Origin: Geomonas azotofigens
GTDB taxonomy: Bacteria > Desulfobacterota > Desulfuromonadia > Geobacterales > Geobacteraceae
Direction: 5' to 3'
Assembly: GCF_018919395.1 (NCBI RefSeq)
Contig: NZ_JAHLME010000010.1
Location: 1 to 64,000 of the forward strand
Length of the DNA: 64,000 bases
Position numbers and translations under genes: made by a program. Below are positions 1-64,000 of the stretch, piece after piece (the first letter of the stretch is position 1; every line of letters starts with the position of its first letter). The notes under the pieces are model-generated. The model had not been told where the DNA came from and did not search any database. It saw nothing but the letters and a program-made list of their open reading frames with translations.

Positions 1-860
<860 letters not shown>

Positions 861-963
861 TGTTTCTTCTCCAAATCTGCAGCGGAATTTCTGCGGCGGT
901 TAGCGGGGTGTTGGTACCGGGCCGGCCGATAGTGACACGCCGACGTCAGGTTGTCGAAGGGGG

Positions 964-982
964 CCGGCGCCTGTGGCGCCGG
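964..982 (-). terminator. GC-rich hairpin after tcuC
   Basis: Perfect 8-bp arms CCGGCGCC and GGCGCCGG with a 3-nt loop lie 26 bp past the tcuC stop. There is no T-run after it on the minus strand, so termination is only a guess. The rest of 861-1007 shows nothing else recognisable. Confidence 0.35.
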
Positions 983-1007
983 TCCCAGGTTCCGTCCGTT
1001 TCTGGCA

Positions 1008-2336
1008 TCAATCGTTGCCAGAGAACTCCAGGTTGGACGCGGTCATCGATTCCTTCAGGGGCACTTCCTCCGGCGAGCTGGAGGACGCGAGCCGGGATAC
1101 CGCCGCGAGGCCGATCAGGGCGGCGGCGGAGAGCCAGAGGGCCGGGCTGGCGCGGTTGCCCGTCTTCTCGATGAGATAGGTACAGACGGCCGGGGTAAAA
1201 CCGCCGAATATGGCGGTTGCCAGGCTGAAGGAGAGAGAAAAGGCGGTGGTTCTCACCTTGGCCGGCATGATCTCCGTCAGGAAGGGGATCATCGAGCCGT
1301 TGTAGACACCGAAGATGAAGGAGAGGAAGCTCACCACCGCCAGCAAACGGCTGAAGGAAGGGGCGGTCACCAGCCAGGACATGGCCGGGTACGAGAAGCA
1401 GAGGGTAAGGATGGTGCACAGGAACAACAGCGGCCGTCTACCGATGCGGTCCGAGATGGCCCCGCCGATAGGGAGCCAGATGAAGTTGGATATGCCGACG
1501 CAGAAGGTGGCCAGCAGGCTGTCCGATGGGCTCAGGTGCAGGGCGTGCTTGCCAAACGTGGGGATATACGCCGTGATCAGGTAAAAAGTGGTGGTAGTCA
1601 TCACCGACATCATGGTGCCAAGCCCCACCTTCTGCCAGTTCTCCGCAACGGTACGGAGCACCTCCTTGTTGCTCGGATGGTGGTGACGCGCCTCGAATTC
1701 GGGGCTCTCCTTCAGTCCGCGACGGATGATGAAGATCAGGGGGATGATGATGCAGCCGATCCACATCGGAATGCGCCAGCCATAGGAGAGCATCTCGGCG
1801 GGAGGCAGGATGCTGCTTATGTACATACCGATCGCCGCCGCCATGACAACGGCGACCTGCTGGCTCGCCGATTGCCAGGCGCAGTAGAACCCCTTGTTGC
1901 CGGGAGTCGCTATCTCGGAGAGGTAGACGGAAACGCCGCCCAGTTCCACGCCCGCGGACAGCCCCTGGATCAGGCGCCCGAGCACCACCAGTATCGGCGC
2001 CAACACCCCGATGCTGCTGTATCCTGGCGTGCAGGAGATGGTGAGGGTGCCAAATGCCATCATCGCCAAGGTCATGACCAGCCCCTTGCGCCTCCCCTGG
2101 CGGTCGATGTAGGAGCCGAGGAACAGCGCGCCCAGGGGGCGCATCAGGTAGCCCGCCCCGAAGGTGGCCAGAGAAAGCATCAGCGACGTGAATTCGTTCC
2201 CCGCCGGGAAGAATGTCTTGGCGATATACGAGGCGTAGTAGCCGTAGACCATGAAATCATACATTTCCAGAAAATTGCCGGTTGCGACGCGGTAGACGTT
2301 CTTGATCCGATCTTTCCTGCTCATCGTGGGTTTCAT
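1008..2336 (-). CDS. tcuC: MFS transporter, metabolite:H+ symporter family (tricarballylate/citrate type)
   Basis: A 442-residue inner-membrane protein with about twelve hydrophobic segments. The MFS loop motif appears twice, as [10 protein letters not shown] near residue 80 and as ISDRIGRRP in the second half, which is typical of the metabolite:H+ symporter group that includes TcuC and CitA. It is the last gene of a tcuA-tcuB-tcuC order, so tricarballylate or a related tricarboxylate is the likely substrate, imported with protons. The ATG at 2336 is preceded by a near-perfect ribosome site (AGGAGGTGATGT). Citrate or cis-aconitate uptake is an alternative that the sequence cannot exclude. Confidence 0.85.
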
Positions 2337-2371
2337 ACATCACCTCCTGTCATTCTAGTTATGGTTTGCGG

Positions 2372-3538
2372 TTACTCGGCGCCGAGTTTCTGCATGGTGC
2401 GCTGCTCCTTGGCGTTGCGCAAAAGAGCGCCGAAACGATAGATGCCATGGACGAACTTCCCATAGGGCATGGTGACGAAGAGCCCCAGCACCACGCCCAG
2501 GTGCACGACCACCAGCGCGGAGAGCGCCGGGGTTTCACGAAAGACGGTCAGCAGGAACCCGCTCAGGCTGGTGAGCATCAGCGAGACGAGGAACCCCGCG
2601 TCCATGCCGTTTTGTCGCGGGTCCACCAGCAGGGAGTTTCGCCTGCTTTTGAGCCAAAGGAGCCCCGCAGGACCAAGCAGCAGCCCTATTCCACCGAGCG
2701 ATCCGAGCAGGAGCGGCAGGCTGCGTACCACCCCGGCGCCCCCTCGCGCGAAATCGGGGATCGGCGGGGGGCCTTCCCACCCCAGCCCGTAATGGAAGAC
2801 CGTCCCGACGGCGGTTGCCGCCAGGCAGAGCCCGAAGCCGTAAAAGGTGAGGTGGTGGAACACGCGCCTGGTGTTGGAAGGGAGTTCGTCCGGATAGGCG
2901 CAACCGTTGTCGGTGCCGTCCAGATGCTTGAGCCCCAGGGTGTCGCTGATCGCCTGGAGCAAGTCCGACGCGACCAGCGGCTGAGCGTTACTGACACCGG
3001 TGTCCCTCCAGAACCGGGCGAAGCCGATGGCGAACACCCCGCAGATGAGCAGAGCTACCGTGGCGAAGGTGGCAACCATCGCCTGGTGCGACATGACCGC
3101 GTAAAAGGCCCCTTCGGCATCGCTGTGTGCGGCAAGGAGTGCCCGCGGCGTGCGCCCCGCCAGCATGATGGCCAGGATCACGAAAAGACCCGCCACTGAG
3201 ACAACCCCGGTCGCCAGACCGTTTCTGCGGAACAGGGCGGCGAATGCCCCGGGCCAGGCGTACTTGCGGTAGGTCTCCAGGCGTATCTCCGCCAGCGTCT
3301 TCGGGAAATTCAGCTCGAACACCTGCGGCGGCGCGAACTGGCAGGCGTAGTAGCATTCGGTGCAGTTGTGGCAGAGGTTCGCCAGGTAGTTCAGGTCCTT
3401 CTCCGTGAAGTTGATTCTGCGCTCCATGGCAGGGAAGACGGCACAGAACCCCTCGCAATAGCGGCATGCGTTGCAAAGCCGCATGACCCGCTCCCCCTCC
3501 AGCACCAGTTCTCTTGGGATTGATTCAAGCGTTGACAT
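2372..3538 (-). CDS. tcuB: Tricarballylate utilisation protein TcuB (Fe-S/membrane electron carrier)
   Basis: 388 residues. The N-terminal part carries two four-cysteine clusters of the form CX2CX2CX3C (C22, C25, C28, C32 and C56, C59, C62, C66), expected to hold two 4Fe-4S centres. The rest is a membrane domain with about six hydrophobic helices and histidines suited to haem or quinone binding, as in the CobZ/TcuB family. In Salmonella, TcuB passes electrons from reduced TcuA flavin to the membrane pool. The start overlaps the end of tcuA by 14 bp and has a GAGGAGG ribosome site, so the two are probably translationally coupled. Confidence 0.9.
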   Translation of the reverse strand: MSTLESIPRELVLEGERVMRLCNACRYCEGFCAVFPAMERRINFTEKDLNYLANLCHNCTECYYACQFAPPQVFELNFPKTLAEIRLETYRKYAWPGAFAALFRRNGLATGVVSVAGLFVILAIMLAGRTPRALLAAHSDAEGAFYAVMSHQAMVATFATVALLICGVFAIGFARFWRDTGVSNAQPLVASDLLQAISDTLGLKHLDGTDNGCAYPDELPSNTRRVFHHLTFYGFGLCLAATAVGTVFHYGLGWEGPPPIPDFARGGAGVVRSLPLLLGSLGGIGLLLGPAGLLWLKSRRNSLLVDPRQNGMDAGFLVSLMLTSLSGFLLTVFRETPALSALVVVHLGVVLGLFVTMPYGKFVHGIYRFGALLRNAKEQRTMQKLGAE

Positions 3539-4919
3539 GTTTGACAGCCTCCTCTCCAGCGATACGTCCGAAAATTGTTCCGATGGTCATGCCGAACCCG
3601 GCCAGGTACCCCTTGCCCAAGATGTTGCCGGCCATGATTTCACCTGCCGCGAACATGTTGTGGGACGGCTTGTCGTCCTGCATGATGATCTGGGCGCGCT
3701 CGTTGACCTTGACGCCGAGATAGGTGAAGGTGATGCCGGGGCGCAGCGGGTAGGCGTAAAAAGGTGGCGTATCCAGCGGGCGTGCCCAGTGCGATTTTGG
3801 TGGGGTGAGGCCGGCGGTGCTGCAGTCATCCAGGACGTTGTGATTGAAGTTCCCCGGCTTGATGGCGGCGTTGAACTTAGCTACGGTCTGTGACAGCGTA
3901 TCCGGGTCCAGGTTCAGCTTGGCCGCCAGTTCTTTGAGAGACGTCGCCTCGATGGGGGGGAAAACTGGCGGCATGAAGGTCCCCATCGCCTTCGCATCGA
4001 TGATGGAATAGCCGATCTGATCGGGCTGACCGGCCACGAGGCGTCCCCAGATCGCGTAGCGCTTGGGCCAGAAGTCTTCCCCCTCGTCGTAGAAGCGGAG
4101 TGCGTGTCTGTTGACCACGATCCCCAGCGACACGCAGTCCACCCTGGTGACGATGCCGCCGTCGAAGTTCGGGGCACGGGCGTCGATGGCGACCGCATGG
4201 CACTGGGTAGGATCGCCGACGCTCTTGACACCCTGGTCCATCAAAAAGCGCAGGATGTTCCCCTTGTCGTAGGGGGTGCCGCGGATGATGAAGTTGTTGG
4301 CGGCCTCGCCCCAAGCCTCCTTGAGCCAGGCGATGTTGGACTGGAACCCCCCGGCCGCGGCGATGAGGGTCTTGGCGTGGACCTCGTGGGTGAAGCCTTT
4401 GCGGGCGAAGACTGCGGAGGTGAACGTGTTGTCCTTGATCTTCAGTTCGACCACCTCGGAGTTGTACTCGATGTCGACACCGAGCTTTTCCGCGGTGCGG
4501 TAATAGGCGTTGACGAGGAACTTGCCGCCCCCCAGGAAAAAGGCGTTGGTGCGGGAGAGGTGGAGCGTACCGCCAAGTGACGGCTGGAAACGGACGCCGT
4601 GGCGCACCATCCACTCCCGGCAGTGGGCGGAGTGGCGGATCGTCATCCGGGCGAGCTGTTCGTTCGTTTCCCCCCCGGTCACCTTGAGCAGGTCTTCCCA
4701 GTATTCGCTCTCCGAGTAGCTGTCCGTCAGCACGTCCGCCGGGTGGTCGTGCATGCAGCGCAGATTGCGGGTATGCCTGCTGTTGCCCCCCCGGAAATCC
4801 TTGGGTGCCCCTTCGAGCAAGAGCACGCTTGCTCCGGCGCGGCGCGCCGTGATGGCGGCGCAAAGGGCTGCGTTCCCGCCTCCTACAATCAGGACGTCGT
4901 AGGTTCGTGTTAAATCCAT
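3525..4919 (-). CDS. tcuA: FAD-dependent tricarballylate dehydrogenase TcuA
   Basis: A 464-residue flavoprotein of the fumarate reductase/succinate dehydrogenase family. The N-terminus has the dinucleotide-binding GGGNAA at about residues 13-18 and an acidic end to the second strand (LLLEGA). The C-terminus has the family's FAD-ribityl region (AGEIMAGNILGKGYLAG). TcuA oxidises tricarballylate to cis-aconitate, which enters the TCA cycle. The ATG at 4919 is chosen because AGGAG sits 8 bases upstream; a GTG six bases earlier would be too close. It is the first gene of the operon behind the sigma-54 promoter at 5038-5053. The identity rests on the tcuABC gene order plus family motifs. Confidence 0.9.
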   Translation of the reverse strand: MDLTRTYDVLIVGGGNAALCAAITARRAGASVLLLEGAPKDFRGGNSRHTRNLRCMHDHPADVLTDSYSESEYWEDLLKVTGGETNEQLARMTIRHSAHCREWMVRHGVRFQPSLGGTLHLSRTNAFFLGGGKFLVNAYYRTAEKLGVDIEYNSEVVELKIKDNTFTSAVFARKGFTHEVHAKTLIAAAGGFQSNIAWLKEAWGEAANNFIIRGTPYDKGNILRFLMDQGVKSVGDPTQCHAVAIDARAPNFDGGIVTRVDCVSLGIVVNRHALRFYDEGEDFWPKRYAIWGRLVAGQPDQIGYSIIDAKAMGTFMPPVFPPIEATSLKELAAKLNLDPDTLSQTVAKFNAAIKPGNFNHNVLDDCSTAGLTPPKSHWARPLDTPPFYAYPLRPGITFTYLGVKVNERAQIIMQDDKPSHNMFAAGEIMAGNILGKGYLAGFGMTIGTIFGRIAGEEAVKHVNA

Positions 4920-5037
4920 AATCACTGCTCCTTTCCCTTCGTTGTCTGGCGCATTTTCCGATGAAGCGTTTTAAAAACCGAACACTCGTTCGAACGGCGC
5001 TGCACCGGCTGCCAGCCTCAATTCATAGGCAGGTTTC

Positions 5038-5053
5038 AGCAACAGGGATGCCA
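5038..5053 (-). promoter_or_regulatory. Sigma-54 (-24/-12) promoter of tcuABC
   Basis: Read on the minus strand: TGGCATCCCTGTTGCT. This matches the TGGCA(C/T)-N-TTGCW consensus with GG and GC exactly ten bases apart. The predicted start of transcription is near 5027, giving a leader of about 108 nt before tcuA. Confidence 0.85.
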
Positions 5054-5132
5054 TGAGGGGGGAGAGGTGATAAGCGCTTGATTTCGTATACAAAACTATG
5101 TTTTGGTTGGTAGAAAGAGGGGCTGAAGGGGT

Positions 5133-5146
5133 AAGACGTCCGTCTT
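5133..5146. promoter_or_regulatory. Putative activator site, proximal (AAGACG-TC-CGTCTT)
   Basis: Perfect 6-bp inverted repeat with a 2-bp centre, 80 bp upstream of the -24 element. It shares the GACG-N2-CGTC core with the longer palindrome at 5199-5220; the centres are 69 bp apart. I infer that this is a binding site for the sigma-54 activator encoded at 5348-6772. Confidence 0.6.
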
Positions 5147-5198
5147 GGCCCGCGCAGCGGGAGGAGAGGCGTTTCGTTAAAAATCAGGGTGTTGCGTA

Positions 5199-5220
5199 GG
5201 TCATGACGAACGTCATGACC
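5199..5220. promoter_or_regulatory. Putative activator site, distal (GGTCATGACG-AA-CGTCATGACC)
   Basis: Perfect 10-bp inverted repeat around AA, with the same GACG-N2-CGTC core as 5133-5146. A degenerate third copy (GTCATGACGGTTCGT) follows at about 5230-5244. The position 146-167 bp upstream of the -24 box is typical of enhancer-like sites for NtrC-family activators. Confidence 0.65.
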
Positions 5221-5298
5221 ATTCCATTTGTCATGACGGTTCGTACAAGGGGAGTTGCAAAGGGGGGGGGGTGCGGGTGAAAAAAAGCGGCAGGAATG

Positions 5299-5329
5299 AA
5301 AAACGGCGCAACCACAGAGGGTTGCGCCG
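5299..5329 (-). terminator. Intrinsic terminator of the kinase/activator operon
   Basis: Hairpin arms CGGCGCAACC and GGTTGCGCCG around a 6-nt loop, followed on the minus strand by five T residues, beginning 19 bp after the activator stop codon. It separates the regulator operon from the tcu promoter region. Confidence 0.85.
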
Positions 5330-5347
5330 TCGGAGACGACCATGAAA

Positions 5348-6772
5348 CTACGGTGCGGATCGCTTTCGCATTGAGTTCAGCCGCTTGTTAAGGCCCGACT
5401 GTGTCATGCCGAGCAGGCGGGCCGCTATGGTCTGGTTCCCCCCGGCGCGCTCCATGGCGTCGGCCATCAGCAACTCGATGGCCTCGTTGAAGGTGGGGAG
5501 GCGTTCGAAGCAGGCAAACGGCTTCAGCTCGGAACCGGGGACGGTGGCTGGCCCCAGGGCTCCTTCGACACAGTTGATCGCCTTGTTGAAGGAGTCAAGG
5601 GAAAGAACCCTGCCTTGGTGGGTACTCACGGCATCGAAGACCATCGCCTTCAGCTCGCGGATGTTGCCGGGAAAGCCGTAGGTGGAGAGGAGTTGCACCA
5701 ACTCCTTGGGCGGGGTCGGCTTCTTCTTGCCGAACGCGCCGGCCGCCTCCGCCAGAAAATGATCAACGAGCAGGGGAAGGTCCCCTTTGCGCTCCCTCAA
5801 TGGTGGTATCTGGACATGGTGGGTGCGCAGCCGATAATAAAGGTCCCGCCGGAAGGTCCCGGCAGCCTGCCTGGCCGCCAGATCGTGGTGGGTGGCAACT
5901 ATCACTCGCGCGCGAAGCCGCTTCGGAACGTCGGATCCCAGCGGGAAGTATTCGCCGCTTTGCAGGAGCCGCAGCAGTTTTACCTGGGACGACGGGCTCA
6001 GGTCCCCGATCTCATCCAGAAACAGGGTCCCGTCCGCCGCCTCCTCGATCATCCCGCGCCGCGCCACGTCCGCACCGGTGAACGCGCCGCGCACATGTCC
6101 GAACAGCGTGTCGGCAAAGACGTTGTCATCGAGACCGGCCACGTTTACCGCGACCAGCGCACCCCGGCACCGGCTCAGGTTGTGGGCGACCTGGGCGAAG
6201 AGCTCCTTGCCAACGCCGCTCTCGCCGCCGATCAGCAGGGGTTCGCTGCTCCTGGAGACCGCTTCCAGGTAGGAGAAGATGGCATGCATGCCGGGGTCGA
6301 CGCTGACGATGGACTGAAAGGCTTCGGGGTGCTTCAGCTTGCGGCCCAGGATGCAGGCGGACATCTGCCGGTTTTCACGTTGCAGTTCCAGCATCTTTAT
6401 GGCCCGCAGCACACCGCTGGCGATGCTTCCCTCCTCGGCGGTCTTGACGAAATAGTCGAAGGCCCCGATCTTCATGCATTGCACCGCGTTCTGGATCTGA
6501 TTGAGGCCGCTGACGATGATGGTCGCGACTTCCGGGTGCCGCTCGCAGATCAGAGCCAAAAGTTCCTCTCCCCCCTGATGTGGCATGGTCAGGTCCAAAA
6601 GAACGAGGCCCACCGCCCCACGGTCCAGTATGTCCATGACCTCGCGGCTGTCTTGGCAGGTGACTATGTTGGTGATGCCGGCCCATTCCAGTGCGAGTGA
6701 GAAGGTCTGCAGCCAGGAAGGCTCATCGTCTACCAAGAGAATGCTGAAGGAAGGGAAGAGGGGATCGCCCAT
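5348..6772 (-). CDS. NtrC-family sigma-54-dependent response regulator (predicted tcu activator)
   Basis: 474 residues: receiver domain with DD at 15-16 and phospho-acceptor D60; AAA+ domain with Walker A GESGVGKE, the sigma-54 contact loop GAFTGA and Walker B LFLDEIGDL; C-terminal Fis-type helix-turn-helix (GGNQTIAARLLGMTQSGL). All parts look intact. The gene follows the sensor kinase by 12 bp in the same operon and points at tcuABC, which has a sigma-54 promoter and palindromes. It most likely activates tcuABC when phosphorylated. It is a paralogue of the activator at 43887-45311. The target assignment is inference from position. Enteric tcu is instead regulated by a LysR protein. Confidence 0.9.
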   Translation of the reverse strand: MGDPLFPSFSILLVDDEPSWLQTFSLALEWAGITNIVTCQDSREVMDILDRGAVGLVLLDLTMPHQGGEELLALICERHPEVATIIVSGLNQIQNAVQCMKIGAFDYFVKTAEEGSIASGVLRAIKMLELQRENRQMSACILGRKLKHPEAFQSIVSVDPGMHAIFSYLEAVSRSSEPLLIGGESGVGKELFAQVAHNLSRCRGALVAVNVAGLDDNVFADTLFGHVRGAFTGADVARRGMIEEAADGTLFLDEIGDLSPSSQVKLLRLLQSGEYFPLGSDVPKRLRARVIVATHHDLAARQAAGTFRRDLYYRLRTHHVQIPPLRERKGDLPLLVDHFLAEAAGAFGKKKPTPPKELVQLLSTYGFPGNIRELKAMVFDAVSTHQGRVLSLDSFNKAINCVEGALGPATVPGSELKPFACFERLPTFNEAIELLMADAMERAGGNQTIAARLLGMTQSGLNKRLNSMRKRSAP

Positions 6773-6784
6773 GTCTTTGATATC

Positions 6785-8545
6785 CTATGCTGTCGGCAGG
6801 GAAAGTGTGACGGTGGTCCCGGTGCCGGGTTCCGAGGCGAATTCCAACAGACCGCCATGCTCCTTGACGATGCCCGCCGAAACCGAGAGGCCGAGGCCGG
6901 TTCCTCCCGTCTCACGTTTGGTCGTATAGAAAGGGTCGGTAAGATGCAGGAGCTGTTCGGAGTCGATGCCGATTCCTTCATCCCGCACCTTGAGCACCAC
7001 TTTTCCCTGCTTCCGTTCAAAAGAGGTGGAGACGAAGATGCGCCGCTCCTGGTCGGGGAGAGCCTGGCACGCGTTCAGGATCAGGTTGACCACGACCTGC
7101 TCGATGCGCTGGGCGTTGCCCATGACCTTGGGAAGGTCGTCCGCATAGCTGGCGGTAAACCCGCGCGTTGCCTTGCGGATTGAGCTTTCTATCAGGCGTG
7201 TCGCGGCCTGCACCACGTCGTTCATATCGAATGGTTCCATGCTGGCAGCGTCGCTTTGACGGGCGAAGTCCTTGAGATCATCGACAATCCGTTTGATTCG
7301 CTTGGCGCCCTCGTGGACCTCATGGAGCAACGCCGGGATCCTGTTCCGCATGCGGGAATAGGGGAGCTGTCCGCACATGAAGTCGCCGTGTTCCCGGCAG
7401 TAATCCTCAAGCACCTTGCTCACGGCATCCTGCGATTCCTTCAATATCGGCATGCTCATCAGTATGAGCCCGTTGGGGTTATTGATCTCGTGGGCTACAC
7501 CGGAGACCAGGATACCCAGCGATGCCAGCTTGTCCGCCTGGACGAGTTTGTCCTGGTGCAGGCGCAATTCCTCCAGGGCACGTTCCTTTTCGGAGACCTC
7601 AAGCGCCAGTTCCCTGGTACGCTGGTTGACGCGATTTTGCAGGGAACGGGACCAGACAAAGGTCCCGGCCAAAAGAAGCACGAGCGGAAACAACGTCATG
7701 GCGCCGTACTGCAGGGCCTTGTCCCAGCTGACCTTCTTGGGCTCCAGCACGCCGAGCCACTTGTCGTAAATCTGCTGGTACTGCCCGGTCTTGATGAGAA
7801 TTGCGAGACCTTCGTTGAGTCGCGACTGCAGCGCATGGTTCCCCTTCCTGACGGCGAAGGAGAACTTGTAGGAGGCGATGTTTTTATTCACCGGGACAAG
7901 GTTCGATAGCTTGTTTTCCCGGATGATGTACATGGAAGGGAGCAGGGCCGTCACCGTGTAGTCACAGCGGCCCGAGGCCAGCAACCTCAGCGCGTCGGCA
8001 ACGGTATCGGCGGGCACGAGATCGTCGCCGAAGCCGAGCAGTTTCAACCGGTCGTGCATGGCCCCGTCGCGAAAGACGATTACCTTATGGCCTCTCAACT
8101 CCTCCAGGGATCCCACGGGGGGTGTCCCTTTGCGTGCGAAGATGGCGTGCTGCACGATGGAATGAGGAGACGGGTAGTCAAAGAACGCTTCTCGCTCGGG
8201 GGTGTGCGACATACCCAAGCTCATGTCGATCCTGCCGGCAGCGAGGTCGCTGCGCACCTTAGACCACTCATTGAGCTGGATCCTGACGTCCATCCCCATC
8301 ACCTCGGCGACAGCTCGCACCAAATCCACGGTAAAGCCGGCAGGCTGGCCGTTTTTGTCGACGAACTCGTAGGGAGGGTAGTTGCGGTTGCCGCTGACAC
8401 GGATGATATTACTTCTTCCGGGAACAGGGCCGTCATCACCCTGGCCCCCTACCAGAATGCCGTCAACGGGGGCGGAGGCAAGGCATGAGGAAGCAAGGCC
8501 AAGCAGTAAGCACACTGCGGAGACAATGCGGATTACGAAACCCAC
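6785..8545 (-). CDS. Sensor histidine kinase with periplasmic solute-binding (SBP_bac_3) domain
   Basis: 586 residues: signal-type N-terminus (1-24), a type 3 solute-binding domain (about 48-268, starting IRVSGNRNYPPYEFVDKNG), one membrane helix (about 281-298), a short coiled coil, a HisKA domain with H352 in GVAHEINNPNG and a HATPase domain with DEGIGID and GGTGLGLS. The architecture suggests direct binding of a small carboxylate or amino acid in the periplasm, then phosphorylation of the activator encoded 12 bp downstream. The context suggests tricarballylate, citrate or aconitate as ligand, which is inference. It is collinear with the kinase at 41903-43714, where the neighbour is an amino acid transporter. 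Confidence 0.9.
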   Translation of the reverse strand: MGFVIRIVSAVCLLLGLASSCLASAPVDGILVGGQGDDGPVPGRSNIIRVSGNRNYPPYEFVDKNGQPAGFTVDLVRAVAEVMGMDVRIQLNEWSKVRSDLAAGRIDMSLGMSHTPEREAFFDYPSPHSIVQHAIFARKGTPPVGSLEELRGHKVIVFRDGAMHDRLKLLGFGDDLVPADTVADALRLLASGRCDYTVTALLPSMYIIRENKLSNLVPVNKNIASYKFSFAVRKGNHALQSRLNEGLAILIKTGQYQQIYDKWLGVLEPKKVSWDKALQYGAMTLFPLVLLLAGTFVWSRSLQNRVNQRTRELALEVSEKERALEELRLHQDKLVQADKLASLGILVSGVAHEINNPNGLILMSMPILKESQDAVSKVLEDYCREHGDFMCGQLPYSRMRNRIPALLHEVHEGAKRIKRIVDDLKDFARQSDAASMEPFDMNDVVQAATRLIESSIRKATRGFTASYADDLPKVMGNAQRIEQVVVNLILNACQALPDQERRIFVSTSFERKQGKVVLKVRDEGIGIDSEQLLHLTDPFYTTKRETGGTGLGLSVSAGIVKEHGGLLEFASEPGTGTTVTLSLPTA

Positions 8546-8888
8546 GTCAACCTCACCTCGCCGCGCCAGCGTACTTTCAGTGTCGACTCCTTATCAATCT
8601 AAACTAAAGTAAATCCTCGTTTTTCCTGTTTATATCAAATTCAACGAGACCCTGTAAACAAATTCCATCCCTCTCCTTCTGCACAAAAGCTCCGCACAAG
8701 CCATGGCAGGACATCTTGGTATCTTTGAACGGGTGGCCCTTTTGTTGCTGTGCCTTTCTTTAATGTCTCCTTGATGCTCATCCATTTTCTTAATAGCTCT
8801 GCTCTCGCGCGGCTTGTGCCTCATCCGCCGCATCCCTTCGTGTCCACGACCCACAAGCCGCGGCTCTCCCTCCCTTGGGCACCCCCCA
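8546..8888. other. Intergenic region upstream of the SBP-kinase
   Basis: About 340 bp between two minus-strand genes. The part next to the kinase (8590-8660) is AT-rich and probably holds its promoter, but no clear -35/-10 or -24/-12 pair was found. There is no convincing gene. Confidence 0.4.
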
Positions 8889-9758
8889 TCAATACTCCGC
8901 GGCCATGGCCAGGGCGCGCTGGACTTTCACGGAGAGGGTGGCTTCGCGCAACGGCTTGGGTATGAAGTCGAAAAAACCGCGGCGCAGGGCGGTGGCCTCC
9001 TCGTCCACTGTGGCGGTCGAGGTGATCAGTATCACGGGGACGTTGGCGGTCTCGGGGAAGGTGCGCAGGCTCTCCAACACGGCATAGCCGTTCAGCTTGG
9101 GCATCTCCTTGTCGGTTATCACCAGGTCGAAACGGTTGGACATGATCTCCTTGAACGCTTCCATGCCGTCGGCGGCACAGACCACGTGGTACCCCTTGCG
9201 TTTCAGGGAGGAGCTGATGAACTGGCTCACGGCCTGGTCGTCGTCCACGATGAGGACGCTTTTCTTGTCGGATGCCGCTGCCGGTGCGGATTTCAGGTAG
9301 TGCAGCTTGATGGCGAGCATGATCTCGCGCCGGGGGGCCACGTAGGGCAGTACGGTAAGACCATGTTCTTCCGTCAAGGTACGCAGCACACCGGAAAGGG
9401 TCGGGTCGCTGATGGCGACGGCCAACTTCCCGTCCTGCATCTTCAGCGGAAAGATCAGATTGGCCAGGGCCGCCTTGGTCGGGATCAACCCGAGCAGTGC
9501 CTCGGAATACTTGTAGCGGTGAAAGTCCCCGAGGAACTTCATGCCGTGCTGCTGCGCCAGCGCCTGGGCGAGCTCATCGGGCGTGACCAGTTCCAACTCC
9601 TCCAGCACGGTGCCGAAACGCTTTCCCTTCTTGCGCGCGTAGCCGACCAGCCTTTCCACCGTCAGGGCGGAAAGTATCCCCTTCTCGACAAAGATCTCCC
9701 CCAACTTCTTCCTGGATGAGCCCTCGCTTCGCTGCGCCTCTCGCTGTGAACGCTCCAT
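8889..9758 (-). CDS. GspE/MshE N-terminal-like domain fused to a receiver domain
   Basis: 289 residues from the ATG at 9758. Residues about 18-155 resemble the GspE/MshEN N-terminal domain (KKLGEIFVEKGILS ... DELAQALAQQHGM ... LAVAISDPT), a module known in some proteins to bind c-di-GMP. Residues about 166-285 form a CheY-like receiver with phospho-acceptor D216 (DLVITDKEMP). There is no ATPase or DNA-binding part, so it probably acts by protein contact, perhaps on a pilus or secretion machine. A TTG at 9800 is in frame but lies inside the terminator T-run, so the ATG at 9758 after GGGGGAGAG is preferred. The gene lies behind a cyclic dinucleotide riboswitch, so the nucleotide may act at both RNA and protein level. 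Confidence 0.75.
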   Translation of the reverse strand: MERSQREAQRSEGSSRKKLGEIFVEKGILSALTVERLVGYARKKGKRFGTVLEELELVTPDELAQALAQQHGMKFLGDFHRYKYSEALLGLIPTKAALANLIFPLKMQDGKLAVAISDPTLSGVLRTLTEEHGLTVLPYVAPRREIMLAIKLHYLKSAPAAASDKKSVLIVDDDQAVSQFISSSLKRKGYHVVCAADGMEAFKEIMSNRFDLVITDKEMPKLNGYAVLESLRTFPETANVPVILITSTATVDEEATALRRGFFDFIPKPLREATLSVKVQRALAMAAEY

Positions 9759-9798
9759 CTCTCCCCCTGGCCACCGGCGGGCTTCCTCGTCGGGACGC

Positions 9799-9844
9799 AA
9801 AAAAGCCGGGGCTGAATATCGTCTGATATTTCGGCAACCCGGCT
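9799..9844 (-). terminator. Riboswitch expression-platform terminator
   Basis: On the minus strand the 3' edge of the aptamer runs into AATATC-AGAC-GATATT with flanking GC pairs, followed by six T residues (9799-9804), all before the coding start. The stem uses bases from the aptamer P1 side, so folding is probably mutually exclusive with the ligand-bound aptamer, as in an ON switch. Confidence 0.75.
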
Positions 9845-9911
9845 GTCTCGTGGAGACCCTTTAGGCTTTCCGCCCCATTCTCGCGAATGGTTTAGTATTG
9901 TCGTGTATCGC
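9825..9911 (-). promoter_or_regulatory. GEMM-I riboswitch aptamer (cyclic dinucleotide; likely cGAMP-type)
   Basis: The minus strand reads ACAATACTAAACCATTCG, then CGAGAATGGGGCGGAAAGCC, a tetraloop-receptor-type second stem around GGGTCTCC...GAGAC, then AGCCGGGTTGCCG. This has the order and conserved blocks of the GEMM-I (c-di-GMP-I) class. The AATACTAAACC start resembles Geobacter GEMM-Ib members, where the base aligned to G20 is A and 3',3'-cGAMP is preferred. Class membership is from visible motifs; the ligand preference is inference from one aligned base. Confidence 0.85.
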
Positions 9912-10242
9912 TAATTAATTTTCTCCCAGTCATTACACTCACAAGGCCTCCTTTGTCAAGGGAAACAAAGAGGCACTGGCAATGAAGGAATCCCGGTGCC
10001 TGCTCCCGCAGGTTTCTTTTATCCCGATAGCAACCTGCACTGTGTCGCGTCTTTCCCCGAACAGCCGCTCGGCCTCTTCTAAAAGCATTGCAGCAGAGAG
10101 TATGACATCGAACACTGATACTTGTGGTCAGTAGTGGGAGAAGATTTCCGTTTTCCTGACTTAAGTCTGAAGTCCTGGGCCCGATGAGTGAACAGGTTGC
10201 TGGAAGAAAAGAGCAGACAAATAGAATCATCCAGGAGGGACA
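9912..10242. other. Divergent intergenic region with a 10-bp palindrome
   Basis: Holds the promoters for the riboswitch transcript (minus) and the lipoprotein operon (plus). The only structure seen is the palindrome GACTTAAGTC at 10158-10167. No clear promoter hexamers and no gene. Confidence 0.35.
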
Positions 10243-10533
10243 ATGAAACGATTGGTCTTTTTCATGTTGCTGTCCGGCGTGGTGACGGGCTGTGCCTCGA
10301 CCACTCCCGTCGTGATCAATGACGGTGCCAGGAGCCGCGCCTTCATTCCGTGCACTGCCGATTCTCTTTGCTTTCGCGACGGGTACAACGTGACCTGGGA
10401 CAACTGGTGCCCCAACATCAACCGCGACTTCCCGGTGTCCTACCGGCTGAAGCAATTCGAATACCTGTCCAACCGCGTGGAGTACATCCTGCAGCCGCGC
10501 ACCGAGATCGGACGCCCGGGAGGTGACCTGTGA
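10243..10533 (+). CDS. Small lipoprotein, unknown function
   Basis: 96 residues with a signal peptide ending in a lipobox (VVTGC, Cys at about residue 17), so it is probably exported and lipid-anchored. The mature part contains three further cysteines (IPCTADSLCF, DNWCPN) that could form disulphides in the periplasm. No family is recognised. GGAGGGACA precedes the ATG. The last codons overlap the next gene by 4 bp (ATGA type), so it belongs to a three-gene lipoprotein operon with two FlgO-like proteins and may work with them at the outer membrane. Confidence 0.8.
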   Translation: MKRLVFFMLLSGVVTGCASTTPVVINDGARSRAFIPCTADSLCFRDGYNVTWDNWCPNINRDFPVSYRLKQFEYLSNRVEYILQPRTEIGRPGGDL

Positions 10534-11264
10534 GATACCACGTCAAGACCTTGGCACTCGTTGCCGCCATCGGACTCCTGTCGGCATGTGCCAACTCGGC
10601 CACCATGGCCCCCGCGTCCATGCACCGCGATGCCGACGGCTACCAGAAAGAGAGCCTCGCCTCGGACCAGCGCTACATCGTCGACGAGTCGCTGCAGGTC
10701 CAGGACAGCCTGACCCAGGTGGGCAAATTCAACGCCCGGATGATCTTCATGACCGACCAGCTGGAGCGGAACGCCGACCGGAAGAGCCTGGAGAACACCT
10801 TCATCGTCACCAGCTTCGTGAATCTCGACAACCTCAACGAGACCACCTCCTTCGGCAGGCTGGTCGCCGAGGACGTGATCCACGAACTCCAGGTCCGCAA
10901 GTGGAAGGTCTACGAGGTCAGGCTTGCCAAGGACACCACCGTCAACGAGCACGGCGAGTTTTCCTTAAGCCGCGACATACAGAAGATCCGGGCCCTGTAC
11001 AAGATCGGCGGCGTGGTCACCGGGACCTATTCCGTCGCCGACAACCATCTCATCGTCAACGCCAGGGTCATGGACATCGGCACCGGGCTGGTGATCTCCT
11101 CGGGGCAGATCCATCTCCCCAGGAACCACTACATCGACAGCCTGCTCTTTCGCGAGGACAAGCTGAGCACCATGAAGATCGTCGGGGATACCCCCTACAG
11201 CTGCCGGGACATCCCGACCTGCTGGGGCGGCCAGAGCACGCCAGGGGAGGGGAGCCGTAAATGA
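10530..11264 (+). CDS. FlgO-family outer-membrane lipoprotein
   Basis: 244 residues: signal peptide with lipobox LLSAC (Cys about 20), then a FlgO-type domain (ENTFIVTSFVNLDNL, TSFGRLVAEDVIHELQVRKWKVYE, IGGVVTGTYSVADNHLIVNARVMDIGTG in pieces). FlgO in Vibrio is an outer-membrane protein needed for flagellar function, and the domain also occurs in many non-flagellar lipoproteins. Here the neighbours are two other lipoproteins and no flagellar genes, so an envelope role is as likely. The gene overlaps both neighbours by 4 bp, giving tight coupling. Confidence 0.8.
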   Translation: MRYHVKTLALVAAIGLLSACANSATMAPASMHRDADGYQKESLASDQRYIVDESLQVQDSLTQVGKFNARMIFMTDQLERNADRKSLENTFIVTSFVNLDNLNETTSFGRLVAEDVIHELQVRKWKVYEVRLAKDTTVNEHGEFSLSRDIQKIRALYKIGGVVTGTYSVADNHLIVNARVMDIGTGLVISSGQIHLPRNHYIDSLLFREDKLSTMKIVGDTPYSCRDIPTCWGGQSTPGEGSRK

Positions 11265-11881
11265 ACCCCCTGCGCCTGGTGCTCCTCGCCCTCGTCAGCT
11301 GTTCCCTCCTGTCGGGATGCGCGGGGACCCTTCCCATCACGGTGGGGGGGGATTGCCACAACAAGACCCTGCCCATGCTGCTCGACGCGACCGACATGAA
11401 GACCCTGTTCCACGACATGGCCCTGGAGTTGTGCACCGACAAGTGCGCCGACCGCCAGACCTGCGGGGCGCCCGCCTCCTGCAAGGAGGAGCCCGGAGGC
11501 CGGGCGACGGTCATGGTGACCGACTTCGCCGACCTGCAGAGCCTCGTCCCGAGCCAGTCGGGGATGCTCATGGGCGAGCTGATGCGGGGCGGGCTGAACT
11601 CGGTGTGCTGCTACAAGATCGTGCAGGCGGAGTTCGGCAAGTACTTCAAGCTCTCCGAAAACGGCCTGGTGGTGCTGACCCGCCGGGCCACCGAGGTGAA
11701 GAAAAATGAGTACCAGCAGCCCGAGGCGGTGGTGGGGACCTATACCTACCTGAGCAACAACAAGGTCCTCGTCTTCGCGCGCAAGATGGACACCGAGACC
11801 GGCACCATCTCCAAGATGGTGACCCGGGAGCTGACCTATGCCTGCGGCGGAAGCTCGGTAATCAGCTACACCGTGAAGTAG
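11261..11881 (+). CDS. FlgO-like cysteine-rich lipoprotein
   Basis: 206 residues with signal peptide and lipobox LLSGC (Cys about 20). The mature part repeats the FlgO-type fold signals (ATVMVTDFADLQSL, SGMLMGELMRGGLNS, VVGTYTYLSNNKVLVFARKMD), but has an extra cysteine-rich insert (CTDKCADRQTCGAPASC) and a later CC pair. It is probably a divergent paralogue of the gene before it. The start overlaps the previous stop by 4 bp. It ends the operon before the bidirectional hairpin at 11933-11965. No enzymatic motif was seen. Confidence 0.75.
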   Translation: MNPLRLVLLALVSCSLLSGCAGTLPITVGGDCHNKTLPMLLDATDMKTLFHDMALELCTDKCADRQTCGAPASCKEEPGGRATVMVTDFADLQSLVPSQSGMLMGELMRGGLNSVCCYKIVQAEFGKYFKLSENGLVVLTRRATEVKKNEYQQPEAVVGTYTYLSNNKVLVFARKMDTETGTISKMVTRELTYACGGSSVISYTVK

Positions 11882-11932
11882 ATCGGACGCGGGCCCCGCG
11901 CGGCCGGGAAGGCTGCAACGCCGCCAGAACAT

Positions 11933-11965
11933 GAAAGGCCTACCTCCTGCCGGGGTAGGCCTTTC
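11933..11965. terminator. Bidirectional terminator between convergent operons
   Basis: Perfect 12-bp arms GAAAGGCCTACC and GGTAGGCCTTTC with a 9-nt loop. It lies between the end of the lipoprotein operon (plus) and the end of the kinase gene (minus) and can serve both. Confidence 0.8.
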
Positions 11966-11978
11966 ACTATGGAAGCGC

Positions 11979-14597
11979 CTACCCCCGCTGGACGGGGAGG
12001 CATACGGTCACCTTGGTGCCGCGGCCGGGCTGGGACTGGAATTGCAGGGTGCCGCCATGCTCCTTGACGATGGAGGAGGAGATGTACAACCCCAGCCCGG
12101 TCCCCCCCTTGTTGATCCTCATGGTGAAGAAGGGCTCGGTGAGCCGCGCGAGCACCTCCTCGGTCATGCCGTCCCCCTGGTCCTCGACGCTCAGGTTCAC
12201 CGTCTCCCGCTCGGCGTCGTACCAGGTCGCCACCACCACGCCGCTGTTCTTGTCGGGAAGCGACTGCAGCGCGTTCATGACCAGGTTGATCACCACCTGG
12301 TCGATCTGCTGCTGGCTCCCCCGCACGGCGGGGAGGTTCTGCACGAGCTCCATCTTGTACCTGTCGGTGTGGCGCTGGATGTGGTGCCACAGGATGGCGG
12401 CGGAGTTTTCCACCGAGCGGTTCACGTCGATGGTCCCCTGCATGTCCAGCTCGGCGGGCTTGCTGAAGTTCCTCATGTCCCGCACGATCTTGTCGATCTG
12501 CTGCGATCCCCCCCTGATGCCGTCGTGCAGCTGGGGGACCATGTCCAGGACCTCGTCGTAGGGGAAGCCCCCAAGGTCGAAGCTCCCCTCCGCCTCCCTG
12601 AGCGCCCGCAGCCGGAGCAGGGCATCCCTGGTGATCTGGGTCAGGACGGTGTTGTTGATGGAGATGCAGTGGTTGGGGTTGTTGATCTCGTGCGCCACGC
12701 TTGATACCAGCATCCCCAGCGAGGTCATCTTGTTGGTCTGGATCAGCTTGGCCTGGGTGGCACGGATCTCCTGCTCCAGGCGGAGTTTCTCGGAGATGTC
12801 CCGGATGGAGCAGAGCACGATCTCCTCGTCCTTGAGCCGGATCCTGGTCCCCCTGAAGGAGATGACGATCTTCTCTCCCCCCGCCTTGTGGCTCACCGCG
12901 CGCTTCAGGAATCCCTGCGAGTCGTGGTGCCCGGCGAGCTCAGCCCTGATCTTCGCCAGGTCCCCGGCGTCGATGAGGGCGTCCATCCTGAGGTGGGGGA
13001 GGTCCGCCGGGCGCAGCCCGTAGAGCGTCAGCGCCGCGGGGTTGGCATCGATCACCTGCAGGGTCTCCAGCTTCATCAGGATGACCGGGTCGTCGTTTTG
13101 CACGAAGACCTGGTAGAAGCGCTCCTCGCTCTCCCGGAGCTCGCTCTTGGCCCGGGCGAAGTCGGTGATGTCGCGCCCCTCGGCGACCAGGTAGATCACC
13201 GCGCCCGCCTCGTCACGGATGGGGGAGAGGGAGAAGTCGACGTGGCGCACCCCTCCCTCGTGGTCGATGTGGGTGGTCTCGAAACGGGCGGGGATACCCT
13301 GGCAGCCGCTGGCTATCGCGGCGCGCAGCCGCTCGCGCAGTTCCGCGTCGTGGCGCCACCAGGGGGTGTCCCAGTAGGGGCGTCCAAGGACCGCCTCCTT
13401 GCTCGCCCCGACCAGCGCCAGCGCGGTGCGGTTCGCGTCGACCAGGGTTCCGTCCGGGGTGAGCAGCCCCTGGTAGTGGAAGGCGTGGTCGGTGACCGAG
13501 CGCAAAAGCCGCTCGCTCGCCACGATCCGCTGCTCCCGGTGCCGGATCTCGTCCGCCATGCTCTGCAGGTCGCCCGCCAGTTGTTCCACCTCGGCGATCT
13601 CGCCCCTGGGCCAGGGGGAGCTCTCGCCGCGGGTCACCCTGCGGGCGAAGGTGGCCAGTTCCTCCAGGCGGCGCGAGAGGCGGCGGGCCAGGAAGAGCGA
13701 GGCGGAGAGGGCCAGGAGCAGGGCCGCCACCGCCCCGGCGGCCACGTTGTGCGTGGTGATGACCACGGACCGGTAGGCGTTTTGTACCGGCTGGGCGACC
13801 AGGACGTACCATCCGATATGCGTGGATTTCATCATGGTGCCGGTGAGGGCGCGCCCACCCAGGGTGAATTCGCCGCTCACGGGCTCCTCCGAGCGAAGCC
13901 CGCGGCGCACCAGGGGGATCTCCCCGACGAAGCGGGGCACGGGAAGGCCGGTCACGCCCTGGTCGGCGATCACCTGCCCGCCGCCGTCGATCAGGATGAT
14001 CGCCTGCCCGGCGCTCCCGACGATGTCGCGCATGGAGCGGACCAGCTTGGCGAGGTCCACCTCGCCGATGACGACCAGGTCGCCGCTTGGAACCCCGACC
14101 GCGACCGACACCCCCTTGCCGAAGGCGGAGACGAAGGTGTTGGACCAGACGGCCTCCCCGAGGCGCCGGGTGTCGAGAAAGAGCCGCTCGTGGGCGAGGC
14201 TGGTCCTTGCCAGGGTGTGGTGGTCGGCTTCGGTGTGGTGGTGGTCCTTGCGGATCCCCGCGGCCTTGATGCGGCCGTCGGGGAACACCGCGTAGAGGAG
14301 GTTCAGCGAGGACGACGACTCCACCTCGGTGTCGAGGATCTCCTGGAGGTCGGCGAGGTAGCCGGGTCTGTGCAGGGGGAGGGCGGCGACCGCCCTGACG
14401 TCGGTGAGCGCGGCGGAGAGGTAGTTGTCCATGGCCACCCCGAACGCCCGCGCCAGTTCGCGCTGACCCGACTCCACATCCTTCTTGATGTGGGGGAGCA
14501 GCAGGAAAACGTTCAGGAAGACGACCAGCAGGAAGGGGATGACCGCCAGAAAGGTCGACTGCAGCGACAGTATCCTGCGAAAACGGTGCGTGGCCAC
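11979..14597 (-). CDS. Membrane sensor histidine kinase (Cache-HAMP-PAS-PAS-HisKA-HATPase)
   Basis: 872 residues from the GTG at 14597, chosen because GAGGAG lies just upstream; the open frame continues to 14753, but that part is unlike the family and overlaps the divergent gene's start region. Order: membrane helix 14-35, periplasmic double-Cache-like domain about 36-275, helix about 282-304, HAMP, PAS about 360-480, PAS about 490-605, HisKA with H636 in SVAHEINNPN, then HATPase (GGTGLGLY). It is divergent from the sigma-54 activator at 14744, the likely partner, and that activator faces the chemosensory operon. It may therefore couple an extracellular signal to expression of that chemosensory system. 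Confidence 0.85.
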   Translation of the reverse strand: MATHRFRRILSLQSTFLAVIPFLLVVFLNVFLLLPHIKKDVESGQRELARAFGVAMDNYLSAALTDVRAVAALPLHRPGYLADLQEILDTEVESSSSLNLLYAVFPDGRIKAAGIRKDHHHTEADHHTLARTSLAHERLFLDTRRLGEAVWSNTFVSAFGKGVSVAVGVPSGDLVVIGEVDLAKLVRSMRDIVGSAGQAIILIDGGGQVIADQGVTGLPVPRFVGEIPLVRRGLRSEEPVSGEFTLGGRALTGTMMKSTHIGWYVLVAQPVQNAYRSVVITTHNVAAGAVAALLLALSASLFLARRLSRRLEELATFARRVTRGESSPWPRGEIAEVEQLAGDLQSMADEIRHREQRIVASERLLRSVTDHAFHYQGLLTPDGTLVDANRTALALVGASKEAVLGRPYWDTPWWRHDAELRERLRAAIASGCQGIPARFETTHIDHEGGVRHVDFSLSPIRDEAGAVIYLVAEGRDITDFARAKSELRESEERFYQVFVQNDDPVILMKLETLQVIDANPAALTLYGLRPADLPHLRMDALIDAGDLAKIRAELAGHHDSQGFLKRAVSHKAGGEKIVISFRGTRIRLKDEEIVLCSIRDISEKLRLEQEIRATQAKLIQTNKMTSLGMLVSSVAHEINNPNHCISINNTVLTQITRDALLRLRALREAEGSFDLGGFPYDEVLDMVPQLHDGIRGGSQQIDKIVRDMRNFSKPAELDMQGTIDVNRSVENSAAILWHHIQRHTDRYKMELVQNLPAVRGSQQQIDQVVINLVMNALQSLPDKNSGVVVATWYDAERETVNLSVEDQGDGMTEEVLARLTEPFFTMRINKGGTGLGLYISSSIVKEHGGTLQFQSQPGRGTKVTVCLPVQRG

Positions 14598-14743
14598 AGA
14601 GGCTCCTCGTGCCGGGGCGGAGCGCGGCCGTCCCCGGGAAATCCGCGAAAAAAACTCTTTTGCTTTTAACATTTTGACGATAAGGTGGCAAATACTCATT
14701 TGACTATTAGCATTAGCGGATAGTGAAAGGCGGCGGAGCGCAC

Positions 14744-16153
14744 ATGTCAGCACAGGGAAACAAGAAGGGCGCGGCGGACCTCATCCTCCTCGTGGATGAC
14801 GAGCCGCAGATACTGTTCGGATCGTCGGTGATGCTGCGGCAGGCGGGGCTTGGGCGGGTGAGGACGCTGGAGGACATCCGCCAGCTGTTGCCGCTTTTGG
14901 CCGAGGAGGAGCCGGGGGTGATCGTCCTCGACCTGCAGATGCCGCACATATCGGGCAAGGAGATGCTCGGGGAGCTCAGCTGCGGCTATCCCGGCATTCC
15001 GGTCATCATCGTCACCGCGGCCAACGAGGTCGACACCGCCATCGACTGCATGAAGCTCGGCGCCTTCGACTACATCGTGAAGCCGGTGGACGCCACCCGC
15101 TTCGTGACCAGCGTCAGGAAGGCGCTGGACCGCAACACCATGCAGCGCGAGATCGAGTCGCTGCGCGAGTCGCTTTTGACCGGCAGGCCCGCCAACGAAG
15201 AGGCCTTCACGTCCATCAAGACCAGGAGCCCGCGCATGAAGGCGATCTTCAGCTATCTGGAGGCGGTGGCTCCCACCGAGCAGCCGGTGCTGATCACCGG
15301 CGAGACGGGGGTGGGCAAGGAGCTCATCGCGCGCGCCCTGCACGAGCTGAGCGGGCGGCGCGGGGCGTTCGTCCCGGTCAACAGCGCCGGGGTGGATGAC
15401 CACGTCTTCTCCGACACCCTGTTCGGGCACAAGAAGGGGGCCTTCACCGGTGCCGACCACGGGCGCGACGGCATGATCGTCCGCGCCGCCGGGGGGACGC
15501 TCTTTCTCGACGAGATCGGCGAGATGTCGCCCCCCACCCAGGTGAAGCTCCTGCGCCTTTTGCAGGAAGGGGAGTACTACCCGCTGGGGTCCGACCTCCC
15601 CGCCGCCAACCGGGCCCGGGTCGTGGTCGCCACCAACCGCGACCTCGCCGCCGCCATCAGCGAGGGGAGCTTTCGCCGCGACCTCTACTACCGGCTCTGC
15701 GCCCACCAGGTGCACATCCCGCCGCTGCGCGAGCGGACCGAGGACATCCCGCTCCTTTTGGAGACCTTCGTCGAGGAGGCGGCGCACACGCTGCACAAGG
15801 AGGTTCCGGAGTACCCCTACGAGCTGGCGAGCCTCCTGGCCGGGTACAGCTTCCCCGGCAACATCAGGGAATTGCGCGCCCTGGTCTTCGACGTGGTGAC
15901 CCGGCACCAGCGGGGCAAGCTCCCCCTGGCCCCGTTTCGCGACGCCACCGGCGTCGGTGTTCCGGCGACGGTGGCGTCGCTCGACGACGGGGGACGGTGG
16001 CTGAACCTCGCCGACGGCTTCCCCACCCTGGCGCAGCTCACCCAGAGTCTCATCGAGGCCGCGCTGAAGCGCTCGGGGGGGAACCAGCGCGCCGCCGCCG
16101 AGCTTTTGGGCATAAGCCGCCAGGCCCTCAATCAGAGAATTAGCAAGAAATAA
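14744..16153 (+). CDS. NtrC-family sigma-54-dependent response regulator (predicted chemosensory operon activator)
   Basis: 469 residues: receiver with D63 (IVLDLQMP), AAA+ domain with Walker A GETGVGKE, GAFTGA loop and LFLDEIGEM, and a C-terminal Fis-type helix-turn-helix (GGNQRAAAELLGISRQAL). All key residues are present. The ATG at 14744 has GGAG six bases upstream; a GTG at 14723 lacks a site. It is divergent from the kinase at 11979-14597, its likely partner. Downstream lie CAAGAAATCTTG palindromes and a -24/-12 promoter that leads into cheY-cheB, so I infer that it activates that operon. Confidence 0.88.
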   Translation: MSAQGNKKGAADLILLVDDEPQILFGSSVMLRQAGLGRVRTLEDIRQLLPLLAEEEPGVIVLDLQMPHISGKEMLGELSCGYPGIPVIIVTAANEVDTAIDCMKLGAFDYIVKPVDATRFVTSVRKALDRNTMQREIESLRESLLTGRPANEEAFTSIKTRSPRMKAIFSYLEAVAPTEQPVLITGETGVGKELIARALHELSGRRGAFVPVNSAGVDDHVFSDTLFGHKKGAFTGADHGRDGMIVRAAGGTLFLDEIGEMSPPTQVKLLRLLQEGEYYPLGSDLPAANRARVVVATNRDLAAAISEGSFRRDLYYRLCAHQVHIPPLRERTEDIPLLLETFVEEAAHTLHKEVPEYPYELASLLAGYSFPGNIRELRALVFDVVTRHQRGKLPLAPFRDATGVGVPATVASLDDGGRWLNLADGFPTLAQLTQSLIEAALKRSGGNQRAAAELLGISRQALNQRISKK

Positions 16154-16219
16154 TGTAGTGCTTTCTCCTACTTCCCCCTAGAAACCCCCTTCCCGGCACC
16201 GCGCGCCCCCATCGGCGGA

Positions 16220-16249
16220 CAAGAAATCTTTCCTTGTCAAGATTTCTTG
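16220..16249. promoter_or_regulatory. Putative activator site pair (CAAGAAATCTT ... AAGATTTCTTG)
   Basis: Perfect 11-bp inverted repeat with an 8-bp spacer. Each arm is itself a near-palindrome CAAGA-N2-TCTTG. It begins 177 bp upstream of the -24 box and is read here as a binding site of the adjacent NtrC-family activator. Confidence 0.65.
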
Positions 16250-16307
16250 CTCGCCGCCGCAACGTCACGCCAGTTCTAATGAAATTCCTTCCGGCGCGCC
16301 GGGCTGT

Positions 16308-16319
16308 CAAGAAATCTTG
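16308..16319. promoter_or_regulatory. Putative activator site, proximal (CAAGAAATCTTG)
   Basis: Exact reverse complement of CAAGATTTCTTG at 16238-16249, about 78 bp upstream of the -24 box. Both copies are preceded by GT and followed by CTCGCC, so the shared element is about 20 bp long. Confidence 0.65.
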
Positions 16320-16396
16320 CTCGCCCCGCCCCCCCCTCCCACACTTTCGCCGCCACGCAACCCCTGTAATCAGGCACTTCCTACTTTTCCCTACGC

Positions 16397-16412
16397 TGGC
16401 ACGGCGCTTGCC
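16397..16412 (+). promoter_or_regulatory. Sigma-54 promoter of the chemosensory operon
   Basis: TGGCACGGCGCTTGCC: perfect TGGCACG and TTGC blocks with GG and GC ten bases apart. Predicted transcription start near 16423, about 97 nt before cheY. Confidence 0.88.
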
Positions 16413-16519
16413 ATGGCAGATCAGCCGGGGTGCGCCCCTTACCGGGGGAGGCCGCCCCGTTGGCAGCGGCCGGGGGACTCCCGGAGCCGCCTGACACGAA
16501 AGGAAAGAGAACGAGGTGC

Positions 16520-16939
16520 ATGATGCTTAAGAAAGTGCTGGTGGTCGATGATTCGGAAATGATCCACAAGATGTACCGCCTGGTTCTGAACCGTTACGGC
16601 TGCGAGATTATCGACGCCATGGACGGCCAGCAGGCGCTTGACCTGCTGGAGCGGCACCAGGGGATCCAGCTCATCCTGCTCGACATCAACATGCCGGTGA
16701 TGAACGGGGTGCAGTTCCTGGAGAAGGCCGGCGCGCTGGGGATCACCGGCAGGATCCCGATCGTCATCATCAGCACCGAAGGGAAGGAGAGCGACACCAT
16801 CCGCGGCCTGCAGCTGGGCGCCAAGGGGTACGTGAAGAAACCCTTCAACCCCACCCTGCTCCACGAACTGATCGACAAGCTCGTGCCCCCCTCCGACACG
16901 CCCCGGTTCGACGAGCCCCGCCGCGCCAACACCCTGTAG
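16520..16939 (+). CDS. CheY-like single-domain response regulator (first copy)
   Basis: 139 residues from the ATG at 16520 (a second ATG follows directly; GAGG lies upstream). Acidic pair D10/D11, phospho-acceptor D55 in LILLDINMPV, switch Ser/Thr in IISTEG and Lys in VKKPF are all present. There is no output domain. It is highly similar to the next gene, including the shared stretch LLDINMPVMNGVQFLEKA, so the pair is a tandem duplication that has begun to diverge. It is the first gene of the sigma-54 chemosensory operon and a likely phosphoryl target of its CheA. It may act as output or as phosphate sink. Confidence 0.88.
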   Translation: MMLKKVLVVDDSEMIHKMYRLVLNRYGCEIIDAMDGQQALDLLERHQGIQLILLDINMPVMNGVQFLEKAGALGITGRIPIVIISTEGKESDTIRGLQLGAKGYVKKPFNPTLLHELIDKLVPPSDTPRFDEPRRANTL

Positions 16940-17005
16940 CCCCAAGGCCACCGGCGCCGGCGCTCAAGGCCGGGCCCCTCGGCCGGAGATGGAGAGGGAA
17001 ACGTG

Positions 17006-17425
17006 ATGAACCTGAACAAAGTTTTGGTGGTCGACGATTCCGCCTTGATCCACCAGATGTACCACCTGGTCCTGGCGCGTTACCGCTGCGAGGTGGTGGA
17101 CGCCCACAACGGGCAGGAGGCGCTCGATGTCCTGGCGCGGCTAAACGACGTGCAGCTCGTGCTGTTGGACATCAACATGCCGGTGATGAACGGGGTGCAG
17201 TTCCTGGAGAAGGCGTCCCAGCTCGGCCTGACCCAACGGGTCCCGGTGGTGATCGTCAGCACCGAGGGGAAGGAGGCCGACACCATCCAGGGGCTCAGGC
17301 TGGGTGCGATCGGCTACCTGACCAAGCCGTTCACCCCGAGCCAGTTGCACGAGGTGATCGTGCGGGTGCTGCAGGGGAGCGAAAGCTGTCCGGAACCGGA
17401 CGAGGAGATGGCCCTTGAGCGGTGA
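17006..17425 (+). CDS. CheY-like single-domain response regulator (second copy)
   Basis: 139 residues from the ATG at 17006, after GGAGAGGG; a GTG directly before it is also possible. It keeps the full receiver set: D10/D11, D55, Thr/Ser in IVSTEG and Lys in LTKPF. It overlaps cheA by 11 bp, so the two are translationally coupled. Having two near-identical CheY proteins before one CheA suggests one output regulator and one phosphate sink, or two different targets. The sequence does not say which. Confidence 0.88.
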   Translation: MNLNKVLVVDDSALIHQMYHLVLARYRCEVVDAHNGQEALDVLARLNDVQLVLLDINMPVMNGVQFLEKASQLGLTQRVPVVIVSTEGKEADTIQGLRLGAIGYLTKPFTPSQLHEVIVRVLQGSESCPEPDEEMALER

Positions 17426-19055
17426 GTGCGATTTTTCAACCCTGATCGAGGAGTTCGTCGAGGACGCGGGCAGCCACCTGGACGCGGTGGAGGGGTTTCT
17501 CCTCGAGCTGGAGCGGCGCGCGCCGCAGGGATGCGACGGCGAGCTGGTCACCCTGATCCTGGGGCACCTGCACACCCTCAAGGGGAACTCCGGCATGATG
17601 GGGCTCACCCCGCTGCAGCAGTACGTGCACCGGCTGGAAGAGGTGATGAAGGAGACCGGGGGCGGCAGCCTCACCCCGGGCCCCGCGCTCTTCGGCGCGC
17701 TCTACGGCGGGGTGAACGCTTTGCGCTCCGCCCTGTTCCGCTTCGCCCAGGCACCCGACGCCGGCTTCGACTTCGCGGCCGAGGAGGCGGCGCTCGAGGA
17801 GCTGCGCGCGGCGCCCGGGCAAGCGGCCGAACCCCGCCCCTCCCGGCCGGCCCCCCAGGGCGAGTTCGGCTACATCACCCAGAAAAGCAGCACCCTCAAG
17901 GTGAACTTCGAGAAGCTCGACGAGCTCTTGAACCTCATGGGCGAGCTGGTCATCCAGCGCACCGCCCTGGCCACCCTGGAAAAGCGCCTGCGCGAAAAGG
18001 TCTCCGACCGGGAGCTTCTGGCCGCCTTCAACGAGACCAGCCAGCTGATCGGCAAGAGCACCGACGACCTGCGCCAGTCCATCATGAAGGTGCGCATGCT
18101 CCCGGTGAAGAGCGTGTTCCAGCGCTTCCAGCGCCTGGTGCGCGACCTCTCGCTTGCCCACGGCAAGGAGGTGCGCCTGCAGCTCGAGGGGGAGGATACC
18201 GAGCTCGACAAGACCGTTCTCGACGAGATCGGCGAGCCGCTGTTGCACCTGATCCGAAACGCCGTCGACCACGGCCTGGAATCCCCCTCCGAGCGGCGCG
18301 CCGGCGGCAAGGATACCCGCGGCACGCTGACCCTCAGGGCGCGCCACGAGAGTAACCACATCGTCATCTCGGTCTCCGACGACGGCCGCGGCATGGACCC
18401 GGAGGAGATCCGCAAGAAGGCGGTGGCCCGGGGCGTGCTCGAGCCGGAGGCGGCGCGGGGGATGAGCGACGCCGAGATCCTGCAGCTGGTCTTTCTCCCC
18501 GGCTTCTCCACCAGGAGCGAGGTGACCGAGACCTCGGGGCGCGGGATCGGGCTCGACGTGGTCAAGAAGATCGTCTCCTCGTTGAACGGCATCATCGAGA
18601 TCGACTCCAGCAGGGGGCGGGGCACCACCTTCACCATGATGCTCCCGCTGACCCTGGCCATCATCACGGCGCTCATGGTCGAGGTGGCGGGCGATACCTA
18701 CGCGGTGCCGCTCTCCGGGGTCCTGGAGAGCGTCCAGGTGGGGGGGGCGGAGTGCCACGACACCGGCAACGGCGAGGTGATCATGCTGCGCGACCGGGTG
18801 CTCCCCCTGTACCGGCTGGACCGCTTCTTCGGGCGGAAGGGCGCGGAGCAAAGGGAACAGGAGTACGTGGTGGTGGTGGCAAGCGGCGACAAGAAGGGGG
18901 GGCTCGTGGTGGACCGGCTGGTCGGCCAGCAGGAGATCGTCATCAAGGGGCTGGACGACTACCTGGGCGAGCTTCCCGGCATCTCCGGGGGGACCGTGCT
19001 CGGTGACGGCCGGGTCTCGCTCATCGTCGACATCCCCTCGATACTGGGGCGCTGA
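17415..19055 (+). CDS. cheA: CheA chemotaxis histidine kinase without P2 domain
   Basis: 546 residues. P1 histidine phosphotransfer domain about 1-120 with H53 in HTLKGNSG; a short linker; P3 dimerisation about 155-225 (FEKLDELLNLMGELVIQRTAL region); P4 kinase about 230-400 (HLIRNAVDHGLE, DDGRGMD, GRGIGLDVV); P5 CheW-like about 405-546. The CheY/CheB-binding P2 domain is missing, so phosphotransfer must rely on direct P1 contact. The start is a TTG at 17415 with GAGGAG upstream, overlapping cheY2. Standard role: receptor-controlled autophosphorylation at cytoplasmic arrays. Confidence 0.93.
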   Translation: MSGECDFSTLIEEFVEDAGSHLDAVEGFLLELERRAPQGCDGELVTLILGHLHTLKGNSGMMGLTPLQQYVHRLEEVMKETGGGSLTPGPALFGALYGGVNALRSALFRFAQAPDAGFDFAAEEAALEELRAAPGQAAEPRPSRPAPQGEFGYITQKSSTLKVNFEKLDELLNLMGELVIQRTALATLEKRLREKVSDRELLAAFNETSQLIGKSTDDLRQSIMKVRMLPVKSVFQRFQRLVRDLSLAHGKEVRLQLEGEDTELDKTVLDEIGEPLLHLIRNAVDHGLESPSERRAGGKDTRGTLTLRARHESNHIVISVSDDGRGMDPEEIRKKAVARGVLEPEAARGMSDAEILQLVFLPGFSTRSEVTETSGRGIGLDVVKKIVSSLNGIIEIDSSRGRGTTFTMMLPLTLAIITALMVEVAGDTYAVPLSGVLESVQVGGAECHDTGNGEVIMLRDRVLPLYRLDRFFGRKGAEQREQEYVVVVASGDKKGGLVVDRLVGQQEIVIKGLDDYLGELPGISGGTVLGDGRVSLIVDIPSILGR

Positions 19056-19093
19056 CCCGAAAAGGCATCAGAGTTTTCAAAAAGGAGACAGGC

Positions 19094-19636
19094 ATGGCAG
19101 AGCAATTTATCCTCCCAAGCTCCGGACTGGCGGAGGACGTGCTGGCCCGGTTCATCGAACAGGCCCAGGAGGAGGTGGACCGGGGCGTGGTGGTCGATGC
19201 CGCGGCCCAGGGGGCGGGGACCGTGCAGCTGGTCACCTTCCGGCTGGGCAAGGAGGAGTACGGCGTCGACATCAACAGCGTCCAGGAGATCATCCGGGGA
19301 GGCGGCATCACCGAGGTTCCCGGGGCTCCCCCGCACGTGCGGGGCGTCATCAACCTGCGCGGCAAGATCATCCCGGTGGTGGACCTGCGCCGGCGATTTT
19401 CCCGCCCGGAGATCGAGGAGAACGAGGAGCAGCGCATCGTGGTGGTGGAACTGGGCGAGAAGCGCCTGGGGATGCTGGTCGATTCGGTGCGCCAGGTGAT
19501 CCAGTTCTCGACGAGCCTCGTGGAGGAGATGCCCGAGGACGCCACCACCGCCGAGGCGAGCTACATCCGCGGCATGGGGAAGCTCGACGGCCGCCTCATC
19601 ATCATTTTGAATCTCAACCGGGCACTGCTGCTCTAG
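19094..19636 (+). CDS. cheW: CheW receptor-kinase adaptor
   Basis: 180 residues: a variable N-terminal 40 residues and a CheW domain (QLVTFRLGKEEYGVDINSVQE, HVRGVINLRGKIIPVVDLR in pieces). It links the MCP to CheA P5. The N-terminal extension (SSGLAEDVLARFIEQAQEEV) is helical and longer than in E. coli CheW. It follows cheA by 38 bp with AAAGGAG before the ATG and precedes the operon's MCP. Confidence 0.92.
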   Translation: MAEQFILPSSGLAEDVLARFIEQAQEEVDRGVVVDAAAQGAGTVQLVTFRLGKEEYGVDINSVQEIIRGGGITEVPGAPPHVRGVINLRGKIIPVVDLRRRFSRPEIEENEEQRIVVVELGEKRLGMLVDSVRQVIQFSTSLVEEMPEDATTAEASYIRGMGKLDGRLIIILNLNRALLL

Positions 19637-19666
19637 CGCGGGGCACGACCAGTAAAGGAGAAGGGG

Positions 19667-21973
19667 ATGTTAAAGAACGTTCGCATAGGGGGCCGGCTCG
19701 GCCTTGGTTTCGGCATCATGCTGCTCATCGTCATCGCCGTCGGCGGCACCGGTTACTGGGGGGTGAGGGAGAGCACCCAGACCACCATCGCCATGCTGCA
19801 GGGGGACGCGACCATCTCGGAACACGCCTCCCGGGCGCGGGCCAACGTGGTGGGGCTAAGGCGCTACGAGAAGGACCTCTTCCTCAACATCGGCAGCCGC
19901 GATAAGGAGAAGGAGTACCTCGCCAAGTGGAGCGAACAGCGCGACCACCTCGTCAACCGCCTGAAGGACCTGGAGAAGGTCGTGGTCCTGCCGAAGGAGA
20001 AGGAGGCGATCAAGTCGATGCGGGATGAACTCCTCGCCTACGAGGCCGGTTTCAACAAGATCTACCAGGGGATCGAGGCGGGTCGCATCAAGAGTCCGGC
20101 CCAGGCCAACGCGGCCGTCGAGCCGTACAAGACGGGGATCCACAAGTTCGAGGAGGCCTCCAGGGAGATCGCCGACGAGAGCAACCAGCGCATGGACAGC
20201 AAGGAGAAGGTCATGATCGACCTCTCCCGCCACGTGTCGCTTCTGGTGATTGCGAGCATCCTGGTGAGCCTCATCGTCGGGATCCTGGTGAGCTTTTTGA
20301 TCACCCGCAGCATCACCGTCCCCATCAACGCGGCGGTCGAGGTGGCGAAGACCGTGGCCCGGGGCGATCTCACCGTGGCGGTCGAGGTGAACTCCAAGGA
20401 CGAGGTGGGGGAACTCCTCTCCGCCATGCAGATCATGGTGCAGAACCTCATGGCCATGATCGGCAAGATCCGGGGCACCTCCGGCGAGGTGGCCTCCGCC
20501 GCCGGCCAGATCTCGGCCAACACGCAGCAGCTCACCAAGTCGGCCCACGGCCAGGCCTCGGCCACCGAGGAGACCTCGGCCACCATGGTGCAGATGGCCG
20601 CCTCGATCCAGACCGTCGCCGGCAACGCCGACGCCCTGGCCGCCAACGCGGACGAGGTTTCCTCCTCCATCGAGGAACTGGGCGCTTCCAGCGAGCAGGT
20701 GGCGAAAAGCGCCGACGTCATGGCGAGCGCGGTCGCCGAGACCTCGGCCACCATCGAGCAGATGACCGTTTCCATCGAGAACGTGGCGCAAAACGCCGAA
20801 GAACTGATGTCCTCCGTCGCCGAGACCTCGGCCACCATCGAACAGATCACCGTCTCCATCGACCAGGTGGCCAGCAACTCCCAGGAGCTGCAGAAGGTGA
20901 TGGCGGACTCCTCCGCCACCATCGAGGAGATGGCCGCGTCGATCCGCCAGGTGGCGAAGAACGTCGAGGAGGCGGACCGGGTGGCCAAGGGGGCGGCCAA
21001 GGAGGGTGAGGCCGGCCTCGAGGCGGGGCAGCAGGCGGTCGCCGCCATGGGGCGCGTGGCCCAGGTGATCGAGAAGACCTCCGACTCCATCCTGAACCTC
21101 GGGCGTCGCTCCGAGGAGATCGGCAACATCGTCAAGGTGATCGGCGAAATCGCCGATCAGACCAACCTCCTTGCCCTGAACGCGGCCATCGAGGCGGCGC
21201 GCGCCGGCGACGCCGGGCGCGGTTTCGCCGTGGTGGCCGACGAGGTGCGGAAACTGGCCGAGCGGAGCATGGGGGCCACCAAGGAGATCGCCCTGGTGAT
21301 CCGCCAGGTGCAGGCCGACACCGGCGAGTCGGTGAAGTTCGGCGAGATCGCCTCGCAGGAGGCGAAGAACTCCATGGAGCTCATCACGCTGGCGGGGACC
21401 GCGCTCGACAACATCGTCACCAGCATCGACCGCACCAGCACCCTCATGTCCGACATAGCCCGTATGACCGCCGAGCAGTCCAACGCCTCCAACCAGGTGC
21501 TGCGCGCGGTGGAGCAGATGAGCGGGGCCTCGGACGTCGTGGCCAACGCCGCCCGCGAGCAGGCGACCGGCGGCCGCCAGATCCGCATCGCCGTGGAGCG
21601 GATGAACCAGCTCACCCAGGAGGTGACCGGTTCGGCCAAGGAGCAGGCGCTGGGGAGCCGCCAGATCCGCATCGCGGTGGACAACATGAACCAGGTCACC
21701 AGCCAGGTGACCGTCGCCACCCGCGAACAGTCCCTCTCCGCGCGCCAGATCGTCTCCGCGGTGAACAGCATGACCTCCATGACCCAGTCGGTGGCCAACG
21801 CAACCGCCGAGCAGAAGAAGGGGGGCGAGATGGTGGTGGTCGCCATGGACAACATAAGCGACATCACCCGGGAGAACCTCTCCGCCGTCGAGCAGCTCTC
21901 GCGCGCGGCCCAGAACCTCACCCAGCAGGCCGAGGAGATGACGGCCCTGGTGGGGACCTTCAAGGTGGCCTGA
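19667..21973 (+). CDS. Methyl-accepting chemotaxis protein with 28-residue repeats
   Basis: 768 residues: membrane helix about 11-31, periplasmic helical (4HB_MCP-like) domain, helix about 192-212, HAMP, then a very long signalling coiled coil. The tip sequence is [20 protein letters not shown]. Both helices of the hairpin are built of near-identical 28-residue (four-heptad) units: [14 protein letters not shown] in the descending helix (DNA copies exactly 84 bp apart at 20735 and 20819) and EQA[10 protein letters not shown] in the ascending helix. It is probably the dedicated receptor of this operon's CheA/CheW. No C-terminal CheR-binding pentapeptide was seen. Confidence 0.9.
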
Positions 21974-21974
21974 C

Positions 21975-22910
21975 ATGGAAATCGCGGCACGCCGGGCATA
22001 CGGGGACGAACTCCCCGACCCCTGCCTGGACAGGATACGGGAGCGGGTCTTCCAGCTGAGCAGGCTCTACTTCGCTCCCCGTAAGCTCTCCCTGTTCCGG
22101 CAGCGGGTGGAAGGCCGGCTGGCGCAGCTGGGCCTTGCCGACTGCTGCTCCTACCTGGACCACCTGGAGCGGACGCCCGGCGAGTACACCACCCTGCTCG
22201 ACCTTTTGACCATCAACGAGACCTTCTTCTTCCGCAACCCCGACCAGTTCACGCACCTGCGCGAGGTGGTGCTGCCGGAGCTTGAGCTCGCGCGGGGGCG
22301 GGAGATGATGCGCTCGTGGGGGGGGAGCGGGGGGGGGCGGGGGATCATGAAGCTGCGCATCCTCTGCGCCGGCTGTTCCACCGGCGAGGAGCCCTACTCC
22401 GTCGCGATGACGCTGCTCGAGGGGCTGCGCTATCCCAAGGCATGGGACATCGAGGTGGTCGCCGGCGACATCAGCAAGAGCTGCCTGAAGGCCGCGCGGG
22501 AGGGGTTCTACGAGACCGAACGGTTGCACAACATCCCGCCCGACCTGCTCCGGAAGTACTTCACCGCCACGTCCGGCGGGGCCTTCGCGGGGGAGGAGCT
22601 GAGGTCGCTGGTGCGGGTGATTCCGCTCAACCTGAACGAGCTCATGGGGGGGGACCTTCCCGCCGGGAGCGATACCGGCTGGGGGGGGTACGACCTCGTC
22701 TTTTGCCGCAACGTGATGATCTACTTCTCCCCCGCCTGCCAGCAGCTCCTCGTGGAAACCCTGTCCCGGCTGCTGGCCCCGGGGGGGCACCTTTTCACCG
22801 GGGACGCCGAGCCCCTGCACCTTTTCAACCACGATCTCGCGGTGGTTCCCAAGGCCGGCTGTCTCGTGTACCGCAAACTGGAGAACATAGAACATGCTTC
22901 ATCTTTATGA
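21975..22910 (+). CDS. CheR-type MCP methyltransferase with poly-G tracts
   Basis: 311 residues: N-terminal helical CheR domain, SAM-binding motif LRILCAGCSTGEEPYS and the C-terminal FCRNVMIYF motif. It methylates receptor glutamates using S-adenosylmethionine. Compared with the second CheR at 25254, it carries an extra glycine-rich loop just before the SAM motif, encoded by 22318-22343, which consists of runs of eight, nine and five G. Further runs of eight G occur near 22646 and 22680. Such tracts can slip, so expression might be switchable. The gene overlaps the HEAT-repeat gene by 17 bp. Confidence 0.88.
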   Translation: MEIAARRAYGDELPDPCLDRIRERVFQLSRLYFAPRKLSLFRQRVEGRLAQLGLADCCSYLDHLERTPGEYTTLLDLLTINETFFFRNPDQFTHLREVVLPELELARGREMMRSWGGSGGGRGIMKLRILCAGCSTGEEPYSVAMTLLEGLRYPKAWDIEVVAGDISKSCLKAAREGFYETERLHNIPPDLLRKYFTATSGGAFAGEELRSLVRVIPLNLNELMGGDLPAGSDTGWGGYDLVFCRNVMIYFSPACQQLLVETLSRLLAPGGHLFTGDAEPLHLFNHDLAVVPKAGCLVYRKLENIEHASSL

Positions 22911-25257
22911 GCCCGTTGGCGCCGAGTTGACCCGATTGCAGGAACGTTCATTACCGGAGCTCCTTGTGTTCGTCGGCGATGCCCAGCGCGGGCGCAAGAA
23001 CGAGGCCCTGGACATCATCATCGGCCGCGGCCTGGAAGCGATCTATCTCGGCTTGGAGGCGGCGGTCCGCGACAACGACAACGCCGACCTGAGAAACGGC
23101 GCCATGGAGGTGCTGGTCAAGTTCGGCGGGGAAGCCGTGCCGCGCCTGGGCCGACTCTTGACCGACGCCGACGAGGAGATCCGCAACTTCAGCGCGGTCA
23201 TGCTCGGGGACATCGGCAGCCGCGACGCGGTGGGAGACCTGATCGCGGCGCTTGCCGACCCGGACAGCAACGTGAGCCATTCCGCCGCCGAGGCCCTGGG
23301 CAAGATCGGCGACCGCAGCGCGCTGGTACCGCTTCTGGAGCTGTTGAAGGGGGATTTCTGGCTGCAGTACCCCGCCATCTGCGCCATCGGCGAACTCAGG
23401 GATTACCGCGCCGTCCCCCACCTCTTGCCGCTACTTGACGACGAAATGCTGCGCGGCGCGGTGATCGAGGCGCTGGGGAAGGTCGGTGACCAGCGTGCCC
23501 TCTACGCGCTGGCGGGCATTCTCCCCTTCGTGGACGAGGAACTCGCCCGCGGCGTGGCGCGCGCCATGGCGTCCATCAACAACGGCCTGAACGACCAGTC
23601 GAGCTACAAAAACCGCATCGAGATCGGGACCCAGCAGGAACGGCTGCGCCAGCTGCTCGCCGCACGCGGCGTCGAACGGCTCAAGTCGATGCTGCAGGAA
23701 GAGGGGGACCCGCAATCGTCGCAGGCCGCGGCGATGCTCCTTGGGGGGATGGGGGAACTTTCCGCCCTGGACGGCTTCTTCACGCTTTTGGCGGACGAAC
23801 GCAACCTCGAGGTGGTGGAGAACGCAGTCCTCGCGCTGGGGAGACCGGCCGAGGGGGAGCTGTTGGCGGCGTTGGACCATGACAGCGCCGCCGTACGGGT
23901 GGTCGCGCTGCGCGCTTTGCGCTGGCTCGGCATTCCCTGCCAGCCCGGCGAACTGGCGCGCCTGCTCGCCCAGGAGGACGAGGCGGTGCGGTTCGAGGTG
24001 CTGGAGACGCTGCAGTCCTTCCCGGACGAGTCGCTCTTGCCGCAGCTGCAACTGATGCTGGCAGAAGGGAGCGACGCGCTGGCGCAGCAGGCGGCGCTGG
24101 CCCTCGCGCGCCATCGCCTCGGGCCGGTGCTGGATCTGTTCGCCCAACTGGCGCACTCCCCCGAGCCGCAGTCGCGCCGCCGCGCCGCCATGCTCCTTGG
24201 GTGCCTCAAGCAGGGGGGGGGCATCGAGAACCTGCGCCTGCTCAGCTTGGACGACGATGCCGAGGTGCGGGCGGAGCTCGTGCGTTCCATCGGGAAGCAG
24301 CAGGTCTCCCACGCCGTGCCGCTTTTGTGCCGCGCGCTGTGCGACCCGGAGGAGTCGGTGCGCGAGGCCGCGGTCCTGGCAGCGGCGGAACTGGGGGAGC
24401 CGATGCTCGTGGACGAGCTCCTCGCCCTTTTGGGGAGCGGACGCGAGGATCTCGACTACTGCGTGATCCGGGCGATCGGCGACATCGGGGTGCGCGAGGC
24501 GGGCGCGTTCCTGGTGGAGTACCTTTGCCGGGGCGTGTCGCGCCAGCTCGAGTACGCCATCGTGGAAACCCTGGGCAAACTCGCCTACCGGGAGGCCTCC
24601 GACCTGGTGACCAGGCGGTACCTGAAGCATGCCGATCCCGACATCCGGCGGCTCGCGGTCTACACCCTGGGGGAGCTGGCCGACCAGGAATCGCTCAAGG
24701 CGGTGGAGGAAGCGGTCGGCGATCCCCACTGGAGCGTGCGCATCGCGGCCCTGCGCGTGCTGGGCAAGATCGGCGGGGGGCGCGAACTGCCGCTGCTGCT
24801 AAAGGGGATGAGCGACGCCGATGCCATGGTGCGCAAGCATGCCATCACGGTGCTCGGGGAGCTGCGCAACCCGATCACCGTTCCGGAGCTGGTGGCGCTG
24901 CTCCCCGACCCGGAGGTCGGTAGACATGCCTTCGAGGCGCTGGTCGCGTTCGGGCGCGGCGGGCTTCCCTGGCTGCACCGTCTCATGAAGAAGAACTACA
25001 ACGCGGAGCTGCGCGAGCGGGTCATTGACGTGATCGGCAAGATCGCCGACAACAAGAGCGTTGACCCGCTGTTGGAGCTCCTCGAAGACGAGAGCGAGAT
25101 CGTCCGGCTCGCCTGCATCGACGCGCTGTGCCACTGCTACGACACCCTCCCCTTGAAGCGGCTGATCCAGGTGAGAAAGGAGGACCAGAGCGCTGAAGTC
25201 CGGGCGAGGGCGGAGTTGGCCCTGAAGAGTTTCGCACAGCGGGAATACCTCGCATGA
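22894..25257 (+). CDS. HEAT-repeat scaffold protein of the chemosensory operon
   Basis: 787 residues made almost wholly of HEAT-type helical repeats of about 31 residues. Typical units read VSHSAAEALGKIGDRSALVPLLELL and VRIAALRVLGKIGGGRELPLLL; I count at least fifteen from about residue 60 to the end. There is no signal peptide, membrane segment or catalytic motif. It lies between, and overlaps, two cheR genes (17 bp and 4 bp), so the three products are made together. It may be a docking or scaffolding protein for the CheR enzymes, the receptor array or an output partner. PBS-lyase-type HEAT proteins are a less likely reading, as there are no phycobilins here. Confidence 0.85.
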   Translation: MLHLYEPVGAELTRLQERSLPELLVFVGDAQRGRKNEALDIIIGRGLEAIYLGLEAAVRDNDNADLRNGAMEVLVKFGGEAVPRLGRLLTDADEEIRNFSAVMLGDIGSRDAVGDLIAALADPDSNVSHSAAEALGKIGDRSALVPLLELLKGDFWLQYPAICAIGELRDYRAVPHLLPLLDDEMLRGAVIEALGKVGDQRALYALAGILPFVDEELARGVARAMASINNGLNDQSSYKNRIEIGTQQERLRQLLAARGVERLKSMLQEEGDPQSSQAAAMLLGGMGELSALDGFFTLLADERNLEVVENAVLALGRPAEGELLAALDHDSAAVRVVALRALRWLGIPCQPGELARLLAQEDEAVRFEVLETLQSFPDESLLPQLQLMLAEGSDALAQQAALALARHRLGPVLDLFAQLAHSPEPQSRRRAAMLLGCLKQGGGIENLRLLSLDDDAEVRAELVRSIGKQQVSHAVPLLCRALCDPEESVREAAVLAAAELGEPMLVDELLALLGSGREDLDYCVIRAIGDIGVREAGAFLVEYLCRGVSRQLEYAIVETLGKLAYREASDLVTRRYLKHADPDIRRLAVYTLGELADQESLKAVEEAVGDPHWSVRIAALRVLGKIGGGRELPLLLKGMSDADAMVRKHAITVLGELRNPITVPELVALLPDPEVGRHAFEALVAFGRGGLPWLHRLMKKNYNAELRERVIDVIGKIADNKSVDPLLELLEDESEIVRLACIDALCHCYDTLPLKRLIQVRKEDQSAEVRARAELALKSFAQREYLA

Positions 25258-26102
25258 TGGTGGAGAAAATCGCCATGCAGGCCGAGGAGTTCAGACTGCT
25301 CAAGGAGCACGTGGCCGAATCCCTGGGGCTGGTGCTGGAGGACGGCACCAGGAATAACCTCGCCGGAAAGCTTTGCCACCGGCTGGAGGAGTTGCGGCTG
25401 AAGAGCTTCACCGAGTACTACTGCTACTTGAAGTTCTCCCCGGGAAGAGACGCGGAGTGGCAGCGACTGGTTCCGCTGCTGACCAACAACGAGACCTACT
25501 TCTACCGGGAGGCGGCCCAGCTGTCGGTCCTTGCGCAGGAGGTGCTGCCGGCGCTCAAGGAGCGGAAGCTTGCCCGCGGCGAGCGGACCGTCCGCCTCCT
25601 CTCCGCCGGCTGCTCCAGCGGCGAGGAGGTCTACACCCTGGCCATGCTCCTTCTGGAATCGGGGTGCTTCTCCTGGGACTGGGACGTGCGCATCACCGGC
25701 ATCGACATCGACCCGCGGGTCCTGGACGCGGCCCGGCAGGGACTCTACACCCGGCGTGCCTTCTGGGCAGCCGATCCGGAGCTGGTGCGCAGGTACCTGA
25801 AACCCCAGGGGGACAAACTCGCCATCAGGCCGATCCTGAGGAAATGGACCAGCTTCGTCCGGGGAAACCTGCTCGAGCCGGGTGACAGCCTAGTTGGGGG
25901 GCGCTTCGACGTCATCCTGTGCCGCAACGTCCTCATCTATTTCGCGGAGGAGACCGTGAAGCGGGTGGTGGACAACTTCTCGGCGCTGCAGGCGCCGGGG
26001 GACTACCTGTTCCTGGGGCATTCGGAATCGCTTTCCAGGACGGAGACGCCCTATCTGCCGCTGCGTTTTCCGGGTGCCATCATCTATCAGAAGAGGGAGT
26101 GA
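25254..26102 (+). CDS. Second CheR-type methyltransferase
   Basis: 282 residues with complete CheR features: N-terminal helices, LTNNETYFYRE, SAM motif LLSAGCSSGEEVYT, acidic ITGIDIDPRVL and CRNVLIYF. It lacks the poly-G loop of the first CheR and is only distantly similar to it. The start overlaps the HEAT gene by 4 bp. Two methyltransferases with one CheB in one operon suggest either two receptor classes or that one CheR modifies something other than an MCP. Confidence 0.9.
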   Translation: MMVEKIAMQAEEFRLLKEHVAESLGLVLEDGTRNNLAGKLCHRLEELRLKSFTEYYCYLKFSPGRDAEWQRLVPLLTNNETYFYREAAQLSVLAQEVLPALKERKLARGERTVRLLSAGCSSGEEVYTLAMLLLESGCFSWDWDVRITGIDIDPRVLDAARQGLYTRRAFWAADPELVRRYLKPQGDKLAIRPILRKWTSFVRGNLLEPGDSLVGGRFDVILCRNVLIYFAEETVKRVVDNFSALQAPGDYLFLGHSESLSRTETPYLPLRFPGAIIYQKRE

Positions 26103-26106
26103 CGCG

Positions 26107-27156
26107 TTGGGGGACTTGAAGAGGAAAATCAGGGTGCTGGTCGTCGACGACTCGGCTTTCGTGCGTCGTGCCATCCTGCGGATGTTCGAGGAGAGCACCG
26201 AGATCGAGGTCATCGGTGTCGCGGCCAACGGCGAGAGCGCGGTGGAACTCGCCAGGAGTCTGCGTCCGGACGTGATCACCCTCGACGTGCAGATGCCGGT
26301 CCTCGACGGTCTTTCCGCGCTGGAGCTGATCATGAAGGAGTGTCCGGCGCCGGTGATCATGTTCAGTTGCCTGACGGGGAAGGGGGGGGAGAAGACCCTC
26401 AGGGCCCTCGAGATCGGGGCGGTGGACTTCGTCGACAAGAGCTCCGCGGGGGGCGCCATGGACATCGGCGTCCTGGCCAGGGAGCTGACCGGGAAGATCA
26501 AGGTGGCGGCCTGCGTCGACCTGGAAAAGCTGCACGGCGCGGCGCGCAGGCGGGAAGCGGCGCCTGTCTCCCCGGGTAAAGCGCGCAGCGTCGGCACCGA
26601 GGTCGTGGTCATCGGGACCTCGACTGGCGGCCCTCCCGCGCTGCAACACGTCCTGAGCCGGCTCCAGCACCCTCCCTGCCCGATCCTCATCGTCCAGCAC
26701 ATGCCGCCGGGGTTCACCACCTCGCTGGCCGCGCGACTGGACCGCAACAGCACCCTGACGGTCCGGGAGGCGAGCGACGGCGAGACGGTGCTGCCGGGCA
26801 ACGCCTACGTGGCCCCCGCGGGCTGGCACATGCGGCTCAGGCGCACGGACGGCGCCCTCCAGGTCTGGCTCGACCCGGTCTCCGGCGGCCACCTGCATTG
26901 CCCGTCGGTCGACGCGCTCTTCGAATCCGCCGCCGAGGTCTGCGGCAACCGTTCCCTCGGCGTGGTCCTGACCGGCATGGGGAAGGACGGCGCCGACGGC
27001 GCGCGGGCGATCAAGAAGGCGGGGGGGCGGGTCGTGGTGGAGACCGAGGAGACCGCCATCGTCTACGGCATGCCCAAGGCGGTCGCGGCGGCGGTCAGCG
27101 TCGACGCCGCGGTGCCGCTGTACCAGGTTTCCGACACCATAACCGGCATGATCTAG
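26107..27156 (+). CDS. cheB: CheB protein-glutamate methylesterase
   Basis: 349 residues from a TTG at 26107, which has GAGGGAG seven bases upstream; an in-frame GTG at 26074 inside the previous gene lacks a site. Receiver with D60 in VITLDVQMP; linker; methylesterase domain with the serine of GTSTGGPPAL, the histidine of VQHMPPGF and the aspartate of LTGMGKDGADG. It removes methyl groups from receptors, or deamidates them, when phosphorylated by CheA. It is the last gene of the operon, followed by a GC hairpin. Confidence 0.93.
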   Translation: MGDLKRKIRVLVVDDSAFVRRAILRMFEESTEIEVIGVAANGESAVELARSLRPDVITLDVQMPVLDGLSALELIMKECPAPVIMFSCLTGKGGEKTLRALEIGAVDFVDKSSAGGAMDIGVLARELTGKIKVAACVDLEKLHGAARRREAAPVSPGKARSVGTEVVVIGTSTGGPPALQHVLSRLQHPPCPILIVQHMPPGFTTSLAARLDRNSTLTVREASDGETVLPGNAYVAPAGWHMRLRRTDGALQVWLDPVSGGHLHCPSVDALFESAAEVCGNRSLGVVLTGMGKDGADGARAIKKAGGRVVVETEETAIVYGMPKAVAAAVSVDAAVPLYQVSDTITGMI

Positions 27157-27183
27157 CGGCAGCGCCGGTTACCGCGCCCGACC

Positions 27184-27218
27184 GGCGGCGGGGCGCCACC
27201 TGCCCGCCGCCCCCTTTT
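27184..27218 (+). terminator. Terminator of the chemosensory operon
   Basis: Arms GGCGGCGGG and CCCGCCGCC with a 10-nt loop, followed by CCCTTTTCC. The next 80 bp form a strongly C/T-rich tract (to about 27300) with no coding signal. Confidence 0.6.
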
Positions 27219-27397
27219 CCCCGAGTCGCCCCCTTCCGCCGCCCCCCTTTTTTCCGGGTCGCCCCTTTCCCGCCGCCCCTTTCCCCACCGCTTCAACCTC
27301 GTTCATTGCCGCTCCTTCCGCGCCCATGGCCCGATCGGCTCAAGCTCCGCCGCGAGCTGCCGATAAGTCAGGGAACCTCAACCGCGGAGCCGACGAA

Positions 27398-28786
<1,389 letters not shown>

Positions 28787-28894
28787 CCCGCCTCGATTCT
28801 TCCTCCTGGCGCTGTCCCCTCTGGTTTTGGCTCTTCCGGAATGACCCAACCGTCTCTTTGCCTATGGATTTGTTGGGGGATTGCCCCTCCGCTT

Positions 28895-28946
28895 TGTCCC
28901 GCTCGCGCACACACTGTCCCGCTGGGGGACAACGGGGCGTGTCCCG
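28895..28946. promoter_or_regulatory. Cluster of TGTCCCG activator half-sites
   Basis: TGTCCCG occurs at 28895, 28915 and 28940. The middle copy pairs with GGGACA at 28926-28931 to form an inverted repeat with a 5-bp centre. The cluster lies 40-91 bp upstream of the -24 box. The same word forms a perfect palindrome at 29027-29042. Confidence 0.65.
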
Positions 28947-28985
28947 CTTCGATTCAACGCGCCGGAATTACGCCGGTTACGGTTT

Positions 28986-29001
28986 TGGCACCGGCTATGC
29001 T
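28986..29001 (+). promoter_or_regulatory. Sigma-54 promoter of the second MCP
   Basis: TGGCACCGGCTATGCT, with GG and GC ten bases apart. The -12 block is ATGC rather than TTGC, a slightly weaker match. Predicted transcription start near 29012, about 100 nt before the MCP. Confidence 0.8.
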
Positions 29002-29026
29002 CATACAAGATCAAGGTGGTCCTCAT

Positions 29027-29042
29027 TGTCCCGTACGGGACA
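29027..29042. promoter_or_regulatory. Perfect palindrome TGTCCCGTACGGGACA in the MCP leader
   Basis: A 16-bp perfect palindrome built from the same TGTCCCG word as the upstream sites, but located just downstream of the predicted transcription start. It could be an extra activator site or a repression site. Confidence 0.6.
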
Positions 29043-29113
29043 GGGCGGCGGTACCGGCCACCAACCTCCCTCCGGGGGGGTGCCGCCACTACTTCAGACA
29101 CGGGAGACATGAC

Positions 29114-30745
29114 ATGAAAACGATCAGAGATCTTAAAGTAGGCGTGAAGCTGGCAGCAGGTTTCGCCTGCGTGGCCATAATAGCCGCGATCATCGGGTAC
29201 ATCGGCATCAGGGTGACCAACAACCTCAACGCCGAGGGGAAGAAAACCTACGAGACCGTCACCGTACCCCTCGGCGAACTGGCGGGAATGTCGGTCTCCT
29301 TCCAGCGGGTCCGGATCAACGTGCGCGACGTGGTGGAGGCGACCGACCCGACGCAGCGCCAGCGGTACGTGGACACGGTCGCAACGCTGCGCAAGAACAT
29401 TTCCGAGCGTGCCGAGCGGTACGAGAAAGCCATCACCACCGAGCAGGAGCGGGGCCTGTTTCGTGATTTCGTGCAGGCGAGGTCGGCGTACCTTGGCTAC
29501 GTGGAAAAGATACTGTCGCTGGACGAGGCGGGGCACGACGCCGAGGCGAAGGAGCTCCTGCACGGCGCCGGCAAGGACGCCGCCCTTAAACAGCAGGCGC
29601 TGCTGGACAAGCTGATGGCGGCCAAGGAGCTGCAAGGCAAGACCACCGCCCATAACAACGAACTGGCCGCCGCGTCGGCGGCTCGCTCCATCGCGGGCCT
29701 GCTGGCGCTGGGGCTCATCCTCGCGCTGGTGCTCGGCGTGGTCATCACCAGGATGATCACCCGCCCGCTGGTCAAGGCGGTGCAGGTGGCGAACCGGCTG
29801 GCCGAGGGGGATCTGACCGTCGAGGTGGTGGTGGATTCCAAGGACGAGACCGGCCAACTCCAGGCGGCGATGGGGCACATGGTGCAAAGCCTCAGGGGAC
29901 TGGTAACCCAGACCGTGCAGATTTCCAGTAGCATCGCCTCCGCTTCGACCCAGCTTCAGGGGACCTCCGCCCAGATCGCCACCGGCGCCGAGGAGGTCGC
30001 GTCCCAGACCGGGACCGTGGCCACCGGCAGCGAGGAGATGGCGGCCACCAGCGCGGACATCGCCCGCAATTGCGTCCTCGCCGCCGAGGCATCGCGTCAG
30101 TCCACCCAGTCCGCCAACCAGGGGGCCAAGGTGGTGCAGGAAACCATCGTCGGCATGGAGGAGATCGCCGGCCGGGTGCGCCGGACCTCCAAAACGGTGG
30201 AGGCGCTCGGGCAGCGTTCCGAGGAGATCGGCGACATCGTGGGGACCATCGAGGACATCGCGGACCAGACCAACCTCCTCGCGCTGAACGCCGCCATCGA
30301 GGCGGCCCGGGCCGGCGAGCAGGGGCGCGGCTTTGCGGTCGTCGCCGACGAGGTGCGGGCGCTGGCGGAGCGGACCAGCAAGGCGACCAAGGAGATCGGC
30401 ACCATGATCAAGGCGATCCAGGGTGAGACCCGCGAGGCGGTGCGCGCCATGGACGAGGGTGTGCAGGAGGCCGAGAAGGGAGCGGCTTCGTCGCAGCGCT
30501 CCGGGCAGGCGCTGGAAGAGATCCTCAGGTGCATCAGCGAGGTCTCGCTGCAGGTGAGCCAGATCGCCACCGCCGCCGAGGAGCAGACCGCCACCACCAC
30601 CGAGGTCACCTCGAACATCCAGCAGATCACCGACGTGGTGCAGCACACCGCGCGCGGCGCCGAGGAAACCGCCATGGCCGCGGCGCAGTTGGCCCAGCAG
30701 GCGGACGAGCTGCAGACGCTGGTGGCCCGCTTCAGGGTCGCCTAG
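29114..30745 (+). CDS. Methyl-accepting chemotaxis protein
   Basis: 543 residues from the ATG at 29114: membrane helix about 11-30, periplasmic four-helix-bundle domain about 31-190, helix about 192-214, HAMP, then a signalling domain with the hairpin [20 protein letters not shown]. The signalling part is much shorter than that of the MCP at 19667 and lacks its 28-residue repeats, so the two probably belong to different array types. It is preceded by a sigma-54 promoter and activator sites. No ligand can be named. Confidence 0.92.
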
Positions 30746-30766
30746 CGCCGCGGCTTAAGGGGAAAC

Positions 30767-30805
30767 GGGAACCGCGACTTTGGACTCAAGTGCGACGCGG
30801 TTCCC
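30767..30805. terminator. Inverted repeat between MCP and hybrid kinase
   Basis: 10-bp arms GGGAACCGCG and CGCGGTTCCC separated by 19 nt, 22 bp after the MCP stop. There is no T-run, so it may be an attenuating hairpin rather than a full terminator. Confidence 0.4.
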
Positions 30806-30880
30806 CCCGAACAGGAAAATACCTCCCCCAGATCGGATCGATGGCGACCGAGACAGGTTCAAACATACAGAGGTGGCGTC

Positions 30881-33517
<2,637 letters not shown>

Positions 33518-33550
33518 AGGTGTGCAGCGGCAAAAACGCCGCCGGGAGGT

Positions 33551-35650
33551 TCAGGCGAGCGCCTCGCGCACCTTGGCGGCCAGCTCCGGTATGGAGAACG
33601 GCTTCTGGATGAAATGGACGCCGTCTTCGAGCACGCCGTGCTGGGCGATCAGGTCCGCGGTGTAGCCGGATATGAACAGGCACCTAAGCTCCGGGTTCTC
33701 GGCCTGAAGGAGCCCGGCGAGCTCGTGGCCGTTCATGCCGGGCATGATCACGTCGGTGATGAGGAGGCTGATCTTCCCGGGATGGGTCCTCGCCAGCTTC
33801 ATCGCCTCTTCGGGGGAGGTGGAGGGGAGCACGTGGTACCCCTGCTTGCCGAGCATCATGGTGACGATGTTCAGGATGGCGCTCTCGTCCTCGACCAGCA
33901 GGATCGTCTCCTCGCCGGACGATGGCGGTTCCGGGGAGGGGAGGGGCTCCTGTAGCTGCTCGTCCTGGTGGCGTGGCAGATAGACCGTCACCGTGGTACC
34001 TCCCCCCACCTTGCTCTCCACGTCGACCCAGCCGCCGTTTTGCCTGGCGACGCCGTAGACGGTGGCAAGCCCGAGACCGGTACCGGCACCCACCTCCTTG
34101 GTGGTGAAGAAGGGCTCGAAGGCGTGGGCCAGTATCTCGGGCTCCATGCCGCAGCCGGTGTCGCCGATGCTGATCCGCACGAAGTCGCCGGGGTGGATCC
34201 CCCGGCCGGCGCTGTGCATCCCGTCCACGACGCAGTTGGCCGTCTCGATGACGATGCTCCCCATCTCCGGTATGCTGTCGCGCGCGTTGACGCAGAGGTT
34301 GGCGAGGATCTGGTCCACCTGGGACGGATCGACCAGCACGTGCCACAGCTTCGCCCCGGGTTTCCAGACCAGTTCGATCCGCTCTCCGATCAGCCTTTGC
34401 AGCATGCTCAGCATGTGCCCCACCGTCTCGTTCAGGTCGAGCACCTTCGGGCAAACGGTCTGCTTGCGGGCGAAGGCGAGCAGCTGCCGGGTGAGGTTCG
34501 CCGAACGTTCCGCCGCCTTCCTGATCTCTTCGAGCCCGGCCTGCAGCCGGTCACCCGGAGGGAGGTCCATGAGCGCCAGGTTCGCATGCCCGAGGATGAC
34601 GCTCAGCATGTTGTTGAAGTCGTGGGCGACGCCTCCCGCCAGGCGCCCGACCGATTCGAGCTTCTGCGCCTGGATCAGCTGCTCCTCCAGCCTTTTCTTC
34701 TCCTCTTCCGCCTTCTTGCGCTCGGTGACGTCGGTGGCCATGACCAGGAGCACCCGCTTCCCCTTGCTCACCCTCCCAAGCGGCGTGGTCTGGAAATCCC
34801 AGGTGCGCGTCGAGCCGTCCCTGGCCCTGAAGCTCCACTCCCCGTTGTACTCGGTCTTTTCGATGGCGAAAAGCCCCCGCAGGTACTCCATGGTGTCGGT
34901 GCTGCGCTCCCCGAAGGCTGCCGCGGCCCACTGTTCGAGTGTGGCGATCTCCGACATGGCGTACCCGGAGAGCCTGGTCCATCCGGCGCTCAGCTGCAGC
35001 ACCCGCCCCTCCTCGTCGCAGATCATGATGGGGTAGGGGGAGCTGTCGACGGCCACCTGAAGCAGCGCCTGCGCCTCGCTGAGCTCGGCGGTCCGCTCCT
35101 CCACCCGCCGTTCCAGGGCGAGCGCCTGCTGCTCGATGACGCGAAAGGCGACGGCGTTTTTCAGGGCGAGGGCGATCGGGGGGGAGAGGAGGGAGATGAT
35201 CTGGTTCACCTCCTCGATGCGCTGCAGCGCGTGCAGGTCGAAGAGGAGCAAAAGGCCTATGGTCTCGCCGGCCGCCACCAGGCGGCAGCGCATCAGGGAG
35301 CGGATCCCCGCGCGGTGCAACGGGGCGTAGAGAGGGTGCCGCTCGTCGAACTGGTCGGGGGTCAGGGGGAGCTGTTCGGGAAACCGCTTGCAGCAGAACA
35401 GTTCCAGCTCCTCCGGGGTGAACAGGGAGGCCCGGCGCTGCGGGCTCACGGTCAGGACCTCGTGCATCGGCGAGCGCGTCTCGTCGTGCAGCAAAACGAT
35501 CACGGTCCTCGCCCCGGTCAGCTCGCGCAGGTGCTCGGTCAGCACCGCGCCCAGTTCGCGCGGGGACGACGAGACGAGCAGCTCCGAGATGACCTCGACG
35601 GCCATGAGCTGTGCGGCGGGCGAAAAATCCCGGCTCTCTCGCTCCTTCAT
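33551..35650 (-). CDS. Soluble hybrid sensor kinase (GAF-PAS-HisKA-HATPase-REC) of the corrinoid operon
   Basis: 699 residues from the ATG at 35650 (GGGGAG upstream): GAF-like domain about 15-175 containing several cysteines (CC at 86-87, C122), PAS about 190-315, HisKA with H343 (GVAHDFNNML), HATPase (GAGTGLGLA) and a C-terminal receiver with D633 (LLITDVIMPG). There is no membrane segment, so it senses a cytoplasmic signal. Its start codon overlaps the stop of the DUF1638 gene (ATGA), so it is the last member of a coupled four-gene operon with a corrinoid protein and a UroD-like protein. That coupling suggests it reads the methylation or redox state of that system. Confidence 0.85.
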   Translation of the reverse strand: MKERESRDFSPAAQLMAVEVISELLVSSSPRELGAVLTEHLRELTGARTVIVLLHDETRSPMHEVLTVSPQRRASLFTPEELELFCCKRFPEQLPLTPDQFDERHPLYAPLHRAGIRSLMRCRLVAAGETIGLLLLFDLHALQRIEEVNQIISLLSPPIALALKNAVAFRVIEQQALALERRVEERTAELSEAQALLQVAVDSSPYPIMICDEEGRVLQLSAGWTRLSGYAMSEIATLEQWAAAAFGERSTDTMEYLRGLFAIEKTEYNGEWSFRARDGSTRTWDFQTTPLGRVSKGKRVLLVMATDVTERKKAEEEKKRLEEQLIQAQKLESVGRLAGGVAHDFNNMLSVILGHANLALMDLPPGDRLQAGLEEIRKAAERSANLTRQLLAFARKQTVCPKVLDLNETVGHMLSMLQRLIGERIELVWKPGAKLWHVLVDPSQVDQILANLCVNARDSIPEMGSIVIETANCVVDGMHSAGRGIHPGDFVRISIGDTGCGMEPEILAHAFEPFFTTKEVGAGTGLGLATVYGVARQNGGWVDVESKVGGGTTVTVYLPRHQDEQLQEPLPSPEPPSSGEETILLVEDESAILNIVTMMLGKQGYHVLPSTSPEEAMKLARTHPGKISLLITDVIMPGMNGHELAGLLQAENPELRCLFISGYTADLIAQHGVLEDGVHFIQKPFSIPELAAKVREALA

Positions 35651-36237
35651 GCCTGCTCCCCTCCCCGGGCCTCCGCCTCGAGGAGTCCCGCCAGAGCCGT
35701 TTCGAGCCCTATCACCTCCACCCGCCAGGGGAGACCGCTGTAGGCGGAGAAGGCTTCCATCTGCCGGGCGGGAACCGGCACGAGGCCCGTGTCGAGATAG
35801 ACGAGCACGGCGCGGTGCTCGGTGAGTAGGGCGCGCGCGGCGGCGGGATCCGGTCCAAGGGCGCTTGCCATGACCTCCTCCCAGCGCTCCGCCCATTCAG
35901 GGAGCACGAGGAAGGCCTCCTCGCGCATCAGCTCGCGGTAGCGCTCCCTGCCGAGCAACAGCTGGGCGCAGTTGATTGCCTTCACTCTGCCCGCCCCGAA
36001 GTTGCGGGCGAGGTCCAGCATGCCGGCGCAGCAGTCGCCGTACACGAGCACGAGCCGGTCCCCCCCGGCGCGGCGCCGCAGCAGCTCGTCGTTGAGCGTC
36101 GACTCCAGAAGGGGAGGGTTCATGTGCAGGAGGGAGTCGAGAAAGACCAGTTCCCCCGCGATCCTGCCGTCGCGACGCAGCCGCGTCAGCTCCTCGCGCA
36201 GTACGCCGCAGGCGAGCCACACCGTTGCCCCGGTCAC
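35647..36237 (-). CDS. DUF1638 domain protein
   Basis: 196 residues from a GTG at 36237 that overlaps the previous stop (GTGA). The sequence matches the DUF1638 type: VWLACGVLREEL at the start, VFLDSLLHMNPP, LVYGDCCAGM, VKAINCAQLLLGR and a long C-terminal helical part. Cysteines at GDCC and INC are typical of the family. In methanogens and acetogens DUF1638 genes often lie beside corrinoid methyltransferases, and their role is unknown. Here the gene sits between the UroD-like gene and the kinase with 4-bp overlaps on both sides, which argues for equimolar synthesis or a complex. Confidence 0.8.
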   Translation of the reverse strand: MTGATVWLACGVLREELTRLRRDGRIAGELVFLDSLLHMNPPLLESTLNDELLRRRAGGDRLVLVYGDCCAGMLDLARNFGAGRVKAINCAQLLLGRERYRELMREEAFLVLPEWAERWEEVMASALGPDPAAARALLTEHRAVLVYLDTGLVPVPARQMEAFSAYSGLPWRVEVIGLETALAGLLEAEARGGEQA

Positions 36238-37265
36238 GCCCCCTCTCCGGCGCCGGCCGGGTAGCGCAGCACGCTCTCCCTGAGGGCCTTCAGGTTCGCC
36301 GCGGGGGTGTCCCGGGGGAGGTCCCCCCCGGAGTTGGCCAGCACGAAGTGGCCTGCCGGCGCCGCGACCGACAGGCGCTCGAGGGCGATGCGGCCGATCT
36401 CGCCGGCATCGGCTGAGGCGAAGGCGAGGTTGTCCAGGTTGCCGATCAGGTTGAATCCGGGGGGGGAGAGCCGGCGCGACTCGGCGAGGTCGTCCTTGGA
36501 GCCGACGATGGCGCCGACCACCCCGGGGAGCCCCGGGAGGAGGTCGAGGGTGTGGTTCATGCGCCCCCCCGTGCTGCTGATCACCTTGGGGCCGTCGATG
36601 GCGCCAAGGATGCCGGCCAGGTGCGGCAGTATCGCGTCGACGAAGAGCCCGCGCGGCGCGATCTCGGCCGAGGCCATCCCTTCGGTGAAGACGAGGCAGT
36701 CGGCCCCCGCCTGCAAAAGGGCGTTGGCGAAAGCGACCAGGAACCCGGCGCTGTGGTCCAGGAGCCTGGCCGCCTGGTCGGGTTCGAAGAGGACCCCCTC
36801 CATCCAGCATTCCAGCCCGGTCAGCAGCGCGGGGAGGATCCCCGGGCCGGGAAGGACGGCTATCACCGGGACCTCCTCCTTGTAGCACCGGGCGAGCTCC
36901 CTGGTCGCGTCGAGGGCGACCGACAGGCGCGCGGTCGAGGGGGATGGCACCGGGAGGGAGAGCGCCTGGGCGATGCTCCTCGCCGGGTACCGCTTCACGT
37001 TCGGGGTCTGCAGCCCCCCCCAGGCGGTCTCACCGCCGAAGGCCTCGGATATGGCGCTGAAGTCGAAGGGGGCGAGCACGAGGTCGAAGCCGTAGCTTTG
37101 CCGTACGGCCTTTTGGCCGGCAAGGTACGCGGCCGGGTCGCTGTACAGGGTGCGCTGGTCGCAGCCGGTGATCCCGGCTCCGTGGGCGCCCAGCACCGCG
37201 AAAACCGGCAAACGGTCCACCGGGAGTCCCCCCAGGGTGTTCATGACGCGCTGGTAGGAGTTCAT
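36234..37265 (-). CDS. UroD/MtaA-family methyltransferase-like protein lacking zinc ligands
   Basis: 343 residues of the uroporphyrinogen decarboxylase fold, in the branch of corrinoid-dependent methyltransferases (MtaA/MtbA type). Those enzymes bind zinc through His-x-Cys in LHVCGN and Cys in APGCGI. Here the matching segments read VISSTGGRM (S230, T232) and LANSGGDLP (G313), so all three ligands seem to be replaced. It therefore probably cannot activate a thiol such as coenzyme M or homocysteine in the usual way. The ATG at 37265 overlaps the corrinoid gene stop (ATGA). The alignment was made by eye. Confidence 0.75.
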   Translation of the reverse strand: MNSYQRVMNTLGGLPVDRLPVFAVLGAHGAGITGCDQRTLYSDPAAYLAGQKAVRQSYGFDLVLAPFDFSAISEAFGGETAWGGLQTPNVKRYPARSIAQALSLPVPSPSTARLSVALDATRELARCYKEEVPVIAVLPGPGILPALLTGLECWMEGVLFEPDQAARLLDHSAGFLVAFANALLQAGADCLVFTEGMASAEIAPRGLFVDAILPHLAGILGAIDGPKVISSTGGRMNHTLDLLPGLPGVVGAIVGSKDDLAESRRLSPPGFNLIGNLDNLAFASADAGEIGRIALERLSVAAPAGHFVLANSGGDLPRDTPAANLKALRESVLRYPAGAGEGA

Positions 37266-37954
37266 GACACGTGCCCGGACGCGAGGGCGAGTTTCTGCAG
37301 GCGGGTGAAAAGGTGGTCCGCCCCGACCGCGTTTCGGGTCGTGCCGTCGCCCCCGACCTCGGCGACCAGTTCCGGGCGCCAGTTGAACACGGCACCGCCG
37401 ACGGCGAGCTTGATCCGGTCCTTTTGCCCCTCCCTGTCGATCAGGTCGCGCAGCTTCTTGATGTTCAAGGCCGTGGTCTGCATCATCGCCGAGACCCCGA
37501 TGACGCTGGCCTTGACCTCCAGCGCCTTTTCCAGGAACTGTTCGGCCGGCACGTCGTTGCCAAGGTCCACCACCTGCCACCCGGCGGTGCCGAGAAAGAG
37601 CCCGACCGTCCGTCGTCCCAGGCTGTGAAAGTCGTCCTCTATGTTGCCGATCACGGCTACCCCCTTCGGGCCATGCGGCTCCTTCCGCTCGGGAAGGCAG
37701 CGCAAAAGGGCGTCCTCGGCGATCTTCGAGGCGATGAAGTTCTGGGCGAGCGATATCGATTCCCCCTCCCACATCGCGCCGAGCCGGACGATGGCGGGGT
37801 CCAGGATGTCCGTGATGACCCTGGCCGGGGGGATGCCTCCTGAAAGCGCGCTGTCGATGATCTCGGCGGCGCGGGCGCGGTCGGCGTTCATCATCGCGTC
37901 CAGCAACTGCCGGTACAATTCTTCACAATCACATTGTGCACCACGTGATGACAT
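37262..37954 (-). CDS. Corrinoid (B12-binding) methyltransferase carrier protein
   Basis: 230 residues from the ATG at 37954 (GGAGG upstream; an in-frame ATG at 37996 is an alternative start). N-terminal helical cap domain about 10-90, then a Rossmann-like B12 domain with the base-off motif D108-x-H110-x-x-G113 (DFHSLG), VIGVSAMMQTT and AVGGAVFN. This is the MtaC/MtbC type, which carries a methyl group on cobalt. It is the first gene of the operon behind a good sigma-70 promoter. No substrate-specific methyltransferase (MttB, MtaB type) lies in the window, so the methyl donor is unknown. Confidence 0.88.
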   Translation of the reverse strand: MSSRGAQCDCEELYRQLLDAMMNADRARAAEIIDSALSGGIPPARVITDILDPAIVRLGAMWEGESISLAQNFIASKIAEDALLRCLPERKEPHGPKGVAVIGNIEDDFHSLGRRTVGLFLGTAGWQVVDLGNDVPAEQFLEKALEVKASVIGVSAMMQTTALNIKKLRDLIDREGQKDRIKLAVGGAVFNWRPELVAEVGGDGTTRNAVGADHLFTRLQKLALASGHVS

Positions 37955-38053
37955 CGCCGTGTCGCCTCCCTGTTCGCGGCGTATCCGCGCACTCATTGCC
38001 TCTCGAAAATACTCAATGAATGGCGTGCAGCTCCAGAATTTGTTTTATGAAGG

Positions 38054-38081
38054 AGTATATATGAGGTCTCTTAACAGTCAA
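38054..38081 (-). promoter_or_regulatory. Sigma-70 promoter of the corrinoid/DUF1638/kinase operon
   Basis: On the minus strand TTGACT, 16 bp, TATACT. Predicted transcription start near 38048, about 95 nt before the corrinoid gene. The leader is too short for a cobalamin riboswitch. Confidence 0.6.
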
Positions 38082-38177
38082 TAATGATCTAACGGGCGGG
38101 ATACAGTGACAGTAAAGGCGGGGGAATCTCAGTTGAAACGGGTTCGAACAGTGGCTTGAGACAATGAAAAACTGTGC

Positions 38178-38218
38178 AAAGGCCGCGCCTGTCCGGGGAT
38201 GGATCTGGCGCGGCCTTT
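38178..38218. terminator. Terminator after yceI
   Basis: 12-bp arms AAAGGCCGCGCC and GGCGCGGCCTTT with a 17-nt loop. On the minus strand it follows the yceI stop by 16 bp and ends in TTT with a later T-run (TTTTTC). It also insulates the corrinoid operon promoter. Confidence 0.75.
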
Positions 38219-38234
38219 GCGGTGACGGGGGTGA

Positions 38235-38828
38235 TTATTTCGCTTTTATCATCTCGATCTCGAGGTTGATGTCGACGTCCTCGCCCACCGCGACGCCGCC
38301 GGTTTCCAGCGCGGCGTTATAGACCAGGCCGAAGTCCTTGCGGTTGATCTTGGTGCTGGCGGTAACGCCGCTTCTCAGGTTGCCCCACGGGTCCTTGCTC
38401 TCCTTGGCGGGGCCTTCCACGTTGAGTACCACTTCCTTGGTGACGCCGTGCAGGGTGAGGTCGCCGGTCACTTTGAGTTTGCCCTTGCCGGCCTTGGCCA
38501 CCTTCTTGGAGGCGAAGGTCATGGTCGGGTACTTGGCGACGTCGAAGAAGTCGGCGCTCCTCAGGTGCTCGTCACGCTTGGCCACGTTGGTGTTGACCGA
38601 GGCGGTGTCGATGGTGACGTTGACCTTGGACTTGGTGATGTCCTTGTCGTTGATCTCGACGGTCCCCTTGTGCTTCTCGAAGCTCCCTTTCACGTTGGAA
38701 ACCATGAGGTGGCGGACCTTGAAGCCGACGTTGGAATGGTCGGGGTCGATGTTCCAGGTGGATGCGGAGGCGAGTGCGGGAAGGGCCAGGGCTGCCACTG
38801 CGGCTATGGTTGCGATCATTGTTTTCAT
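38235..38828 (-). CDS. YceI-family periplasmic protein
   Basis: 197 residues: signal peptide about 1-22 (ALPALASA), then a YceI lipocalin-like domain starting STWNIDPDHSNVGFKVRHL and including GDLTLHGVTKEV. Family members bind isoprenoid or polyprenyl lipids in the periplasm and are often induced by stress. Its promoter region shares the element ATGTTAAACTAT with that of the marR gene just upstream, so it is probably a target of that regulator. Length and motifs are normal for the family. Confidence 0.92.
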   Translation of the reverse strand: MKTMIATIAAVAALALPALASASTWNIDPDHSNVGFKVRHLMVSNVKGSFEKHKGTVEINDKDITKSKVNVTIDTASVNTNVAKRDEHLRSADFFDVAKYPTMTFASKKVAKAGKGKLKVTGDLTLHGVTKEVVLNVEGPAKESKDPWGNLRSGVTASTKINRKDFGLVYNAALETGGVAVGEDVDINLEIEMIKAK

Positions 38829-38899
38829 GGTGGTTCTCCTTTTCTGATCCGTGGTACGGATTTGGTTTTGGTTGTTATCTTTTAAGTTGATGTCTTTTG

Positions 38900-38911
38900 A
38901 TGTTAAACTAT
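38900..38911. promoter_or_regulatory. Putative MarR-type operator upstream of yceI
   Basis: ATGTTAAACTAT, 72 bp before the yceI start. It matches ATGTCAAACTAT upstream of the marR gene at 11 of 12 positions, within an AT-rich stretch. Confidence 0.45.
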
Positions 38912-38947
38912 CGAGTCAAAAAAAAGCTGCTGATATCTCTTGGTCCG

Positions 38948-39385
38948 CTATCCCTCCCGTAAGCCGAGTTTCTTGCAAAGTTTGCCCAGGGTTTCCTGTT
39001 CCGCATCGGTCAGCACCCCCATCTCCGCGACGATGGCCGCTTCCACCTCGGCGAAGGTGGCTTCGATGAGGCCGCGTCCCTTCTCCGTGAGGAGCACGGT
39101 GCAGTAGCGGCGGTCCTCAAGGGAGCGCTCGCGCTGGACCAGCCCCTGCTTTTCCAGGTTGTCGATGACCAGGGTGATGTTGCCGGTACTTTTCAATATC
39201 TTGGACGCCACGTCGCGCTGGCACATGGGGCCCTTGTGCAAGAGGGCCTCCAGCACGCCGAACTGGCTGATGGTGAGTCCCGCGTCCGACATCTTGCGTC
39301 CCACCCGTACGGTGACCGATTCGGCACCGCGCATCAGTTTGGTGTAGGTGTTCAACGCGAGTTTTGACGTGGCGTCCTGTTTCAT
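38948..39385 (-). CDS. MarR-family transcriptional regulator
   Basis: 145 residues from the ATG at 39385 (GAGGAAGATC upstream; the frame extends further up but has no site). A winged helix-turn-helix of the MarR type is visible: LTISQFGVLEALLHKGPMCQ, KSTGNITLVIDNLEKQGLVQR, and the wing with ERSLEDRRYCTVLLTEKGR (shown in pieces). MarR dimers usually repress until they bind a phenolic compound or are oxidised. It is the first gene of a likely marR-yceI unit, and both promoter regions carry a near-identical 12-bp element. Confidence 0.9.
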   Translation of the reverse strand: MKQDATSKLALNTYTKLMRGAESVTVRVGRKMSDAGLTISQFGVLEALLHKGPMCQRDVASKILKSTGNITLVIDNLEKQGLVQRERSLEDRRYCTVLLTEKGRGLIEATFAEVEAAIVAEMGVLTDAEQETLGKLCKKLGLREG

Positions 39386-39450
39386 GATCTTCCTCTCCGT
39401 TGAGGTGCAATATCGTTTCGATGATTTAAAGTTAAATCCATAACGATTAA

Positions 39451-39462
39451 ATGTCAAACTAT
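39451..39462. promoter_or_regulatory. Putative MarR-type operator upstream of marR
   Basis: ATGTCAAACTAT, 66 bp before the marR start; see the matching element at 38900-38911. Its location fits autoregulation. Confidence 0.45.
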
Positions 39463-39612
39463 TTTTTTGCGACAGCCGACAAAAAGCGTAACTCGCTGTA
39501 ACTTTTACGACTACCTGCCACTCCGGCAGGCACTGCTTGCACAGGCCGTCCTTTTAATGGAAAATAACGCGGTGCCGTGTTAACAAAAAAAGCTCCAGAC
39601 AAATGCTTTAAC

Positions 39613-39652
39613 GCAAAGCCGCAAAGCCGCAAAGCCGCAAAGCCGCAAAGCC
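39613..39652. repeat. Tandem repeat, five copies of GCAAAGCC
   Basis: Five perfect contiguous copies of an 8-bp unit, extended by degenerate copies (GCCAAGGC, ACGCAAGG). Inverted copies (GCTTTGCGGCTTTGCGACTTTGCG) lie about 90 bp further on, so the whole can fold into a long stem. It lies in the roughly 440-bp gap between marR and nfeD, which holds no gene. Confidence 0.85.
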
Positions 39653-39740
39653 GCCAAGGCGCTGAGACGCAAGGAGCGACAAGGCTTTAACGAAAAGCCT
39701 AAAGAAGAAACAAGAACAATATAGGAGTTGGTACATCAGC

Positions 39741-39776
39741 AGTTTGCTTTGCGGCTTTGCGACTTTGCGTTAACGA
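39741..39776. repeat. Inverted partner of the GCAAAGCC array
   Basis: GCTTTGCGGCTTTGCGACT and the following TTTGCGTTAACG read, on the other strand, as CGTTAACGCAAAG plus further GCAAAG units. This mirrors TTTAACGCAAAGCC at 39608. It ends 50 bp before the nfeD start and may influence its leader. Confidence 0.6.
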
Positions 39777-39825
39777 TTTGGGTCTGTTGTCTTGCAGTCT
39801 TTTTCTTGTTACAGGAGGTGCCGAA

Positions 39826-41124
39826 ATGAAACGGCTGTTCCTGGTGTTGCTAATACTGGTGGTGCTGCCTCTGTGCCTTGCGGCGCAGGAGCCGCAGGTG
39901 GGACTTCTATCCCTGCGCGGCCCCATCAACCCGATTACCGCGTCCTTTTTGCAGGAGAACCTGGCCGCGGCGGGAAAACGGGGCGACCGGCTGGTGCTGG
40001 TGGAACTGGACACGCCCGGCGGGCTGGATACCGCCATGCGTGAGGCGGTCCAGGCCATCTTCGCGGCGCCGGTGCCGGTCGCCGTCTACGTCGCCCCGGC
40101 CGGGGCGCGGGCGGCCTCCGCCGGGGCGGTGATCGGCCTCTCCGCCGATATCCTGGCCATGGCCCCCGGCACCAACATCGGCGCGGCCCACCCGGTCGGG
40201 CTGGGCGGCAAGCCCGAGCCGGTCATGGAGGCCAAGCTGGTCAACGATGCCGAGGCGTACGTCGCGGGGATCGCCGCCAGGCGCGGCCGCAACGTGGAAC
40301 TGGCCCGCAAGATGGTGCGCCAGAGCATCTCGCTCACCGCCGAGGACGCCCTGAACCAGCGGGTGATCGACCTGGTGGCGCCGTCCCGGCAGGAGCTGCT
40401 GGCGAGCCTGGAAGGGCGGCGGGTGCAGCGCGGCGGGAAAGAGGTGGTGCTGCACCTGGCCGGCGCGCGCGTGGTGAGCCACGAGATGGGGACCCGCGAC
40501 AGTATCCTTAACGCCGTCAGCAACCCGGATGTCGCCTACATGTTGATGCTCCTCGGCATCGCCGGGCTCTTCTTCGAACTCTCCAACCCGGGGGTGATCC
40601 TGCCGGGCGTGATCGGCGGCATCTCGCTGCTCCTCTCCTTTTTCGCGCTGCAGACCCTGCCGGTCAACTACGCGGGGATCGCGCTGATCCTTTTGGGGAT
40701 CATCCTGTTCATCGCCGAAATCAAGGTGGTCTCCTACGGCATGCTTGCGGTCGGGGGCGTGGTGGCCATGGTGCTCGGGTCGCTGATGCTCTTCCCGTCG
40801 CCCGAGCCGTACCTGCGCCTGTCCTGGCAGGTGCTGGCGGGGACGGTCGGGGTGACGGTGCTCTTCTTTACCGTGGTGGTCGTCAAGGTGATCCAGGCGC
40901 ATCGGGAGCGGCCGATCACCGGCGTCGAGGGGATGATAGGGGCAATAGGCGTAGCGGATTGCGACCTCGCGCCGGAGGGGAAGGTGATGTTGCGCGGCGA
41001 ATACTGGAACGCGACCAGCGAGGAGCCGGTGCGCCAAGGGGAAAAGGTGCGGGTGGTCGCGGTGACCGGGCTGCGGCTCACCGTGCGCAAGGAAGAAAAG
41101 GGAGAGGTGCGGGGCGGAGCATGA
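39826..41124 (+). CDS. NfeD-family membrane serine protease (NfeD1b type)
   Basis: 432 residues from an ATG with a perfect AGGAGGTG site. Signal peptide about 1-20; ClpP-like protease domain about 25-215 with likely catalytic S98 (RAASAGAVIG) and K137; four or five membrane helices about 232-355; C-terminal OB-fold (NfeDC) with GMIGAIGVADCDL and GEYWNATSEEP. In archaea this enzyme cuts the C-terminus of the stomatin (slipin) encoded next to it. Here no slipin gene follows; the next gene is convergent and unrelated. The role is probably in membrane quality control. Confidence 0.9.
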   Translation: MKRLFLVLLILVVLPLCLAAQEPQVGLLSLRGPINPITASFLQENLAAAGKRGDRLVLVELDTPGGLDTAMREAVQAIFAAPVPVAVYVAPAGARAASAGAVIGLSADILAMAPGTNIGAAHPVGLGGKPEPVMEAKLVNDAEAYVAGIAARRGRNVELARKMVRQSISLTAEDALNQRVIDLVAPSRQELLASLEGRRVQRGGKEVVLHLAGARVVSHEMGTRDSILNAVSNPDVAYMLMLLGIAGLFFELSNPGVILPGVIGGISLLLSFFALQTLPVNYAGIALILLGIILFIAEIKVVSYGMLAVGGVVAMVLGSLMLFPSPEPYLRLSWQVLAGTVGVTVLFFTVVVVKVIQAHRERPITGVEGMIGAIGVADCDLAPEGKVMLRGEYWNATSEEPVRQGEKVRVVAVTGLRLTVRKEEKGEVRGGA

Positions 41125-41185
41125 GCCAAGGTAACAAGGCCTGTGCCGGCCCTGCCTCGAGCGCTTCAGTCGCCCCGGCTAAGCG

Positions 41186-41680
41186 CTAGTAGTGCTTCGG
41201 TATCGGGAGGCACCCTTCCTCGTTGAGTGCGTTCAGATAGGCGCTGCGCAGGCCGAGGAAGGCCTGGGTGAGCCGGTCGACCAGGGTGTTTTGGTTGCAC
41301 CCGATCAGTTCCAGGAGGCCGTTTTGCTTGTTGGCGATCAGCCGCTCGATGTGCGCCGCCCGGCGGTTGATATCCACATGGGTGTGCCCCTGGGCGTGGC
41401 TGACCAGGCTCAGCATGGCGTCGGTCACGAAGACGTCGATGGAGTAGACCGCCGCCACCTGCGGGTGCTCTTTGAGTTGAAAGACCACGCGGATGTCCGG
41501 GTGCGGGAATTCGATGCCGGGCAGGTGCTCCGGCCCCATGTAGTGGGACGCCGCCACCGGCAGCACTTCGATGTAGCAGTTGAGCAGAGTGGACTCGATA
41601 TCGATGGGGGTCTGCACCGGAAGTTTCAGCGCGGCCCGGGAGAACTGTTCGCCATGTTCGAGATAGAGAGATAGCCGCAT
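41186..41680 (-). CDS. Conserved-looking protein of unknown function
   Basis: 164 residues, no signal peptide or membrane helix, no family recognised. The sequence is mixed alpha/beta with several histidines in the middle (VSHAQGHTHVDINRRAAHI) and a hydrophobic strand VAAVYSIDVFVTD. Codon use is like that of the neighbours and the C-terminus is intact, ending next to the nfeD gene, which runs towards it. The ATG at 41680 has only a weak upstream site (AGGTGATGAC). Confidence 0.65.
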   Translation of the reverse strand: MRLSLYLEHGEQFSRAALKLPVQTPIDIESTLLNCYIEVLPVAASHYMGPEHLPGIEFPHPDIRVVFQLKEHPQVAAVYSIDVFVTDAMLSLVSHAQGHTHVDINRRAAHIERLIANKQNGLLELIGCNQNTLVDRLTQAFLGLRSAYLNALNEEGCLPIPKHY

Positions 41681-41902
41681 GTCATCACCTATAGTAGATC
41701 CTGCCAGAGAGGGGATACGTCAGTTGTCACGATAAAAATAATACCGGCCCCCGCCAAAAAGCAAGTGGGGGCATGCAATTATCTTCGCCCCCTGCCAAGG
41801 TTGCGGTCCACCCGTGGCGTCTGATCGCGGTTGACATAACCCGCCGGTCTATGCCATTAATTTCCCATCGTCCTCATCCCGCTCATCCCCTGCTAAGGTG
41901 TC

Positions 41903-43714
41903 TTGCCCTTGCCCGTTTTCGGCTTCGTACAGTACATTCAGAGGTCGCGCGCCGCCGGCCGTAAGCGCCCGTGCCTTCCCTGGGCCGTCACGCTCCTCCT
42001 GGGACTGCTGCTGGCGCTGTTCGCCTCGGCGGCGGGCGCCGACACCCTTGGGCGCGGCGGCATCGGCAAAGCCGTGGTCGTGGTCGGGGGGGACTTCAAC
42101 TATCCTCCCTACGAATTCGTCGACCACGACGGCAAACCCGCCGGCTTCAACGTGGAACTGACCCGCGCCATCGCCGAGGTGATGGGCTTCAAGGTGGAGA
42201 TCTCCCTTGGACCGTGGGACGGCATGCGCCGGGCGCTGGAGCAGGGGGACGTCGACATCCTGCAGGGGATGGCGTTCTCGCAGGAGCGTACCAGCGAGGT
42301 CGATTTCTCCACGCCGCACGCGCTCTTGTTCCAGTCCATCTGGATCCGCAGGGACGACCGGCGCATCAAGTCCATCGAGGACGTGCGCGGCAAAGAAGTC
42401 ATCGTGATGAAGAACAGCATCATGCATGACTTCATGAAAGGCTTCGACCCCAAGGCGCGGCTCATCTTGACCGACACGCTGGCCGAGGCGCTCAGGCTCC
42501 TGAACCAGGGGAGGGGGGACTGCGCCCTCGTGTCCCGGCTCACCGGGATGTACCTGGAAAAGGAGATGGGGCTGAAGCGGATCGTCCCGGTGGCCGAGCC
42601 GATCATGACCCAGGCCTACGGCTACGCCGTCAAGAAGGGAAACGCCGAGGTGCTGGCCCGCTTCAACGAGGGACTCGCCATCCTGAAGCGTTCCGGGCAG
42701 TTCCAGGAGATCCACAACAAGTGGCTCGGGGTGATGGAGCAGCAGCCGGTTTCCTGGGGCCGGGTGGTGCGCTACGTGACCCTGGTTTCCCTGCCGCTGT
42801 TGCTGATCCTTGGGGGGACCGTGGTCTGGTCGCGGACCCTGCAGAAGCGGGTGGCGCAGCGCACCGAGGAACTGGCCCGCGAGGTGGCCGAGAAGCAGGC
42901 CGCGCTGGAGAAGCTCCGCATGCACCAGGACCAACTGGTACAGGCCGACAAGCTCGCCTCGCTGGGGACCCTGGTCGCCGGCGTCGCCCACGAGATCAAC
43001 AACCCCAACGGTCTGATCCTTTTGAACCTTCCCCGTTTCGAGGAGGTGCTGCGCGGCTCGCAGCCGATCCTCGACGAGTACCGCGAAACCCACGGCGACT
43101 TCAAGTTGGGGCGGCACAGCTACGACCGGCTGCGCGAGGAGTTGCCGCACATGCTGTCCGAGACCCAGGACGCGGCCAAGCGGATCAAGCGCATCGTCGC
43201 CGAGCTGAAGGATTTCGCCCGCCGCGACAGCGCCGACCTGACCGAACTCTTGGACCTGAACCTCTGCACCCAGGCCGCGCTGCGCCTGGTCGAGAATACC
43301 GTCACCAAGAATTCGCACCAGGTCGTGGCGCACCTGGCCGACACCCTGCCGCGGGTGAAGGGGAACAGCCAGCGCATCGAGCAGGTGATCGTGAACCTCC
43401 TTCTGAACGCGGCCCAGTCGCTGGAGGGGAGCGGCAAGAGCATCCAGATCTCCACCCGGCACGACCGCTTCCGCGACCTGGTGCTCCTCACCGTGCGCGA
43501 CGAGGGGAGGGGGGTGGAGCCCGAGCACCTGGCGCGGCTCACCGATCCCTTCTTTACCACCAAGCGCGAGGAAGGGGGGTGCGGCCTGGGGCTCTCCATC
43601 TCGGCGGGGATCGTGAAGCAGCACGGCGGCACTCTGAATTTCGATTCGGAACCGGGGTTTGGCACCACGGTGACGATGGAGTTGCCGGCGCTGCGGGAAA
43701 ACGCACCTGGCTAA
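41903..43714 (+). CDS. Sensor histidine kinase with periplasmic solute-binding domain (paralogue)
   Basis: 603 residues from a TTG at 41903; the exact start is uncertain. Signal-anchor about 27-45, type 3 solute-binding domain about 56-278 (VVVGGDFNYPPYEFVDHDGK), membrane helix about 291-309, coiled coil, HisKA with H363 (GVAHEINNPNG) and HATPase (GGCGLGLS). It is collinear over its whole length with the kinase at 6785-8545. The next gene is its likely partner activator, then a polar amino acid ABC transporter, so glutamate, aspartate or a similar amino acid is the likely ligand. A glycine is replaced by cysteine in the second G-box (GGCGLG). Confidence 0.88.
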   Translation: MPLPVFGFVQYIQRSRAAGRKRPCLPWAVTLLLGLLLALFASAAGADTLGRGGIGKAVVVVGGDFNYPPYEFVDHDGKPAGFNVELTRAIAEVMGFKVEISLGPWDGMRRALEQGDVDILQGMAFSQERTSEVDFSTPHALLFQSIWIRRDDRRIKSIEDVRGKEVIVMKNSIMHDFMKGFDPKARLILTDTLAEALRLLNQGRGDCALVSRLTGMYLEKEMGLKRIVPVAEPIMTQAYGYAVKKGNAEVLARFNEGLAILKRSGQFQEIHNKWLGVMEQQPVSWGRVVRYVTLVSLPLLLILGGTVVWSRTLQKRVAQRTEELAREVAEKQAALEKLRMHQDQLVQADKLASLGTLVAGVAHEINNPNGLILLNLPRFEEVLRGSQPILDEYRETHGDFKLGRHSYDRLREELPHMLSETQDAAKRIKRIVAELKDFARRDSADLTELLDLNLCTQAALRLVENTVTKNSHQVVAHLADTLPRVKGNSQRIEQVIVNLLLNAAQSLEGSGKSIQISTRHDRFRDLVLLTVRDEGRGVEPEHLARLTDPFFTTKREEGGCGLGLSISAGIVKQHGGTLNFDSEPGFGTTVTMELPALRENAPG

Positions 43715-43796
43715 GGGTGGCTGCCGATCCCCCCTCCCAGCCTCCCCCCTCCGGGGGGAGGGGCGTGGACCGCGGTCACACCGACCGACTGGTTCC

Positions 43797-43820
43797 GTAG
43801 GGGCGAATAATCATTCGCCC
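43797..43820 (+). repeat. 24-bp dispersed palindromic repeat, copy 1
   Basis: GTAG followed by GGGCGAATAATCATTCGCCC, itself a near-perfect palindrome. The exact reverse complement of the 24 bases occurs at 45324-45347 and 49301-49324. REP-like; no transposase nearby. Confidence 0.85.
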
Positions 43821-43833
43821 GCCTTTGATTGAG

Positions 43834-43862
43834 GGGGACAGGCACCAGAGGAGCCTGTCCCC
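43834..43862. repeat. Perfect hairpin between kinase and activator genes
   Basis: Arms GGGGACAGGC and GCCTGTCCCC with a 9-nt loop, ending 24 bp before the activator start. It has no T-run. It could lower read-through or protect the downstream mRNA. Confidence 0.6.
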
Positions 43863-43886
43863 GGAAACGATTAAGAGGAGTTGCAG

Positions 43887-45311
43887 ATGAGCGAAGCACT
43901 ATATCCGGCTTTCGGCGTGCTCTTGGTGGACGACGAGGCGCCCTGGCTGCGCAGCCTGCGCATGACGCTGGAGGGACCCGGCGCCATCAGCAACATCACC
44001 GTGCTCACCGACAGCCGCCTGGTGATGGGGGCGCTGGACCGGGGCAACATCGGCCTGGTGCTGCTCGACCTGACCATGCCCTACCTCTCGGGACAGGAAC
44101 TGCTGGCGCGCATCGCCGAGGAACATCCCGAGGTGACCGTGGTGGTCCTGTCCGGCCTGAACCAGATCGAGACGGCGGTCTCCTGCATGCGCCTGGGCGC
44201 CTTCGACTATCTGGTGAAGACCGACGAGGAGGACCGCATCCTCGAATCGGTGCGGCGCGCCATCCGGATGCAGGAGCTGCAACTGGAAAACAAGGAGATG
44301 CGGCGCCGTTTCCTCAACGACCGCCTGGAGTGCCCGGAGGCCTTCGCCCCCATCGTCACCAACAACAAGGCGATGCGCTCCATCTTCCAGTACATCGAGG
44401 CGGTCGCCAAGAGCACCCAGCCCATCCTGGTCACCGGGGAGAGCGGCGTGGGCAAGGAACTGATCGCCCGCGCCATCCACACCCTGAGCCGAGGCGACGG
44501 CCCGCTGGTCCCGGTCAACGTGGCCGGACTCGAGGACAACGTCTTCACCGACACCCTCTTCGGGCACAAGAAGGGGGCCTTCACCGGCGCCGACGAGAGC
44601 CGCAGCGGCATGGTGGAGCAGGCCGCCGAGGGGACGCTCTTTCTCGACGAGATCGGCGACCTCTCGCTCGCCTGCCAGGTGAAACTGTTGCGCCTTCTGC
44701 AGGAGGGGGAGTATTACCCGCTGGGGAGCGACCAGCCCAAGCAGCTGCGGGCGCGCATCGTGGTGGCGACGCACCACGACCTCTCCAAGAAGAAGGACGC
44801 CGGCGGCTTCCGGAAAGACCTCTACTTCCGCCTGAGGGCGCATCACGTCCACATCCCTCCCCTGCGCGAGCGAAAGGACGATATCCCGTTGCTTTTGGAC
44901 CACTTTCTCAAGGAGAGCGCCGAGGTCTTCGGCAAGAAGGTGCCGAGCTACCCGAAGGAACTTTTGACGCTCTTGGCCAACTACAGTTTCCCGGGCAACC
45001 TGCGCGAGCTGAGGTCGATGGTGTACGACGCCATGAGCGTGCACTCCTCGCGCATGCTCTCCATGAACAGCTTTCGGCAGGCCATGGAGGTGCAGGGGGA
45101 GGTCCCCGCGGAACAGGCCGCCGTCGGGGAGCAGAACGTCTTTTACTCCTGCCCCGATATCCCGACCCTGAGCGCGGCGGTGGACCAACTGGTGACCGAG
45201 GCGATGCGGCGCTCCGACAACAACCAGAGCATGGCCTCGCGCATGCTGGGGATCTCGCAGCCCGCGCTCAGCAAGAGGCTCAAACTGCAGCGGGACGGCA
45301 AGGGGGAATAG
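43887..45311 (+). CDS. NtrC-family sigma-54-dependent response regulator (predicted amino acid transporter activator)
   Basis: 474 residues from the ATG at 43887 (AAGAGGAG six bases upstream; an in-frame TTG at 43881 is possible). Receiver with D61 (LVLLDLTMPY), AAA+ domain with GESGVGKE, GAFTGA and LFLDEIGDL, and a C-terminal Fis-type helix-turn-helix (NNQSMASRMLGISQPAL). It is a clear paralogue of the activator at 5348-6772, sharing blocks such as GLVLLDLTMP and LSGLNQI, but with a different recognition helix. It follows its kinase and precedes GGGGTATAAC-type sites and a sigma-54 promoter for the ABC transporter. Confidence 0.9.
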   Translation: MSEALYPAFGVLLVDDEAPWLRSLRMTLEGPGAISNITVLTDSRLVMGALDRGNIGLVLLDLTMPYLSGQELLARIAEEHPEVTVVVLSGLNQIETAVSCMRLGAFDYLVKTDEEDRILESVRRAIRMQELQLENKEMRRRFLNDRLECPEAFAPIVTNNKAMRSIFQYIEAVAKSTQPILVTGESGVGKELIARAIHTLSRGDGPLVPVNVAGLEDNVFTDTLFGHKKGAFTGADESRSGMVEQAAEGTLFLDEIGDLSLACQVKLLRLLQEGEYYPLGSDQPKQLRARIVVATHHDLSKKKDAGGFRKDLYFRLRAHHVHIPPLRERKDDIPLLLDHFLKESAEVFGKKVPSYPKELLTLLANYSFPGNLRELRSMVYDAMSVHSSRMLSMNSFRQAMEVQGEVPAEQAAVGEQNVFYSCPDIPTLSAAVDQLVTEAMRRSDNNQSMASRMLGISQPALSKRLKLQRDGKGE

Positions 45312-45323
45312 GTGAGGATGGAC

Positions 45324-45347
45324 GGGCGAATGATTATTCGCCCCTAC
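45324..45347 (-). repeat. 24-bp dispersed palindromic repeat, copy 2
   Basis: Exact reverse complement of 43797-43820. Copies 1 and 2 lie in inverted orientation on either side of the activator gene. Confidence 0.85.
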
Positions 45348-45500
45348 AGTCCCGCCTAGAGCAATCGATAGGGTGCCCGGTTTCGAGGCGCCGCCCTCAC
45401 CCCCGGCCCCTCTCCCGAAGGTCGTTTTGCCGCTTTTTTGAACAGTATCCGCGACCGTCGCCAAGCCGCTTACCCCTTGCCGGTCCGGCCATGCCGCGCG

Positions 45501-45615
45501 ATGGGGTATAACTTTCGTTAAGCCTATAATGATTGTTATACCCGCCCTAAAATCCCCTTTCTCCGTCATTTCCTTCCTTCTCTCAAACAGCTTTCCACGA
45601 GTGGTTATACCCCAT
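45501..45615. promoter_or_regulatory. Three GTTATACCC-type activator sites
   Basis: ATGGGGTATAAC at 45501-45512 is the exact inverse complement of GTTATACCCCAT at 45604-45615. A third copy, GTTATACCC, lies at 45535-45543. The set ends 72 bp upstream of the -24 box at 45688, like the other activator sites in this window. I infer that it binds the activator encoded at 43887-45311. Confidence 0.65.
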
Positions 45616-45687
45616 TGCTTCTAATGTTGGCTCCCGAAATGGCGTATTCGGATAACAATCCGTGTTGTTAGCTGTTTACGCCGTCTT

Positions 45688-45703
45688 TGGCACCGGCTTT
45701 GCT
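45688..45703 (+). promoter_or_regulatory. Sigma-54 promoter of the amino acid ABC transporter
   Basis: TGGCACCGGCTTTGCT: strong -24 and -12 blocks with ten bases between GG and GC. Predicted start near 45714, about 133 nt before the ATPase gene. Confidence 0.88.
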
Positions 45704-45846
45704 GTATATGAAGCCATACTGCACGCTTACTCGCGTTCCCGTTCCCGAAACGACGGTTGGCGGGAACGGCCGGCAGGGAAACTGCCCATATCCTGTGCAG
45801 CAGCTTCGAGTGACTCGATTGGCAACAAATAGAAAAGGAGCAGCAG

Positions 45847-46581
45847 ATGATCAAGTTTGAAGGGGTCCACAAGTGGTTCAAAAAGCTTCACGTCCTTAAC
45901 GGCATCGATCTCCACGTCAAACAGGGGGAAGTGGTCGTGGTCTGCGGTCCCTCGGGGTCGGGCAAGTCCACCCTGATCCGCACCATCAACCAGCTGGAAC
46001 CGATCGAGGAGGGGAGCCTGATCGTCGACGGCATGGACCTCAGGAGCAAGAAGACCGACCTCAACAAGCTGCGCGCCGAGGTGGGCTTCGTGTTCCAGCA
46101 GTTCAACCTGTACCCGCACCTCTCGGTGATCGACAACATCACCCTGGCCCCGATCAAGATCCGCAAGACCTCCAAGAAGGAAGCGCAGGAGCAGGCCATG
46201 GAGCTGCTGGAGCGCGTCGGCCTCGCGGTCAAGCGTGACGCCTACCCGACCCAGCTCTCCGGCGGCCAGCAGCAGCGCGTCGCCATCGCCCGCGCCCTGG
46301 CCATGAAGCCGCGCATCATGCTCTTCGACGAGCCGACCTCGGCGCTCGACCCGGAGATGATCGGCGAGGTGCTCGCGGTCATGCAGGATCTCGCCAGCAC
46401 CGGCATGACCATGGTCTGCGTCACCCACGAGATGGGCTTTGCCCGCGAGGTATCCGACCGCGTCGTCTTCATGGACCACGGCGTGATCCTCGAGGAGGCC
46501 CAGCCGGAAGAGTTCTTCCGCAACCCGCAGCACGACCGCGCCAAGCAGTTCCTGAAGCAGCTGCTGTCGCCGATGCACTAG
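45847..46581 (+). CDS. Polar amino acid ABC transporter ATPase (GlnQ/GltL family)
   Basis: 244 residues with Walker [11 protein letters not shown]-loop FNLYPHLSV, signature [15 protein letters not shown], Walker [13 protein letters not shown] and H-loop VTHEMGF. It is the cytoplasmic ATPase of a type I importer for polar amino acids, working with the two permeases at 47673 and 48437 and the binding protein at 46668. AAAAGGAG precedes the ATG. It is the first gene after the sigma-54 promoter. The substrate (glutamate, aspartate or glutamine) cannot be fixed from the ATPase alone. Confidence 0.95.
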
Positions 46582-46667
46582 AGAACTTGTCCACCCGACC
46601 AACGCCGCCGGATCCTCCGTAGCGGCTGGCGGGTGCCTGTTAATACTGAAATCAAAAGGAGAGTACT

Positions 46668-47489
46668 GTGAAAAGATTGGCTGCTGTTGTTATGGGTTTG
46701 GCCCTGTTGGGTTCTTTCGGTAAGGCGATGGCCGCGGCTCCCGCCGACACCCTTGCTGAAGTCAAGAAGAAAGGCGTCCTGGTTGCCGGTGTCAAGGACT
46801 CCCTCCCTCCTTTTGGTTACGTTGACGAGAAGAGCCGCGAGATCGTGGGCTACGACGTCGACTTCGTGAAAGCCATCGCCAAGAAGCTGGGCGTCAAGGT
46901 CGAACTGAAGCCGGTCACCTCCGCTTCCCGCATGCCGCAGCTCACCGAGGGCAACATCGACATCATCGCCGCCACCATGACCAAGAACCCGGAGCGCGCG
47001 AAGCAGATCGGCTTCAGCCACACCTACTTCGCCACCGGCCAGAAATTCATCACCGTCAAGGGCAAGGTGAAGAGCCTGAAGGACCTGGCAGGGAAGAAGA
47101 TCGGCACCGCCAAGGGTTCCACCTCCGAGCAGAACGTGAAAGCAGCCCTGCCGACCGCCACCGTGCTTTCCTTCGACGACTACCCGCAGGCGTTCCTGGC
47201 CCTGCAGCAGGGTAAGGTGCAGGCGGTGACCACCGACGAGGCGATCCTGGCCGGCATCCTCGCCAAGGCTCCCAACAAGGCGAAGTTCGAGATCCCCAAC
47301 GTCCAGATCTCCAACGAGCCGTACGGCCTCGGCATGAGGAAGGACGACGCCAAGTTCATCGCCTTCGTGAACAAGACCATCCTCGATATGGAGAAGAGCG
47401 GCGAAGCCAAGAAGATCTTCGAGAAGTGGTTCGGTAAAGGGACCGACTTCCAGCTCAAGCGCACGTTCAAGATCGTAGCTGACAAGTAA
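46668..47489 (+). CDS. Amino acid ABC transporter periplasmic binding protein
   Basis: 273 residues: signal peptide about 1-23 (ending KAMAAAP) and a type 3 solute-binding domain (VLVAGVKDSLPPFGYVDEKS, ITVKGKVKSLKDLAGKKIGTAKGST in pieces). It captures a polar amino acid in the periplasm for the permease pair. The GTG start has AAAGGAG upstream. It belongs to the same fold family as the sensor domain of the kinase at 41903, which could recognise the same ligand. Codon use is more biased to preferred codons than in its neighbours, as expected for an abundant protein. Confidence 0.93.
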   Translation: MKRLAAVVMGLALLGSFGKAMAAAPADTLAEVKKKGVLVAGVKDSLPPFGYVDEKSREIVGYDVDFVKAIAKKLGVKVELKPVTSASRMPQLTEGNIDIIAATMTKNPERAKQIGFSHTYFATGQKFITVKGKVKSLKDLAGKKIGTAKGSTSEQNVKAALPTATVLSFDDYPQAFLALQQGKVQAVTTDEAILAGILAKAPNKAKFEIPNVQISNEPYGLGMRKDDAKFIAFVNKTILDMEKSGEAKKIFEKWFGKGTDFQLKRTFKIVADK

Positions 47490-47496
47490 GAAAAGC

Positions 47497-47656
47497 AGGT
47501 TAAGGTTGAGGTTGAGGTCGAGTAAAACCACTCTCCTCTCAACCTTGACCTTGACCTGTCGTTTAAACAGTAAACCAGATTGTTGTTGAGCTTTAGGTTG
47601 AGAGAAGGGATTTTGTTGTTAGCCTTGTCTCAACCTTAACCTCAACCTCAACCTGC
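47497..47656. repeat. Hexamer repeat arrays (GGTTGA / TCAACC) in inverted orientation
   Basis: Three short arrays in the gap between the binding protein and the first permease: GGTTAAGGTTGAGGTTGAGG at about 47499, CTCAACCTTGACCTTGACC at about 47538 and CTCAACCTTAACCTCAACC at about 47629. The first can pair with either of the others, giving alternative stems. This could reduce read-through from the binding protein into the permeases. Confidence 0.75.
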
Positions 47657-47672
47657 CTCTAAGGGGTTTCAC

Positions 47673-48377
47673 GTGCTAAAGTACACATTTGACTGGTCCA
47701 TCGTCACCTCCGGCAAGTATTTCGAATGGCTGGTTTCCGGGCTCAAGGTAACCCTGGAACTCTCCGCCGTCGGCATCGTCTGCGCCTTCATCCTGGGACT
47801 CCTGATCGCCGTCCTCAAGATGAGCCACTACCGCCCCGTGCGCTGGATCGCCACCGCCTACCTGGAGTTTTTCCGGAACACGCCGCTACTGGTCCAGATC
47901 TTCTTCTGGTACTTCGGCTCGTACAAGGTGCTCCCGGCGGCAGTCAACGAATGGTTGAACAGCACGAACTTCGAATTCGCCGCGGCCGCCATCGCCCTCA
48001 CCATCTATACCTCGGCCTTCATCGCCGAGGACATCAGGTCGGGCATCCTTTCCATTCCCAAGGAGCAGATGGAGGCGGCCAGGAGCGCCGGCTTCTCCTA
48101 TCTCCGTTCCATGCAGTACATCATCCTGCCGCAGGCGGTGCGCATCACGATCCCGCCCCTGGTGAACCAGTTCCTGAATCTGGCCAAGAACTCCTCGCTG
48201 GCCATGAGCATCGGGGTCATGGAGCTCACCTACCAGGCCCGCCAGGTCGAGAGCTACACCTTCAAGGGGTTCGAGGCGTTCACCGCCGCCACCGTGGTCT
48301 ACCTCGGGCTCTCCGTGGTCATCACGGCGCTCATGGACCTGTACAACAAGAAGGTGCTCAACCCGAACCGGGCCTAA
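47673..48377 (+). CDS. Amino acid ABC transporter permease (HisM/GltJ type)
   Basis: 234 residues with about five membrane helices and the permease coupling motif EAARSAGFSYLRSMQYIILPQA. The family pattern LEFFRNTPLLVQIFFWYF is present in the first half. It forms the channel with the second permease. The start is a GTG with AGGGG upstream. Confidence 0.92.
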   Translation: MLKYTFDWSIVTSGKYFEWLVSGLKVTLELSAVGIVCAFILGLLIAVLKMSHYRPVRWIATAYLEFFRNTPLLVQIFFWYFGSYKVLPAAVNEWLNSTNFEFAAAAIALTIYTSAFIAEDIRSGILSIPKEQMEAARSAGFSYLRSMQYIILPQAVRITIPPLVNQFLNLAKNSSLAMSIGVMELTYQARQVESYTFKGFEAFTAATVVYLGLSVVITALMDLYNKKVLNPNRA

Positions 48378-48436
48378 AAACGGCGACAGGGTGGCAACGA
48401 GATCGGCGGATTTTCCTGCGGGAAACGGAGAACAAA

Positions 48437-49138
48437 ATGGAAGAAGCACTCAACTTTCAGGTAATCATAGATAACTTCACCTACTTCATGATCGGGCGCT
48501 ACCCGAACGGGCCGCTGGGGGGGCTTGGGCTCACCATGTACCTCGCGGTGGTCTCCTGCGTCCTCTCCTTCTTCGGGGGGCTGATCCTGGGGCTTTTGAG
48601 CCTGTCGCGCTTCGCGGTGGTGCGCCACCCGGTGAACCTGTTCATCAACGCGGTGCGCGGCATCCCGCTCTTGATGGTGATCTTCTGGATGTACTTCCTG
48701 CTGCCGGCCCTGGTGGGCAAGACGGTGCCGGAAGCGACCACGGTGATCATGGGGCTCTCCATCTTCACCTCGGCCTACATGTCGCAGATCGTGCGCGCCG
48801 GCATCCAGGGGATTCCCAAGGGGCAGACCGAGGCGGCCATCTCCACCGGGTTGAAGCCGTGGCAGGCCATGCTCTACATCGTGCTGCCGCAGGGCTTGAG
48901 GAACATGATCCCGTCCTTCGTGAACCAGTTCGTGTCGCTGATCAAGGACACCTCGCTCGCCTTCATCGTCGGGGTTTCCGAGCTGACCCACGTCGGCACC
49001 CAGATCAACAACCGGACCATGGCCTTCCCGACCGAGATCTTCATCTTCATCGCGGCGGTCTACTTCGTGCTCTGCTTCGCCTTCACCAGTTTCTCGCGTT
49101 GGCTGGAGGGGAGACTGGCGTGGAGGAAGTCCATCTAG
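48437..49138 (+). CDS. Amino acid ABC transporter permease (second subunit)
   Basis: 233 residues from the ATG at 48437 (GGAG upstream). About five membrane helices; family motifs NAVRGIPLLMVIFWMYF and EAAISTGLKPWQAMLYIVLPQG, the latter forming the cytoplasmic loop that contacts the ATPase. The pair of unlike permeases is typical of glutamate/aspartate importers such as GltJK. It is the last gene of the sigma-54 transporter operon, followed by a terminator at 49164. Confidence 0.92.
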   Translation: MEEALNFQVIIDNFTYFMIGRYPNGPLGGLGLTMYLAVVSCVLSFFGGLILGLLSLSRFAVVRHPVNLFINAVRGIPLLMVIFWMYFLLPALVGKTVPEATTVIMGLSIFTSAYMSQIVRAGIQGIPKGQTEAAISTGLKPWQAMLYIVLPQGLRNMIPSFVNQFVSLIKDTSLAFIVGVSELTHVGTQINNRTMAFPTEIFIFIAAVYFVLCFAFTSFSRWLEGRLAWRKSI

Positions 49139-49163
49139 TTCGCGCAGCTGTACCGGATTTTAG

Positions 49164-49198
49164 AACCGCCCCCCTTGGCTTGCCTTGGGGGGCGGTTT
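49164..49198 (+). terminator. Terminator of the ABC transporter operon
   Basis: Arms AACCGCCCCCC and GGGGGGCGGTT with a 12-nt loop, followed by TCGTTGG, 25 bp after the last permease stop. Confidence 0.75.
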
Positions 49199-49300
49199 CG
49201 TTGGTCCCTACGCCCTCTCCCCTTCGGGCAGGGGCGGGGTGAGGGCGATGTGGGCCTTGTCATCGGTGGCTCGCTGGCTTATCCTATGGTCTGTTCGGGG

Positions 49301-49324
49301 GGGCGAATGATTATTCGCCCCTAC
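49301..49324 (-). repeat. 24-bp dispersed palindromic repeat, copy 3
   Basis: Identical to 45324-45347 in sequence and orientation, 163 bp after the transporter operon. See copy 1 at 43797. Confidence 0.85.
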
Positions 49325-49370
49325 AGGTTTTGGGGCAGGACTGACATGATGCACAGGGGAGGGGATTTTG

Positions 49371-49646
49371 ATGCAGGCTCAGGTCGTTTCGGTTCGCTAC
49401 CGCATACCGCTCACGGAAAACCAGGCGCAGAAACTGCGGCGCACCTGGCCCAACGGCGACCCCTTTTACCCCTACGAGAAGATGGAACGCTACCTGGAAC
49501 CACTCCTGGTCGAGGACCTCAACTGGCACCATTACTCGGGAAACTACCTCTACTTCACCGTCTACGGGGACGACATCGAGGCGACGCTGGCCGACGCGCT
49601 CAGGGTGTTCGAGACGAGGCTGGCTCTTTTGGAGGGGAAAAAATGA
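49371..49646 (+). CDS. Small protein of unknown function, coupled to a CAP-domain protein
   Basis: 91 residues from the ATG at 49371 (GGGGAGGGG upstream). No signal peptide, no membrane segment and no recognised family. The sequence is rich in aromatic residues (GDPFYPYEKMERYLEPL, WHHYSGNYLYFTVYGDD), which suggests a small folded domain. The stop overlaps the start of the next gene (ATGA), which supports its being real and made together with the exported CAP protein. Confidence 0.65.
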   Translation: MQAQVVSVRYRIPLTENQAQKLRRTWPNGDPFYPYEKMERYLEPLLVEDLNWHHYSGNYLYFTVYGDDIEATLADALRVFETRLALLEGKK

Positions 49647-50263
49647 CCAAGAAATCGTTGGCGCTATGCTGCCTGCTGCTCGCGGCCACCTCCGGCGCTG
49701 CACTCGCCGAACCTGCGGACCTCGGTCAGCAGATCCTCGCCGAGACCAACGCGGCACGCCAGAGCCCTCAGCGCTACGCGGACTACATCCGCGACTTCAA
49801 GAAGAACTTCATCGGCAAGGGGTACCGGCTGCCGGGATCGCTCAACGTGGTGATGACGTCGGAAGGGAAGGGGGGGCTGGACGAGGCGGCGCGGTTTCTC
49901 TCGCGCCAGCGCCCGCTGCCGGCGCTCTCCTGGTCGCCGGGACTGGCGCAGGCGGCGGCCGACCTGGTGCGGGAACAGACCGCCTCGGGGGAGACCGGTC
50001 ACGGCGAGCGCGGCGACATGAAGAAGAGGATCGAGAAGTACGGCTCCTGGCGCTCGTCGCTGGGTGAGAACATCAGCTACGGACCGGACACGGCCAGGCA
50101 GGTGGTGATGGGACTGATCATCGACGACGGGGTCGCCGACCGGGGGCACCGGAAGAATATCTTCGACCGCTCCTTCGCGACCATGGGCGCCGCCTGCGGC
50201 CCGCATCCCCTCTACCGCACCATCTGCGTCATGGACCTGGCCGGCGGTTTCCAGAGCCGTTAA
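49643..50263 (+). CDS. CAP/SCP (PR-1-like) domain secreted protein
   Basis: 206 residues: signal peptide about 1-22 (SGAALA) and a CAP domain with ETNAARQSPQRYADYI, LSWSPGLAQAAADLVREQ, GHGERGDMKKRI, GENISYGPDTARQVVMGLIIDDGV and RGHRKNIFD (the usual His/Glu cleft residues are present in TGHGE and GEN). CAP proteins occur in the periplasm or outside, and their bacterial function is mostly unknown. The start overlaps the preceding gene by 4 bp. Two cysteines near the end (AACGPHP, TICVM) could form a disulphide. Confidence 0.88.
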   Translation: MTKKSLALCCLLLAATSGAALAEPADLGQQILAETNAARQSPQRYADYIRDFKKNFIGKGYRLPGSLNVVMTSEGKGGLDEAARFLSRQRPLPALSWSPGLAQAAADLVREQTASGETGHGERGDMKKRIEKYGSWRSSLGENISYGPDTARQVVMGLIIDDGVADRGHRKNIFDRSFATMGAACGPHPLYRTICVMDLAGGFQSR

Positions 50264-50327
50264 CGCCGGCGCGACTTCGCACATGGGGGACTGGCTCCGC
50301 AGGTGCCGCCCCCCCGCGCCGGTGCGG

Positions 50328-50951
50328 CTACCCCTGGTTTACCAGGAGTGCCAGGCTCAAGCGGTTGCCGGCGGGGAGCTTGCCGTAGATGGAGGTGAGG
50401 TGGGCCTTCACGGTGCGCTCCACGATGCCCATGTCGGCGGCGATCTCCAGGTTGGTCCTTCCCGCCGCCACCATCTCGGCGACCTTGCGCTCGGTCGGGG
50501 TGAGGGGCGCCAGGAGCTTGTCCGTATTCCTTTCTCTTCCCGCCGCCGCGCCGCTCTGCGCGGCTTCCAGGATCAACTGCTGGATCACCTGCTGTCCCAG
50601 CCACACCCCCCCGCCGGTTATCACGCGCAGCGCTTCGAGGAGGTTGTCCCGGGCGATGTAGCTGTTGGCGTACCCCACGATCCCCACTTTCAGGAAGGCG
50701 AGTCCCTCCTCGGGGTCGGGACGGTCCGAGAGGAGGAAAAGCCGGGCCCTGGGGGCCGCGGCGCGCAACTCCGCGCAGGCAGCCACGTCCACCAGCTCGC
50801 GATGCAGAAGCACCAGCTCGACCTCCCCGAGGGAGGCCACTCGCTTCAGCTCGCCGAGGGTGCGGCATTCCTGGACCTGGTTTCCTTCCGCGACCAGCCC
50901 CTGCCACCGGTTGGACAGGGATCCGTTCGCACTTGCCAGCAGGATCAGCAT
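50328..50951 (-). CDS. LuxR/FixJ-type regulator with a receiver domain lacking the phospho-acceptor
   Basis: 207 residues. The N-terminal 120 residues have a receiver-like layout (MLILLASANG, ELVLLHREL, LFLLSD), but the acidic pair is absent and H50 stands where the phospho-acceptor aspartate should be. The C-terminal LuxR helix-turn-helix is normal (LTPTERKVAEMVAAGRTN, IVERTVKAHLTSIYGKL). It resembles CsgD/VpsT-type regulators, which are not phosphorylated and may bind another signal. It is the last gene of the lapB-lapC transcript (4 bp after lapC), so it probably controls adhesion or biofilm genes. Confidence 0.8.
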   Translation of the reverse strand: MLILLASANGSLSNRWQGLVAEGNQVQECRTLGELKRVASLGEVELVLLHRELVDVAACAELRAAAPRARLFLLSDRPDPEEGLAFLKVGIVGYANSYIARDNLLEALRVITGGGVWLGQQVIQQLILEAAQSGAAAGRERNTDKLLAPLTPTERKVAEMVAAGRTNLEIAADMGIVERTVKAHLTSIYGKLPAGNRLSLALLVNQG

Positions 50952-50955
50952 GTAA

Positions 50956-52314
50956 TCACCTTTCGCGTAACGCCGAGTACTTCGCCTTGAGGATCGGTTT
51001 CAGCAGGTAGGAGAGGATGGTCCGCTTGCCGGCCAGGATGTCCACGGTCGCGACCATGCCCGGGATGATGGGGAGCGGCTTGTCCTTGGTCCCCAGGTAG
51101 TTGCGGTCGGTCCTGAGGGTGACCAGATAGTAGGTGTCCTTCGTCTTTTCGTCGGCGAGGCTGTCGGCGCCGATCTGCTCCAGACGCGCCTCCAGGCCGC
51201 CGTAGATGGTGTAGTCGTAGGCGGAGAACTTCACCATCGCCTTCTGGTTCGGCTTCAAAAAGGCGATGTCGGCGGGCTTGATCTTCGCCTCGATGAGGAG
51301 GGTCCCCTCGGTGGGGACGATCTCCACGATGTTCATGCCGGGCTGGATGACGCCGCCGATGGTGTTGACGAGGATCCGGTTCACGGTGCCGTTCACCGGG
51401 GAGCGCACCAGGGTGCGGTCCAGCCGGTCCTTGAGCGCGAGCGACGACGCCGTTTCCTCGCCGACCTTGGCGACGGTGTCGTTGTACTCGGCCTTGGCCT
51501 TGTTGGAGAAGTTAAGGCGCAGCTCCTTCATGGCGGCGTAGCTCTCCTCGATCTTCGCCTGGGTGCGCGGGATGGATTGCTTGATGGTCTCGATCTCCCC
51601 CTTCATCTCGCTCGCCTTGCGCTCGAGCTGCAAAAGCTCCATGTCGGAGACCGCCCCCTTGGCGACCAGGGGCCTGGTGATGTTGATCTCCTTCTGGTAC
51701 AGGGAGTAGGTCTGGTTCAGCTCGCGCAGCCGGGTGTTCAGCTCCCTCAACTCGCTCTGGCGCTGGTCGATCTGGGACTGCTTCACCTCGAGGGAGTGCT
51801 TCAGTTCGGAGCGGCGCGATTCGAAGAGGGCGCGCTCGCTGGCGGCGATGGTGGCGGGGACGTCGCTTGGGGGCGAGAAGCTGGTGCTCCCGGCGGCCTC
51901 GGCGCGCAGGCGGGCGGCCTTGGCCTTGTCGGCGCCGGACTTCGCCTGGCTCTGCTCCAGCGATGAGACGAAGCGGGTCTCGTCGATCTTCACGAGGAGC
52001 TGCCCCTTCTTGACCGTGTCCCCGACCTTCACGTGCAGCTCGGAGAGGATCCCCCCTTCGAGGTTCTGGATCACCTGCACCTGGCTCGCCGGGATCACCT
52101 TCCCCTCGCCCCTGGTGGTCTGCTCCACCTCGGACACCGCCGCCCACCCGATGAAGATGACGAAGAGCGCCAGCGTGGCCCAGAGGATGGCCCGGCCGCC
52201 GCGCGGGGACTGCACCAGGATCGAGGTCCTGATGTCGGTGACGTAGTCGACGTCGTCTTCGGGCATCCTGCGGAACACCCCGTTACCCTTGTTCTTGGCT
52301 GCTTTTATCTCCAC
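50956..52314 (-). CDS. lapC: Type I secretion membrane fusion protein (HlyD/LapC)
   Basis: 452 residues: cytoplasmic N-terminus, one membrane helix about 39-58 (LWATLALFVIFIGWAA), then the HlyD layout of a lipoyl half-domain (VIQNLEGGILSELHVKVGDTV), a long coiled coil with a hairpin about 130-300, the second half-domain and a C-terminal beta domain. It bridges the inner-membrane ABC exporter and the TolC-type pore. The GTG start has GGAG upstream. It lies 13 bp after lapB. Confidence 0.9.
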   Translation of the reverse strand: MEIKAAKNKGNGVFRRMPEDDVDYVTDIRTSILVQSPRGGRAILWATLALFVIFIGWAAVSEVEQTTRGEGKVIPASQVQVIQNLEGGILSELHVKVGDTVKKGQLLVKIDETRFVSSLEQSQAKSGADKAKAARLRAEAAGSTSFSPPSDVPATIAASERALFESRRSELKHSLEVKQSQIDQRQSELRELNTRLRELNQTYSLYQKEINITRPLVAKGAVSDMELLQLERKASEMKGEIETIKQSIPRTQAKIEESYAAMKELRLNFSNKAKAEYNDTVAKVGEETASSLALKDRLDRTLVRSPVNGTVNRILVNTIGGVIQPGMNIVEIVPTEGTLLIEAKIKPADIAFLKPNQKAMVKFSAYDYTIYGGLEARLEQIGADSLADEKTKDTYYLVTLRTDRNYLGTKDKPLPIIPGMVATVDILAGKRTILSYLLKPILKAKYSALRER

Positions 52315-52327
52315 GTCGTATTCTCCG

Positions 52328-54502
52328 CTAGATGTTCAGGTGGCCGCGCTGCAGCGCTTCCAGGACGGTCGCCTTGGGGCCGTCGGCGACCACGGTGCCG
52401 TTGTCGATGACGATGATGCGGTCCACCAGTTCCAGGAGCGAGGCGCGGTGCGTGATCAGGACCATGGTCTTCTCGCGGGCCCCCTCGGCCAGGTGGTTCT
52501 TGAGCCGCACCTCGGCGCGGCTGTCCATGTTGCTGGTCGGCTCGTCGAAGACCAGCACCGGCGGGTCCAAAAGGAGCGCCCGCGCGATGGCGACGCACTG
52601 GCGCTGCCCTCCGGAGAGGCCGCGGCCGAACTCACCCACCTCCATGTCGAAGCCCATCGGGTGCTTCTTGACGAACTCGCCGACGCCGGCCAGTTCCGCC
52701 GCGCGCATGATGGCGTGGTCGTCGATGTCGGCCGCGCCCAGGGTCAGGTTCTCGCGCACCGTCCCCTTGAAGAGCGAGATGTCCTGGGGCACGTACCCCA
52801 CGTAGTGCCGCAGTTCGGCGGGGTCGATCTGCCTCAGGTCGGTGTCGTCCATGGTGACCATGCCGCTGGCGGGCTCGAAGAGTCCGAGGAGGACCTTGCC
52901 GAGGGTGGTCTTGCCGGAGCCGATGGGGCCGATGACGCCGACCTTCTCGCCGGGGGCGATCTGCAGGGTGATGTTGTTCAGCGCGTTGACGGTCTGCCCC
53001 GGGTAGGCGAAGGTGAGCGCCTTCACCCCCATCCCCCCCTTGAAGCGGGGGCGGTGCAGGAAGGTCTTGCCCGCCGGGCGCTCCACCGGGAGCTTCATGA
53101 TGTCGTCCAGGGCGCGGTACGCCTCCTTGGCCCGGTGGTAGCGGGTGGCGAGGTTGGCCACCTGGGCCACCGGCGCCACCACCTGCCGGGACAGGATCAC
53201 CAGCGCCACCAGTCCCCCCTGGGTCAGCTCGCGCATGGCGATGGCGTAGACCCCGGCGATCACCAGGGCGACCACGGCCAGGTTCTGCACCAGGTAGGAG
53301 AAGTTGTTCACCGACGAGGAGAGGAAGCGGGAGCGCGCGCTCCAGGTGGCGATGTAGCTGACCGCGTCCTCCCAGCTTCTCTGCACGTGGCTTTCCGCCC
53401 CCAGCATCTTCACCGTCTCCAGACCGGCGAGCCCCTCGACCAGGATGGCGTTCTTCTGGCTCGAGGCGGCGAAGGTCTTCTCCACGGCCCGGCGCAGCGG
53501 ACCCTGGATGCAGGCGGAGTAGATGAGCATGAGCGCGATGCTGACGAGGAAGATGGTGAGGATCGCCCCGCCACCGATGTACCAGATCACGATGAGCCCC
53601 AGGATCACGAAGGGGAGGTCGATGACGGCGGTGATGGAGAAGGAGGTGATGAAATCGAGGATGCTCTCGAACTCCCTCAGGTTGTTGGAGAAGGAGCCGA
53701 TCGACTGCGGGCGCGCCTCCAGGCGGAGGTTCAGGACCCGCTGCAACAACAGCGAAGAGAGCTGCAGGTTGGCCTTCTTGCCCGCCTCGTCCACGAAGTA
53801 GCCGCGCAACCCCTGCATCAGGACCGAGAAGAGGTAGACCACGGTGACGCCGATGGAGAGGACCCACAGGGTTTCGTAGGCGCTGTTGGGGATGACCCGG
53901 TCGTAGACGTTCAGGATGTAGAAGGTGCTCACCAGGGCGAAGACGTTGATCAGGAAGGAGGCGATCAGGACGTCGCGGTAGATGCGCCACGAGGAGGTGA
54001 TGGCGGACCAGAACCAGTTCCCTTTCCCGTCCTCGCGGGTCACGCTGGTCGACTTGCCGAGGCGGTACCTGGGGCGGACGAAGAGGGTGAAACCGGTGTA
54101 GAGCTTTTCCAGCTCGGCGCGGGTCACCGTCTTCTCGCCGGTCCCCGCCTCGGGGAGGAGGATCTTGAAGCTGTCCTTTTCCGCAAGCCGCTCCACCACC
54201 GCGCACGCCTGCCGGTTGTGCAAGAGCAGGATGGCGGGGAGCTGCAGCTGGGAGATCTGCTCCAGCGGGCGCTTCACCAGGCGGCAGGAGAGCCCGGCGC
54301 GCTCGGCGCAGCGGGGGAAAAGCTCCACGGTGACGCGGTTTTGCACCAGGGGGAGCCCGGCGGTCAGCCCGGTGCGCGATGCCGGCAGCCCGTGCAGCTT
54401 GGCCACCAAGAGCAGCGAGTCGAGAAGCGGATCGTCATGGCGGTCGCTGTCTTCGCCGATGTTCCACTGTGTTTCAATCTTACTGGTTTCAGTCTCTGGC
54501 AC
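52328..54502 (-). CDS. lapB: Type I secretion ABC transporter with inactive C39-like domain (LapB)
   Basis: 724 residues from the GTG at 54502 (GAGAGG seven bases upstream; an ATG at 54517 is possible). N-terminal C39-like domain about 25-145 without the catalytic cysteine, as in exporters of large adhesins; six membrane helices about 165-440; ATPase domain with Walker A GPIGSGKTT, signature LSGGQRQCVAIARAL and Walker B LVFDEPTSNMD. It exports RTX-type adhesins retained at the cell surface. The adhesin itself (LapA type, several thousand residues) is not in the window. Confidence 0.9.
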   Translation of the reverse strand: MPETETSKIETQWNIGEDSDRHDDPLLDSLLLVAKLHGLPASRTGLTAGLPLVQNRVTVELFPRCAERAGLSCRLVKRPLEQISQLQLPAILLLHNRQACAVVERLAEKDSFKILLPEAGTGEKTVTRAELEKLYTGFTLFVRPRYRLGKSTSVTREDGKGNWFWSAITSSWRIYRDVLIASFLINVFALVSTFYILNVYDRVIPNSAYETLWVLSIGVTVVYLFSVLMQGLRGYFVDEAGKKANLQLSSLLLQRVLNLRLEARPQSIGSFSNNLREFESILDFITSFSITAVIDLPFVILGLIVIWYIGGGAILTIFLVSIALMLIYSACIQGPLRRAVEKTFAASSQKNAILVEGLAGLETVKMLGAESHVQRSWEDAVSYIATWSARSRFLSSSVNNFSYLVQNLAVVALVIAGVYAIAMRELTQGGLVALVILSRQVVAPVAQVANLATRYHRAKEAYRALDDIMKLPVERPAGKTFLHRPRFKGGMGVKALTFAYPGQTVNALNNITLQIAPGEKVGVIGPIGSGKTTLGKVLLGLFEPASGMVTMDDTDLRQIDPAELRHYVGYVPQDISLFKGTVRENLTLGAADIDDHAIMRAAELAGVGEFVKKHPMGFDMEVGEFGRGLSGGQRQCVAIARALLLDPPVLVFDEPTSNMDSRAEVRLKNHLAEGAREKTMVLITHRASLLELVDRIIVIDNGTVVADGPKATVLEALQRGHLNI

Positions 54503-54589
54503 GTCCAATCCTCTCATTGATGCGGGGCAAGCGGTCAAAGAATGGGAGATAGTCTAGCATAATACTTTTCACATTGGTTAACGTTTTGC

Positions 54590-54619
54590 GTTATACTTGC
54601 GCCTGTCGCCCTGTGTCAA
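54590..54619 (-). promoter_or_regulatory. Sigma-70 promoter of the lapB-lapC-regulator operon
   Basis: On the minus strand TTGACA, 18 bp, TATAAC, in the AT-rich gap between lapB and the small gene on the plus strand. Leader about 80 nt. Confidence 0.55.
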
Positions 54620-54668
54620 TGTTTATTATAAAATATATTAATGCCTGTAGCCCTGGAGAGGATACCGC

Positions 54669-54989
54669 ATGCTCTACGTAGAAAGAGGAAGCGACGGCAA
54701 GATCGTCGCCCTGCACAAGACCCCCGTCGGAACCACCACCGAGCAGAAGCACCTGATGGACGAGGAGGTGCTCGGCTTTCTGAACGAGACCGGCGCCTGG
54801 GGCGAGTCGCTCGCCTTTTCCGATGCCGCCACCGTGCGCGTCATCGAGGACCTGGTCGACCTCCTGGTCAAGAAGAACGTGATCAACTTCACCGAGCTCC
54901 CCGAACAGGCCCAGCAGAGGATCAAGGCGCGCCAGAGCCTGCGCGAGCGAATCTCCGCCAACGACCTGCTGGTGCACGACATCATCTGA
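54669..54989 (+). CDS. Small protein of unknown function between lapB and lapD
   Basis: 106 residues, soluble, no signal peptide. The start MLYVERGSDGKIVALHKTP and the end (VIEDLVDLLVKKNVINFTEL, PEQAQQRIKARQSLRERIS) resemble short proteins from Pseudomonas and Shewanella that I recall being labelled 'tryptophan synthase beta-like', a misleading name, since no enzyme motif exists. GGAGAGG precedes the ATG. It is convergent with lapD and overlaps its stop by 8 bp. Its place inside the Lap cluster suggests a role in adhesin control, but that is only inference. Confidence 0.7.
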   Translation: MLYVERGSDGKIVALHKTPVGTTTEQKHLMDEEVLGFLNETGAWGESLAFSDAATVRVIEDLVDLLVKKNVINFTELPEQAQQRIKARQSLRERISANDLLVHDII

Positions 54990-56958
54990 GGGCGGGGTAG
55001 GAGGAGAGCGGCTGGGGCCTGCCGAAGAAGTACCCCTGCATGCCGTCCAGGTTGAGCTCCTTGAGGATGGCCGCCTGCTCCTCGCTTTCCACCCCCTCGG
55101 CAACCACCTTGATGTCGATGCTGTGCGCCACGCTGCAGAGCGAGGCGACGTAGAACCTGCTGTCGTTTTCCCCTCCGGAGAGCTCCCCGGTGTAGGCCCG
55201 GTCGATCTTCACGTACTCCGGGTGCAGGGACTGCAGGTACCCCAGCTTCGAGAAGCTGCGGCCGTAGTGGTCCAGGCCGATGCCGTGGCCGCACTCGCGC
55301 ACCGCCGCGCCGAATTCCCTGATGTTGACCAGGTGCTGCACCGCGGCGAACTCCGAGAATTCGAAGCTGACGTGGGGCGCGCCGGCCGGGAGCGCCTTCA
55401 GGAAGGCGTAGAGCCAGTTCCGGAAGGCGACGTCCTCCAGCGATGTGGGGGAGAGGTTGATGGCGACCCGCTCCACCCCGAGGCGGCGGTAGTCGACCTT
55501 CAAGGCCTCCTCGATCACCATGCGGTCGATCGACGAGACCAGCTTGAGCCGCTCGGCGACCGGCATGAACAGGGCCGCGTCCAGCGCCTTGCCGTCCTGC
55601 TCCATGATGCGCGCGAAGAGCTCCAGCTGGACCACCTTGCGCCCCGGCCCGTTCTCGATGACCCCCTGCGCGTCCAGGGTGATGCGGCGCTCGTCGAGCG
55701 CCCGCACCAGGGCGTCCTTCCAGTGCTGCTGCCCCTGCGGCAGCGTTTCCGTCTCCCCGGTGACCGCCCGCAACTCCCAACTGTTGGCCCCCTTCTGCAG
55801 CGCCGCGGAAAGCGCCAGGTCCGCCTCGGCCAGAAGCCTCGTGAGGGTGGTGCTCCCCTGGTAGGTGGCGATGCCTAAGTGGCCGATGTTGTCGGTGAGG
55901 GCGATCTTCTCCATGGCCACCCGCCCGAACTGCGCGGCGATGTCGGTGGCGATGAGCCCCCCCTCGGAGGCGGACGCGTTGGGGAGGAAAATGCCGAAGT
56001 CGCCGCCGGTGAGGCGGGAAAGCGCGGTGTCGGCGTAGGCGTTCAGGGAGCTCTTCAAAAGCGACGCCACCCGTTTCAACAGATCGTCGCCCGCCTGCAG
56101 CCCCTTCTTCTGGTTCAGGGCCTCGAGGCCGTGGATCCTCACGAGGACCAGCAGCCCGCAGCCGTTTTGGTCCTGCCGCCCGAGGTCCGCGTTCACCTGG
56201 CTCTCGAAGAAGCGCCGGTTGCCAAGCTGCGTGACCGGGTCCTGGTAGGCCCGCTCCTGCAGCCCCTCGGCCCTGGCCGCCTGTTCCTCGAACATCTCCT
56301 TCACCTTCACCGTCATCCGGTTCATCGCCTCGACCACGCTCTTGAACTCGCGGGTGCGCGGCAGGGACTCCTGCAGCTGGTACTCCTTGCGGCACAGGGC
56401 GTCCGCCTGGCGCTCCACGGCGACCAGCGGCTTCAAAAGGATCCTGAGCCCGATCCCCGCCGCCAGGAGCAGAAACGCCGCGCAGGCCGCGAACCAGACG
56501 GTCATGCTGATCACCTCGCTCCAGAGCGTCGCGTAGGCGTAGCCGGGATGGCTCTTGACCAGGATGCTCCCCCCCTGGTTCCATCCCGCCATCACGTCGG
56601 AGATCGCCTCCGGGGTCTTCACCGGCACCAGCGCCACGAACCACTGCGGCACGTCCTCGACCCGGACCGGGAGGGTGCGCTCGATGAGCACCTTGCCGCG
56701 CGGGTCGGAGTAGGTGATCTTCTGGTAGTAGCCGCGGTCGAACAGGGCGCTGATCATCCCCTCCACCACGGTCAGGTCCTTCTGGGCCACGTGGGGGGAG
56801 ATGGAGAGCGCGAGGGAGGTGGCGGTGTCCTGCACGTGCGACTCGAGCTGGTTGGTCAGGAAGGTGCGGGTGTTGGCGAGCTTCGCGTACCAGGTGCCGG
56901 TGAACAAGAGCAGGAAGAGCACGACGGTGAAGATGATGAGCTGTCGATACAGTGTCAT
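54982..56958 (-). CDS. lapD: LapD-type inner-membrane c-di-GMP receptor with degenerate GGDEF and EAL domains
   Basis: 658 residues: membrane helix about 7-25, periplasmic LapD_MoxY_N domain about 26-150 with the conserved tryptophan region GWNQGGSILVKSHPGYAY, helix about 155-175, HAMP, GGDEF-like about 235-390 and EAL-like about 410-650. Both catalytic motifs are broken: GGDFG instead of GGDEF, ELF for EAL, and LDHYG in place of DDFG. The protein therefore probably binds c-di-GMP without making or cutting it, and holds LapG when bound. It lies 18 bp after lapG on the same strand. Confidence 0.9.
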   Translation of the reverse strand: MTLYRQLIIFTVVLFLLLFTGTWYAKLANTRTFLTNQLESHVQDTATSLALSISPHVAQKDLTVVEGMISALFDRGYYQKITYSDPRGKVLIERTLPVRVEDVPQWFVALVPVKTPEAISDVMAGWNQGGSILVKSHPGYAYATLWSEVISMTVWFAACAAFLLLAAGIGLRILLKPLVAVERQADALCRKEYQLQESLPRTREFKSVVEAMNRMTVKVKEMFEEQAARAEGLQERAYQDPVTQLGNRRFFESQVNADLGRQDQNGCGLLVLVRIHGLEALNQKKGLQAGDDLLKRVASLLKSSLNAYADTALSRLTGGDFGIFLPNASASEGGLIATDIAAQFGRVAMEKIALTDNIGHLGIATYQGSTTLTRLLAEADLALSAALQKGANSWELRAVTGETETLPQGQQHWKDALVRALDERRITLDAQGVIENGPGRKVVQLELFARIMEQDGKALDAALFMPVAERLKLVSSIDRMVIEEALKVDYRRLGVERVAINLSPTSLEDVAFRNWLYAFLKALPAGAPHVSFEFSEFAAVQHLVNIREFGAAVRECGHGIGLDHYGRSFSKLGYLQSLHPEYVKIDRAYTGELSGGENDSRFYVASLCSVAHSIDIKVVAEGVESEEQAAILKELNLDGMQGYFFGRPQPLSSYPALR

Positions 56959-56976
56959 AGGGTTACCCTTTGTCCG

Positions 56977-57651
56977 TCACAGTTTGTTCTCGGACATCTT
57001 TTGAAGAAGATCCTGCCAAAGCCGCAACCGGCTGGACTTGCCGGCGGGCTTGCCCATGCCCCTTTGCTTGGCGAGCCACAGCCCGGAACCGTTGAAGCTC
57101 AGGATCGGCATCAGGTCGTTGCGCTTGGAGGCGTGGTCTATGGAGTCGACCAGGTTGTCGAGCACGAGCGGTTCCGCCTCGGGCGTAGCGTAGTAGGTGA
57201 GCACCATGTGGTGGATGTTGTAGCGCAGCGCCTTGACGTAGGTGATGCGGAGCCGGTCGTCCTCCACCCCCATCGCCTTCAGGGTGAAGTACTTGGCGAT
57301 GGCGAAATCCTCGCAGTCCCCCGCCCCCTTGGCCAGAAACTCGATGGGGGTGGCCCAGTAGTCCTCGACCCCCCAGACGTCCCAGTCGGTGTCGAAGCGG
57401 AGCCTCTCGTTGAAGAAACGATTCACCTTCTCGAGCTTGTCGCGGTCGTTGCGGCTTTTGTCCCGCGCGATGAGCTCCTCCCAGGCGGTCAGCCGCCGGT
57501 AGGCTTCCCGGCCGTACTTCCTCTCGGCCTGTTGCAGCACCGAGCGGTCGACGCTGAAGTTGCCGGCGGGGAGCACGGTGCCGGCGAGCAACAACGCCGC
57601 CAGGAAGGCGGCCAGGGACAGCGATGTCAGTTGTTTCAGGTAGTTGCCCAC
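56977..57651 (-). CDS. lapG: LapG-type periplasmic cysteine protease (transglutaminase-like, BTLCP)
   Basis: 224 residues: signal segment about 1-30, then a transglutaminase-like fold with the likely triad C113 (GAGDCEDFAIAKY), H148 (HHMVLTYY) and D165 (LVLDNLVDS). The tryptophan- and aspartate-rich DTDWDVWGVEDYW segment is typical of LapG and helps bind calcium. It cuts the N-terminal retention module of a LapA-type adhesin when released by LapD. The start is a GTG with a weak upstream site. It is followed by lapD, its inhibitor. Confidence 0.92.
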   Translation of the reverse strand: MGNYLKQLTSLSLAAFLAALLLAGTVLPAGNFSVDRSVLQQAERKYGREAYRRLTAWEELIARDKSRNDRDKLEKVNRFFNERLRFDTDWDVWGVEDYWATPIEFLAKGAGDCEDFAIAKYFTLKAMGVEDDRLRITYVKALRYNIHHMVLTYYATPEAEPLVLDNLVDSIDHASKRNDLMPILSFNGSGLWLAKQRGMGKPAGKSSRLRLWQDLLQKMSENKL

Positions 57652-57679
57652 GTTTATCCCGGGAAGGTGCCCTTTCTCT

Positions 57680-57725
57680 AAAAAAAAGCCCGGACCGTCC
57701 TTGAGGCTGGCGGCGATCCGGGGCT
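57680..57725 (-). terminator. Terminator between lapE and lapG
   Basis: On the minus strand an imperfect GC stem (AGCCCCGGATCG... pairing with ...GGTCCGGGCT), followed by eight T residues. It begins about 29 bp after the lapE stop and may make lapG-lapD expression lower than that of lapE. Confidence 0.7.
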
Positions 57726-57753
57726 CTAATATACAGCGCTCTCTCGGGATAGT

Positions 57754-59076
57754 CTACGGTGTTGCGGCGGCCGTGGTCACCTTGCCGTTGTAGTCGGGAG
57801 CCTGCAGGCCCAGGGTGGGGAGCAGGCGCGACATGCCGTTAAGGATCCGGTACTCGGCGTACTTCTGGTCGTACTGGGCGTTGACCAGGCTCGCCTTGGC
57901 GTTGATCAGCTCGGCCTGGGTGTCGAGGAGGTCGAACATGGTCCTTCTGCCGATGGACCACTGGGCGGCGAAGGCGTCGGCGGTCTGGCCGGCGGCCTTG
58001 ACGTAGTCGTCGAGGTACTTGACCCGTTCCTGGGCGGAGCGGTTGGCCTCCCAGGAGAGCCGGATCGACTGCACCGTCTGGCGCCTGGTGTTCTCCAGGA
58101 TCTCCTGCGCCTCGTACACCTCACTCTGGGTCTGGCCGATGCGCGCCTTGTTCCAGCCGCCGTTCAGGATGTTGAAGGTGAGGGTCGCGGTCCCCAGGAA
58201 CTCCTCGCGCTGCCCCGGCAGGTCGTTGTAGTCCTTGAGCCAGCGGTAGTCGAGGGCCAGGTCGAGGCTCGGGTAGAGCAAGCTTTTCGCCGCCTCGTGC
58301 TGGGCCGTTCTCTCCTGCACCCCCTCGCGGGCGGACTTGAGGGCCTGGTTCCCCCCCACGGCCAGTTCCTCGGCCTCATCCTTGGTCTTTGGGAGCAGCG
58401 GAGCGACCGACTGGGGCTCGGCGAGCTCGCCGGGGAGGTAGCCGATCACCGCCTGGTAGTCGGCGAGGCTGTCGGAGAGGTTGGCCTGGGCGGCGGCGAG
58501 GTTGCTCTCCGCGAGCGCCACGCGTCCCTTGACCTGTTCGAAATCGGCCCGGCGGTCGACGCCGGACTCGCTTCTGAGTTTCACCTGGTCATGGATGCGC
58601 AGGTGGTTGGTGAGGTTCTCCTGGGCGAGGGCCAAAAGCTTCTCGCTCTTCAGGACGTTGAGATAGACCTTGGAGGCAAGGAGCGCGTTGTTCTCCGCGG
58701 AGCTGCCGAGCTGGTACTGCTGCGCCCGGGCCCTGGCTTCCTGGCGCTCGACCTCGCTTTGGGTCCCGAAGAAGCGGAACACGTTCTGGCGCACGCTCAC
58801 CGTCGCGGTGTTGGGGTAGACGGTACCGAAGGTCGGCTCGTGCTGACGGGTCACCCCGGCCGCGAGCGAGACGTCCATGGTGGGGAGGTAGCCGGCCTTG
58901 GCCTGGCGCACTTCCTTCTCCCGCGCCACCTTGTTGTAGTAGTTCGCCCGCACCTCGGGGTTGGAGCGAAGCATGTACTGCACGGCGTCCTGGAGCGTCT
59001 CCGCCTGGGCGGCACCGACTCCCGACACGAGCATCCCCAATGCCAATACTGTCACTAATTTCCTGTTTCGTGGCAT
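57754..59076 (-). CDS. lapE: TolC-family outer-membrane efflux protein (LapE)
   Basis: 440 residues from the ATG at 59076 (AGGAAGGG upstream). Signal peptide about 1-23 (GVGAAQA), then two TolC repeats, each of long helices (VRANYYNKVAREKEV, VDRRADFEQVKGRVALAES) and short strands (VSVRQNVF, ATLTFNILNGG). It forms the outer-membrane channel for the LapB-LapC exporter. The C-terminus carries the usual LFDLLDTQAELINAKASL-type helix. Its own sigma-70 promoter lies at 59147. Confidence 0.9.
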   Translation of the reverse strand: MPRNRKLVTVLALGMLVSGVGAAQAETLQDAVQYMLRSNPEVRANYYNKVAREKEVRQAKAGYLPTMDVSLAAGVTRQHEPTFGTVYPNTATVSVRQNVFRFFGTQSEVERQEARARAQQYQLGSSAENNALLASKVYLNVLKSEKLLALAQENLTNHLRIHDQVKLRSESGVDRRADFEQVKGRVALAESNLAAAQANLSDSLADYQAVIGYLPGELAEPQSVAPLLPKTKDEAEELAVGGNQALKSAREGVQERTAQHEAAKSLLYPSLDLALDYRWLKDYNDLPGQREEFLGTATLTFNILNGGWNKARIGQTQSEVYEAQEILENTRRQTVQSIRLSWEANRSAQERVKYLDDYVKAAGQTADAFAAQWSIGRRTMFDLLDTQAELINAKASLVNAQYDQKYAEYRILNGMSRLLPTLGLQAPDYNGKVTTAAATP

Positions 59077-59146
59077 AGCATCCCTTCCTGTGGTCTCATA
59101 TGAATAACTGCAAATTAAAAAAACCAAATTTTTACGCGCTTGACCC

Positions 59147-59175
59147 ATTATATACCGAGTAGTTGCTAATGTCGA
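59147..59175 (-). promoter_or_regulatory. Sigma-70 promoter of lapE
   Basis: On the minus strand TCGACA, 17 bp, TATAAT: one mismatch in the -35 box and a perfect -10 box. The gap 59077-59378 is very AT-rich; apart from this and the start site of the next gene it shows nothing else clear. Confidence 0.65.
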
Positions 59176-59378
59176 CACACATATTATGTCCAAATAATAA
59201 ATTTGCAAATATTATTTTTTGTGGCTAATATATGCCGCCCGCTCCGTCAACCATAAAGAATCATATGCCATTTGACACGGCGGGATTTAATAGTAGCTTA
59301 GTAGTACGCTTTGGCAAGCCTGTGAGAACAAAGTAGTTTTTTAATGCAATCTAATACAACTGAAACGGAGAAGAAGAC

Positions 59379-61730
59379 TTGAAACGACATGCATTGATGA
59401 TGATGGCAATGGCGTTGCTCCTTGCCTCCCGTCCCGGGGTGTCGGCCGCAGCCGACGCGAAGCCGGGTGGTAGTCCGGCGAGCAACAGGGTGGGGACCTT
59501 CTCGATGTCCCCGATCGTGGGTGGTGTCTCCTTTGACGGGGAGCAGCACCTGGAGACCGCGCCGGTATTCGGCCTGCGCGCGGGATACAACTTCACCCGT
59601 AACCTCGAGGCGGAGGCGCTTGTCGACTACGCCAAGACCCGCGGCACGCTGGTCGACAGCAACACCGATTTCATCCGCTACGGCGCGGACCTCCTGTGGA
59701 ACTTCAGGCCCGACGAGAAGTTCGTCCCCAACATCGCCGCCGGTTACGCGGGGACGCAAGTCAAGTCCGACACCAAGGGGTCCTTCGACCTGGGCGCCGG
59801 CTTCAAGTATTTCGTCACCGAGGACATGGCCTGGCGCGGCGACGTGCGAGGCGTCTTCATCGACAACAAGTTCGACCGCTACGCCATCGAGTACACCACG
59901 GGGATCTACATCCCCTTCGGCGCCACGCCGCCGGTGGCGAAGCTCCCGGCACCGCCGCCGCCACCCGAGCCGGTGGCGAGGCCGCTCCCCGCTGCGCAGC
60001 CGACCCTGAACCTGACCGTGCCGCCTCCGCCGGTCCCGGTCCCGGTGGCCGCTCCCGAGGTCTCCCTGGCCGCCGCCCCCGCCTCCATCAAGAAGGGTGA
60101 GAAGTCGGTGCTGACCTGGCAGAGCAAGCGGGCCGACAACTGCGAGATGCGCCCCGACGTGGGCGACGTCGCGGCGAACGGTTCCACGACGGTCGCCCCG
60201 GCGGCCGACACCATCTACACCGTGACCTGCAAGGGCAAGGGTGGCAACGCCTCGGCCAACGCGGCCGTGATGGTGGCCCAGCCGACCCTGGCGGAGAAGC
60301 GCTTCTGCAACCAGCCCGCGGTGCTGATGATCAACTTCGACACCGACAAGTGGAACGTGAAGCCGCAGTACCACGCCGAGCTGAAGACGGTGGGCGACTT
60401 CCTGAACGAGTTCCCCGAGGCGTACGGCGAAATCTCCGGGCACACCGACGGCACCGCGAGCGTCCCCTACAACCAGAGGCTCTCCGAAAGGCGCGCCCAG
60501 GCGGTGCGCGACTACATCGTCAAGAACTTCAACGTCGATCCCAAGCGGCTCACCGCCAAGGGGTACGGCAAGAGCCGCCCGGTGGCCACCAACAAGACCG
60601 CCGTGGGACGCGCCAAGAACAGGCGCATCGAGGCCAACCTGGTCTGCCAGAAAAACGGCGCCGCCTCGGCGCCGGCAGCCCAGCCGGTCGCGGCCCCGAA
60701 GGCCGCCCCCAAGGCCGCAGCGAAGAAAGGGAGCACCCCCGGAAAAAAGCCGGTAGCCCTGGTGCCAACGCAAGGTAGCGTCGCCGTCGATGGTGACGTT
60801 CCTCCTGCGCAACGCCAGGGCGAACCCGAAGCACGTTTTTTCCCGCAGGTAACCGCGCCGGTGGCCACCGCCGCCGGCGCGGCGACCCTGCCCGCCGCAC
60901 AACGAAGGGGGGAGGAGGAGGCACGCTACTTCCCCCAGGCGACCGCACCCGAAGTGAAGGAGGGGGCCGTGCCCCCTCCGCTTCCCGCGGCCAGGCGCCA
61001 GGCGCCGGGCCCGGCGCTCAACCCGGACCAGCCGGCGCCGATGACGGCGCAGGCGGCCCCTGGGCCGGGTACCATGCCGACGGCGCAACTGGCGCCCCCC
61101 CAGCCCCCCCAGGTCGAGGGAGCCGTACCGGCCGTCAAGGTCGAGCCGGCGCCGACGCCGCCGGGGGTACCCCCGGCACAAAGAAGCAAGCAGGCAGCCA
61201 TGCCTATCCCCGATACCCCCGCCACCTCAGCGCCGACCGCGCTCCCCACTACCGCCGCCGCGCCGGCCGTACCTCCCTTGGCTGCCGTTGCCGAAGCAGT
61301 ACCCGTCGCCTCCGCGCTCAGAAAGCAGGAGCCCGAAGCACCGGCTCCCGACGAGGCACCCTTCGAGCTCAAGGCGACCACCCCCACCCCCGTGCCCGAT
61401 GGCAGGATCGCCCTGACCGGCATCACCATCGACAGGGACGGTCTCAGCCTGTTCACGAGCGGCAAGGTGAACGAATTCAACCTGATCACCATGGTGGAGC
61501 CCTTCAGCCTGGTCATCGACCTCTACGGGGCGGTGAACGGCATCGGCCTTCCCAAGGCGCCGGTGGAGAAATTCGACCTCACCAACGTTCGTTTCAGAGA
61601 GTTCCCCGACCACCTCCAGATCACCCTCGACGCCGGCCGGGAGGAAATCATCCCCTACCGCAGCTTCAAGACCGACACCGGGTTGAGGATCAACATCAAG
61701 CCGAGAAGCAGTCACCACATAGGCCCCTGA
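59379..61730 (+). CDS. OmpA-family outer-membrane protein with Ig-like, proline-rich and AMIN domains
   Basis: 783 residues from a TTG (GGAG upstream). Signal peptide about 1-24; eight-stranded OmpA-like barrel about 40-185; proline-rich linker; Ig-like domain about 225-305 (ASIKKGEKSVLTWQSKRADNCE); OmpA C-terminal peptidoglycan-binding domain about 315-425 (NFDTDKWNVKP, SGHTDGTASVPYNQRLSERR); a long Pro/Ala-rich segment with the repeated unit AQRxGExEARxFPQxTAP; and a C-terminal AMIN domain about 690-783. AMIN and OmpA both bind the cell wall, so it may join barrel, wall and another partner. It heads a gene set with ExbB/ExbD-like genes. Confidence 0.85.
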   Translation: MKRHALMMMAMALLLASRPGVSAAADAKPGGSPASNRVGTFSMSPIVGGVSFDGEQHLETAPVFGLRAGYNFTRNLEAEALVDYAKTRGTLVDSNTDFIRYGADLLWNFRPDEKFVPNIAAGYAGTQVKSDTKGSFDLGAGFKYFVTEDMAWRGDVRGVFIDNKFDRYAIEYTTGIYIPFGATPPVAKLPAPPPPPEPVARPLPAAQPTLNLTVPPPPVPVPVAAPEVSLAAAPASIKKGEKSVLTWQSKRADNCEMRPDVGDVAANGSTTVAPAADTIYTVTCKGKGGNASANAAVMVAQPTLAEKRFCNQPAVLMINFDTDKWNVKPQYHAELKTVGDFLNEFPEAYGEISGHTDGTASVPYNQRLSERRAQAVRDYIVKNFNVDPKRLTAKGYGKSRPVATNKTAVGRAKNRRIEANLVCQKNGAASAPAAQPVAAPKAAPKAAAKKGSTPGKKPVALVPTQGSVAVDGDVPPAQRQGEPEARFFPQVTAPVATAAGAATLPAAQRRGEEEARYFPQATAPEVKEGAVPPPLPAARRQAPGPALNPDQPAPMTAQAAPGPGTMPTAQLAPPQPPQVEGAVPAVKVEPAPTPPGVPPAQRSKQAAMPIPDTPATSAPTALPTTAAAPAVPPLAAVAEAVPVASALRKQEPEAPAPDEAPFELKATTPTPVPDGRIALTGITIDRDGLSLFTSGKVNEFNLITMVEPFSLVIDLYGAVNGIGLPKAPVEKFDLTNVRFREFPDHLQITLDAGREEIIPYRSFKTDTGLRINIKPRSSHHIGP

Positions 61731-61809
61731 CCCGGCGCGTTAGGCGCGCACCCGTCAGCGGCTCACGATACGATGCTCTAAGTAGCTCATCCGTAAGGAG
61801 GAGTCTGAC

Positions 61810-62355
61810 ATGGACCACGGTATTGCATTGCGATGGAAACAGGCTGTCGTAGTGACGGGATTGGTGTCTCTTCTGGCCGCGCCGGCGGTTTTCGCCGCCG
61901 AGCCCCAGGCATCCGCCGCTCCGCTCCAGGAGGCGCCCACCGAGCAGGCGAGCGACCTGGGGCTCGAGCTCAGGCTGCAGATGGTGAAAAAGGATCTCCT
62001 GGTCATGCTCAACTTCGCCGAGCATTTCATCGCCAGCGGTGAGACCAAGACGGCGGCGCAGCTCCAGGCCCCCCTCGACGACTACTTAAGACGGCACGCC
62101 GACTACCTGGTGGTCCAGGCGGTGGACGGCGCCAACATCGAGATGACCCAGCTCTCCGCGGAGATCGCCCTGGTGAAGACGCGCCTTTTGATCGTGCTCA
62201 ACTATCGCGACGATGCCGGTAGCGTCCTCACCGAGATGAAGAAGCTCTACGCTCCCTACCAGAAGATGTCGGTGCAGATCCAGGGCAAGACCACCACGCT
62301 GGACGAGGCCATCCGCCAGCTGGATACCGACCTGGCACGCATCGCCAAGAAATAA
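61810..62355 (+). CDS. Exported helical protein of unknown function
   Basis: 181 residues: signal peptide about 1-29 (LLAAPAVFAAEP), then an almost wholly helical protein (LGLELRLQMVKKDLLVMLNFAEHF, ADYLVVQAVDGANIEMTQL, VLTEMKKLYAPYQKM), probably periplasmic. No family recognised. AAGGAGGAG precedes the ATG. It lies 80 bp after the OmpA/AMIN gene and 19 bp before the ExbB-like gene, so it is likely to be an accessory part of the same envelope system. Confidence 0.75.
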   Translation: MDHGIALRWKQAVVVTGLVSLLAAPAVFAAEPQASAAPLQEAPTEQASDLGLELRLQMVKKDLLVMLNFAEHFIASGETKTAAQLQAPLDDYLRRHADYLVVQAVDGANIEMTQLSAEIALVKTRLLIVLNYRDDAGSVLTEMKKLYAPYQKMSVQIQGKTTTLDEAIRQLDTDLARIAKK

Positions 62356-62374
62356 CCGCGAAGGAGCCGCCGCC

Positions 62375-62950
62375 ATGGACATTCTGGGCCTGATCACCAT
62401 CAACCCCAACAGCTTCAACATCTGGTCGCTGAGGATCTCCCTCACCCTGACCACCAGCATTTTCATCATCGCCATGATCCTCGCGGTGCGGGCCTTCCAG
62501 CACGCGAAGGCGCTGGACCACAAGCACCTGGACAGCGTCAAGGACCAGCACGCCACCCCCGGGGATACCCTTTCCGAGAGCGTGGCCAAGATGCTCTGGG
62601 CTACCAGCCAAAGCGACAACACGACCGGCGCGGCGGCCCCCAAGGAGTTCCTCTACGACGCGACCCGCGAGGTGGCGCAGAACAACTTCAACGGCACCTT
62701 CGTGAACCGGATCTACATGTGCGCCAACCTCTTGCCTCCCATAGGCCTGTGGGGGACGGTCGCGGGCATGATCGTCATCTTCCTCTACACCGGCGACCCG
62801 GGGAGCGCCATCAACAACGGCGCCATCGGGACCAAGCTCTGGTCCACCTATTTCGCACTCATGTACTACGTCTTCCTGCAGGCGGTCTGCGTCGGCCTGG
62901 ACGTGATCGCTAAGCGCTCCATCAACCGCGGCCTGCAGGTGAAGATCTAG
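62375..62950 (+). CDS. MotA/TolQ/ExbB-type proton channel protein
   Basis: 191 residues with three membrane helices (about 20-42, 112-137 and 150-172) around a cytoplasmic segment, the ExbB/TolQ layout. The conserved region reads NLLPPIGLWGTVAGMIVIF, like the LGLLGTVxGMI motif of TolQ and ExbB. Together with the ExbD-like next gene it should form a proton-driven motor in the inner membrane. GAAGGAG precedes the ATG. Confidence 0.85.
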   Translation: MDILGLITINPNSFNIWSLRISLTLTTSIFIIAMILAVRAFQHAKALDHKHLDSVKDQHATPGDTLSESVAKMLWATSQSDNTTGAAAPKEFLYDATREVAQNNFNGTFVNRIYMCANLLPPIGLWGTVAGMIVIFLYTGDPGSAINNGAIGTKLWSTYFALMYYVFLQAVCVGLDVIAKRSINRGLQVKI

Positions 62951-62959
62951 GAGGGAACC

Positions 62960-63430
62960 ATGCGCTCGGTGGGAACTTCGCGGAACCAGTGGCTCATCTC
63001 GTTCACCGACGTCGCCTTTTTGCTCCTCCTGGTCTTCACCCAGATGGCGCGGATGGACACCTCGAGCAGCCAGGTGGCCGAGATGCAGCTCCCCGCCCCG
63101 GTGGTGGCCAAGAGCCCCGAGCTGGTGGCGATGCAGTCCAACCCCGACTACCGCCAGCTCCTGGTGGAGAAGCACGGCGCGAAGCCGTACCGCCTGGTGC
63201 GCATCGTCAGGGGGAGGGAGGCGGCCCGGACCGATCCCCTCTCCTACGATGAGCTCTGCGCGGCGCTCAAGGCCTTGCAGGGGGACCGCGACCAGCCGCG
63301 GCCGGTGGTGGTGCCGCTGCCGGAATCCTACAGCAGCGACCTGTTGTCCGCGGCCGCGGTGGTGAGCAAGTACTGGAGCTCCAACGGGCTCGCCGTGGTG
63401 CACACCTCGCGCACCGGGGACAAGCCATGA
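62960..63430 (+). CDS. ExbD/TolR-like protein
   Basis: 156 residues: short cytoplasmic start, one membrane helix about 10-28 (WLISFTDVAFLLLLVFTQMA) containing the conserved aspartate of the FTDVAF motif, which is expected to carry protons, then a periplasmic domain. The periplasmic part is divergent. It lies 9 bp after the ExbB-like gene with GGAGG upstream and overlaps the next gene by 4 bp. Confidence 0.82.
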   Translation: MRSVGTSRNQWLISFTDVAFLLLLVFTQMARMDTSSSQVAEMQLPAPVVAKSPELVAMQSNPDYRQLLVEKHGAKPYRLVRIVRGREAARTDPLSYDELCAALKALQGDRDQPRPVVVPLPESYSSDLLSAAAVVSKYWSSNGLAVVHTSRTGDKP

Positions 63431-64000
63431 CCCTGCGCATCCAGAACGCCTGCGGCCATGGGGGGACGCGGCTTCGGCACATCCTGGTCTGCGCCGAGCA
63501 CGAACTGCGCCCTCCGGTCCCGTGGTGGCTGCGCCTGCTGGTGGTGGCGGCGCTGGTCGTGGTCGCCCTTTGCGTGAGCCGTTTCCAGATGCCGGGGGCG
63601 CCGGCGGGCAAGCGCACCATCATGGACGTGAGCCGGCTGGAGCTGAAGGCGCCGCCGGAGAAGCCGAAAAAGGCGGTGCCCGTCGAGAGGCCGGTGGAGG
63701 CGCAGCAAAAGCCGCGCACCGTGTACGCCCTGGACGTGAAGCCGCCGCAGTACCGTCCGCCGGTATCGGTGAACCGGGAGCATCCCGGGGAGGCCGGGCA
63801 GCCCAGGAGCGCGCCGCTTCGGCACGAGGTGGACTACTCCGCGGCACTGCCCCGCCCGGCCATCGCCCGTTCCTACGGCTACCAGAGCGGATCCGAGGTG
63901 ACCCTCTATCCGGCGGTGGCGCGGGAGCGCAAGGGGGCGCAGGCGTTCGATCTCGCAGCGGCCGAGGACGCCGCGCGGGTCCCGGCCACGAGGATCAGGC
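63427..64000 (+). CDS. TonB-like single-helix envelope protein, C-terminus cut by window edge
   Basis: At least 191 residues: cytoplasmic start of about 35 residues, one membrane helix about 36-53 (WLRLLVVAALVVVALCV), then a Pro/Lys-rich periplasmic segment (LKAPPEKPKKAVPVERPVE, KPPQYRPPV). This is the layout of TonB or TolA, following ExbB- and ExbD-like genes. The C-terminal domain that would settle the family lies beyond the window. The start overlaps the ExbD-like stop (ATGA). Confidence 0.6.
   Translation, partial: MTLRIQNACGHGGTRLRHILVCAEHELRPPVPWWLRLLVVAALVVVALCVSRFQMPGAPAGKRTIMDVSRLELKAPPEKPKKAVPVERPVEAQQKPRTVYALDVKPPQYRPPVSVNREHPGEAGQPRSAPLRHEVDYSAALPRPAIARSYGYQSGSEVTLYPAVARERKGAQAFDLAAAEDAARVPATRIR

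Follow-up and report, generated by a model that had tools for sequence, protein, structure and literature searches.

A putative cobamide-based sensory input module formed by a corrinoid protein, a UroD-like protein and DUF1638

Four genes in the window (the whole stretch of 64,000 nucleotides of Geomonas azotofigens DNA analysed here) probably encode a cobamide-based sensory input module together with its output kinase. The order of these genes is conserved among genomes, they overlap tightly, DUF1638 is fused to signalling domains in relatives, characteristic motifs are conserved, and the kinase-linked UroD-like proteins constitute a lineage of their own. The preliminary description of this DNA had proposed a B12-based sensory system, a reading that our comparisons support, since the fusions of DUF1638 to kinase, GGDEF and HD domains provide a direct link to signalling. 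No description of the four-gene arrangement was found in the literature searchable here.

Gene layout and linkage to signalling proteins

The cluster and its relevant features are the following:

37262..37954, minus strand: gene for a corrinoid (cobalamin-binding) protein of 230 aa (Pfam B12-binding and B12-binding_2)
37616..37633, minus strand: cobalt-ligand motif D108-F-H110-S-L-G113 of the corrinoid protein (motif conservation)
36234..37265, minus strand: gene for a UroD-like protein of 343 aa without the MtaA/MtbA zinc ligands (Pfam URO-D, 2.9e-38), proposed methyl-donor:corrinoid methyltransferase or cap
36327..36578, minus strand: span of the UroD-like gene with S230, T232/G233 and G313, the lost zinc-ligand positions (alignments)
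35647..36237, minus strand: gene for a DUF1638 protein of 196 aa with a GTG start (Pfam DUF1638, 5e-22), proposed to couple the corrinoid protein to the kinase
35968..36210, minus strand: putative metal site of DUF1638 with C10, H38, C69 and C90 (residue conservation)
33551..35650, minus strand: gene for a soluble hybrid histidine kinase of 699 aa (GAF-PAS-HisKA-HATPase-REC)
35117..35626, minus strand: GAF-like domain at the N terminus of the kinase, which is proposed to receive the signal from DUF1638 (profile search)

As reported before, adjacent genes overlap by 4 bp each (ATGA, GTGA and ATGA, from the corrinoid protein through the UroD-like and DUF1638 proteins to the kinase). The last gene had been described as encoding a cytoplasmic GAF-PAS kinase with an attached receiver, in agreement with its Pfam matches (GAF, PAS, HisKA, HATPase_c and Response_reg) and with its highest 19-residue hydropathy mean of 1.67, which indicates no clear membrane segment. 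The phosphoacceptor H343 and the receiver D633 are both present, and HisKA, HATPase_c and the receiver together identify a hybrid histidine kinase. Its GAF-like domain is nearly confined to DUF1638 clusters among the ORFs searched, as a profile of this domain finds it immediately behind DUF1638 at 100 of 152 places and at four further places in the loci searched.

Relatives of the cluster were analysed in two sets with 19 clusters in common. The class-level set contains the 94 DUF1638 places that were parsed in Desulfuromonadia, the class to which the window belongs; 76 of these places carry the corrinoid protein-UroD-DUF1638 gene set (hereafter the trio) and 18 do not, a truncated kinase cluster (L128) being kept among the latter. 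The named set is made up of the best 80 of 341 relatives, which span at least 14 phyla as judged from their titles; the trio is present in 75 of these 80. A kinase accompanies the trio in 72 of the 76 class-level clusters, fused to DUF1638 in 17 and nearby downstream in 55, where at most 2.1 kb separate the DUF1638 match from the kinase-domain match (all kinase distances were taken from one domain match to the other and not from the ends of the genes). One of these 55 (L113) has a phosphonate-binding-protein gene between DUF1638 and the kinase. With L128 excluded, a kinase is equally near in one (L074) of 17 non-trio DUF1638 places; the input for the Fisher test was all 18 non-trio places, two with a kinase, one being L128. 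Outside the clusters, 26 of 445 genes in the same loci are followed by a kinase gene, and this base rate places the linkage of trio and kinase far from chance and rules out a fortuitous neighbourhood. Among the named trio loci, 67 of 75 have a kinase and three more have one at 2.5-2.9 kb. One named locus (L164) has an extra frame between UroD and DUF1638, and in two others (L161 and L203) no DUF1638 match follows UroD, though the contig continues. The search of genomes for the four-gene order that the preliminary description had suggested thus found it to recur in both sets.

The signalling partner is in several cases part of the same polypeptide. DUF1638 is fused to the kinase in a second copy of the cluster in the window's genome, to GGDEF in L069 and to a GAF-PAS-PAS-HD_5 array in L166, and UroD is fused to DUF1638 upstream of a kinase in L096. 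Because DUF1638 is joined elsewhere to GGDEF or GAF-PAS-HD outputs, the trio appears to be an input module that can be combined with different outputs.

The UroD-like protein, DUF1638 and the proposed mechanism

The top structural match of the UroD-like protein is MtbA (4ay7; TM 0.87/0.89, rmsd 2.3), against which S230, T232 and G313 occupy the positions of the zinc His, Cys and Cys ligands, exactly as had been noted earlier. In a MAFFT alignment the first zinc-Cys column falls on G233, likewise not a Cys, and no intact set of zinc ligands was found in the window protein. A Cys at either zinc-Cys column is found in none of the kinase-linked UroDs (0/75 class-level and 0/79 named) versus 21/21 others; these counts exclude the UroDs of L124 (two pieces in the gene call) and L197 (contig end), and the 21 others are 23 minus the pieces of L124 and L128. 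Position 230 is still a His in 36/75 class-level and 73/79 named UroDs, so that this ligand by itself is frequently retained. In the named set, a Cys lies at most three columns from the first zinc-Cys column in 10/79 UroDs and from the second in 11/79, and the UroD of L206 has the sequence H-H-C-G, which resembles H-x-C, but no second Cys. Some O-demethylases have an alternative zinc motif, E-x14-E-x20-H, which is absent from the window protein and appears as a bare string in 9/76 class-level and 12/79 named relatives and in 0/23 others. The curated cut-offs for CoM methyltransferases are missed (116.8 versus 244 bits for PRK06252 and 90.7 versus 400 for MtaA). We also rejected an identity with HemE: the HemE-like gene is a different one, located at C1:609773 and with a score of 465.6 bits, and the kinase-linked UroDs form one group in the tree, apart from HemE (99/96), the HemE branch being long. 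These UroDs have a conserved residue set, in which Q51, N89 and P145 distinguish them from other UroDs.

According to the available part of PMC13222342, the UroD-family methyltransferase I CdmB is active without zinc and a Moorella O-demethylase is reported as zinc-free. On this precedent, the substrate enzyme could be the UroD-like protein itself, and a methyl donor may react here. The features of CdmB/MtvB-type enzymes seen here are the UroD fold and the corrinoid neighbour; the missing ligands, together with that partly available precedent, suggest zinc independence. The absence of the zinc Cys might just as well indicate a protein without catalytic function. The window's genome has no MttB match. 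The earlier statement that no substrate methyltransferase lies nearby is weakened by the possibility that the zinc-less UroD-like protein is such an enzyme.

The DUF1638 protein matches Pfam PF07796 with 78.9 bits (gathering score 27). All of the 76 class-level, 75 named (from the best 80 of 341) and 18 non-trio DUF1638 proteins have Cys10, Cys69 and Cys90, and position 38 is a His, or a Cys in 17 class-level proteins; the four residues likely constitute a metal site. Foldseek retrieved no match with E < 0.001 (best E 0.0069; TM ≤0.35 among the 50 matches listed). The available part of PMC5764234 ascribes to DUF1638 a non-sensory role in B12-dependent methionine synthesis, with a RamA-like protein, in Phaeobacter inhibens, so the presence of DUF1638 alone is no proof of signalling.

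In the mechanism that we propose, the corrinoid protein would carry a cobamide, whose cobalt could be present as Co(I), as Co(II) or as methyl-Co(III). This state would be set by the UroD-like protein, which lacks the zinc ligands and is most likely a methyltransferase I that moves a methyl group between a small molecule and the cobalt. DUF1638, with its Cys3-His site, would dock on the corrinoid protein, sense the cobalt state and signal to the output protein through the GAF-like domain at its N terminus. The output protein is a soluble hybrid histidine kinase here; elsewhere, a diguanylate cyclase or a protein with an HD domain would take its place. We infer that the methylation or redox state of the cobalt is the signal. 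More tentatively, these modules might be widespread covalent chemosensors in which a zinc-free UroD-type methyltransferase demethylates a small donor (e.g., methoxy, halo, sulfonium or amine), the methyl-cobalt bond is what is sensed, and the DUF1638 metal site reads it for swappable outputs (phosphorelay, c-di-GMP synthesis or turnover). If true, B12-dependent signalling would have arisen from methyltransferase parts across many bacterial phyla, corrinoid methyltransferase-like gene sets without a nearby substrate enzyme would be explained, DUF1638 would gain a testable role as coupler, and cells would have a route to sensing one-carbon compounds or cobamide state; catabolic annotation of these genes would then mislead metabolic reconstructions.

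It is conceivable, if rather unlikely, that what the module detects is instead the availability of cobamide or the redox state of the cell (holo/apo, Co(II)/Co(I)), with the UroD-like protein as a non-catalytic cap or scaffold and no methyl group involved. The complete lack of Cys at both canonical zinc-Cys columns in the kinase-linked UroDs counted fits this, and the Cys3 plus His/Cys site of DUF1638 could hold a redox cofactor. However, the conserved UroD residues, with the distinctive Q51, N89 and P145, and the intact fold (TM 0.87 with MtbA) exceed what a scaffold needs, and CdmB is the precedent, in what is available of PMC13222342, for an active zinc-free UroD enzyme.

Methyl-transfer metabolism and light sensing as alternatives

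We consider it improbable that the cluster is a catabolic or biosynthetic methyl-transfer operon with its own kinase, in which the trio would serve to produce a metabolite, with the kinase as a regulator in its own right. Within this class, RamA-like genes do accompany relatives of DUF1638 and UroD, and a two-component system is part of the catabolic mec cassettes (available part of PMC9768040). Nevertheless, RamA-like activator genes, counted with seeds that Pfam identifies as RACo, are present in one of 74 trio loci and none of 80 named loci (best 80 of 341) versus 6 of 18 others, DUF1638 forms fusions with output domains of the kinase, GGDEF or HD type, and the kinase-linked UroDs are a single separate group. 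No RamA-type reactivator was seen in the window cluster, two being encoded elsewhere in the genome; this also speaks against the proposed sensory mechanism, in which Co(I) would need to be regenerated. With no MttB match in this genome, a catabolic operon with MttB is not supported. An unlinked kinase with the other three genes beside an MttB-type enzyme, the arrangement held in advance to speak against sensing, did not appear; the trio rarely occurs without a signalling partner. As a probe for a second methyltransferase (MTII, pterin or MtrH type), a pterin-domain profile built on the genome's MetH-like gene had no matches in any of the loci, non-trio ones included, in a search without a positive control.

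The corrinoid protein belongs with MtaC/MtbC/MtgC-like proteins by its B12-binding_2 and B12-binding domains with DxHxxG, and remains under the subfamily cut-offs (TIGR02370, 116.1 versus 215.3 bits). The D, H and G of this motif, correctly described before as kept (D108-F-H110-S-L-G113), are invariant in 76/76 class-level and 80/80 named relatives (best 80 of 341). The cap motif of CarH is W-x9-E-H. That the cluster is a B12-based light sensor like CarH or AerR is scarcely credible: the helical cap with a frequent Trp (W62 in 44/76 class-level and 78/80 named proteins, best 80 of 341) and a weak match to the CarH model are in its favour, but the score is 40.2 against a cut-off of 400, neither the cap motif (N72-F73 in the window; in the named set usually G/N/A followed by Y/F) nor the DNA-binding domain of CarH was found, and the presence of UroD and DUF1638 would be left unexplained.

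Comparison with known systems

The window cluster shares a corrinoid protein and a UroD-fold partner with three-component corrinoid methyltransferases (CdmB/CdmC, MtvB, OdmB); in contrast with them, it lacks a RamA-type activator, adds DUF1638 and a kinase, and its output appears to be a signal rather than a C1 unit. The MtaA/MtbA methylcobamide:CoM methyltransferases have the closest fold (4ay7), whereas the window UroD-like protein lacks both zinc cysteines and scores below the NCBIfam cut-offs. The DUF1638 protein that acts with a RamA-like protein in Phaeobacter inhibens is of the same Pfam family and, according to the available part of PMC5764234, supports methionine synthase, whereas DUF1638 is operonic with signalling outputs in the window and fused to them in relatives. 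Non-trio DUF1638 proteins of the window's class also have Cys10, Cys69, Cys90 and His38, the Phaeobacter protein itself lying outside the alignment. Finally, CarH, AerR and other B12-binding regulators likewise use B12-binding_2 and B12-binding domains in regulation. They act on DNA or on a repressor, whereas in the system described here UroD and DUF1638 partners would intervene, with kinase or c-di-GMP type domains as outputs.

The four-gene cluster and its genome

Within the window, the cluster is encoded on the minus strand, with a 4-bp overlap at each junction of consecutive genes. Gene reading, Pfam, and alignment confirm the coordinates and residues reported for it in the preliminary description:

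37262-37954, minus strand: corrinoid protein (Pfam B12-binding_2 and B12-binding)
36234-37265, minus strand: UroD-like protein (Pfam URO-D)
35647-36237, minus strand: DUF1638 protein (Pfam DUF1638)
33551-35650, minus strand: soluble hybrid histidine kinase (Pfam GAF, PAS, HisKA, HATPase_c, and Response_reg)

The corrinoid protein does keep the DxHxxG cobalt-ligand motif attributed to it (D108-F-H110-S-L-G113), and the kinase, described as soluble with an attached receiver, indeed shows no clear membrane segment along its 699 aa and retains both the phosphoacceptor H343 and D633 of the Response_reg domain. A convergent neighbor (30881-33517, plus strand) encodes a PAS-HisKA-HATPase-REC-Hpt hybrid kinase, whose Hpt could be a partner for the receiver of the cluster kinase.

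The genome has DUF1638 twice. At the second place, on contig C1 (locus L021), corrinoid protein, UroD, and DUF1638 follow one another as in the window, and there DUF1638 forms a single open frame with a PAS-HisKA-HATPase-REC kinase (Pfam). MttB has no match anywhere in the genome, and the two RamA-like genes are both away from the cluster. Contig C12 carries further UroD genes with an H-x-C motif, some adjoining nitrogenase-component-like genes; in one stretch (L023, 1320-8807), two nitrogenase-component-1-like genes are followed by a corrinoid protein gene, two H-x-C UroD genes, and a RACo/RamA-like gene, resembling a methylthioalkane-reductase or related cluster.

Conservation of the trio and exchange of its outputs

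Within the Desulfuromonadia, DUF1638 is present in 67 of 248 genomes searched. Among the 94 places whose surroundings were parsed, 76 have the corrinoid protein and UroD genes immediately upstream of DUF1638 (hereafter, the trio). The kinase linkage noticed in the window holds across these genomes: 72 of the 76 trios have a kinase, fused to DUF1638 in 17 and nearby in 55 (kinase-domain match at most 2.1 kb from the DUF1638 match), one of the latter (L113) with a phosphonate-binding protein gene in between. Outside the clusters, at the same loci, a kinase gene comes next in 26 of 445 genes. The four other trios comprise a DUF1638-GGDEF fusion (L069), a DUF1638 protein continued by a stretch resembling the pre-GGDEF part of that fusion, with an apparent coiled coil at its end (second cluster of L055), and two trios that have a kinase match at about 3 kb and, as the next gene, a PAS-GGDEF (L090) or a GAF-PAS (L094) gene. 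L055 (3734-11802) bears two trio clusters ~6 kb apart on one Geomonas contig, one with a kinase, the other with a DUF1638 protein devoid of any recognized output domain. The 18 places without a full trio include a truncated cluster of trio type (L128) and one with a kinase within 2.1 kb (L074). RamA-like genes were found at 1 of 74 class trio loci (L112) versus 6 of the 18 non-trio places. At L077 (6603-10266, minus strand), DUF1638 is flanked by an S-adenosylmethionine synthetase gene on one side and a nitrogenase component 1-like gene on the other.

We also scanned named genomes using 12 corrinoid proteins as queries and examined the best 80 of 341 relatives. These 80, mostly metagenome bins, span at least 14 phyla according to sequence labels, which can err, including Myxococcota, Riflebacteria, Verrucomicrobia, Omnitrophota, Kiritimatiellota, Bacteroidota, Spirochaetota, Ignavibacteriota, Chloroflexota, Nitrospirota, Bacillota, Acidobacteriota, and Planctomycetota. 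None of the 80 loci has a RamA-like gene. The trio is present in 75 of them (interrupted by an extra frame in L164), with a kinase fused or within 2.1 kb in 67 of the 75. The remaining eight include a DUF1638-GAF-PAS-PAS-HD_5 protein (L166), a fused UroD-DUF1638 protein after which a PAS-GAF protein runs to the contig end (L168), three trios with a kinase match 2.5-2.9 kb away, and three whose contig ends within 1.3 kb of DUF1638. Three of the five loci without the trio end at contig ends (L167, L197, and L209); the other two (L161 and L203) do not, have no DUF1638 match, and carry the GAF-like domain after UroD. In L203 (6624-11765, Desulfoluna-labeled), the corrinoid and UroD genes precede a stand-alone GAF-like protein and a Cache-HAMP-MCP chemoreceptor gene. 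Since 19 clusters are common to both sets, the 76 class and 80 named loci represent 137 distinct ones.

The profile of the N-terminal GAF-like domain of the kinase has its match right behind DUF1638 in 100 of the 152 places that the two sets give together, with shared clusters counted twice. Elsewhere in the ORFs of these loci it matches in four places, two of them the post-UroD domains of L161 and L203. The other 52 places have different N-terminal domains or a missed GAF-like match; kinases fused to DUF1638 have an N-terminal domain of their own type, in 17 proteins. We propose that the GAF-like domain may be a dedicated receiver of the trio signal.

A separate UroD lineage and the conserved DUF1638 residues

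The predicted fold of the UroD-like protein (mean pLDDT 95.8) is closest to the structure of MtbA (TM 0.87, rmsd 2.3). The zinc ligands of Methanosarcina MtbA (4ay7) align to S230, T232, and G313, the residues named in the preliminary description. All 21 of the other class UroDs compared have the canonical zinc set. By contrast, kinase-linked UroDs have Cys at the two zinc-Cys columns in 0 of 75 class and 0 of 79 named sequences, and His at the zinc-His column in 36 of 75 and 73 of 79, respectively; a few have a Cys close to a zinc column, and L206 has an H-x-C-like string without the second Cys. Q51, D61, N89, P145, and G150 are near-invariant in the kinase-linked proteins, with Q51, N89, and P145 setting them apart from most other UroDs. 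In a tree of 73 sequences (48 kinase-linked, thinned at 60% identity, 21 other class UroDs, and four rows of the window's genome, two of them identical), the 48 make up one side of a branch (support 99/96) that all 200 bootstrap trees contain; the branch leading to HemE is long. At the sequence level, the kinase-linked UroDs are shown to be a separate, dedicated lineage.

In MtaA and MtbA, zinc activates the thiol acceptor, and loss of its ligands argues against a CoM-like acceptor here. It does not argue against methyl transfer, since CdmB, a chloromethane methyltransferase of UroD fold, needs no zinc, and an O-demethylase of Moorella is also reported to be zinc-free (PMC13222342). O-, S-, and halogen-demethylases are all placed within the UroD superfamily (PMC10418091). 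The preliminary description saw no substrate methyltransferase nearby; by analogy with these enzymes, the UroD-like protein may itself be the one thought missing.

In DUF1638, Cys10, Cys69, and Cys90 never vary among the 76 class, 75 named, and 18 non-trio proteins, and position 38 is His in all those aligned except 17 class proteins, where it is Cys. This His/Cys swap alongside three invariant Cys suggests a putative metal or Fe-S site. The model (pLDDT 95.5) places these residues at, or shortly past, beta-strands (DSSP string); a Foldseek search with it retrieved no solved relative at E < 0.001. Among kinase-type members, Trp119 is found in all 76 of the class and in 74 of the 75 named ones, the last having a gap there, and the 18 non-trio members have mostly Gly (13) and only twice Trp. 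In Phaeobacter, methionine synthesis via a B12-dependent synthase requires a DUF1638 gene, and the distributions of the family and of a RamA-like protein nearly coincide in alpha-Proteobacteria (PMC5764234). Judging from these two precedents, corrinoid proteins are probably the general target of DUF1638, which would here be the link to signaling.

A probable B12-based sensory input module

The comparisons establish gene order, overlap, fusions, output exchange, conserved cobalt and Cys/His residues, and the separate UroD lineage. We conclude that the cluster is real and widespread and is probably a B12-based sensory input module, with its mechanism as a proposal: the corrinoid protein would bind a cobamide, the UroD-like protein would carry out methyl transfer, DUF1638 would read the state of the cobalt, and the signal would pass on through the GAF-like domain of the kinase. 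In the main rival reading, the cluster senses cobamide or redox state and no methyl transfer is involved.

The module is apparently undescribed so far: we found no description of the corrinoid-UroD-DUF1638-kinase arrangement in the searchable literature, where subscription papers are largely outside coverage and absence is therefore not proof. The novelty would lie in the input module, the kinase and c-di-GMP domains being of ordinary types. The catabolic mec cassette includes a two-component system, the kinase of which reportedly contains a PocR domain, and differs in design from the trio-kinase module (PMC9768040).
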